A DNA stretch of 36,014 nt from NCBI GenBank assembly GCA_945873115.1, contig CAMCBT010000016.1, positions 1-36,014 of the forward strand. Direction: 5' to 3'. This DNA comes from an uncultured Mitsuokella sp. GTDB taxonomy: Bacteria; Bacillota; Negativicutes; Selenomonadales; Selenomonadaceae. Positions 1 through 36,014 of the stretch are shown here, in pieces. Within the stretch, counting starts at the first letter, position 1. Every line of letters starts with the position of its first letter. Under the pieces are notes generated by a model, which did no database searches, was not told the DNA's origin, and saw only the letters and a list, made by a program, of their open reading frames with translations. Both the position numbers and the translations under genes were made by a program.

Positions 1-2
1 AA

Positions 3-77
3 TGGAGCGGAAAACGAGGCTCGAACTCGCGACCCCCACCTTGGCAAGGTGATGCTCTACCACTGAGCTACTTCCGC
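3..77 (-). tRNA. tRNA-Gly(GCC), copy 2 of a tandem pair
   Basis: Read on the minus strand this folds as a full cloverleaf: acceptor GCGGAAG pairs with the 3' arm before U73 and an encoded CCA, the D arm carries AGTGGTAGA, the T arm carries TTCGAGC, and the anticodon loop TTGCCAA places GCC at positions 34-36, which reads GGC/GGU glycine codons. The sequence is identical to the copy at 82-156 and lies 4 nt (AAAA) after it in the direction of transcription. The first two bases of the window (AA) match the end of that spacer, so a further copy may lie to the left. Confidence 0.97.
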
Positions 78-81
78 AAAA

Positions 82-156
82 TGGAGCGGAAAACGAGGCT
101 CGAACTCGCGACCCCCACCTTGGCAAGGTGATGCTCTACCACTGAGCTACTTCCGC
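82..156 (-). tRNA. tRNA-Gly(GCC), promoter-proximal copy
   Basis: Identical to the downstream copy at 3-77, with anticodon GCC and CCA encoded. It is first in the transcript: a perfect consensus promoter lies upstream and gives a leader of about 25 nt. The 79-nt unit (tRNA plus AAAA spacer) is exactly repeated, showing recent duplication or ongoing homogenisation of the tRNA-Gly array. Confidence 0.97.
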
Positions 157-188
157 AACATTGCCGTCATCGGTTGACTGCAAGAAAT

Positions 189-217
189 ATTATAGCCATT
201 CACCCTGCACATGTCAA
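189..217 (-). promoter_or_regulatory. Consensus sigma70 promoter of the tRNA-Gly genes
   Basis: On the minus strand there is TTGACA (217-212), a 17-nt spacer, and TATAAT (194-189), which is a 12/12 match to the housekeeping consensus at optimal spacing. The predicted start near 182 is about 25 nt before the first tRNA. A promoter this strong fits a stable RNA operon. Confidence 0.9.
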
Positions 218-293
218 GAACTTTTTTGTAAATCGCCAACGTAATCTGGAAACAGTGACACCAATGGAAAAATAGCAACTTGCGGCATAAAAT

Positions 294-320
294 AGTCGGC
301 AAACATATTGTCTGCCGACT
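294..320 (-). terminator. Hairpin, possible terminator 3' of the chemoreceptor
   Basis: AGTCGGCA (294-301) and TGCCGACT (313-320) form an 8-bp perfect stem with an 11-nt loop. The minus-strand side is followed by ATTTTATG, and the plus-strand side by AAGAATTTTT, so it could stop transcription either way. It lies about 190 nt beyond the chemoreceptor stop. The U tracts are imperfect, hence moderate confidence. Confidence 0.45.
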
Positions 321-448
321 AAGAATTTTTATATGATTTTGCTGTCCTCTTGACTGGGAGCACATCATTTTAGTATGAAACCCCAAGAAGTCAAGCCGCA
401 GGCGCAGACTGATTGGCTGGTTTCTTGCAAGGGCGGCGCACAAGACCC

Positions 449-475
449 GCAAGTGGACGTTTGTGCGTGTAGTTT
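449..475 (-). repeat. 27-bp dispersed repeat, left copy
   Basis: The minus-strand sequence here (AAACTACACGCAC...GTCCACTTGC) is identical over 27 nt to the plus strand at 35988-36014. It begins 30 nt after the stop codon of the chemoreceptor and has the same orientation relative to that gene as the other copy has to the CNNM/CorC gene. The true length is unknown because the other copy is cut by the window edge. Confidence 0.85.
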
Positions 476-505
476 CCTACGAAACAGTCCCTAATTTTTG
501 GCAGC

Positions 506-2512
506 TCACTTCAAGCGGAACTTGGCTACGGCATTCTTGAGCTCGTCTGCCATGTGGGAGAGCTGGCTCGAGGCCGCTGCAATCTCCTCGATGGTGGCCG
601 ATTGCTCCTCGCCGGAGGCGGAGACGTTCTGGGTCTCGCCTGCCAGCTTGTCTGCGATTTCCTCAATCCTGTTGACAGCCTCCACAATCTGGTTGCCGCC
701 CTCGCCCGCCTTGCGGATGGCCTGCACCGACTCGTCGATGCGCTCGGAGAGGGTCGAAATTTGACCCACAATCTTCGTGAAGGCATCGCCCGCCTCATGG
801 ACGGCCTGGACGGAGGTGGAGGTGATTTCATTGCCCTTCTGCATGGAGGTCACTGCCTCCTCCGTGCGCTTCTGGATCTCGCCGATGAGGGTGGAAATCT
901 TGCTGGCGGCCGTAGCCGACTGCTCCGCGAGCTTCCGCACCTCGTCCGCCACGACGCTGAAGCCACGACCCTGCTCGCCGGCTCGGGCTGCCTCGATGGC
1001 GGCGTTCAGTGCCAAAAGGTTCGTCTGATCGGCGATGCCGGATATGGTCTCCACAATCTCGCCAATCTCCCGGGACTGGTCGCCCAGGATTTGGATGACC
1101 TCCGTGGAGGACTTGACGGACTCCTCCAGGCTCGTCATGCTGGAGACGGAGCGCTCGACAATCTCCGTGCCCTCGTGCGCCATTTCCCGCGTCTTTGCAG
1201 AGGCGGTGACAATCTCATCGGAGTTCGTAGCCAGCTTCTTCAGGTGCTCATTCAGCTCCCCTGCGGCGTGGAGCACCCCGCCGAGGGTATCCTTCTGCTC
1301 CTGGGCGCCTTCTGCCACCTTCACAATGGACTCGGCGATCTGGGTCGCCACATCTGCCGTCTGGGTGGAGTTCTCCCGGAGATGGTCCGAGGACTCGGCC
1401 ACCGAGTCCGCCTGGCTCCGGACACCCTTCATGACCTTCGAGAGCTTCTCCGCCATGCCGTTGCAGTCCCGGGCGAGAAGGCCAATCTCATCCTCCGAGT
1501 CCACCGTGAGCGGCGAGCCCGTGAGGTCGCCCTCCTCGATCTGGCGCAGGCGGCCCTGCACCGCCGTGAGGGGTGCCAGCATGCGGCGGAAGTAGGCAAA
1601 GGCGATGAACGTGACGATGACGAGAACGACGATGCCGAGAATGACGGCGGAGAAGGTGGCCTTCGTGATGGCACCGGAGATGGGCCCGAGCTCATTTGCC
1701 ATAGCGATCATGCCGATGATCTTGCCATCCGCATCCTTCAGCGGTGCGTAGGCCGCGAGATAGTCCGTGCCCTCGAGGGTCAGCGGATTCACAATCGTGC
1801 CGCCGGACTCCTCCACCTGGGAGAGGACATTTGCGTCCGTCTCCTTATACTCCTTGACGGGCTGTCCATCGGAGCCCTTCAGGGAGGTGGCGATCATCTC
1901 ATCCTTCAGGAAGGCCATCATGTCCGCGCCAAACATGGTCTTTGCCATCTCGGCAATCTCGTTTTTGCTGACCACGTAGCCCGTGGAGACGACGCCGATG
2001 AGCTGCTTGTTCGCATTGTAGACCGGCGCACCAGCCCGGACGGAGAGGCGGACCGTCTTTCCCTCTTCCAGCGTCACAAAGGCCTTGCCGCTCATGGCTT
2101 CCTTCACATTCTGCTGGTTGGCGATGCTGTCATCCGGCTTTGGCACCTTCGTGGGCTGGTGGGTGCGGATGAGGGTGCGGCCCTTCGGATCCGTCAGCAC
2201 CATGTAGTCCAGGCCCCCGTCCTTCATGAGGGGCTGGGTGGCTGCGAGCATCTGCTGGAAGTCCCCGGACTCGATGGCGGCCACCACCTTCGGGTCGTCG
2301 GCCACCACCTTCGCACTGCCGAGAGCATTCTTCTCATAGATTTCCATCAAATGGCTCACGCCCTCTGCGGAGGAGGTAAGCTCCGTGCCGTACTGGTCAT
2401 ACAGCGAGCTTCGCATGGTGTAGACGGAGAAGCCCGTCAGCACCACTGCCAAGACAAGGAGGCTTGCCACGAGCCCCGAACACATCTTGAACAAGAATCC
2501 TTTTGTATTCAT
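506..2512 (-). CDS. Methyl-accepting chemotaxis protein with periplasmic Cache domain
   Basis: This is a transmembrane chemoreceptor of 668 residues. A first membrane helix (about 7-31) is followed by a periplasmic Cache-like sensor (about 35-280), with [14 protein letters not shown] and a second half containing [17 protein letters not shown] typical of Cache folds. A second membrane helix (about 286-308), a HAMP linker (about 309-362) and a long cytoplasmic signalling coiled coil follow. The conserved hairpin tip that contacts CheA/CheW is seen at about 484-531 ([20 protein letters not shown], then [13 protein letters not shown]). The ligand cannot be told from sequence, though Cache domains often bind small carboxylates or amino acids. 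The start ATG has AGAAGGAAA just upstream. No che genes are adjacent, so it is an orphan receptor; no sigma28 promoter was recognised upstream. Confidence 0.95.
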
Positions 2513-2723
2513 AATTTCCTTCTTTCTGATCCTCTAACTTCCTGACTCCCATCCTTTACATCACGATATTCCTGTAGGTGCATGCCTCCTCTTCTCCCAT
2601 TCTCGAAAGCTTGACTGCCTCTCCGGGCAGATATTTGGATTGTGTGTGGGATTACATTTCTCTTATGTGTTCTCCACCCTCCCCAAAAATCCTGCTTTTT
2701 TTGAAAAAACCAAGAAGACAACC

Positions 2724-2756
2724 ACAAAAAAGTCCCCCGGATAATCCTGGGGGACT
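2724..2756 (-). terminator. Intrinsic terminator after tRNA-Ser
   Basis: AGTCCCCC (2731-2738) pairs with GGGGGACT (2749-2756), with a GG/CC extension inside. The minus-strand transcript then runs into TTTTTT (2730-2725). It lies 8 nt past the CCA end of tRNA-Ser and would also catch read-through from the aroF operon. Confidence 0.9.
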
Positions 2757-2764
2757 GTGCATTC

Positions 2765-2853
2765 TGGCAGAGAGGGTGGGATTCGAACCCACGGTGGCTC
2801 ATCACCACACTTGATTTCGAGTCAAGCACCTTCGACCACTCGGACACCTCTCC
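2765..2853 (-). tRNA. tRNA-Ser(CGA)
   Basis: An 89-nt class II tRNA on the minus strand: acceptor GGAGAGG, a long variable arm (GTGGTGATGAGCCAC region) as expected for serine, a TTCGAAT T loop and an encoded CCA. The anticodon loop CTCGAAA gives CGA, which reads UCG codons. It has its own promoter directly after the aroF stop codon and an intrinsic terminator just behind it. Confidence 0.95.
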
Positions 2854-2882
2854 AATAGGCTCGCACATTGCGAACACGAAAG

Positions 2883-2912
2883 AGTATAGCATAAAAGAGG
2901 CGTCCCTGTAAA
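2883..2912 (-). promoter_or_regulatory. Promoter of tRNA-Ser
   Basis: On the minus strand TTTACA (2912-2907) and TATACT (2888-2883) are separated by 18 nt, with an extended -10 TG (TGCTATACT). The predicted start near 2876 is about 23 nt before the tRNA. The -35 lies only 12 nt past the aroF stop. Confidence 0.75.
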
Positions 2913-2923
2913 GACTAAAAAAC

Positions 2924-3955
2924 TTAAATATCCATGGGGACGATATTTTCTTCCTTCATGAAGACGGCGAGCTTCTGCACGCCCCGCATGACCTCCTGAT
3001 AGTTCTCCGGGGTCAGGGACTGGGGGCCGTCGGACAGTGCCTTCGCCGGGTTCGGATGGACCTCCATCATGAGGCCGTCGGCACCGGCGGCGATGGCGGC
3101 GAAGGCCATGGGCTTCACCATGCGCCACTTGCCCGTGCCGTGGCTGGGATCCACGATGATGGGCAGGTGGGAAAGATGCTTGATGGCGGCCACCGCCGAG
3201 AGGTCGAGGGTATTGCGGGTATAGGTCTCATAGGTGCGGATGCCCCGCTCGCAGAAGACCACGTTCGGGTTGCCGGCATTCATGATGTACTCGGCGGCGT
3301 TGAGCCACTCGTCGAGGGTCGCGGCGAGGCCCCGCTTCAGAAGGACGGGCTTTCCGCACTTGCCCACCTCCTTCAGGAGGCCGAAGTTCTGCATATTCCG
3401 GGCGCCCACCTGGAGCATATCCGCGTAGTGGGCCACCCGGTCGATGGCCTCCACCGTGGTGACCTCCGTGACGATCCGGAGCCCCGTGCGTTCCCGGGCC
3501 TCCGCCAGGTACTCCAGGCCCTTCTCCTCCAGGCCCTGGAAGGAATAGGGGCTCGTCCGGGGCTTGTAGGCGCCGCCCCGGAGGAACTGGGCACCGGCGG
3601 CCTTCACGATATCCGCCGCCTCGAAGAGCTGCTCCTTCGACTCCACGGCGCAGGGGCCTGCCATGACGACGGGAGTGCCACCGCCGATCTTTACGCCCGC
3701 CACGTCGATGACACTCGCCATCGGGTGGAACTCGCGGCTGGCGAGCTTGTAGCTCTTGGAGATGGCGACGCTCTGCTCCACGCCCGCCATGGCGTCGATG
3801 GGGACGGAGGCGAGGCGGGTCTTGTCGCCGATGACACCGACGATTTTCTGGCTCGCGCCCTCCATGACCTTCGCCTTGAGGCCTGCACCCTCCACGGCGG
3901 CGATGACCTCCTTGATGTTCTCATCCGTTGCGTCCGGATTCATGATGATGACCAT
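2924..3955 (-). CDS. aroF: 3-deoxy-7-phosphoheptulonate (DAHP) synthase, type I-beta with FL domain
   Basis: Catalyses the first step of the shikimate pathway, condensing phosphoenolpyruvate and erythrose 4-phosphate. From the chosen start the protein has 343 residues, matching the Thermotoga/Bacillus-type enzymes. An N-terminal ferredoxin-like (FL) regulatory domain (about 1-70, starting MVIIMNPDATDENI) is followed by the TIM barrel with GPCAVES (100-106), KPRTSPYSFQG and IVDPSHGTGK. The FL domain is known to mediate feedback inhibition by aromatic amino acids in this subfamily. The open frame extends 14 codons upstream into the end of pheA, but the ATG at 3955 has AGGAGC five bases upstream and gives the family N-terminus. 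It is the last gene of the exonuclease-pheA-aroF operon, 34 nt after the pheA stop. Confidence 0.95.
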   Translation of the reverse strand: MVIIMNPDATDENIKEVIAAVEGAGLKAKVMEGASQKIVGVIGDKTRLASVPIDAMAGVEQSVAISKSYKLASREFHPMASVIDVAGVKIGGGTPVVMAGPCAVESKEQLFEAADIVKAAGAQFLRGGAYKPRTSPYSFQGLEEKGLEYLAEARERTGLRIVTEVTTVEAIDRVAHYADMLQVGARNMQNFGLLKEVGKCGKPVLLKRGLAATLDEWLNAAEYIMNAGNPNVVFCERGIRTYETYTRNTLDLSAVAAIKHLSHLPIIVDPSHGTGKWRMVKPMAFAAIAAGADGLMMEVHPNPAKALSDGPQSLTPENYQEVMRGVQKLAVFMKEENIVPMDI

Positions 3956-3989
3956 AGGTTGCTCCTGTTCTTTCGTTGTCACGTAAAAT

Positions 3990-4850
3990 CTATGCAATAA
4001 TCAGGGGAAACTTCCCAAGAGATCGCAGCCAAATGCATTTCTCCCCCACGGCCGCAAGGGCGGCTTTGAGGGCCTTCTCGTCGCAGCCCAGCTCCAGGTC
4101 AAAGAAGAAGATATAGGCCCCGAGCGTCGTGCGAGCGGGCCTCGACTCGATGCGGGTCATGTTGATGCCCCGCTGAGCGAACTCCTTCAATACCTCGTAG
4201 AGGGCGCCGGGGCGGGTGCCGTCCATCTGGCAGATGACGAGCATCTTCGTGGCCGTATCGAGGGGATCCGCCCCCTCCCGCCTGACCAGCTGGAAGAAAC
4301 GGGTGGCGTTTGCCATATTGTCCTGGATCTCCGTGGCGAGGGTATGGAGGCCGTTGAGCTCACCGGCCCGCTCGGTGCAGATGGCCGCCCAGCCGGAGGA
4401 GGCGGATTCAGCCGCCACCAGCTCCGCCGCCCGGGCGGTGCTCGTCGTCTTTATGAGCTCAGCCTGGGGGAAGTGCTCCCGGAGGTAGGCCCGGCACTGG
4501 GAGATGGGCTGGGGATGGGAGAGAATGCGCCGCACCTCGGCCGCCTCGCACCTTGCCACCAGGTGGTTGTGGACGGGCCAGACCAGCTCCCGCAGGACGG
4601 AGAGGGCGTCGCTATGGGCGAGGGTGTCCAATGTGATGTTAACGGAGCCCTCCAGGGAGTTTTCCACCGGCACCAGGGCGCTCTCCGTCTCCCCCTCCTC
4701 CACCGCCTGAATGGTGGCAAAGATATCCGGATAGATGACGAGTTCCAGAGGCTCCGATAGCTTAGCGGCCAGGTATCTTGCCGCCGCCTCGCTATGGGTG
4801 CCCAAGGGCCCCAGGACGGCCATGCGGCCTGCGCCTTTTTCCTTAGGCAT
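3990..4850 (-). CDS. pheA: Prephenate dehydratase
   Basis: Converts prephenate to phenylpyruvate for phenylalanine synthesis. The 286 residues form a monofunctional enzyme: the catalytic domain (about 10-185) has PVENSLEGSV (61-70) and the TRF motif inside NATRFF (181-186), whose threonine is catalytic in the family. A C-terminal ACT domain (about 200-280) has ESRP (235-238), the phenylalanine-binding signature used for feedback inhibition. The start ATG overlaps the exonuclease stop by 8 nt, with GGAG seven bases upstream, so translation is probably coupled. No chorismate mutase domain is fused. Confidence 0.95.
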   Translation of the reverse strand: MPKEKGAGRMAVLGPLGTHSEAAARYLAAKLSEPLELVIYPDIFATIQAVEEGETESALVPVENSLEGSVNITLDTLAHSDALSVLRELVWPVHNHLVARCEAAEVRRILSHPQPISQCRAYLREHFPQAELIKTTSTARAAELVAAESASSGWAAICTERAGELNGLHTLATEIQDNMANATRFFQLVRREGADPLDTATKMLVICQMDGTRPGALYEVLKEFAQRGINMTRIESRPARTTLGAYIFFFDLELGCDEKALKAALAAVGEKCIWLRSLGKFPLIIA

Positions 4851-5514
4851 CGCCCAGCTCCTTCAGCTTCATGAGCTCCGGATAGAGGTCGCCGATGGAG
4901 TCCGTGAGGGTGTCCTTCGGATGGAGGATTTCCATTACCGGCTCCATGGTCCTTCGGAATTTCTCCTCGTCCTGCATGAGGGTGAGGATGGCGCTCGTAT
5001 TGATGGCATCGTCGAGGGCCGTATGCTGGGTGCCCTCAAACTTGTGGTCGATGGCCCCCAGGGCGTGCTCCAGGGCCAGGTTGTGGTGGAGCCCCAGGCG
5101 ATTGTCAAACTCGTGCTGGAGATCGACCCAACGGACATCAAGCCAGCTGGTGTCGAAGTCCGGCAGCTTGAAGCGGCACTCGCTCCGAATCTGCTTGATG
5201 TCCGAGAGGCTCCAGGAGTAGATCTTCACGTCCTGGTCGTTTCCCACCCAGTCGAGGAAGGACCGGAAGGCCTCCGCGTAGCAGGGCTTTCCCTCCACCT
5301 TTGCCATGGTGATGCCTGTGAGCGCCGTAATCTGCTTCCTGAGGGGGCCGTACTCGGGGCACACGTAGGTCTGGAAGGTGTCCTCCTGCTTGAAATCCTC
5401 TCCAAGGCGCACAGCACCTATCTCGATGACCTCCTCATTGAGCTTCCTTCGCACCTCCCGATAGGTCCGATTTACGGGATTCATCTCCAAATCCACCACA
5501 ATATGCTTCATCAT
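4843..5514 (-). CDS. DEDDh-family 3'-5' exonuclease (KapD-like)
   Basis: A small RNase T/DnaQ-fold exonuclease of about 223 residues. The ExoI motif is VVDLEMNP near the N-terminus (acidic D and E for metal binding), ExoII is around YSWSLSDIKQI, and ExoIII is HTALDDA, giving the DEDDh catalytic set. It most resembles the stand-alone exonucleases annotated as KapD-like or 3'-5' exoribonucleases; whether the substrate is RNA or DNA cannot be told. The frame can also start at a GTG at 5523; ATG at 5514 or 5511 is more likely, as the family begins MKHIVVDLE, but no strong ribosome binding site decides this. It is the first gene of the aromatic operon and overlaps pheA by 8 nt, an odd partner for amino acid synthesis. 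Confidence 0.85.
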   Translation of the reverse strand: MMKHIVVDLEMNPVNRTYREVRRKLNEEVIEIGAVRLGEDFKQEDTFQTYVCPEYGPLRKQITALTGITMAKVEGKPCYAEAFRSFLDWVGNDQDVKIYSWSLSDIKQIRSECRFKLPDFDTSWLDVRWVDLQHEFDNRLGLHHNLALEHALGAIDHKFEGTQHTALDDAINTSAILTLMQDEEKFRRTMEPVMEILHPKDTLTDSIGDLYPELMKLKELGDA

Positions 5515-5593
5515 TTCCCGCACTTTCCCGCAGGGCGCCGCGCCCCATTTCCCGCGAATCGAGGGCCACAGCCCTCCAAGAACATACCCCTAT

Positions 5594-5622
5594 ATTGTAA
5601 AGGATTCTCGCCCGTCTTTCAA
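5594..5622 (-). promoter_or_regulatory. Promoter of the exonuclease-pheA-aroF operon
   Basis: On the minus strand TTGAAA (5622-5617), a 17-nt spacer and TACAAT (5599-5594) form a good sigma70 promoter. The predicted start near 5587 gives a leader of about 70 nt. No T-box or aromatic attenuator peptide was recognised in it. Confidence 0.7.
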
Positions 5623-5684
5623 TAGCTTGTTGCAGATTTCCCGCACGTCCACCGGCCCGTTTACATCCGTCTCGGAGACGCCCC

Positions 5685-5722
5685 CCGTCGCGCTACACGG
5701 CCACCTCCCTCCAGTGGGAGGC
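5685..5722 (+). repeat. GC-rich intergenic repeat, copy B
   Basis: About 38 bp align with 13625-13664: CCGTC, R, CGCT, W, C, R, CG, then CACCTCCCTCC, a short variable piece, and GGGAGRC. The CTCCC/GGGAG halves form a small dyad. A second block near 5760-5800 (CCCCCCTAGAGGGAGAC) resembles the last part of the other copy. This looks like a degenerate dispersed intergenic repeat family. Confidence 0.6.
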
Positions 5723-5838
5723 AAGCAAGAATGTTGCCATGCGGATGCGCGAAACCTCGTCCCCCCCCTAGAGGGAGACTTCAGGGTCAGGGGGAGTCTG
5801 GGAGAAAGCCGTTACGCGACCGGGGGAACGTGCGAGCC

Positions 5839-5863
5839 AAAAAGCCCGACCGATTGGTCGAGC
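5839..5863 (-). terminator. Intrinsic terminator of the glycosylation cassette
   Basis: GCCCGACC (5844-5851) and GGTCGAGC (5856-5863) pair over 8 bp with one G-U and a 4-nt loop. The minus-strand transcript continues into TTTTT (5843-5839). It lies directly after the stop codon of the GT41 gene. Confidence 0.85.
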
Positions 5864-5868
5864 TCGTC

Positions 5869-7587
5869 TTACGTATTGCAGAAGTCGCGCCATATCTTGC
5901 GATAGGCGGCTTCCAGCTCCTGCATGTATTGCTTTTTATTCATGAGGGCCGACTGGCGCACGTTGGCCCGGAGGCCGGAGTGGTAGGCTCCTATGAGTTC
6001 CGGGCTCCTCGCTATCTGCACGGCCCGGCGCACATAGTTGATGTCGTTTTCCACCAGGAGCTCCTCCACCCCCGCATTCCGGAGGATGGAGGCGCCAAAT
6101 CTTGCCCCGTGACTGCGGCCCCGAAGGGATATGACGGGCACCCCCATGTAGAGGGCCTCGCAGGTGGTGATGCCCCCGTTGTAGGGCATGGTGTCGAGGG
6201 CGATGTCCACCTCCCGGTAGGACTCCAGATAGTCGGGGCTGTAGGGGCGAAGGTCCACCCGCCCGCTCTCGATGCCAAGATGCGCGAGCCGCTCCCGGAT
6301 GATTTTCTCCCCGGAGGGGATGGATGCCAGCTTGTTCTTGAGAAGCAGCCTCGCCCCCGGCACCTGGTCGAGGATTCCCCGCCAGAGAAGGATGGTCTCG
6401 TCTGTGACCTTCGCGAAGTTGTTGAAGCAGCCGAAGGTCACGTAGCCATTGCGGAGTACCGGGGCCTCCAGGGCGGCGAGGGGCATTTCCCGCACGAGGC
6501 CGGGGGCGTAGCAGAGATGGGAGTGCGGCAGACGCAGGGCCTTTTCCACGAAGGCCTGCTCCGCCGAGTCCCCCTCCGGCATAGTCACATTGTCCGCCAG
6601 GAAGTAGTCCACAGTGGATAGGCCCGTGGTGGCCATGTAGCCGATGCCCGAGATCTGCACGGGGGCCGGCCGATAGGCCAGGATGGGAAGTGCCGTCCCC
6701 TGGGTGTGGCCGGAGAGGTCGAAGAGGATGTCGATGTGGTCCTCGGAGATAATCCGAGCCGCCGTCCTAGGAGACCTGCCCGAGAGGTCCCGATAGGCTA
6801 TAGGGGCCGTCTGGATGCGCTTCGTCACCGCGTCCCTTCGGCCGAGGCCGTAGAGGTGGACGGAGAAATGGCTGCTGTCGAAGAAGCGGATCATGGGCTC
6901 CAGGAAGGAGGCCACCACGTGCTCCCGGAAGTCCGGGGAGATGTAGCCGATGGAAAGCTTCTTCTCTGGAAGCTTCGCCGCCTCGGCGTGGGGATAGGGG
7001 GTGACGCCCATGAGGGTCTCGAAGCGCTTTGCGAGGGCCAGGGACTCGCCGGGGCCCTGCATGCGGTAGTTCCGGAGGAAGAGCTCCTTGCTGTAGAGGA
7101 CGGCCCTTGCGAGGGGGTCGTCTGCAAGCTCGGAGGCCTTGTGGACGGTCTCTGCCGCCGTCTCGGGGTTGGCGGCGAGGTACTCCCCGTCCGTGAGCCA
7201 GCCGTAGGCCTTCCGAAGGATATTGCGGAGGATGAGGGCATTGCCGCTCTCCGGGTCGAAGCCACTTAGCTCCTTTTCTGCCTGCTCTGTGAGTGCATGG
7301 AGGGCAGGAAGCTCCTCGTCTAGGCGAAATTCCGCCGCGGCGACGCCAGCCTTTACGAGGGCAGCGCGCAGGTGCTTTGGGTTGCTCTTCAGGACTTCGC
7401 CGGATAGGGTGGCGGCCTCGTCGCGCTCGCCGGAGTAGAGGGCGGCCTCCGCCATGACGGCCACGCCCTCGAGGCGGCCGTCTGCAGTATCGTAGAGCTC
7501 ATGGGCCGCTGCGCGCATGCCCATCAGATCCCCATCGGCGGCAAACTTATCCGCCAGCTTTAGCCAATTTCGCGTCTCATCCGTCAT
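5869..7587 (-). CDS. SPINDLY-type O-linked N-acetylglucosamine transferase (TPR + GT41)
   Basis: A soluble glycosyltransferase of 572 residues that by family transfers a sugar, usually GlcNAc from UDP-GlcNAc, to Ser/Thr of proteins. The N-terminal ~200 residues are helical TPR-like repeats (for example around 20-75 and 140-190). The GT41 catalytic part has SPDFREHVVASF (217-228), with the His in the position of the OGT catalytic-site His, DLSGHT (290-295), TFGCFNN (384-390) and DTMPYNGGITTCEAL (465-479), the nucleotide-sugar binding signature. The start ATG has AGGTGAG upstream. It is the last gene of a leftward cassette with a StrF-type glycosyltransferase and a methyltransferase-like protein. 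In related bacteria such genes modify flagellin or surface proteins; the acceptor is not encoded here. Confidence 0.92.
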   Translation of the reverse strand: MTDETRNWLKLADKFAADGDLMGMRAAAHELYDTADGRLEGVAVMAEAALYSGERDEAATLSGEVLKSNPKHLRAALVKAGVAAAEFRLDEELPALHALTEQAEKELSGFDPESGNALILRNILRKAYGWLTDGEYLAANPETAAETVHKASELADDPLARAVLYSKELFLRNYRMQGPGESLALAKRFETLMGVTPYPHAEAAKLPEKKLSIGYISPDFREHVVASFLEPMIRFFDSSHFSVHLYGLGRRDAVTKRIQTAPIAYRDLSGRSPRTAARIISEDHIDILFDLSGHTQGTALPILAYRPAPVQISGIGYMATTGLSTVDYFLADNVTMPEGDSAEQAFVEKALRLPHSHLCYAPGLVREMPLAALEAPVLRNGYVTFGCFNNFAKVTDETILLWRGILDQVPGARLLLKNKLASIPSGEKIIRERLAHLGIESGRVDLRPYSPDYLESYREVDIALDTMPYNGGITTCEALYMGVPVISLRGRSHGARFGASILRNAGVEELLVENDINYVRRAVQIARSPELIGAYHSGLRANVRQSALMNKKQYMQELEAAYRKIWRDFCNT

Positions 7588-7678
7588 GCTTTCTCACCTA
7601 AATGTGCTCTTCTTAGTTACGTCGGGTACGTGTGCCCCCACGCGATCCTACTTCATCATATTCTACTCATTTTCTGTG

Positions 7679-8377
7679 CTACACCTCGGGATGCAGTTCA
7701 TTTCCATACTCCCGCAGGAAGGCCCTTTGGTAGCCTCGATAGGAGGGAGCCAGGGGCTTTTCCTTGGGGCAGTGGATGCACCAGAAGTCCGCCTCCTGGT
7801 TTGGCACCACCACCCGGTAGCCCTGGCGGCGCAGCTCCATGCACTGGGAGGTGTCGTAGAGGTGCCAGCCGGTGAAGATATCCTCCCGCCAGGGGAGGTC
7901 GTACTGGGTGGCGAGGAAGAGGCCGTCCACGGACTCCACGTCGATGTAGTCCCCCTCCGGCTCCATGCAGTGGGAGTCGATGACGCTCTCCGGCTCGCAG
8001 GCGTGGAGCACCCGGCCGTAGGTGCGAAGCGCCTCCCACCAGACGCCGGAGCGCGGGAGGCTCCGGCAGCCGATGACGCCGACGGCGCCGATGGACTCGT
8101 CCGCGAATATCCGCAGGAGATCCGCCACCAATGTCTTGTTCACCACGAGGGTGTCCTGATGGAGGTACACCTTATACTTGGCATCAGACTTCCTCTGGCC
8201 CTCGTTGTACCCGGCGCACATGGAGGCCGCCCCCTCGATGGGGAGGTACTCGGCGGTGAAGCCTGCCGGCAGCTCCAGCGCTTCCAGATAGAGGCGGCAC
8301 TCCTCGTACCAGTCCGCGCTGTTCACGCAGGTGATGAAGGCCACCTTTTTCGGGTCAAGAATCCTTTCCTCAGCCAT
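7679..8377 (-). CDS. StrF-type glycosyltransferase (Glyco_tranf_2_5 family)
   Basis: A 232-residue protein resembling the GT-A-like domain also found in streptomycin biosynthesis protein StrF. It starts KVAFITCVNSADWYEEC, typical of the family, and carries SMCAGYNEGQRKSDAKYKVYLHQD, where the HQD takes the place of the DXD-like metal site; WREDIFTGWHLYD follows around residue 160. There is no signal peptide or membrane segment. The gene overlaps the upstream methyltransferase-like gene by 8 nt and lies 91 nt before the O-GlcNAc transferase, so the three are probably co-transcribed. The donor and acceptor sugars are unknown. Confidence 0.85.
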   Translation of the reverse strand: MAEERILDPKKVAFITCVNSADWYEECRLYLEALELPAGFTAEYLPIEGAASMCAGYNEGQRKSDAKYKVYLHQDTLVVNKTLVADLLRIFADESIGAVGVIGCRSLPRSGVWWEALRTYGRVLHACEPESVIDSHCMEPEGDYIDVESVDGLFLATQYDLPWREDIFTGWHLYDTSQCMELRRQGYRVVVPNQEADFWCIHCPKEKPLAPSYRGYQRAFLREYGNELHPEV

Positions 8378-9323
8378 CTGTCTCCTCCTTTCCGTCCAGA
8401 TCCGCCAGCAGCCGGCGGAGCCTTTCTGCCTGCTCGGGGCTAAGGGCTGCCCCTATCCCTGCCGAAAGGATCCCCCGCACGAGCCAGCGGCGGCTGCCGC
8501 TCTCCTGCCAGAGAGCCCGATAAAACCTTACCGGATGGTACACCGCCTCATTGACAAAGGACGCCAGGTAGTCCGGGAAGAGGCCGATGCGGTCGTAAAG
8601 GGCCCATAGGGAGCGCACGGATTCCCTTGCCTGCACCCCATACTCGATGCGATGGAGGAGCCTCGCGAGACTCTTCCGCTCCTCCGGCCGGTACATGGAC
8701 TTCAGGAGGGCCAGCTCCGGCATGGATCTATCCGCCTTCACGATATAGAACTCCGCCGTGAGATCCTCCGGATTTTGGAACTGGGCAGCCTGGAGCCGCC
8801 CGAGGATGGGGCTGTCGGGCTTCGGCAGCCGCGTCTGGGGACGGGCCGTCATATTCTTATAGTAGGAAGCGGAGAGGAGCGTCTCGAACTCCGGCAGGGC
8901 GTAGAGCCGCGCCCCCACGTTATAATAGTGGCCCCGCTGGAGATCCTCCAGCACCGACCAATGGCGGATATTGCGGAAGCTCGTGAGGAAGGAGCCCGTC
9001 TCCTTCAGAAAGGTGGAAAAGCCCGCCGCGATGTCCTGGGCGTTGCCCGCCGCCTCCAGCGTCAGATCCCCTATGATGTAGTCGAGGCTCTCCCTGGGAA
9101 GCGGCAGAGGCGTCTCCAGGTAATCCAGCTCAAAGAACTCCGCCCCCGTGTCCTCATAGGGGGCGAAGCGCTCCCGCTCCTCCGCACAGGCGTAGAGCCT
9201 GGCCTTCGGAAACAGCTCCCGAAGCCCCGTGAGGTACCCCAGGCTCTCCACCACCAGGATGGAATAGGCCACGCCGGAGGGCACCAGGAAGGACAAAAGA
9301 TCCGGCCGTATCTTCTCTGCCAT
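8370..9323 (-). CDS. SAM-methyltransferase-like protein of a glycosylation cassette
   Basis: From the ATG at 9323, which has GGGAGG eight to nine bases upstream, the protein has 317 residues; the open frame runs 33 codons further upstream without a second ribosome binding site. The first half looks like a class I methyltransferase fold: SILVVESLGYLTGLRELFP stands where the SAM-binding glycine loop would be, then ARLYACAEERERF and LDYIIGDLTLE, resembling motif IV. The glycine motif is not canonical (no E/DxGxGxG), so activity is uncertain. The C-terminal ~120 residues are helical and unrecognised. It is the first gene of the cassette and may decorate the glycan or serve as a scaffold. Confidence 0.7.
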   Translation of the reverse strand: MAEKIRPDLLSFLVPSGVAYSILVVESLGYLTGLRELFPKARLYACAEERERFAPYEDTGAEFFELDYLETPLPLPRESLDYIIGDLTLEAAGNAQDIAAGFSTFLKETGSFLTSFRNIRHWSVLEDLQRGHYYNVGARLYALPEFETLLSASYYKNMTARPQTRLPKPDSPILGRLQAAQFQNPEDLTAEFYIVKADRSMPELALLKSMYRPEERKSLARLLHRIEYGVQARESVRSLWALYDRIGLFPDYLASFVNEAVYHPVRFYRALWQESGSRRWLVRGILSAGIGAALSPEQAERLRRLLADLDGKEETDG

Positions 9324-9431
9324 GTCCTGTACCTCCCTCCCCCTATAAAAAAGCTGTGAAATCTTTCTTTTTATTCTACAAGAGATGCCCGGAATCCTTC
9401 TTTTCCCAAAAATCCTATCCATAGGTTCTCA

Positions 9432-9460
9432 TTGACTTATGGTCGCCCCTTCTATAAAAT
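9432..9460 (+). promoter_or_regulatory. Promoter of the diguanylate cyclase gene
   Basis: TTGACT (9432-9437), a 17-nt spacer and TAAAAT (9455-9460) form a sigma70 promoter. The predicted start near 9467 leaves a leader of about 115 nt that contains GGGCA/TGCCC and other GC-rich short dyads. I could not match it to a c-di-GMP riboswitch. Confidence 0.6.
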
Positions 9461-9582
9461 AGGAAAAGAAAACATCTCCCTGGAGTCTCCGGGGGACAGA
9501 CCCTCGATACGCATCCGGCCGGGCAGCTTGCCCTGCCTCCTTCGCCAAATCCCATGAAAAAACGCCAGGAGCATCTCTTGTC

Positions 9583-11745
9583 ATGAATGTCTTGCGCCTT
9601 CTCATTGCCCTTATCCTCCTTCTTCCCCTCTTTGCCCAGCGACCCGCCTATCCGGCGCCCCGCCTCCATCGGACGCTGAACATCGGGTATCTCGCCTCCC
9701 CCACGGGGCCCGACAGCCCGGAGCAGCAGCTCCATCTCTACAGCCGCCGGTACCTGAGCGAAATCTCCCGCAGGACCAACTGGCAGTACGTCTTCCTGCC
9801 CATACCGGCGGGCCAGGAGCTGGATATGCTCCGCTCCGGCGCCATCGACCTCTACTATCCCGTGCCCAATGATATCCCGACCCCGGGCTTTCTCAAGAGC
9901 GAGGGCTATGCCACCTACGTGCTCCTCTCCCTCTATGGAGCGAAGGAGAATGCCACGGCCCAGTCCAATGACCCCTCCACCCTATCGGGCTGCAAAATCG
10001 GCTGCCTCGCCTCGGGAGACGGTCTCAAGACCCTCAATCACTTCCTCGCCGCCCAGAGCCTCCGGGCCACCGTCCTCACCTATCCGGATCCCGTCTCCCT
10101 TCTGGCCGCCTTCTCCCGAGGTGAGATTGACTTTTTCCTTTTCCATGAAAACCCCATTCCGGATCAGGCCCAGAAATCCTTTTCCATCTGCATCGAGCCG
10201 GCAAACTTCCTGGCGACCGAGGAAAACGCGCCTCTGATGAAGGAGCTTCAGGACAGTATTCTCTCCATCTCCCTCACGGATCCGGGCTTTGAGACCCGAA
10301 TGGAGAGCATCTACTACGACAAGGCCCAGGCGGACATCCTCTACTACACCGCCGCCGAGCACAATTTCCTGGATGCGGCCCCCGCCATACGCTTCGCCGT
10401 TCCCGAGGGGGCAGTCCCCTACTTCACGGAGCTTAAGGGGACCATTGGCGGCATACTTCCGGACACCCTTGACATTCTCCACAAGGACATCAAGCTCTCC
10501 TTTCGCTACCAAGAGGTTCCAACTGCCAAAAAGGGCTTCGACCTGATGTCCGACGGCGAGCTGGATGCCGTCTTCTGCGTCTATAGCAATACGGACTGGG
10601 CCCAGGATTTCTACATCACCAATTCCTTCACCTTCGTCCCCATGACCCTCATCGTGCAAAAGGACGTGGATGCCCTGCCCTCCGCCCCCCGGGTCGTCCT
10701 GCCGGACTGGTTCGGCGGCGCCCCGGAGTACCTGGCCATCGTCCATCCCAACTGGAATATCTCCGTGGTGACGAGTCCCGAGGAGTGCTTCCGCGCCATA
10801 CTGGACAAAAAGTACGATGCAGCCCTCATGCCCTCCCTTTTCCTCCAGCGAACCACGCCCCTTTCCCGCTATCCGGAGCTCAAGAGCCTGGACGGGATGA
10901 ACATCCGCCTGCCCATCAGCATCGCCCTCTCCCCCAAGTACCCGGATGCAAAGCTCCTCCAGAGCGTGCTTTCCAAGGCGACGCTGAAAATCGACCAGGC
11001 CCGGGCGGATGAAATCGCGACGAAGAATCTGGCAAAGCCCATGGATACCTGGCTCTACATCAAGAGCAACGACGATATCCTCTTCGCCATCGTGGGCGCA
11101 GTCGTCATCCTGCTTCTCGTCACTGTCATGGTCATCCAGCGTTTCCTCTACAACAAGCGCAAGAATCGGGAGCTCTCCGAGAAAAATGCCGAGCTGAACC
11201 GGGCCATTGCCAGGCAAAGCGAGCTTCAGGAATCCCGGGACACCTACAAACACCAGGCGGAGACGGATGCCCTCACGGGCCTCTACGACAAGGCCGCCAT
11301 GGTGCGTCTGGCGACAGAGGTCCTGGCAGAGCCTCTGGAGGAAGGCACCTTCCACGCCCTCTTCGTGATGGATCTCGACCACTTCAAGGAGCTCAACGAC
11401 ACCTACGGCCACCAGGCGGGTGACAAGGCTCTCATCGACTTTGCCCAGGGGCTCAAGACCCTCTTCCGCGACTCCGACTACGCGGCCCGGTTCGGTGGCG
11501 ACGAGTTCGTCATCCTCATGCGGGGACTCCAGGATCTGGGGACTCTCCCCAGCCGGGCCCGGGCCATCCTGGAGCTGGCGAAATCCATCCCCCAGCCGGA
11601 TGGGAAGCACATCCTGACGGCCAGCATCGGCATCGCCATGGCCCCCCAGGACGGCACCACCTACGACGCCCTCTTCGCCGCCGCCGACGCGGCCCTCTAC
11701 TGGGTCAAGCGCTACGGCCGCGGAAACTACCGTATGGCGGGATAA
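9583..11745 (+). CDS. Diguanylate cyclase with two periplasmic solute-binding domains
   Basis: Makes cyclic di-GMP from two GTP in response to a periplasmic signal. The 720 residues begin with a signal sequence (about 1-24), then two SBP_bac_3-like modules (about 30-250 and 268-485), one membrane helix (about 498-519), a short coiled coil (about 525-558) and a GGDEF domain (about 560-718). The active site GGDEF is intact (638-642) with DLDHFK (597-602). An I-site RxxD (RDSD, 629-632) sits five residues before it, so product inhibition is expected. The two tandem binding modules suggest an amino acid or similar small solute as signal. The start ATG has AGGAG 11 nt upstream. The gene stands alone between divergent and convergent neighbours. 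Confidence 0.93.
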   Translation: MNVLRLLIALILLLPLFAQRPAYPAPRLHRTLNIGYLASPTGPDSPEQQLHLYSRRYLSEISRRTNWQYVFLPIPAGQELDMLRSGAIDLYYPVPNDIPTPGFLKSEGYATYVLLSLYGAKENATAQSNDPSTLSGCKIGCLASGDGLKTLNHFLAAQSLRATVLTYPDPVSLLAAFSRGEIDFFLFHENPIPDQAQKSFSICIEPANFLATEENAPLMKELQDSILSISLTDPGFETRMESIYYDKAQADILYYTAAEHNFLDAAPAIRFAVPEGAVPYFTELKGTIGGILPDTLDILHKDIKLSFRYQEVPTAKKGFDLMSDGELDAVFCVYSNTDWAQDFYITNSFTFVPMTLIVQKDVDALPSAPRVVLPDWFGGAPEYLAIVHPNWNISVVTSPEECFRAILDKKYDAALMPSLFLQRTTPLSRYPELKSLDGMNIRLPISIALSPKYPDAKLLQSVLSKATLKIDQARADEIATKNLAKPMDTWLYIKSNDDILFAIVGAVVILLLVTVMVIQRFLYNKRKNRELSEKNAELNRAIARQSELQESRDTYKHQAETDALTGLYDKAAMVRLATEVLAEPLEEGTFHALFVMDLDHFKELNDTYGHQAGDKALIDFAQGLKTLFRDSDYAARFGGDEFVILMRGLQDLGTLPSRARAILELAKSIPQPDGKHILTASIGIAMAPQDGTTYDALFAAADAALYWVKRYGRGNYRMAG

Positions 11746-11779
11746 GGGATGCCTTTCCCGTCCATCAAAAAAGGAAACC

Positions 11780-11814
11780 AAAAGCCCCGACACTACGCAG
11801 ATGTCGGGGCTTTT
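11780..11814. terminator. Bidirectional intrinsic terminator
   Basis: AAAAGCCCCGACA (11780-11792) and TGTCGGGGCTTTT (11802-11814) pair perfectly over 13 bp around a 9-nt loop, with T runs on both strands. It ends the diguanylate cyclase transcript and can also stop leftward read-through. Confidence 0.93.
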
Positions 11815-11816
11815 GG

Positions 11817-11890
11817 CTGTGTATTATATCTTAGGAGAGCTTCCCCTCCGGCCAGGAGGGAATTGAAAGCCTGGATATAATATAGCACAG
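11817..11890. other. Structured intergenic element of unknown function
   Basis: Long imperfect terminal inverted arms (11817-11835 and 11870-11890) share CTGTG, TATTATATC and AGG, differing by a 3-nt insertion and two substitutions. They enclose a GC-rich hairpin, TTCCCCTCC/GGAGGGAA (11841-11862) with a GGCCA loop and one bulged C. It lies between two convergent genes and just behind a terminator. Its terminal arms and size would suit a REP/MITE-like element or a small structured RNA; neither is shown. Confidence 0.55.
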
Positions 11891-11897
11891 TTGATAA

Positions 11898-11919
11898 TGA
11901 AATTCAATACTTTATTGAA
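11898..11919 (-). terminator. Weak hairpin terminator of the four-repeat small protein
   Basis: TTCAATA (11903-11909) and TATTGAA (11913-11919) form a 7-bp stem with a 3-nt loop, 12 nt past the stop codon on the minus strand, followed by TTTCATTAT. The stem is A/T rich, so strength is doubtful; the strong terminator at 11780-11814 backs it up. Confidence 0.5.
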
Positions 11920-11931
11920 AAATTTTCCCAT

Positions 11932-12249
11932 TTATTTTTTGAGGTTGCAATGAGGCATGTCACCGAGCCCCGTGTACTGGGTAGCTCCCGGTGTGGCTAC
12001 CCGCACCTCGCCGGGCTTTGCCATATCGGGATCCTCCTCGCAGACATACCCGCTCCAGCCGGGAGTGGAGACCCACTGGCAGGCCTGGCCCTTCGGCGTC
12101 TCCTCGCGGAGTGCCACGCCCGAGGCTCCCGGCGTCGCGACCCGCGTGGCATTGGAGGCCGCCGCCTCCTTTGGCGCGTCCTCACAGACATAGCCGGAAA
12201 AGCCCGGCGTCGATACCCATACGGCCTCTCGATTCGTCTTCTCGCTCAT
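11932..12249 (-). CDS. Small protein with four ~24-residue TPG repeats, unknown family
   Basis: I do not recognise this 105-residue protein. It is built from four units of about 24 residues whose TPG triplets lie at 14, 39, 62 and 86, in an alternating A-B-A-B pattern. A units read WVSTPG(F/W)SGYVCE (11-23 and 59-71); B units read RVATPGA (36-42 and 83-89). Cysteines are at 22, 57, 70 and 101. There is no signal peptide, no membrane helix, and acidic linkers (EDAP, EEDP) follow the A units. Expression signals are excellent: AGGAG six bases before ATG and a strong promoter of its own, so the gene is real. The Trp/Tyr-Gly-Cys repeats could form a small beta-repeat fold, bind metal, or be cores of a modified peptide, but no modification enzyme is nearby. 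The upstream neighbour is an MFS transporter. Confidence 0.8.
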   Translation of the reverse strand: MSEKTNREAVWVSTPGFSGYVCEDAPKEAAASNATRVATPGASGVALREETPKGQACQWVSTPGWSGYVCEEDPDMAKPGEVRVATPGATQYTGLGDMPHCNLKK

Positions 12250-12290
12250 GATATGCTCCTTTCGTCCAATCCCAGTTCTTTGATGGTTCT

Positions 12291-12319
12291 AGTATACCAC
12301 GAAAGGGAAATAATGTAAA
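12291..12319 (-). promoter_or_regulatory. Strong promoter of the four-repeat small protein
   Basis: On the minus strand TTTACA (12319-12314), a 17-nt spacer ending in TGG, and TATACT (12296-12291) form an extended -10 sigma70 promoter. The predicted start near 12284 gives a 35-nt leader carrying GAAAGGAG before the start codon. It lies just 25 nt past the MFS stop, so the small gene need not rely on MFS transcription. Confidence 0.8.
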
Positions 12320-12343
12320 GTCGTTATTTATTACGAATTTATT

Positions 12344-13492
12344 TCATTTTAGAACCCTCCGGAAAACATGCTCTGCGAGAATTCCCTGCAGCAGGAGCAG
12401 CACTGCCAGCAGCACGAAGGCTGCGGAGAGGCCGATGGCGTGGGCGATGAAGCCGATGACCGCAGGGCCCGCGAGGATGCCGAGATACCCGAAGGTACCC
12501 ACCGCCGAGACGGCGAGGGCCACGGGCATCTCGTCCTGCTTTCCCAGCAGGCTGAAGAAGATGGGGACGATATTGGCACAGCCGATGCCGATGGCGAAGA
12601 AGCCCGCGTAAAGGAGAAGCTCGCTCGGCGCATAGATGACGGCGAGGAACCCCGCTACCGCGAGGGCTGTGCCTCCGAGGACAACGGTCTTCTGGCCGAG
12701 GCTCTCCGTCACAGAGTCCCCCGCGAGACGCATGAGGAGCATGGCGCAGGAGAAGACGGTAAAGCCCATGCCCGCTAGCGACAGGTCAAAGCCCCGCTCC
12801 TGGGTCAGGTACACGCCGCCCCAGTCCATGATGGCTCCCTCCACCAGGAAGGAGATGAGTGCCACGATACCGACGAAGATGACGATGCCCTTCGGGATAG
12901 CGATGAGCTTTCCTTCTCCCCCGCCGCCGTAGGGCAGGAGATGCGGAAAGGACAGGGCGGCGAGGGCCAGCATAATGCCGGCGGCGATGAGGGTGGAGGT
13001 CAGGGGCGAGAGGCCCGCCATGCCCGTCCAGAGGCCGAAGAGTCCGGCACCGGCAAAGCCGCCCACGCTCCAGAAGGCATGCATGCCACTCATGATGCGC
13101 CGCCCCGCCTTCTGCTCCACGAGGACCGCCTCGATATTGACCACCACGTCGATGGCCCCCATGACAGCCCCAAAGGCCAGGAGGATGGGGACGGCGAGGT
13201 AAATGGAGGCGATATTGGCCAGAAGATAGAGAATGAGAGCGTAGAAAAGGCAGGCCACTCCCAGGACCCGGCGGCAGCCAAAGCGGCTGGAGGCCGCCCC
13301 GGAGAGGGGCATGGTAAGGAGAGAGCCTATGCCAATGCACAGGAGCAAAAGGCCCAGCACGTCCTCCGCCACGCCGAGGCGCAGCTTCAAAAGTGGCACA
13401 AGAGGTGCCCAGGAGGCGGCTCCAAACCCCCCCACAAAGTACATGGCCCGGGTGGCCGGCAGGGTAAAGCGGCCAAGAGGTTTGTTTTCCAA
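12344..13492 (-). CDS. Major facilitator superfamily transporter
   Basis: A 12-helix secondary transporter of about 382 residues. The N-terminal half shows GGFGAASWAPLVPLLK, then the loop 2-3 region MPLSGAASSRFGCRRVLG, a variant of the MFS GxxxDrxGrr motif, and VMGAIDVVVNIEAVLVEQ in helix 4-5. The second half begins near IPKGIVIFVGIVALISF. The sequence resembles YbjJ-like MFS proteins; the substrate is unknown. The open frame extends to 13552, but the TTG at 13492 has AAGGAG seven bases upstream, and the -10 box at 13529-13534 lies downstream of the longer start, so TTG is the likely start. It has no operon partner upstream; the small repeat protein follows with its own promoter. Confidence 0.88.
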   Translation of the reverse strand: MENKPLGRFTLPATRAMYFVGGFGAASWAPLVPLLKLRLGVAEDVLGLLLLCIGIGSLLTMPLSGAASSRFGCRRVLGVACLFYALILYLLANIASIYLAVPILLAFGAVMGAIDVVVNIEAVLVEQKAGRRIMSGMHAFWSVGGFAGAGLFGLWTGMAGLSPLTSTLIAAGIMLALAALSFPHLLPYGGGGEGKLIAIPKGIVIFVGIVALISFLVEGAIMDWGGVYLTQERGFDLSLAGMGFTVFSCAMLLMRLAGDSVTESLGQKTVVLGGTALAVAGFLAVIYAPSELLLYAGFFAIGIGCANIVPIFFSLLGKQDEMPVALAVSAVGTFGYLGILAGPAVIGFIAHAIGLSAAFVLLAVLLLLQGILAEHVFRRVLK

Positions 13493-13528
13493 AAAGATTC
13501 TCCTTTCGATGGGCAGTTGGTTCCTTGC

Positions 13529-13557
13529 ATTATAGTAGAGATTTGCTTGCAAGGCAA
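13529..13557 (-). promoter_or_regulatory. Promoter of the MFS transporter gene
   Basis: On the minus strand TTGCCT (13557-13552), a 17-nt spacer and a perfect TATAAT (13534-13529). The predicted start near 13522 gives a leader of about 30 nt up to the TTG start codon. Confidence 0.75.
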
Positions 13558-13624
13558 TAGCATTCCCGGGCGAAGCCGGATGGATCGGCAGCCCTCCCCC
13601 ACCATATCCACGCGCGGGCTCCTT

Positions 13625-13664
13625 CCGTCACGCTTCGCGTGGCACCTCCCTCCCTTAGGGAGAC
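13625..13664 (+). repeat. GC-rich intergenic repeat, copy A
   Basis: About 40 bp align with 5685-5722 in the same orientation (CCGTC, CGCT, then CACCTCCCTCC and GGGAGAC). It lies between the MFS promoter and the terminator of the Liv operon. CGCTTCGCG just inside it makes a further short dyad. Confidence 0.6.
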
Positions 13665-13751
13665 ACTCGAAGGTGATAGCTGCCTTCTTGTATGGATAGC
13701 AGCTTCTGTATGAAAGGAAACTTTCAAGGGACTTTTTCTTCGTACATGCGC

Positions 13752-13802
13752 AAAACTCCATGGACTTTTACTCATATCTTGAGTATTTCTCCATGGAGTT
13801 TT
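13752..13802. terminator. Long composite hairpin, terminator of the Liv operon
   Basis: AAAACTCCATGGA (13752-13764) and TCCATGGAGTTTT (13790-13802) are perfect 13-bp arms. Inside are a 4x4 internal loop and a second stem TACTCA/TGAGTA (13769-13774/13780-13785) with a 5-nt loop. Both strands end in a TTTT run. It lies 37 nt past the CBS-ACT stop. The words GGGACTTTT and GGACTTTT recur three times around it (13730s, 13760s, 13825s), an unexplained local repetition. Confidence 0.7.
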
Positions 13803-13838
13803 ACGTGTCTATGCGATTTTTTTGAGGGACTTTTCGTC

Positions 13839-14486
13839 TCAGCCGATTTTTGTGGTGTGGATGACCTGGTAGCCCTTGGCTTCGATTTCCTTTTTGAGGG
13901 ACTCCACATCGGGGATGTCGCCCCGGAGGACGATTTCGTATTTGCCATAGGGCTGGCGACAGGTGACGAGGGAGTCGATGGAGAGGCCCTTCTCGGTGAA
14001 GATCTTGCTGATTTCCGCCACGACGCCCACCTTGTTGTCCACGAGGAGCGTCAGGCGGGTCTTGCCCTCCTCCAGATCCATGACATCCACGAAGGTCTTG
14101 AAGATGTCCGTCTCCGTGATGATGCCGACGACGGCTCCCACGCTGGAGACGACGGGGAGGGCCCCCACCTTTTCCTTGTACATGAGGAGGGCGGCCTCCT
14201 CGATGGTGGCGTCCTCGCCGATGGAGAGGACGTTTTTCGACATAAAGTCCTTGACCTTTATCTTCGCGAGAAGCGCCTGTTCCTCATAGCGGGAAAGGGT
14301 CGTGGCCGGGGACGGGGCGACCCGCATGAGGTCCCGATCCGAGAGGAAGCCCACGAGCTTCCCCTCGGAGTCCACGACAGGCAGGTGACGAAAGCCCCCC
14401 CGCTTCATGTCCCGGGACGCCTCGTCCACGGAGGCGTCCACGGAGACGGTCACAGGGTTCTTTGCCATTCGATTTGCTACAAACAT
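13839..14486 (-). CDS. CBS-pair and ACT domain protein (AcuB-like)
   Basis: A 215-residue cytoplasmic sensor protein: two CBS motifs (about 1-60 and 75-135: MAKNPVTVSVDASVDEA, then MSKNVLSIGEDATIEEA) form a nucleotide-binding pair, followed by a C-terminal ACT domain (about 142-212, TRLTLLVDNKVGVVAEISKIF). CBS pairs bind adenosine nucleotides; ACT domains usually bind amino acids. As the last gene of the branched-chain amino acid transporter operon it could sense the imported amino acids, but its target is unknown. The start has GGGAG eight bases upstream. A hairpin between livF and this gene may lower its expression. Confidence 0.9.
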   Translation of the reverse strand: MFVANRMAKNPVTVSVDASVDEASRDMKRGGFRHLPVVDSEGKLVGFLSDRDLMRVAPSPATTLSRYEEQALLAKIKVKDFMSKNVLSIGEDATIEEAALLMYKEKVGALPVVSSVGAVVGIITETDIFKTFVDVMDLEEGKTRLTLLVDNKVGVVAEISKIFTEKGLSIDSLVTCRQPYGKYEIVLRGDIPDVESLKKEIEAKGYQVIHTTKIG

Positions 14487-14523
14487 ACAAATGCTCCCTT
14501 CTGTATGTACATTGTCCGATAAA

Positions 14524-14540
14524 GCCCGCCTCAGGCGGGC
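14524..14540 (-). terminator. Intercistronic hairpin between livF and the CBS-ACT gene
   Basis: GCCCGCC (14524-14530) and GGCGGGC (14534-14540) form a 7-bp GC stem with a 3-nt loop. On the minus strand it is followed by TTTATC, a poor U tract, so it may be a partial terminator or an mRNA 3'-end stabiliser rather than a full stop. Confidence 0.55.
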
Positions 14541-14556
14541 CTATTTCCAAACTGCA

Positions 14557-15288
14557 TCAGCCGCCGAGATAGGCCTTTCGGACCTCGTCGCTTGCGGCCA
14601 GCTCCTTTGCGTCGCCGGTCAGCGTGATGCGGCCCGTCTCCAGCACGTAGGCGCGGTTTGCGATGGAAAGCGCCATGTTCGCGTTCTGCTCCACCAGGAG
14701 CACCGTGGTGCCCGTGCGGTTGATGTCCTCTATGATCTCGAAAATCTCTCGGATGAGGAGCGGTGCGAGGCCCATGGAGGGCTCGTCGAGGAGCAGGAGC
14801 TTCGGCCGGCTCATAAGGGCCCTTCCCATGGCCAGCATCTGCTGCTCGCCGCCGGAGAGCGTCCCCGCCAGCTGATCCTTTCGCTCCAAGAGGCGCGGGA
14901 AGCGGTCGAAGACCATCTTCCGGTCCTTTTCGATGCCCTCCTTGTCCTTCCGGATGAAGGCGCCGAGATCCAGGTTTTCCATGACGGTCATCTCGGCGAA
15001 GATGCGGCGGCCCTCCGGCACCTGGCTGATGCCCTCGGCCACCACCTTGTGGGCCTTCATGCCGGCGATATCCTTACCCAGGAACTTCACACTTCCCGTC
15101 TTCGGGGCAAGAAGCCCGGAGATGGTTCGAAGCGTGGTGGATTTGCCCGCGCCGTTGGCACCGATGAGGGTGACGATTTCCCCCTCGTTTACCGTGAGGC
15201 TCACGCCCTTCAGGGCGTGGATGGCCCCGTAGAATACGTCGATGTTGTCGATGGCGAGCATGGGCCCGCTCTTCTTTGCTGCTGCCAT
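14557..15288 (-). CDS. livF: Branched-chain amino acid ABC transporter ATP-binding protein LivF
   Basis: One of the two ATPases powering import of Leu, Ile and Val. The 243 residues have Walker A GANGAGKST, Q-loop region, ABC signature LSGGEQQ, Walker B LLLLDEPS and the switch His in VLLVEQN region context. LSGGEQQMLAMGRALM is typical of LivF rather than LivG. It starts 1 nt after the livG stop, with GGAGGG upstream. Confidence 0.95.
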   Translation of the reverse strand: MAAAKKSGPMLAIDNIDVFYGAIHALKGVSLTVNEGEIVTLIGANGAGKSTTLRTISGLLAPKTGSVKFLGKDIAGMKAHKVVAEGISQVPEGRRIFAEMTVMENLDLGAFIRKDKEGIEKDRKMVFDRFPRLLERKDQLAGTLSGGEQQMLAMGRALMSRPKLLLLDEPSMGLAPLLIREIFEIIEDINRTGTTVLLVEQNANMALSIANRAYVLETGRITLTGDAKELAASDEVRKAYLGG

Positions 15289-15289
15289 A

Positions 15290-16057
15290 TTAGCCCTCCC
15301 CTCCGAGGTACGCCCTTATGACCTCCGGGTTCTCCCGAATTTCCTTCGGCGTGCCCTCTGCTATGATTTCGCCGTACTCCAGCACGTATATGCGCTCGCA
15401 GATGCCCATGACGAGGGCCATGTCGTGCTCGATGAGGAGGATGGTGAGGCCGAATTCCTTCCGGATCCAGCGGATCATCTCCATGAGCTCCTTCGTCTCC
15501 TGGGGATTCATGCCCGCCGCCGGCTCGTCGAGGAGCAGGAGCTTCGGCTTCGTGGCGAGGGCCCGGGCGATTTCGAGGCGCCGCTGGGCGCCATAGGGCA
15601 GGTTCTTCGCCGTCTCGTCCGCGAGCACCTCCAGATGGAAAATGGAGAGGAGGCGCCTTGCCTCCTCCTCGATGGCCCGCTCCTCCTTGAAGTAACGGCC
15701 GATGCGAAGCACCGACTCGATGAGGCCATATTTCACTCGGCTCTGGAAGGCAATCTTCACGTTTTCCAGCACCGTGAGCTCGGAGAAGAGGCGGATGTTC
15801 TGGAAGGTGCGGGCGATGCCCGCCTTTGTGACCTGGTAGGGCTTCTTTCCCAGGATGCTTTTCCCATCAAAGGTGATGGAGCCGGTGGTGGGCTGGTAGA
15901 CTCCGGTGAGCATGTTGAAGGCGGTGGTCTTGCCGGCGCCATTTGGCCCGATGAGGCCCACGAGTTCGCCGGCCCCCAGCCTGATATTGAAGTCCGAGAC
16001 GGCCTTCAGGCCGCCGAAGACCATGGATACGTTTTCTGTCTTTAGGAGCTCACGCAT
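15290..16057 (-). CDS. livG: Branched-chain amino acid ABC transporter ATP-binding protein LivG
   Basis: The partner ATPase, 255 residues. Walker A is GPNGAGKTT, Walker B LLLLDEPAAGMN, and the signature region is the LivG-type LPYGAQRRLEIARALA instead of LSGGQ. ILLIEHDM carries the switch His. The start ATG overlaps the livM stop by 8 nt, so translation is probably coupled. Confidence 0.95.
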   Translation of the reverse strand: MRELLKTENVSMVFGGLKAVSDFNIRLGAGELVGLIGPNGAGKTTAFNMLTGVYQPTTGSITFDGKSILGKKPYQVTKAGIARTFQNIRLFSELTVLENVKIAFQSRVKYGLIESVLRIGRYFKEERAIEEEARRLLSIFHLEVLADETAKNLPYGAQRRLEIARALATKPKLLLLDEPAAGMNPQETKELMEMIRWIRKEFGLTILLIEHDMALVMGICERIYVLEYGEIIAEGTPKEIRENPEVIRAYLGGEG

Positions 16058-17006
16058 TCCCCTCGTCCCCTTTCTTGAAGATTTTCCGCAGGAAGCCCAT
16101 ATTCGTCAGCTCCATGTAGCCAAAGAGCCCCTGGGGCCGGTAGAACATCAGGAGAATGAGGGCCACCGCGTAGATAATCATGCGAAACTCCGGCCAGCTG
16201 GCCAGTGCCGCCGAGATGAAGGTGACCACGAAGGCGCCGGCGATGGAGCCGGTGATGGACCCGAGGCCCCCCATGACCACCATGATAAGGTAGTTGAAGG
16301 TCTGCATGAAGGTGAAGGAGGCGGGGGTGATGAGGTAGAAGGAATGGGCAAAGAGGCCGCCCGCCAGGCCTGCAAAGGCGGCGCCGATGGTAAAGGCCAT
16401 GACCTTGTACCGGGTGGTGTTGACCCCCATGGACTCGGCGGCTATCTCATTTTCCCGGATGGCGAGGCAGGCCCGGCCATGGGCGCTATTCACGAAGTTC
16501 TTGATGAAGAAGAGGGTGAAGAGCATGAGGAAGAATACCCAGGCAAAGGTGGTGTGGTGGGGTATCCCCTTGAAGCCCGCAGCGCCGCCCACGTACTGGA
16601 TGTTCATGATGACGATGCGGATGATTTCCCCCATTCCCAGGGTGGCGATGGCGAGGTAGTCCCCCCGGAGGCGGAGCGTCGGCAGGCCGATGAGGAAGCC
16701 CAGAAAGCCTGCGGCAATGGCGCCTGCCACCAGGGCCACGGGGAAGGCTACGCCGAAGTTCGTGGTGAGGACGACCCCCACGTAGGCCCCCACTGCCATG
16801 AAGCCCGCATGGCCCAGGGAGAACTGGCCCGTGTAGCCATTGATGAGGTTCAGGCTGGCCGCCAGCATGATGTTGATGCCGATGATGACGAGATTCAGCT
16901 GCCAGAAGGAGGAGAGGATACGCTCGGAGATGAGCACCTGGAGCACTCCAAAGAGCACCAGGGAGAATACGAGCATCTTCAGGTCGTTTTTGCGTAGGAG
17001 ATTCAT
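16050..17006 (-). CDS. livM: Branched-chain amino acid ABC transporter permease LivM
   Basis: A hydrophobic permease of 318 residues with about eight to ten membrane helices. LNLINGYTGQFSLGHAGFMAVGAY is the LivM signature stretch (shown to 20 or so residues in the sequence near position 50), and GLAGGLFAHSF plus MVVMGGLGSITGSIAGAF form the later conserved region near the coupling helix. GAGGAGG lies just before the start and overlaps the livH stop region. Confidence 0.94.
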   Translation of the reverse strand: MNLLRKNDLKMLVFSLVLFGVLQVLISERILSSFWQLNLVIIGINIMLAASLNLINGYTGQFSLGHAGFMAVGAYVGVVLTTNFGVAFPVALVAGAIAAGFLGFLIGLPTLRLRGDYLAIATLGMGEIIRIVIMNIQYVGGAAGFKGIPHHTTFAWVFFLMLFTLFFIKNFVNSAHGRACLAIRENEIAAESMGVNTTRYKVMAFTIGAAFAGLAGGLFAHSFYLITPASFTFMQTFNYLIMVVMGGLGSITGSIAGAFVVTFISAALASWPEFRMIIYAVALILLMFYRPQGLFGYMELTNMGFLRKIFKKGDEGNA

Positions 17007-17018
17007 ACTGCCACCTCC

Positions 17019-17906
17019 TCAAACCTTTTCCTTCGTGTTCTTCCCGAAGAGGCCGGAGGGCCGGACGAGAAGCACGAGGATGAGAATGGCAAAGGCTGCC
17101 GCATCCCGGAAGGTGGAGGAGAAGAAGCCCGAGACGAGGGCCTCCACCACCCCGAGGATGAGCCCGCCCACCACGGCGCCCGGGAGGATCCCGATGCCCC
17201 CAAGGACGGCTGCCACGAAGGCCTTCAGGCCCGGCATGATGCCCATGAGGGGGTCGATGGAGTTGTAGTAGATGCCCACCAGGACGCCGGCGACGGCAGC
17301 GAGGGCCGATCCGATGCCGAAGGTGATGGAGATGATGCGGTCGGAGTTGATGCCCATGAGCTCCGCCGTCTCCGTGTCAAAGGAGGCAGCCCGCATGGCC
17401 TTGCCCGTCTTCGTCTTCTGGACGATGTAGGTGAGGAGCACCATGAGGACGGCGGTGATGCCAAGGATGAGCATCTGCTGGCCGTTTATGACGATGCCCG
17501 CAAAGCTCACAGCCACGTCGCCGAACATCTGGGGAAAGGTCCTGGGCGTTGGGGAGACGAAGTACATGCTGGTATACTCGATGAAAAAAGAGACGCCGAT
17601 GGCGGTGATGAGGACGGAGATACGGGGTGCTCGCCGCAGGGGCTTGTAGGCGATGCGCTCGATGAGCATGCCGAGAAGCCCGGTGGTGACGAGGGAGATG
17701 AGGAGGGCCCCCACCACAGAGAAGCCTCCCTGGGTGATGGCAAAGAAGCCGATGTAGGCACCCACCATGTAGATATCGCCGTGGGCGAAGTTGATGAGCT
17801 TTATGATGCCGTAAATCATCGTGTAGCCGAGGGCTATGAGAGCGTAGATGCTCCCCAGCGATATGCCATTGATGAGCTGCTGCACCACCTGTTGCAGAAG
17901 TTCCAT
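17019..17906 (-). CDS. livH: Branched-chain amino acid ABC transporter permease LivH
   Basis: The second permease, 295 residues from the ATG at 17906, which has AAAGGAA upstream; the longer open frame would run through an intercistronic hairpin. The N-terminus INGISLGSIYALIALGYTM and the following IKLINFAHGDIYM are diagnostic of LivH. GIYYNSIDPLMGIMPGLKAF and AVLGGIGILPGAVVGG near the C-terminus are also conserved in the family. Confidence 0.95.
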   Translation of the reverse strand: MELLQQVVQQLINGISLGSIYALIALGYTMIYGIIKLINFAHGDIYMVGAYIGFFAITQGGFSVVGALLISLVTTGLLGMLIERIAYKPLRRAPRISVLITAIGVSFFIEYTSMYFVSPTPRTFPQMFGDVAVSFAGIVINGQQMLILGITAVLMVLLTYIVQKTKTGKAMRAASFDTETAELMGINSDRIISITFGIGSALAAVAGVLVGIYYNSIDPLMGIMPGLKAFVAAVLGGIGILPGAVVGGLILGVVEALVSGFFSSTFRDAAAFAILILVLLVRPSGLFGKNTKEKV

Positions 17907-17966
17907 ATTGTTCCTTTCCTTTTGGAATAGGCGGTTTGCTCGACCTACCTTCCAAGAAAATCGAAA

Positions 17967-17990
17967 ATGAGGCCGCGTATGCGACCTCAT
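17967..17990 (-). terminator. Intercistronic hairpin between livJ and livH
   Basis: ATGAGGCCGC (17967-17976) and GCGACCTCAT (17981-17990) form a 10-bp stem with one G-U and a GTAT loop; the minus-strand transcript then has TTTTCGATTTTC. Such a partial terminator or 3' stabiliser would let the binding protein be made in excess over the membrane subunits, as is usual for ABC importers. Confidence 0.7.
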
Positions 17991-18011
17991 CCTCTTTGAC
18001 CGATAGCGAAT

Positions 18012-19175
18012 TTATTCCGGCATGATCTTCGCGACCATGACGCGGTCGCCATTCTTGTTTTCCAGGATGACGGCCTGCTTGATCGGGTTGTGATCCTTGT
18101 CCATGGTGATGGTGCCCGTGCCCACCTTCAGATCCTTCGTCTCCTCAAGAGCCTTCTGAATCTTCTCCGGGTCTGCACTGCCGGCGCGCTTGATGGCATC
18201 TACCAGGATCTTGCCGGCATCGTAGCCGAGGGCGGCGAAGACATTCGGCATGTGGCCGTACTTTGCCTTGAAGGCCTCCACGAAGGGCTTCACGCTCTCG
18301 TCCTTGTCGGAGTAGTGGGTGGAGAAGTAGGTATTGTTGAGGGCGTCGGCACCGGCGATGTCGGCGACCTTCGGGTCATCCCAGCCGTCCGTACCGAGGA
18401 TAGGCGCCGTGATGCCAAGCTCCCTGGCCTGCTTCACGATCTTGCCGACCTCCTCGTAGTAGGCCGGGACGAAGATGACATCGGCATTTGCTGCCTTGAG
18501 GTTCGTCAGCGTCGCCTTGAAGTCCTGATCCTTTGCGAGGAAGGCCTCCTCAGCGAGGACCTTGCCACCGGCCGCCTCGAACTTCTCCTTGAAGACCTTG
18601 CCGAGGCTCTTGGAGTAGTCGGTGCTGTTGTCCACGTAGATGACGGCCGTCTTTGCCTTCAGGTTCTCGGCGGCGAACTTCGCCATGACCGTGCCCTGCT
18701 GGGGGTCGATGAAGCAGGAGCGGAAGACGAAGGGCTTCACCTGGCCATTTTCCACCGTCACATCGGGGCTCGTGGCGTCCGGCGCGATGATGGGGATTTT
18801 GTTATCCGTTGCCACCTGGGACTCGGCGATGACGTTCGCCGTGACCGCCGGGCCCACGATGACGGAGACCTTGTCATCGGAGATGAGCTTCGTGGCCGCA
18901 TTGACCGCCTCCGAGGCCTCGGACTTGTTGTCCGCCGTGACAATCTCAATCTTCTTGCCGTCGATGCCACCGGCATCGTTGACCTCGTCGATGGCGAGCT
19001 TCAGGCCGTCGAGGGTGGCGGAGCCATAGTTGGCCACGTTGCCTGTCATCTCGAAATTCGCACCGACCTTTATGGTGTTGGAGTCTGCCTGACCGCCGCA
19101 TCCCGCAAGGACGGAGCTTATGAGAGCTGTCCCCAGGAGCGCAAGGCCCAGGCGCAATTTCTTGCTGTTGAACAC
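18012..19175 (-). CDS. livJ: Branched-chain amino acid ABC transporter substrate-binding lipoprotein
   Basis: The extracytoplasmic receptor of the Liv importer, 387 residues from a GTG start at 19175 with GGGAGGAA eight bases upstream; the longer frame lacks this. A lipoprotein signal (KKLRLGLALLGTALISSVLAGC) gives LAGC with acylated Cys 26. The mature part is a type I periplasmic-binding fold: IKVGANFEMTGNVANYG, GLKLAIDEVNDAGGIDG and VIVGPAVTANV. It is first in a five-transporter-gene operon with a CBS-ACT gene at the end. The ligand is Leu/Ile/Val by family; related proteins can also bind other amides or amino acids. Confidence 0.93.
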   Translation of the reverse strand: MFNSKKLRLGLALLGTALISSVLAGCGGQADSNTIKVGANFEMTGNVANYGSATLDGLKLAIDEVNDAGGIDGKKIEIVTADNKSEASEAVNAATKLISDDKVSVIVGPAVTANVIAESQVATDNKIPIIAPDATSPDVTVENGQVKPFVFRSCFIDPQQGTVMAKFAAENLKAKTAVIYVDNSTDYSKSLGKVFKEKFEAAGGKVLAEEAFLAKDQDFKATLTNLKAANADVIFVPAYYEEVGKIVKQARELGITAPILGTDGWDDPKVADIAGADALNNTYFSTHYSDKDESVKPFVEAFKAKYGHMPNVFAALGYDAGKILVDAIKRAGSADPEKIQKALEETKDLKVGTGTITMDKDHNPIKQAVILENKNGDRVMVAKIMPE

Positions 19176-19237
19176 GTAGGATTCCTCCCTTTCGAATCTA
19201 TATTGCAAGTTGTCAAAACCCGCAAAACGATGTTCCT

Positions 19238-19266
19238 ATTATAAAATACACCTGTCCATTCGTCAA
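19238..19266 (-). promoter_or_regulatory. Promoter of the Liv operon
   Basis: On the minus strand TTGACG (19266-19261), a 17-nt spacer and TATAAT (19243-19238). The predicted start near 19231 gives a leader of about 55 nt. It lies just downstream of the restriction gene's terminator, so the operon is insulated from the restriction-modification block. Confidence 0.85.
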
Positions 19267-19292
19267 GAATTTTCGCAAAATCCCCCACGCGC

Positions 19293-19331
19293 AAAAAAAG
19301 ACTGCTCCACACTGAGCGATGCAGAACAGTC
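19293..19331 (-). terminator. Intrinsic terminator of the restriction-modification operon
   Basis: GACTGCTCCACA (19300-19311) and TGCAGAACAGTC (19320-19331) pair over 12 bp with three G-U pairs and an 8-nt loop. The minus-strand transcript then runs into TTTTTTT (19299-19293). It lies 12 nt past the nuclease stop. Confidence 0.88.
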
Positions 19332-19343
19332 CAAATATCAACG

Positions 19344-21479
19344 TCAATCCTCTATCAAAGCCCATTCTTGCCCCTTGCCCGCATCCAATTCTGCGATGGA
19401 TTCTGCAAGAACGGCCTGATTCTCCTTTCTCAAGAAAGAATCTGCTTCAATCGCGTAAGAAGACACCGCCTCATTGACCATATGATCCTGCCATTTCACC
19501 GTGACCGGATAACCGGACTTCACGCGACCATCCTGCCATGCATCTGCCTCAAGGGGCATACTGTAATATTTCTCGAAGGTTTTATAGAGTGTCCTGTAGC
19601 GCACCTTGTTCTCTACGATTTTCTGAAGGGTCTTCGTATCCATGGAGAGAATTTTCATGCCCGTTATCGTCTTGCCATCCTTTGTGTAGGGAATGATTTT
19701 CCGATAGCGGAAGTCTGACACAACATTCTTGTCCAGATAGGTGCTTATGAACAGGCTGTAGTCAAATGGGTTATCGGAACGAATGCGATAGTCTCCCAGA
19801 TGTCTTGATACCGGCTCCATCTCCATGCGTCGCTGGTTGCTCCCATCTGCCAACGTCGCCTCTATCAAAAGCGCATGCTTCGGATAATCAGCGCAAGAAT
19901 CATATTTATAGACGATATCCGCATCACCGCCTGCCGCATGAGTCTTTGGCAAAAGGTTTGCCTCCAAAGACAGGTTCATGAACTCCAAAATATTTCCCTG
20001 GCGCTCGCTTACTTTGTACCAAACGATTCCAAGAATATACTCGAATATAGTCGGTATCGTGGCCTCGTCTGTGACTAGCTCCTCAATGCGTGCATCTTCT
20101 CGCTTTTCAAAGCAGGCAAGCAGCTCGGAAAGCGTTGCATCCGAAAACTTCTTGTCAATGAGCTCATTGAAGCGCCTGATCCTCTCCGCCTCCACATAGC
20201 TTTGGGCCTGCTCTGCATTCTCGATGTCGATGCCAATATCCCGGCTAAGCTTTGCGTAGATATCCTCCGGACGCACCGCAAGCACAGGAGAGATTTCCGA
20301 AAGAGACGTATCTGCCATGAGCTTGTCCGAGGCGGTAAATGTGTCGCCCGTCAGTCCCTTCATGACCTCCTGAAAGAAATATTTCGGGGCAAGGTCCAGT
20401 GTGAGCGTCCCATCCTCGAATACAATCGCATCCGAAAGGCTGAGATAGCGGCGGTTCAAATCAAAGTAGTCCTTTAGCGTCAGCTTTGCCTTGAAAACAT
20501 GCAGATAACGGAAGAACACCTCCTGTAGGCTGGCTTCATTCTCACAGGATAGAAAGGGAGAATCTGCCCGAAGCACTTCCCGTCCGCCCTTGCGGACGCT
20601 TTGTTTGCTCGTCGTCTGGAAAAGCAAATCGCGCCATAGGATGCCTGCCTGCTTGAGTCCCTTTGTCACTTCGAGAAGCTCTTCACAGCTATCTGCCTGC
20701 TCCAGAAAGACTCGCTTGATGCATCGATAGAGTGGGAAATAGGCTTTGTCATACTTCCCACTCTTCCGATTCATGCCGATTTGGCCGATGAGCTCCTCTG
20801 TGACCTTCGGTGCCTCCGAAAAGAGCTTTGACGCCTGCTGGTAGTTTTCCATGCGCATGAGATGATTATAGATAACCTCATCAACCGTCTTCTCGCCCTT
20901 GCGATAGGACCGAATGGATTCGATGAGCTCCTCTGCGCTCTTCTCATCACACATCATCTGCACGAAATAGCAAAACTCATCATAGGTGAGCTTCTCCAGT
21001 TCCAGGAGGCATCGCACCGTAACGAGGAAAGGGCGCACCCGGGCCGCATCCACTGCACAGCTCGTCTTCAGCAGCTGCCGCAAATAAAGGTAGCTGTCCT
21101 TTTTAATCTGAAAAATGTTGGAATCCTGATAGGTTCCTTCTCCCACAATCTCCAGAAGAGCGCGACCTGCTTCCGTTATCCGCCGGTCCTTCGTCAACAG
21201 TCCGATTTCCACCAGGCCAGAGGTCTTTTCCCTTGCGTCCTTATCCTTCCGTGCCGCAGTCCCTGTAAGGAAGCCTGCTCGCTTCATAAGGTCATAGTAA
21301 CGCTCCTGCAAGGAAGAATCCCATACCCACTCCGAAGTTTCCGTGATCTCCTCATAAAGCGACTGCAGCAGACGCAGCTGCTGCTCTATCATCATATTTA
21401 GTTTTTTTACGCGGAAGCTTGTCGTGCCGATGACGAAGCAGAAGCTTTTATAAGAGATTCTTTGTGGAGCCGTTGCCAT
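19344..21479 (-). CDS. AlwI-family type IIS restriction endonuclease
   Basis: A 711-residue protein resembling the AlwI/BstNBI group of type IIS nucleases, which bind short asymmetric sites and cut a few bases outside. The N-terminus has IGTTSFRVKKLN; the C-terminal part has LPKTHAAGGDADIVYKY (510-526), HALLIEATLADGSNQ (535-549) and RRMEMEPVSRHLG (550-562), the block I associate with this family. D519/D521 and E540 are candidate catalytic acids of a PD-(D/E)xK-like site; this is inference. It starts 11 nt after the methyltransferase stop with AAGGAG seven bases before ATG. Base composition is A+T-richer than the flanking genes, suggesting acquisition. The exact site cannot be read from sequence; GGATC (AlwI) and GAGTC (PleI/MlyI) are family examples. 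Confidence 0.85.
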   Translation of the reverse strand: MATAPQRISYKSFCFVIGTTSFRVKKLNMMIEQQLRLLQSLYEEITETSEWVWDSSLQERYYDLMKRAGFLTGTAARKDKDAREKTSGLVEIGLLTKDRRITEAGRALLEIVGEGTYQDSNIFQIKKDSYLYLRQLLKTSCAVDAARVRPFLVTVRCLLELEKLTYDEFCYFVQMMCDEKSAEELIESIRSYRKGEKTVDEVIYNHLMRMENYQQASKLFSEAPKVTEELIGQIGMNRKSGKYDKAYFPLYRCIKRVFLEQADSCEELLEVTKGLKQAGILWRDLLFQTTSKQSVRKGGREVLRADSPFLSCENEASLQEVFFRYLHVFKAKLTLKDYFDLNRRYLSLSDAIVFEDGTLTLDLAPKYFFQEVMKGLTGDTFTASDKLMADTSLSEISPVLAVRPEDIYAKLSRDIGIDIENAEQAQSYVEAERIRRFNELIDKKFSDATLSELLACFEKREDARIEELVTDEATIPTIFEYILGIVWYKVSERQGNILEFMNLSLEANLLPKTHAAGGDADIVYKYDSCADYPKHALLIEATLADGSNQRRMEMEPVSRHLGDYRIRSDNPFDYSLFISTYLDKNVVSDFRYRKIIPYTKDGKTITGMKILSMDTKTLQKIVENKVRYRTLYKTFEKYYSMPLEADAWQDGRVKSGYPVTVKWQDHMVNEAVSSYAIEADSFLRKENQAVLAESIAELDAGKGQEWALIED

Positions 21480-21490
21480 GCCGTTTCTCC

Positions 21491-23614
21491 TTATGGCGTA
21501 TAATTCGTAAGCAATACCTCGACCGTGATGCTATCGCGTTTTTTTCGCTGATAGTTGCTATTGGCATAGGTCTTCTCGAGGACTGTACAGATATGGCCGC
21601 GTGCTTGCACCCAATCGGAGAGAAGGCTATTCGTCTTGCCCTTGCTCTCCAGTACGTTTGAAAGTGCAAAATAGTGTCCCTGTTCATTCACCCGATCAAG
21701 GAATTTCAAAAGGGCCTTCTCCTCCGTCTCTGACCAGCCACCATTTTCATTGTAGGTCGCTTCTGTAATCAGATACGGTGGATCCGCATAAAAGAAGGTC
21801 GGAGCTGGAAACTCCTCCAGCGAAATTGCGCGAAAGTCCTTGTTCTCCAGCTGGATATCCTTTCGTTTCAAAGCCTCTGAGAAACTCCAAAGCTTCGCCT
21901 TCATCCTATCATTGAAATCCCGTTTACCCACTGGAAGATTGTATGCACCATTCCGATTGAAGCGAATCTGATTATTGAAAGAAAATACAATCAGAACATA
22001 CAATAGCAACGGGTCAGGATGCCCCTCCTTGACTGTCTGGTTGTACTGATCCCGAAGGTGCAGAAAGCCCTCGCGATTCCATTTTGCAAGGCCCCCTGCA
22101 CTGTTGCAGCCATAGCGCGTATATCCGTCCCGCGATGTATTCGAGAGCCCATGAATCTCTATGGTGTGTTCCACAGCCTTTACGAGCTCTTCCGTCGGTG
22201 TTTTCTGGATATATTTCATCAAGCGTATCAGCTGGGTGTTTTTATCATTGAGATAGATTCTCTTTGCATCGCTGTTCACACCGACATTGCCACCACCAGC
22301 AAACATATCATAAAAGACTTCAGTTTTCCGAAAAAGTGGCTGGATCTGCGGAAGAAGCTTGTATTTCCCGCCCGTGTAATTAAAGGGGCTCGCAATGTTT
22401 TTTCCCGATTCAAAATCGCTGACCTCACATAGAAAGAGCCGCTCCTTATTTCCCCGGATATCCGATTTTCCCGTGGAAAAACTCTTGTAGGACTCCTCAA
22501 AAACCGTGACTTTTCCCTTCGCCTGCAGAATGCGCATGATATCCTCATCGGATATCTTTGCATTGGAGCGGTCGTTCCCTTTTTCCTGCATATTGTTGTA
22601 GGAAAGAAGGACATAACGAGCCCTTGCTGACTGAATGAGCTGCTCAAAGGCCTGGGCCGCATCCTTGCGGCAATAGGCGCTCTTAAGCTTGCCCCTGTCC
22701 ATTTTCCGAGCAACTCCATGAACCGGAGGTTTTTCCCATCGAGCCACATTTTCCAGGACATGGTATGCGTCGCTGTACTGCCGGGAATTATAGGGTGGGT
22801 CAAGGTAGAGCAAGTCACATTCGATGCGACTGATTAGCGCATTAGCATCCTCATTAAAACATAGATTTCCCGGATTGCATGTTTTCTCTGGCAGGATAAC
22901 GGGAACAACAAGGTGCTTCTCATAGGCTGCATTGCGCCGATAGGCATCGTAGTGTCCAACCGTGTTGGCTATCCTGTCCATCCCATAGAGCAAAGCAGTG
23001 ACGAGGATAGCATACTCCTTGAAATTGAGTCCCCCTTTGCGATATTGCTTTTCAATATCCTCGCGAATCCAGCCAATTTTGCTGCAATCTGTTGCAGAAA
23101 AAAACGTATTTGCGAAATTCTTCCGCATATAGTTCTCTTCATCTGTCTGCACTTGATTGTAGTCATAGATGGTGCATAGAATTTTTGTGCAGGAATACTC
23201 CTCAGGTAAAAACCATGCGATGTGCGCAAGATAGTTGCTGTAGAGCAGGTCATTTGTAATAAGCTGCTTGTCTCGGAAAACATTCGCGACAGCTCCCGTC
23301 CCACTGAAGACATCTGCTACAACAGATACCCCCCGGCAATGGACTTCTACTGTCCGACGAATGAAGTCCGAAAGAGCATACTTATTGCCAAGATAGCGTC
23401 GATTGTTGATATGTACCTCGCGCAGCCCAAGCTGGTCTGCCAGTTTTCTGACCTCTTCTACGCGCATTGCAACGGCCTGATGCATAAACGGCAATGTCTT
23501 TCTTGTATGTTTTGTCGGGAGCAGCCCTGTTTTCGGCTTCCATTCCAGTTGATTCAAAAGAATTGACTGCCCCTCCGCTGTTTCTCCCACAGCAAGAGCA
23601 TGTCTGTCATTCAT
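21491..23614 (-). CDS. Two-domain DNA N6-adenine methyltransferase (D12 class, fused)
   Basis: Protects host DNA by methylating adenine. The 707 residues from ATG 23614 contain two D12/Dam-class domains in tandem. The first has RYLGNKYALSDF, FSGTG (103-107) and LLYLDPPYNS with DPPY at 272-275. The second has NYTGGKYKLLPQI (from about 412), FAGGG (438-442) and FFYADPPYL with DPPY at 611-614. Two complete catalytic domains in one chain, as in M.FokI, suit an asymmetric site in which each strand needs its own enzyme. The frame could start at a TTG at 23650, but that lies upstream of the predicted transcription start, and the ATG has GGAG nine bases before it. It is the first gene of the operon. 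Confidence 0.92.
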   Translation of the reverse strand: MNDRHALAVGETAEGQSILLNQLEWKPKTGLLPTKHTRKTLPFMHQAVAMRVEEVRKLADQLGLREVHINNRRYLGNKYALSDFIRRTVEVHCRGVSVVADVFSGTGAVANVFRDKQLITNDLLYSNYLAHIAWFLPEEYSCTKILCTIYDYNQVQTDEENYMRKNFANTFFSATDCSKIGWIREDIEKQYRKGGLNFKEYAILVTALLYGMDRIANTVGHYDAYRRNAAYEKHLVVPVILPEKTCNPGNLCFNEDANALISRIECDLLYLDPPYNSRQYSDAYHVLENVARWEKPPVHGVARKMDRGKLKSAYCRKDAAQAFEQLIQSARARYVLLSYNNMQEKGNDRSNAKISDEDIMRILQAKGKVTVFEESYKSFSTGKSDIRGNKERLFLCEVSDFESGKNIASPFNYTGGKYKLLPQIQPLFRKTEVFYDMFAGGGNVGVNSDAKRIYLNDKNTQLIRLMKYIQKTPTEELVKAVEHTIEIHGLSNTSRDGYTRYGCNSAGGLAKWNREGFLHLRDQYNQTVKEGHPDPLLLYVLIVFSFNNQIRFNRNGAYNLPVGKRDFNDRMKAKLWSFSEALKRKDIQLENKDFRAISLEEFPAPTFFYADPPYLITEATYNENGGWSETEEKALLKFLDRVNEQGHYFALSNVLESKGKTNSLLSDWVQARGHICTVLEKTYANSNYQRKKRDSITVEVLLTNYTP

Positions 23615-23652
23615 GGTCTGTTTCTCCGTTCTTGTAGAAGTTCTTTTCAAGC

Positions 23653-23658
23653 ATTATA
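23653..23658 (-). promoter_or_regulatory. Extended -10 promoter of the restriction-modification operon
   Basis: On the minus strand TGTTATAAT is an extended -10 element (TG-N-TATAAT). No good -35 is visible at 16-18 nt, so an activator or the extended -10 alone may drive it. The predicted start near 23646 gives a leader of about 32 nt before the ATG. Confidence 0.6.
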
Positions 23659-23702
23659 ACACAAGTTCTGTACAGCCGCATGAAAATCAAACACCTCAAA
23701 AA

Positions 23703-23728
23703 GAGAAATTCGTATCGGATACGTTCTC
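23703..23728. promoter_or_regulatory. Dyad upstream of the methyltransferase promoter
   Basis: CGTATC-G-GATACG (23711-23723) is a perfect 13-bp palindrome, extended by GAGAA (23703-23707) and TTCTC (23724-23728). Its centre is about 60 bp upstream of the -10 box. It has the form of an operator for a dimeric regulator, but no controller gene is in the window. Confidence 0.45.
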
Positions 23729-23740
23729 ATTCACATACCA

Positions 23741-23769
23741 GAAAAGCGGCTCCATGCCACAGAGTCGCT
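23741..23769 (-). terminator. Possible hairpin terminator upstream of the methyltransferase gene
   Basis: AGCGGCTC (23745-23752) and GAGTCGCT (23762-23769) pair over 8 bp with one G-T, and the minus-strand transcript continues TTTTC. It could shield the restriction-modification promoter from upstream transcription. The U run is short. Confidence 0.4.
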
Positions 23770-23863
23770 GTCCTTGATATATTCCCTATTATAGCATAAA
23801 GGAAGCGATGATTAAAGCGAGATGCCGCAGATTTGCGTGGATGCGTGTGTAGGTTTAGCACAT

Positions 23864-24069
23864 ACCAACGAAGAAATCATGTGGGTATTGAACCTTGTCC
23901 GTCGAAACCCTGACATAACCCCCTGCGAACTCTATGGAAAGCTCAGGCGTAAACACGGATATACGCGCCACCCCCTCTCTTTATACCGGCTCTTCGTGCG
24001 CTTGGATTGCGCAAGAAGCCCGTATCTACGAAGAAGAAGCGCCCTCCTCAGCCTTATGATACGCCGACG
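23864..24069 (+). pseudogene. Fragment of an IS481-like transposase with a frameshift
   Basis: In one frame the DNA reads EEIMWVLNLVRRNPDITPC, then ELYGKLRRKHGYTRHPLSLY and RLFVRL, the helix-turn-helix part of IS481-type DDE transposases. At about 24004 the homology jumps by one frame to GLRKKPVSTKKKRPPQPYDTPT, the linker expected next in these proteins; one G appears to have been lost. Everything before and after is missing, including the whole DDE catalytic domain, and a stop follows at 24079. This is a dead remnant of a once complete element. An open frame covering it continues antisense through purC and is not a gene. Family assignment is from memory of the motif. Confidence 0.75.
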
Positions 24070-24133
24070 TTATATCATTGACAAACCTACATTTCGCAAA
24101 ATCTCCCCCACCGCTCTCGTGACCTTCTTCATC

Positions 24134-24178
24134 AAAAATCGCCCGCGGCCCTGCAGCAACGCAGAGACTCGCGGGCGA
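24134..24178 (-). terminator. Intrinsic terminator of purC
   Basis: TCGCCCGCG (24139-24147) and CGCGGGCGA (24170-24178) form a 9-bp stem, with an inner CTGC/GCAG stem in the loop. The minus-strand transcript continues into TTTTTG. It lies 19 nt past the purC stop. Confidence 0.88.
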
Positions 24179-24196
24179 GAATATTTTGGGGATGCC

Positions 24197-25072
24197 TCAG
24201 AAGGAGAATTTCTCTCCCGTCAGCTTTTCATAGGCTTCGATATACTTGGCAATCGTCTTGTCGATGACCTCCTGGGGGAGGTTGTAGTCGCTATTGGGGT
24301 TGGCCTTCAGCCAGTCGCGGACAAACTGCTTGTCGTAGGAGGGCTGTCCTTTTCCGGCCTCGTAGCCCTTGAGAGGCCAGAAGCGGGAGCTATCCGGCGT
24401 CAGCACCTCGTCGGCCAGCACGATATTGCCCGCCTCATCGAGGCCGAACTCGAACTTCGTGTCGGCGATGATGATGCCGCGCTTCAGGGCATAGTCGGCG
24501 CACTTCTTGTAGATGGCGAGCGTCAGCTCCCCCACCTTCTTGGCGTACTCCAGGCCGTGGCCCGGGAAGGTTTTTTCGAGGACCTTGGCGCCCTCCTCCA
24601 GGGAGACGTTCTCGTCATGGTCGCCGATCTCCGCCTTCGTGGAGGGGGTGAAGATGGGCTCCGGGAGCTTTTCCGACTCCTTGAGGCCGGCGGGGAGCTT
24701 GATGCCGCAAACGGTGCCGTCCTTTTGATAACTCTCCCAGCCGCTGCCGGTGATGTAGCCCCGGACGATGCACTCCATGGGAATCATGGTGAGTTTCTTG
24801 CACTTCATGCTCTTGCCGCGAAACTCCTCCTGCTGGAAGAACGCAGGCATCTCGCTGTTGTCCACCGTGAGCATGTGGTTCGGCACGATATCCTTTGTGA
24901 GATCGAACCAGAACTTCGACATCTGGGTGAGGACTGCGCCCTTCTTCGTGATCTTGTTCTTCAGGATGTGATCAAAGGCGGAAACCCTGTCCGTGGCCAC
25001 CATGATGAGGCCGTCCTCCACCTCATAGATTTCGCGGACCTTGCCGGACTTGACTGGGCTGTACGTTTTCAT
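24197..25072 (-). CDS. purC: Phosphoribosylaminoimidazole-succinocarboxamide (SAICAR) synthase
   Basis: Ligates aspartate to CAIR with ATP in de novo purine synthesis. The 291 residues from ATG 25072 (AGGAG seven bases upstream) include SGKVREIYEV (ATP-binding region), ATDRVSAFDHI, the PurC signature VRGYITGSGWESYQ, and IADTKFEFGLD. It is of the long, bacterial/eukaryote-like class of about 290-300 residues rather than the ~235-residue E. coli form. It has its own promoter and terminator and is separated from other pur genes. Confidence 0.96.
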   Translation of the reverse strand: MKTYSPVKSGKVREIYEVEDGLIMVATDRVSAFDHILKNKITKKGAVLTQMSKFWFDLTKDIVPNHMLTVDNSEMPAFFQQEEFRGKSMKCKKLTMIPMECIVRGYITGSGWESYQKDGTVCGIKLPAGLKESEKLPEPIFTPSTKAEIGDHDENVSLEEGAKVLEKTFPGHGLEYAKKVGELTLAIYKKCADYALKRGIIIADTKFEFGLDEAGNIVLADEVLTPDSSRFWPLKGYEAGKGQPSYDKQFVRDWLKANPNSDYNLPQEVIDKTIAKYIEAYEKLTGEKFSF

Positions 25073-25112
25073 GCTTCCACTCCTCATGGGCTCGTGTTGC
25101 TGCTACGCCCCC

Positions 25113-25141
25113 ATCATAGCCGTATTTTCATGCATTGTCAA
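25113..25141 (-). promoter_or_regulatory. Promoter of purC
   Basis: On the minus strand TTGACA (25141-25136), a 17-nt spacer and TATGAT (25118-25113). The -35 box lies inside the last codons of the gntR-type gene, whose stop is at 25128-25130. No purine riboswitch is apparent in the short (about 35 nt) leader. Confidence 0.8.
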
Positions 25142-25826
25142 TGGCGCGGGTCTCTTCTTTCTCGTCAAAGCGCTCCCGGAAGAGCGCGAGATGGCGGGTC
25201 ATGAAGTAATAGGCCTGCATGCCATTGCGCGTCTCCACGGCCTCCACGATTTTCCTGTGGAAATGCATGGTATTGACCTCCGTGAAGCCGCCGGCGTAGG
25301 CGATGTTCTCCTCGATGGACTGCTCGATGGCGACGGCAAGGCGGGCGATAACCCGGTTCCCGCTGGCCGCCGCCAGCGTCCGGTGGAAGGCCATATCCGC
25401 CTCCCCGTACCGCACCCCCGCCTCGATGCATTTTTCCGTCCGCTCCGCCGCCTCACGGATGGCGAGGATTTCCGCAGCCGTCGCCCGTTCCGCCGCCAGC
25501 TTTGCCACCGTGGGCTCGATGAGCAGCCGGACATTTAAGAGATCCAGCCGGATGTCGTCGTAGATGAAGTAAAGCCCCAGGGGATCGTCGGGAATGCCCT
25601 GCCGGGGGGACACGAACATGCCGGAGCCCTGCCGGGTCTCCAGGATATTCCGGGCGACGAGCATCTTCACCGCCTCCCGCAGGGTACTGCGGGAGACACC
25701 GAAGAGCTCCATGCAGGCCGTCTCCGTAGGAAGCCGCATCCCCGGCCCCATGCGGCTTTGGCGGATGTATTTCATGATGCGCCTTGTGACGGCTTCTGTG
25801 CGCGTCGTTTCTCTTTCTTCTGCCAT
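25128..25826 (-). CDS. FadR-type GntR transcriptional regulator, probable lactate regulator
   Basis: A 232-residue DNA-binding protein from ATG 25826 (AAAGGAT upstream); the longer frame crosses a terminator hairpin. A winged helix-turn-helix (about 10-75: LPTETACMELFGVSRSTLREA, then LETRQGSGMFV) is followed by an all-helical FCD ligand domain (about 95-215) with the metal/ligand residues D-MAFHRTL, H in MHFHRKIV and H in TRHLALF. FCD regulators such as LldR, LutR and PdhR bind small carboxylates. Its position directly after the lactate dehydrogenase gene suggests lactate or a related acid as effector; this is inference. It lies 36 nt past a strong terminator with no visible promoter between, so it is probably made by read-through. 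Confidence 0.88.
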   Translation of the reverse strand: MAEERETTRTEAVTRRIMKYIRQSRMGPGMRLPTETACMELFGVSRSTLREAVKMLVARNILETRQGSGMFVSPRQGIPDDPLGLYFIYDDIRLDLLNVRLLIEPTVAKLAAERATAAEILAIREAAERTEKCIEAGVRYGEADMAFHRTLAAASGNRVIARLAVAIEQSIEENIAYAGGFTEVNTMHFHRKIVEAVETRNGMQAYYFMTRHLALFRERFDEKEETRAIDNA

Positions 25827-25860
25827 AGGCGTATCCTTTCTTCTTCTCCCACAGGGTCTC

Positions 25861-25895
25861 AAAAAAGCGAGGAGCCTTTCGGTCTCCTCGCTTTT
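25861..25895. terminator. Intrinsic terminator between lactate dehydrogenase and the GntR regulator
   Basis: AAAAGCGAGGAG (25863-25874) and CTCCTCGCTTTT (25884-25895) form a perfect 12-bp stem with a 9-nt loop, and T runs on both strands (TTTTTT on the minus strand). It should end most transcripts of the etfB-etfA-lctD operon before the regulator. Confidence 0.92.
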
Positions 25896-25953
25896 CCTCA
25901 CCTCGCAGACAGGTGCCTCTTTGCATCTGAGGGATGTCAAGGCTTGCCGCACC

Positions 25954-27357
25954 TTATGCCTGGCAGACCTTATGGGGATTCAAGATATTCTTCGGGTCGA
26001 AGGCGGCCTTGATGCGGCGCATGAGGGCCAAGGCCTCCGGATCCAGGGACTCCTTCAGGTAGGGGCGCTTTGCTAGGCCGATGCCGTGCTCGCCGGATAC
26101 CTGGCCCTCCAGCTCATGGGCCTTCTTGTACATGAGCTCCATGGCCTTTTCCAGCATTTCCTTCCACTTGGCATCATCCATATCATCCCGGAGGATGTAG
26201 ACATGGAGGTTGCCATCGCCCGCATGGCCGAAGCTCTTGATGCGGATCTTCAGCTCCTTCTGGAGGCCGTGGACGTACTCCACGAATTCATTGACATGGC
26301 TGCGAGGAACCACCACGTCCACCTCGTCCATCTCCGTGGTGGAGCCCTTGATGGCCTCTAGGAAGGCGCCGCGGGACTTCCAGATGGGGGTGCTGCGCTC
26401 ATCCGTGTCGGCGATGAAGAGATCGATGGCCCCGTGCTCCAGGCAGATTTTCGCTACGCCGTCGTAGGCGTTCTCGATTTCCTGGACGGAAGCGCCGTCG
26501 AACTTCAAGAGGAGATACGCATCGGCACTCTTATCCGGGAAGGGACGGCCGAGATACTCCTCCGAGTCTACGATGACCTCCCGCTCCATGAATTCGATGG
26601 CCGTGGGGATGGCCTTCGACTGGATGATTTTCGGCACGGTGCCGATGGCCTGGGCGAGCGTCGGGAAGGGGATGAGGAGGCTCACGTTCTTCTGGGGGAG
26701 CGGCAGCAGCCGGAGCACGGCCTTCGTGACGAAGGCCAGCGTGCCTTCGGAGCCCACGATGAGATCCCGGAGATTGTAGCCGGAGCTGTTCTTCACGACC
26801 TTGCCGCCCACCTCAAGGACCTTGCCATCGGGCAGGACCAGGGTCAGGCCTCTCACAAAGTCCCGGGTGACACCGTACTTCACGGCCCGCATGCCGCCGG
26901 CGTTCGTGGAGATATTGCCGCCAATCGTCGCCGACTTCTCGCCCGGATCCGGCGGATAGAAGTAGCCCCGCTCCTCCACATAGGCGGCAATTTCCATCAG
27001 GAGCACGCCCGGCTCCACCGTGAGGGTCAGGTTGTCCTCATCCAGCTCCAGAATATTGTTCATGAGGGTCATATCGATCATGAGGCCGTGCTCCACAGCG
27101 ACGGCGGCCCCCACGAGGCCCGTGCCGGCACCCCGGGGCGTCACGACGATGTTGTTGTCGTAGGCGTACTTCATGAGCTTTGAGACTTCCTCGGTGCTCT
27201 TGACCCGCACCACCACATCCGGCCAGGCTTTCTCGGAGCTCAGCTCGTCGTGGCTGTATTCCTCATTGATAGTATCGCCCACGAGGACGCGCTCTTCGTC
27301 GGTAATCTCCCGGAAGACCTTGATGTCCTCGGCCGTTATCTTCTTGTAATCAGGCAT
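25954..27357 (-). CDS. lctD: FAD-linked lactate dehydrogenase (LctD-type, GlcD family)
   Basis: Oxidises lactate to pyruvate with FAD and passes electrons to the adjacent Etf. The 467 residues have a PCMH-type FAD-binding domain (about 40-220) with [36 protein letters not shown], and [16 protein letters not shown], and the C-terminal FAD-oxidase domain with [13 protein letters not shown] and [15 protein letters not shown]. Gene order etfB-etfA-lctD equals lctBCD of Acetobacterium woodii, whose complex couples endergonic NAD+ reduction by lactate to ferredoxin oxidation. Glycolate or another 2-hydroxyacid is the alternative substrate. It overlaps etfA by 8 nt; GGAGG lies inside the etfA end. 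Confidence 0.9.
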
Positions 27358-28546
27358 GGATGGATCCTCCTTTTTTGATGCGCTCTATGAGGGCCGGCAC
27401 GATTTCGTAGAGATCACCGACGACGGCGTAGTTTGCTACCTTGAAGATAGATGCTTTCGGGTCGGAGTTGATGGCGAAGATGAGATCCGAGTGATCCATG
27501 CCCGCCACGAACTGGATGGCTCCGGAGACGCCGCAGGTGATGAGGAGCTTCGGGCGAACCGTGCGGCCGGAGAGACCGATCTGGTGCTTGGCATCCATCC
27601 AGCCCCCCTCCACCAGGGGACGGGTGCAGGCGATTTCACCGCCCAGGGCATCCGCCAGATCCCGGAGCAGGTTGAGGTCTTCCTTCTTTTTGACGCCGCG
27701 GCCTGCCACCACGAGGACATCGGCATTCTCGATGGACTTCTCCTTTGCCTTCGGCGTGACGGAGAGCACCTCGATGCTCGTCTTCAGATCCTCTGCCGGA
27801 ACCTCCAGCATCTCGATTTCGCCGGAGGCAGAGTCGCTGCGCTCCGGGGCATCCATAATCTTATAGCGCACCGTGGCCATCTGGGGACGGGTGCGGGTGG
27901 TGAGAATCTCCGCCATGATGTTGCCGCCGAAGGCCGGGCGAATCTGGACAAGATCCGTATTCTCCCGCATGTCGAGGATGGTGCAGTCGGCGGTGAGGCC
28001 CGTCTTGAAGCGGGCGGCGACGCGGGGCGCCAGCTGGCGGCCCACCGGGGTCGCCCCCACCAGGATAGCCGTGGGCTTTACCTTCCGCACGAAGCGGGCG
28101 AAGACATTCGTATAGGCCTCGATGTTGAAGGACTCGAGGGCCTTATTTTCCGCCACGAAGACCTTGTCCACCCCATAGTGGCGAAGCTCCTCCGCCTTGT
28201 CCTTGATGCCGTCGCCGATGAAGAGGGCATAGACGGGATGGTTGATTTTCGCCGCCAGCTCCTTCGCCTTGCCGATTAGCTCCAGGGTCACCGGATGGAT
28301 GCGGCCCCCCACGTGGTCCACATAGACGGTGATGCCGCGCCACTCGTCCTTGTTGACCTTCGGGCCCTCATCCTCCTCCACGAACTCCATGGCTCCGCCA
28401 CCCTTCCGGACGCAGAGCTTGCAGAGCTTGCAGGCGGCATTGATTTCCAGCTTGCCGTCCTTTTCCTCCATGGCGCCGAAGGGGCAGATTTTCATAAATT
28501 CTTGGATATCCTTGATCTTGTCCTGATGGACAACGAGCTTTCCCAT
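27350..28546 (-). CDS. etfA: Electron transfer flavoprotein alpha subunit with N-terminal iron-sulfur module
   Basis: The FAD-carrying Etf subunit of the lactate dehydrogenase complex, 398 residues, longer than the ~320-residue classical form. The extra N-terminus holds four cysteines, C21 (ICPFGA) and C39-C42-C45 (CKLCKLC), enough for one [4Fe-4S] cluster as in LctC of A. woodii. The alpha domain follows, and the C-terminal FAD-binding part has [41 protein letters not shown] and [23 protein letters not shown] precedes the ATG; the gap to etfB is 21 nt. The iron-sulfur module supports a confurcating role with ferredoxin. Confidence 0.94.
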
Positions 28547-28567
28547 AATCTCGACTCTCCCTTTCCG

Positions 28568-29359
28568 TCAGCCGATGAACTTCTTCTCATGCAGGAGGGC
28601 CTGCATCTTTGTGGCGAGCTCCTCGCCGCTTCCCGTCCAGGTCTCGTGCTTCTTGTCCATCGGCGGCGGGAAGATCTTTTCCACCTGGGTCGGGGAGCCG
28701 GAGAGGCCGTAGTGCTTCGGGTTCTTGTCCTCCATGTCGATGAGGATGTAGGAGGCGATGGGCTGATCCTTCGTCTTTTGCTTCCTTAAATAGCTCGGGA
28801 GGCGGGGCTCATTGATGTCCTTCTCCACCGTCAGGAGGCAGGGGAAGGCGACCTTGACCCGCTCGATGTCCTCGGGCATGTCCATGTCAACGATGATAGC
28901 ACCGTCCTTGACCTCCTCGATCTTCTTCACGTTGCAGACGCAGGGGATGCCGAGATCCTCGGAGATCTCCGGCCCCACCTGGGCCGTGTCGCCGTCCGTC
29001 GTCTGGAGGCCGCAGAGGATGAGGTCCGGCATGCCGAACTTCCGGATGCCCTGGGAAAGGGTGTAGCTGGTGGCAAGCACGTCCGCGCCGCCGAACTGGC
29101 GATCCGTGATGAGAGCTCCCTCATCGGCGCCCATGGCAAAGGCCTCGTAGAGGACGGCCTTCGCCTGGGGCGGCCCCATGGTGATGACATTGACCTTGCC
29201 GCCATACTGCTCCCGAAGGCGGAAGGCTGCCTCAAGGGCAAATAGGTCATACGGATTCATCTTGGAATCCGCGCCATCGCGCTTCAGGACGCCCGTGACC
29301 GGATCCACCTGAACCTTGTTGGATCCAGGCACCTGCTTGATACAAACGAGAATATCCAT
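28568..29359 (-). CDS. etfB: Electron transfer flavoprotein beta subunit (bifurcating type)
   Basis: The 263-residue partner subunit: MDILVCIKQVPGSNKV at the start, NPYDLFALEAAFRL, and CGLQTTDGDTAQVGPE (about 116-131), the motif that in bifurcating Etfs holds the second FAD instead of AMP. The C-terminal arm (RKQKTKDQPIASYILIDM) wraps the alpha subunit. It is the first gene of the operon, with GGGGGAG close to ATG, transcribed leftward from the shared control region. Confidence 0.94.
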   Translation of the reverse strand: MDILVCIKQVPGSNKVQVDPVTGVLKRDGADSKMNPYDLFALEAAFRLREQYGGKVNVITMGPPQAKAVLYEAFAMGADEGALITDRQFGGADVLATSYTLSQGIRKFGMPDLILCGLQTTDGDTAQVGPEISEDLGIPCVCNVKKIEEVKDGAIIVDMDMPEDIERVKVAFPCLLTVEKDINEPRLPSYLRKQKTKDQPIASYILIDMEDKNPKHYGLSGSPTQVEKIFPPPMDKKHETWTGSGEELATKMQALLHEKKFIG

Positions 29360-29403
29360 TGTGCTCCCCCTTGTTTCAATTCATCATACTTATCATGGCT
29401 TAT

Positions 29404-29432
29404 ATTCTAGCGCATTTTTTCGCGTTTGTATA
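29404..29432 (-). promoter_or_regulatory. Probable promoter of etfB-etfA-lctD
   Basis: On the minus strand TATACA (29432-29427), a 17-nt spacer and TAGAAT (29409-29404). The weak -35 overlaps the palindrome TGTATACA, the usual place for a repressor of FadR type. The predicted leader is about 38 nt. Confidence 0.55.
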
Positions 29433-29674
29433 CATTGTGAAGAAAATAACTTATCGTATCATTGTGATAATTTATTTTCCCTCTCATCTTGTTTGACATT
29501 TCTGCGCATTTCCACGACCAGCCTTGGGAAAACTTACTGTTTTATACGGATTTAATGCGTACTTTGCAGGTATTATCCCCCAAACACCCGCTTTATCCCC
29601 CATTTCCATCATTCTCTGTCCTTTTCGAATTGTCACGCAACAAAAGAAAAAACGACATTTTTCACGATAATCTA

Positions 29675-29703
29675 TTGACTGGATTGCAATAAATATATAT
29701 AAT
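29675..29703 (+). promoter_or_regulatory. Promoter of lutC-lutBA-lctP
   Basis: TTGACT (29675-29680), a 17-nt spacer and a perfect TATAAT (29698-29703). The start near 29710 gives a leader of about 85 nt containing the dyad TCGGAT/ATCCGA, a candidate operator or hairpin. Confidence 0.85.
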
Positions 29704-29794
29704 GGTCTTGTATTTATTTATCGGATGAATCTGTGTATCCGAGCAAAAATGCCAACAATGTGAAGAGATACAGCTTCATTTAGGAGGGCTTTCA

Positions 29795-30394
29795 ATGAAA
29801 AAGGTTTATGAGAACTGGCCGGAACTCTTCTCAAAGGAGACCATCGATCCGAAATGGTGGGACAAGTTCGAGGCGAATGCCAAGGCCGCCTCGGCGGAAA
29901 TCCACCGGGTCAAGGACTACGATGCGGCGAAGAAGGAAATCGACACCATCCTGAAGGAGTTCGACCCGAAGAGCATCATCGCCGTGGGCGGCGAGGAAAA
30001 CCCGAAGCTGGCGGAAATCTACGCAGGCCTCAACACCGCCGCTCACCCGGTCTACACGGATAAATATGAAATCGCCGAGCATGCGCCGACGGCGGACGTG
30101 GGCTTTTCCTGCGCAGAGTTCGGCGTGGGCGAGACGGGAAGCGTCTGCGTCGACACCTACTCCTACGAGGCCCGAGTGGTGGGCATGCTGCCCCCCGTCC
30201 ACATCGTCTTCCTAAATTCCAACTATATTACGGAAAATGTTTCCACCGCTTTCAAGATTATCGCGAAGGGCTTCAAGAAGGGCCACATGGGCTTCATCAC
30301 GGGCCCAAGCCGCACGGCGGACATCGAGCGGGTGCTGACCCTCGGCGTCCACGGCCCGAGCCGCTTCTTTATCATCGCAATCGACGAAGCCTAA
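29795..30394 (+). CDS. lutC: LutC-type LUD-domain protein of lactate oxidation
   Basis: A 199-residue LUD (lactate utilisation) domain protein of the LutC/YkgG group, which acts with LutA and LutB to oxidise L-lactate to pyruvate. Recognisable stretches are IIAVGGEENPKLAEIYAG, ADVGFSCAEFGVGETGSV (the LUD signature around 100-117) and FITGPSRTADIERVLTLGVHGP near the C-terminus, where GPS-TADIE is conserved. There is no signal peptide. GGAGG lies seven bases before ATG. It is the first gene of the operon, 16 nt before the lutB-lutA fusion. Confidence 0.92.
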   Translation: MKKVYENWPELFSKETIDPKWWDKFEANAKAASAEIHRVKDYDAAKKEIDTILKEFDPKSIIAVGGEENPKLAEIYAGLNTAAHPVYTDKYEIAEHAPTADVGFSCAEFGVGETGSVCVDTYSYEARVVGMLPPVHIVFLNSNYITENVSTAFKIIAKGFKKGHMGFITGPSRTADIERVLTLGVHGPSRFFIIAIDEA

Positions 30395-30410
30395 GCAGGA
30401 GGAAACCATC

Positions 30411-32579
30411 ATGGCTGCAAGAAACCTACATAAAGAAATAGATGAAAAGCTCCACGACAACGTCCTGCGCACGGCGCTGGGAAAGTTCGCCGAGCAGTAC
30501 CCGGGAGCCCGCCTCAAGTCCTATGAGGGGGAGGACATCGAGGCCCTCCGCACAGATCTCGCCCAGATGAAGCATTATTCCGTCCAGCACCTGACGGAGT
30601 TGGCGGATCAGTTCGAGAGCGAGGCAAAGAAGCGGGGTTGCGAGGTCTTCCGGGCAAAGGATGGGGACGCCGTCAAGGAGTACCTTCTGAAGATTTGCCG
30701 GGAAAACAACGTCAAGCGCATCGCCAAGTCCAAGTCCATGGCCAGCGAGGAAATCCGCCTCAATGAGTACTTCACGGACAAGGGCATCCACATCCGGGAG
30801 ACGGATCTGGGCGAATGGATGCTTTCCGTCGCCGGGCAGCACCCCTCCCACATGGTCATGCCCGCAATCCACCTGAATAAGGAGCAGTGCGCCGGATTTT
30901 TCTCCAAGGAACTCAACAAGGATATCCCCAGCGATATCCCCTTCATGGTGCAGACGGCTCGCCAGGTTCTCCGGGAGGAATTCCTGAATGCGGACATCGG
31001 CATGACGGGCGCCAACTTCGGCATCGCGGAGAACGGTGCCATCGGCCTGGTGACGAACGAGGGTAACGCCCGCATCGTCACCACGCTCCCCCGCATCCAG
31101 GTCATCCTCATCGGCTACGAGAAGCTCATCCCGAAGATCGAGGATGCGGCAAAGATCCTCCGGCTCCTGCCTAGGAACGGCACCTGCCAGAAGATGACCA
31201 GCTACATGACCATGGTGGACGGAGCGAATCCGGTCATGGTGAAGGAAGACGGCAAGTGGGTGGAGAAGGACCGGAAGGTCTACGTCATCCTCCTGGACAA
31301 CGGCCGCCTGGAGGCCGCAAAGGATCCGAAATTCCAGGAGGCCTTCCACTGCGTCCGCTGCGCCTCCTGCCTGAACGTCTGCCCCATCTGGACGCTGGTG
31401 GGCGGCAACGTCTACGGCCACATCTACTCCGGCGGCATCGGCGCCATCCTGACGGGCCTTCTCGGCAACGGCCTGAAGGACTTCTCCCAGTTCAGCGATC
31501 TTTGCATCGGCTGCCGCAAGTGCGTGGAAATCTGCCCGGGCAAGATTCCCATTCCGGACCTCATCGACGAGCTCCGGAACCGCAACGTCAAGGCCAACGG
31601 CATGCCGCTCCCGGAGAAGGTGGCCTTCCAGAGCATCCTCTCAAACCGGAAGCTCTTCCACACGCTCCTGCGCATCGGCTCCAAGGCCCAGGCGCCCGTC
31701 AAGAGCGGCAAGTTCATCCGCCATCTGCCCCTCTTCTTCGCGGGGCTCACGAAGGACAGGAGCCTGCCGGCCATCGCCGCCGTGCCCTTCCGTGACCGGG
31801 CCAAGAAGCTTCTTGAGAAGAATCCGGCGAACCCGAAGCTGAAGGTCGCCTTCTTCTCCGGCTGCAACATGGACTTCGTCTTCCCGGATACGGCGGAGAA
31901 CGTGGTGAAGGTCCTGCAGGATGCCGGCGTCGCCGTCGCCTTCCCGGAGGCCCAGAGCTGCTGCGGCAAGCCCGCCATGGGCATGGGCGACCGGGATACA
32001 GGCCGAAAGCTCGCCAAGCAGAACATCGAGGCCATCCTGGCGGAAAACCCGGATGCCATCGTCTCCGCCTGCCCCACCTGCACCGAGACCCTCGAAAAGA
32101 CGTATGTACAGCTCTTCGAGGATGACCCCTCCATGCTGGAGAAGGTGAAGAAGTTCAGCTCGAAGGTGCGGGAGTTCACGGATCTCGTGGCGGAACTCTA
32201 CGAGAAGGAAGGGCGCCTCAAGAAGGCCCCGGGCGGCCAGAAGGTCACCTACCACGACTCCTGCCATATCAGCCGCGGCCTCGGCATCCGCAAGCAGCCC
32301 AGAGACCTTCTCGAGTCCACGCAGGGCGTAGACTTCGTGGAGATGAAGAACTCCGACAAGTGCTGCGGCATGGCCGGCGCCTTCGGCGTCAAGTACGCGG
32401 AAATCTCCATGCCCCTCCTAAAGGAGAAGGTAGCAAATATCAAGGACACGGGGGCAGAAATCTGCGCCGTGGCGTGCCCCGCCTGCATGATGCAGATTGC
32501 CGGCGGCCTCGACAAGCAGCTGCCGAACGTCCACGTAAAGCATATTGCGGATATCCTTGCGGAAGCCATTGAAAAGTAA
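30411..32579 (+). CDS. LutB-LutA fusion: LUD, two [4Fe-4S] clusters and two CCG domains
   Basis: A 722-residue fusion of the two iron-sulfur subunits of Lut lactate oxidase. Residues 1-300 are the LutB-type LUD domain (KSKSMASEEIRLNEY, GMTGANFGIAENGAIGLVT). Then come two ferredoxin-type clusters: C314-C317-C320-C324P and C365-C368-C371-C375P. Residues 475-722 are LutA-like with two CCG modules: C485, CCG 517-519, C554/C557, and C618, CCG 651-653, C689/C692, as in heterodisulfide-reductase-type cysteine-rich domains. In Bacillus subtilis lutA and lutB are separate genes, so this chain joins both; all cysteines are kept. AGGAGG lies eight bases before ATG. Substrate by family is L-lactate. Confidence 0.92.
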   Translation: MAARNLHKEIDEKLHDNVLRTALGKFAEQYPGARLKSYEGEDIEALRTDLAQMKHYSVQHLTELADQFESEAKKRGCEVFRAKDGDAVKEYLLKICRENNVKRIAKSKSMASEEIRLNEYFTDKGIHIRETDLGEWMLSVAGQHPSHMVMPAIHLNKEQCAGFFSKELNKDIPSDIPFMVQTARQVLREEFLNADIGMTGANFGIAENGAIGLVTNEGNARIVTTLPRIQVILIGYEKLIPKIEDAAKILRLLPRNGTCQKMTSYMTMVDGANPVMVKEDGKWVEKDRKVYVILLDNGRLEAAKDPKFQEAFHCVRCASCLNVCPIWTLVGGNVYGHIYSGGIGAILTGLLGNGLKDFSQFSDLCIGCRKCVEICPGKIPIPDLIDELRNRNVKANGMPLPEKVAFQSILSNRKLFHTLLRIGSKAQAPVKSGKFIRHLPLFFAGLTKDRSLPAIAAVPFRDRAKKLLEKNPANPKLKVAFFSGCNMDFVFPDTAENVVKVLQDAGVAVAFPEAQSCCGKPAMGMGDRDTGRKLAKQNIEAILAENPDAIVSACPTCTETLEKTYVQLFEDDPSMLEKVKKFSSKVREFTDLVAELYEKEGRLKKAPGGQKVTYHDSCHISRGLGIRKQPRDLLESTQGVDFVEMKNSDKCCGMAGAFGVKYAEISMPLLKEKVANIKDTGAEICAVACPACMMQIAGGLDKQLPNVHVKHIADILAEAIEK

Positions 32580-32594
32580 TTGAGGACCTAGGGA

Positions 32595-32628
32595 TTGAAA
32601 GGCGTCCCGTCTGCGGGATGCCTTTCAA
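32595..32628 (+). other. Stable intercistronic hairpin without U tract
   Basis: TTGAAAGGCGTCCCG (32595-32609) and CGGGATGCCTTTCAA (32614-32628) form a 15-bp stem with one G-U and a 4-nt loop. It is followed by AAAA, not T, on the plus strand, so it is not a classical terminator. Such hairpins commonly protect the 3' end of an upstream cistron or mark a processing site, here between the Lut fusion and the permease. Confidence 0.65.
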
Positions 32629-32680
32629 AAAAGCCTTCGGAAAAGAACGAGATTTCTGACAAGAATAGGAGTGGTACCGT

Positions 32681-34333
32681 ATGCATGCTTTGATTGCTGC
32701 TATCCCCATCATCCTGACCATCATCCTGACGGTCGCTTTCAACCAGTCCGCCAAGCGGGTCCTGCCGATTGCATGGTTTGTGATTGTCCTCATCGGCATC
32801 CTCGTCTGGCAGATGAACCTACTCGATATTGCCGCCTACTCCATCGCAGGCTTCCTGGGCTCTATCGATACCCTGCTCATCATCTTCGGCGCTATCCTCC
32901 TCATGAACACCCTGGATCGCTCCGGCGCCATGGAACGCATCCAGGGCATGTTCAATGGCATCACCGAGGATGCCCGCATCCAGCTCATCATCGTGGGCTT
33001 TGCCTTCTCCGCCTTCATCGAGGGCGCCGCAGGCTTCGGCACCCCGGCCGCCATTGCGGCGCCTCTGCTCATCGGTCTGGGCTTCCCCCCGATGGCAGCT
33101 GCCGTCTCCTGCCTTATCCTGAACTCGACCCCGGTCCCCTTCGGTGCCGCCGGCACTCCGACGAACGCCGCCACGGATATCGTTCGGGAGATGCTCACCG
33201 CCAGCGGTGTCGCGGATGTCGAGGCCTGGAAACTCGGCCTCTCCTTCTTCTCCGCCCTCGGCATGGCGGTGGGCGCTCTCTTCATCATCTTCCTGGTGGT
33301 GGGCATCGTCACTCGCATGTTCGGCAAGGAGAAGAAGTTCTCCGACGCCTTGCCGGTGCTCCCCTTCTGCATCTTCACGGCCGTTGTCTTTGATATCTTC
33401 TACCTGCTTCTCGCAAGGTTCATCGGCTCGGAGATCACATCGCTGACTGCTGCCGCTATCACGGTCTTCGTCCTCATCGGCGCAGCAAAGGCGGGCTTCC
33501 TCATGCCGAAGGACATCTGGCGGTTCAACCACGTGGCGGTTCCCCAGGAGAAGGTCTTCGAGGAGAAGCCGAAGAAGTCGGACATGTCCCTCTTCCGGGC
33601 CTGGATCCCCTACCTCTTCGTCTCCGTCTGGCTCATCGCCACCCGCATTCCTCAGCTGGGCCTCAAGGACTCCGTCAAGAGCGTCGTCCTCTCCATCACG
33701 GACATCCTGGGGGTTCAGGGCGCCAGCTGGAACTTTGCCGTCCTGAACAACCCGGGCGTGGCTCCCTTCATCCTCATCGTCCTTCTGTCCATCCCCCTCT
33801 ACGGCCTCACCGGCACCCAGGTGAAGGAAATCTTCACGAAATCCGCCAAGCAGGTCTACGGTGCCACCATCGCCCTGATCTTCGGCTTCGGCCTCGTCTA
33901 CATGTACCGCTACTCCAGCATCAACGGCGCAGGCCTTGACTCCATGCTGCTGACCATGGCAAAGGGCGTGGCCGACTTCGCCGGTGCCAACTACTTCTAC
34001 GTGGCCACCTTCATCGGCAGCGTCGGTGCCTTCATGTTCGGTTCCAACACGGTGTCGAACATCATGTTCTCCCCGTTGCAGTTCCAGACGGCCCAGCTCC
34101 TCAATATGTCCCCGACGGTCATCATCGCTCTCCAGAACCAGGGCGGCGCCATCGGCAACATGATCTGCATCAACAACATCGTCGCCGTCGCCGCAACGAC
34201 GGGCATCATCTCCATCAAGGGCATCGAGGGCAAGCTTATCAGGACAAACATCGTCCCCTGGGCCCTCTACTACATCACCTGCATCATCGTCGCCCTCGTG
34301 GCAATAAACGCAGGCATCGCCCCCTCAAATTGA
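32681..34333 (+). CDS. lctP: L-lactate permease (LctP/LldP family)
   Basis: A proton-coupled lactate importer of 550 residues with about 12-14 membrane helices. Family stretches seen are [49 protein letters not shown] in the first half and [38 protein letters not shown] near the C-terminus. A cytoplasmic loop around 290-315 is charged. AGGAG lies nine bases before ATG. It ends the rightward operon and is followed by a strong terminator, so lactate uptake and oxidation are made together. Glycolate is a known second substrate of the family. Confidence 0.95.
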
Positions 34334-34353
34334 TTGAGGCAAATAACTTGCAG

Positions 34354-34390
34354 AAGCTGTGAAGAAATTACATTTCTTCACAGCTTTTTC
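34354..34390 (+). terminator. Intrinsic terminator of the lut-lctP operon
   Basis: AAGCTGTGAAGAAA (34354-34367) and TTTCTTCACAGCTT (34373-34386) form a perfect 14-bp stem around a 5-nt loop, followed by TTTC on the plus strand. It lies 21 nt past the lctP stop. Confidence 0.93.
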
Positions 34391-34433
34391 TATCCTTCTT
34401 CCGTACCTTTCCGGAGGCTATGGGGAAAATGTA

Positions 34434-34462
34434 TAGATTTTCCCGGCCATTCGCGGTATAAT
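34434..34462 (+). promoter_or_regulatory. Possible promoter of the CNNM/CorC gene
   Basis: A perfect TATAAT (34457-34462) with a poor -35 (TAGATT, 34434-34439) at 17 nt. If real, the leader would be about 207 nt long. Confidence 0.45.
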
Positions 34463-34675
34463 GGAAGAATATAATTGCCTGCGCCACCCCCGCCATCATC
34501 CACGGCGGCGTCGTCATCGACAACGGCCGCTGGTACGACGACGAAAGCTGTGCGCCCCCCCTCCCCCCTCTGCGGTTTTCCGGAGGGCACTTCCCGGAGC
34601 TTCGGATTTCCAATGCGCTTTCCCGGCTCCCTTCCAACCCTAGACCATAAAGGATGTGTATTTTTCTTGGACAGT
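34463..34675 (+). other. Long leader upstream of the CNNM/CorC gene
   Basis: This GC-rich stretch has short dyads (CCGCC/GGCGG at about 34487-34505, GTCGT/ACGAC around it). In one frame it encodes ATPAIIHGGVVIDNGRWYDD, which looks protein-like yet has no start with a ribosome binding site and soon degenerates. It could be a gene remnant or a structured leader; it does not match the M-box or yybP-ykoY metal riboswitches that I know. Confidence 0.35.
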
Positions 34676-35986
34676 ATGGACGCAGTCCTATTGCTCTTTC
34701 TTCTTGTTTTATTCATCGCCGGCGCCTTCTTCTCCCTCATGGAGACGGCCCTCTCCGAGAGCCACCGGGGGCGCCTGGAGCGCCTCGCCGAGGAGGATGA
34801 GGAGCGGGCCAGTCTCGCCCTAGACTTCCTCGAGCACCCAGAGGCGCCCCTGTCGCTGGCCCAGGCGGGCATCACGCTGACCAGCATCCTCATCGGAACG
34901 CTGGCCGCTGTCTCCTTCGCCCCCTACCTCTCGGAGCAGCTCCCCTTCCTCCCCCATGCGGAGGGCATCGCCTTCTTCCTCTGCATCGCGGCTGTGACGC
35001 TGGTGGCCCTCCTCGTCTGCGAGTTCCTGCCGAAGCGCATCGCCCTCCAGGAGCCGGAGCGCATCCTCCTCCGCTATGGGAAGCTCTTCGCCATCGCCAC
35101 AAGCCTCGCCAGCCCCTTCCTCTCCCTTTTCTCCAAGGCGGCGGGCCTCATCCTCCTCCTCATCGGCATCAATCCCGATATGCGGGACACGGTGACGGAG
35201 GACGAGGTGAAGGAGCTCATCGAGCAGGGCACGGAGGACGGCACCTTCGAGAAGGCAGAGCAGGCCATGGTGGATCGCATCTTCCACCTAAGCGACCAGA
35301 CCGCCTACGCCCTCATGACCCCTCGGACGCAAATGCTCTGGCTCGACCTGGCCGACACCTGGACGGAGAACCTCCGCACCCTTCGGGAGAACCCCCAGGA
35401 GGTCTTTCCGGTAGGACGGGAGAGCCTCGACGACTTCTGCGGCGTGGTCTACAGCAAGGATCTCTTGCTGGCCGCCCTCACGGAAAAGGAAATCGACCTG
35501 GAAGCCCATATCAAGAAGCCCCTCTTCATCCCCCGCTCCATGGAGAGCTTCCGGGTGCTGGAAAAGTTCCGGGACTCGGGCCTCCACGAGGCCATCGTCC
35601 TGGACGAATACGGCGGCGTCATCGGCTTCATCACCATGGACGACCTCATGCGGGAGATTATCGGCGAGTCCGAGTCCCACGAGACACAGGAGCAGGACAC
35701 CCCCCAGTTCACCCAGAATGGCAAGAACTCCTGGAGCATCGACGGCCTCTGCTCCATCGACGAGTTCAAGGAACGCTTCGACATCGACGAGCTGCCGGAC
35801 GAGGCCCACGACCACTACCAGACCATGGGCGGCTTTCTCATGAGCTACTTCGGCTACATCCCGAAAAAGGGCGAGAAATGCGAATGGAACGGCTTCACCT
35901 TCGAAGTAGCCCGCATGGAACGCGCCCGCATCGACCGCATCCTCGTGACAAAATCAGACGCCGCCCCCGCCGTGGAGCTGACATGA
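34676..35986 (+). CDS. CNNM/CorC-type membrane protein with CBS pair (hemolysin-family)
   Basis: A 436-residue inner membrane protein of the group long labelled hemolysin, now linked to Mg2+/Co2+ transport. An N-terminal CNNM (DUF21) region of about 170 residues has MDAVLLLFLLVLFIAGAFF, LSLAQAGITLTSILIGTLA and the CEFLPKRIALQEPE motif. Then come a helical part (VTEDEVKELIEQGTEDGTF), a CBS pair (about 205-325, MTPRTQMLWLD and IVLDEYGGVIGFITMDDL) and a C-terminal CorC_HlyC domain (about 345-430). The open frame extends upstream to 34475, but those 67 codons are low-complexity and lack family features. The ATG at 34676 begins the first helix; its ribosome binding site is weak (a TTG at 34667 is an alternative), so the start is uncertain. 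Confidence 0.9.
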   Translation: MDAVLLLFLLVLFIAGAFFSLMETALSESHRGRLERLAEEDEERASLALDFLEHPEAPLSLAQAGITLTSILIGTLAAVSFAPYLSEQLPFLPHAEGIAFFLCIAAVTLVALLVCEFLPKRIALQEPERILLRYGKLFAIATSLASPFLSLFSKAAGLILLLIGINPDMRDTVTEDEVKELIEQGTEDGTFEKAEQAMVDRIFHLSDQTAYALMTPRTQMLWLDLADTWTENLRTLRENPQEVFPVGRESLDDFCGVVYSKDLLLAALTEKEIDLEAHIKKPLFIPRSMESFRVLEKFRDSGLHEAIVLDEYGGVIGFITMDDLMREIIGESESHETQEQDTPQFTQNGKNSWSIDGLCSIDEFKERFDIDELPDEAHDHYQTMGGFLMSYFGYIPKKGEKCEWNGFTFEVARMERARIDRILVTKSDAAPAVELT

Positions 35987-35987
35987 T

Positions 35988-36014
35988 AAACTACACGCAC
36001 AAACGTCCACTTGC
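35988..36014 (+). repeat. 27-bp dispersed repeat, right copy (cut by window edge)
   Basis: Identical over all 27 visible bases to the minus strand of 475-449. It begins 1 nt after the stop codon of the CNNM/CorC gene, in the same orientation relative to the gene as the left copy has to the chemoreceptor. It runs to the last base of the window, so the repeat may be longer. Confidence 0.85.

Follow-up and report, generated by a model that had tools for sequence, protein, structure and literature searches.

The window, that is, the whole 36,014-nucleotide stretch of DNA from an uncultured Mitsuokella sp. analyzed here, carries on its reverse strand a small gene for a protein built on repeated TPG motifs and, directly behind it, the gene of a putative small RNA (sRNA). 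Mitsuokella, Selenomonas, and their relatives are Negativicutes found in the gut, the rumen, and the mouth. The features of the protein-coding gene are the following:

11932..12249, (-) strand: gene for a small TPG-repeat protein of 105 aa (11 kDa; intact mass 11,076 Da) with pI 5.1; homologues found
12291..12319, (-) strand: promoter TTTACA-17-TATACT with extended -10 TG, also in the sister species (L003)
12256..12260, (-) strand: ribosome binding site AGGAG, also in the sister species (L003)
12181..12219, (-) strand: core WVSTPGFSGYVCE of unit A1, residues 11-23
12124..12144, (-) strand: core RVATPGA of unit B1, residues 36-42
12037..12075, (-) strand: core WVSTPGWSGYVCE of unit A2, residues 59-71
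11983..12003, (-) strand: core RVATPGA of unit B2, residues 83-89

The position, length, and sequence of this open reading frame (ORF) are exactly those given by an earlier, sequence-only reading, and the A-B-A-B order of its four units is likewise borne out, with TPG motifs starting 25, 23, and 24 residues apart. Units containing WVSTPG[FW]SGYVCE (A) alternate with units that have in common only RVATPGA (B), and all four follow the pattern [VI]-x-[ST]-P-G-[aromatic or Ala]-x-G. Aligned with each other, the two halves of the ORF score 107 (BLOSUM62), and none of 20,000 shuffles scored above 63. The promoter with its upstream TG (12319-12291) and the AGGAG at 12260-12256, located 6 nt before the ATG, are present as described; the sister species conserves both hexamers and the ribosome binding site, and these signals suggest that the product may be abundant. 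Beyond the sister species, a search with the upstream region of the TPG gene found no convincing shared promoter. Just upstream of the -35 hexamer, window positions 12321-12336 (-) hold an imperfect palindrome, TCGTAATAAATAACGA, possibly an operator.

The sister species, whose record is labeled Mitsuokella (L003/G001), served as the comparison partner for assessing selection. Its copy is 91% identical, likewise follows the same MFS gene, and keeps the -35, -10, ribosome binding site, start, and stop of the TPG gene. Between the two copies, dN is 0.039 and dS 0.39-0.48, which gives a dN/dS of about 0.1. The 31 codon differences are unevenly distributed: the 38 repeat-core positions contain 15 synonymous and no amino-acid-changing differences, and the remainder of the gene contains 7 and 9, respectively (Fisher p 0.0008). 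Because all differences in core codons are synonymous, the proposed selection on the repeat residues is supported within Mitsuokella; the idea that Trp and Cys are kept in every unit is not, as Trp is confined to the A units and Cys occurs in the A units plus single residues at 57 and 101. That the ORF is spurious is hardly credible: its small size, and nothing else, speaks for this, against a dN/dS of about 0.1, a conserved start, ribosome binding site, promoter, and stop, and distant homologues. The outcomes named beforehand as counting against the earlier reading (unconserved repeats, frameshifts, a known family) were looked for, and none was found. The ORF is almost certainly a genuine, expressed, lineage-restricted gene.

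Four of the 189 Selenomonadaceae genomes carry TPG-repeat genes, five in all and of two subtypes. Two are the Mitsuokella copies; genome G202 has both a 98-aa homologue (51%) and a 93-aa relative, and G201 has another 93-aa relative. G002, the third genome of the window's genus, has no such gene, and nothing else credible was found among 380 Negativicutes, IMG/VR, phages, and plasmids. One extra match below 0.001 (G245) was rejected as antisense to GlyA, and weak family-wide protein matches (E 0.01-1) were rejected as other frames, antisense, or unrelated ORFs. In agreement with the sequence-only reading, Pfam, NCBIfam, PHROGs, PADLOC, and PDB yielded no significant match (best chance matches at E 0.07 or worse), and the family has nothing significant in common with known protein families. 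The 51% homologue and the two 93-aa relatives keep TPG-aromatic-x-G units, the latter with four turn units spaced 19-20 residues apart, whereas unit number, spacing, Cys content, and neighbors vary.

The protein is acidic and, judged from its sequence, has no signal peptide and no membrane or hydrophobic segment. Our overall reading, to which we give a reasonable but less than even chance, is that of a real lineage-restricted gene with its own transcription unit, coding for a soluble, cytosolic, multivalent binder. For the protein itself we tentatively propose a role as a cytosolic multivalent beta-turn binder, which is possible rather than probable. Each TPG turn, together with the Val and aromatic residues beside it, would form a small hairpin patch; the patches would contact the same partner surface, and several weak contacts would sum. 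The gene would be an independent transcription unit, and the sRNA gene behind it would be a separate gene, a neighbor by chance in Mitsuokella. Repeated short binding motifs fit better than one fixed globular fold, because the relatives keep the units and the architecture varies. The loss of the TPGASG stretch from the second unit of the G202 homologue counts against the binder. AlphaFold2 returned a pLDDT of 37 and no usable fold from an alignment of two near-identical rows, and therefore provides no positive evidence for the hairpin; in this very-low-confidence model strands flank the turn at PG in each A unit, which is not evidence of a fold.

Four conserved Cys residues of the A subtype also count against a pure turn-motif binder, because such a binder needs none. 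They could instead bind metal or form disulfides, with the TPG repeats as a scaffold, and the 51% homologue has all four (C22, C57, C70, and C101). These Cys are isolated, however, with no CxxC pair or Cys/His cluster, and the two 93-aa relatives retain only the C-terminal one. In addition, the TPG promoter has no close match to the sRNA operator described below or to a Fur box, the best differing at 7/16 and 5/14 positions, and a thiol or metal protein is an unlikely candidate.

The genes next to the TPG genes differ from locus to locus: an MFS gene in Mitsuokella, NUDIX/Tgt (identified by eye) at the G202 homologue, and a ShlB-type transporter at the 93-aa relatives. They provide no consistent functional clue. 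The units are small, repeated, aromatic, and Cys-containing, as might be expected of a ribosomally made, multi-core modified-peptide precursor exported by the adjacent MFS protein, one of the roles suggested earlier. Against this role, no maturation or peptidase gene was present at the TPG loci read (considering adjacency only), the neighbors are not kept between genera, and the MFS gene is common in other genera that have no TPG gene. Moreover, NCBIfam gave no match, and conservation lies in the units along the entire sequence, not in a leader, so that we regard this suggestion as quite improbable and do not retain it.

Surface association after export, also suggested earlier, finds some encouragement in the 93-aa relatives, which in two genomes lie downstream of a gene for a ShlB-type two-partner secretion transporter. 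Yet the protein lacks a signal peptide and a hydrophobic segment, no ShlB-type transporter gene lies near the window copy, and the transporter is set apart from the 93-aa relative by a cobalamin riboswitch, hairpins that resemble terminators, and a separate promoter. An exported or surface-associated small repeat protein is consequently improbable. The transporter gene is followed by the riboswitch, which lies about 0.4-0.55 kb upstream of the 93-aa gene, at 3204-3389 (+) in L033 and 4930-4744 (-) in L034. Between riboswitch and gene, both loci share a further conserved non-coding stretch with a terminator-like hairpin end; the hairpins and the promoter were recognized by eye on the alignment. 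Cobalamin control of the 93-aa subtype is possible.

The 140 bases after the TPG stop codon are about as conserved as the gene itself in the alignment of the two Mitsuokella loci, and BLASTN with these bases matched 116 of the 189 Selenomonadaceae genomes, representing 20 of 30 genera. This region contains an sRNA gene that begins 60 bases downstream of the TPG ORF:

11892..11907, (-) strand: Fur-box-like operator TTGAATTTCATTATCA, overlapping the -35 of the sRNA promoter
11879..11907, (-) strand: sRNA promoter TTGAAT-17-TATATT, extended -10
11774..11872, (-) strand: sRNA gene of an unnamed Selenomonadaceae sRNA family, covariance model 82.9 bits
11819..11840, (-) strand: conserved core GCTCTCCTAAGATATAATACAC with an unpaired anti-Shine-Dalgarno seed
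11776..11818, (-) strand: intrinsic terminator of the sRNA, covarying stem

The same genome has a second copy (G000:C19:9654-9769), and 40 further loci share a constant plan: the operator, 17 nt promoter spacing, AGGCTTTCGTT, an optional insert, AAGCTCTCCTAARATATAATACACAGC, and a terminator whose loop is often ACTGCTCAT. The optional hairpin insert between AGGCTTTCGTT and AAGCTCTCCTAARATATAATACACAGC ranges from 0 to about 160 nt. One copy (L129, G187:C28) has about 160 bases inserted in its apical loop, and copies in related genomes have no insert there. For 28 copies, RNAalifold gave -23.1 kcal/mol with double changes in 14 of 20 pairs, and the covariation score was 0.572, against 0.155 for shuffled and at most 0.137 for slid controls. 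All double-sided covariation, that is, the 14 pairs with double changes, falls in the terminator; covariation is uninformative on the 5' hairpin (GGCUUU/AAAGCU) because the latter is nearly invariant.

A covariance model detected the sRNA in 136 of 380 Negativicutes: about 132 of the 189 Selenomonadaceae, and four outside the family with weak E-values. The highest copy number is seven, in G177. Neither the window nor 13 sRNA loci matched Rfam at the gathering score, and the best sub-threshold match was terminator-like (29.6 bits versus a cut-off of 55). The sRNA is intergenic, with its own promoter and terminator, and its flanking genes and their orientations vary, which identifies it as an independent gene rather than a leader. 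A cis-acting leader was rejected on these variable flanks and on the lack of a same-strand gene closely following it in the window. The sRNA family is widespread and apparently undescribed. No other element of the locus is as informative as the sRNA, which is a stronger result than the TPG protein.

Direct adjacency, kept in two Mitsuokella species, raises the alternative that the TPG protein is a partner of the sRNA, perhaps an RNA chaperone comparable to the Fbp proteins that serve FsrA in Bacillus. Their distributions speak against such a partnership, as the protein occurs in only 4 genomes, and in G201 and G202 the RNA copies were found on contigs other than those of the protein genes. In addition, the protein is acidic, and no close match to a Fur box lies in its promoter. 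This alternative is very improbable.

Several observations suggest a link between the sRNA and iron. Over 42 sRNA promoters, the operator consensus is TATTGAtwwTCATTmTCA, and its near-invariant positions reach well past the -35 hexamer. A search for TTGAWWWTSATTMTCA that tolerated one mismatch gave two sites in the 2.2 Mb genome, both of them sRNA promoters, and 0 for the reversed control. In two sister genomes, the further operator sites include ones that precede genes for FecCD permeases (L146, L148; Pfam E below 1e-88) and one that precedes an ExbB/TolQ-like gene (L150); two more, one of them close to an ABC-type ATP-binding gene, lack an evident connection with iron. The window's genome encodes two Fur-family proteins (G000:C1:62841 and C69:9178), and it looks as if Fur turns the sRNA on when iron is scarce.

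The sRNA is predicted to expose an unpaired UCUCCU able to cover Shine-Dalgarno sequences. Sites of the form TAGGAGAG-ATG were found for IlvD, a 4Fe-4S CCG protein (conserved in two species), and Fe-ADH, and also for PckA and non-iron genes. Duplex energies do not cleanly separate the seed-matched genes, and aroF, which has no seed match, scores equally well. Pairing with the start region of the TPG gene itself was rejected as weak (-10.3 kcal/mol) and no better than that of many genes.

As far as its sequence allows us to judge, the sRNA resembles RyhB, FsrA, and IsrR in design. FsrA of Bacillus and IsrR of Staphylococcus are Fur-repressed iron-sparing sRNAs of Firmicutes (PMC9410917, PMC12871923), and FsrA covers Shine-Dalgarno sequences with a C-rich motif (PMC9410917). 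With these two, the sRNA shares a Fur box at the promoter (here Fur-box-like, by sequence), a terminator, and a single-stranded C-rich or anti-Shine-Dalgarno stretch; unlike them, it is multi-copy within a genome, has a 5' hairpin with a variable insert and a different core sequence, and resides in diderm Negativicutes. The prrF and ryhB genes are duplicated in some species (PMC9410917). Duplication is a feature in common with RyhB and PrrF, as would be trans-acting, iron-controlled function, which we infer here; a difference is that the sRNA matches no Rfam family. In the part of the literature covered, no description of such an RNA in Negativicutes was found.

We therefore consider it probable that the locus reveals a new Fur-controlled, multi-copy, iron-sparing sRNA family of most Selenomonadaceae, the first such in diderm Firmicutes, next to a TPG protein that is a young, independent orphan. 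If this is confirmed, Negativicutes would possess an iron-sparing sRNA with an evolutionary origin separate from that of RyhB, PrrF, FsrA, and IsrR. As genomes carry up to seven copies and a covariance model is ready for use, the sRNA is testable in existing RNA-seq data. The TPG protein, in turn, illustrates cleanly, and with support from selection, how a very young gene family can be built by repeating a short motif.

Two further gene groups were observed elsewhere in the window. At 19344-23650 (-), an AlwI-type restriction endonuclease gene lies beside a large D12-class adenine methyltransferase gene. At 25954-34333, genes recognized by eye as a GlcD-type oxidase, EtfA, EtfB, LutC/LutB-like proteins, and a lactate permease suggest a lactate oxidation cluster.
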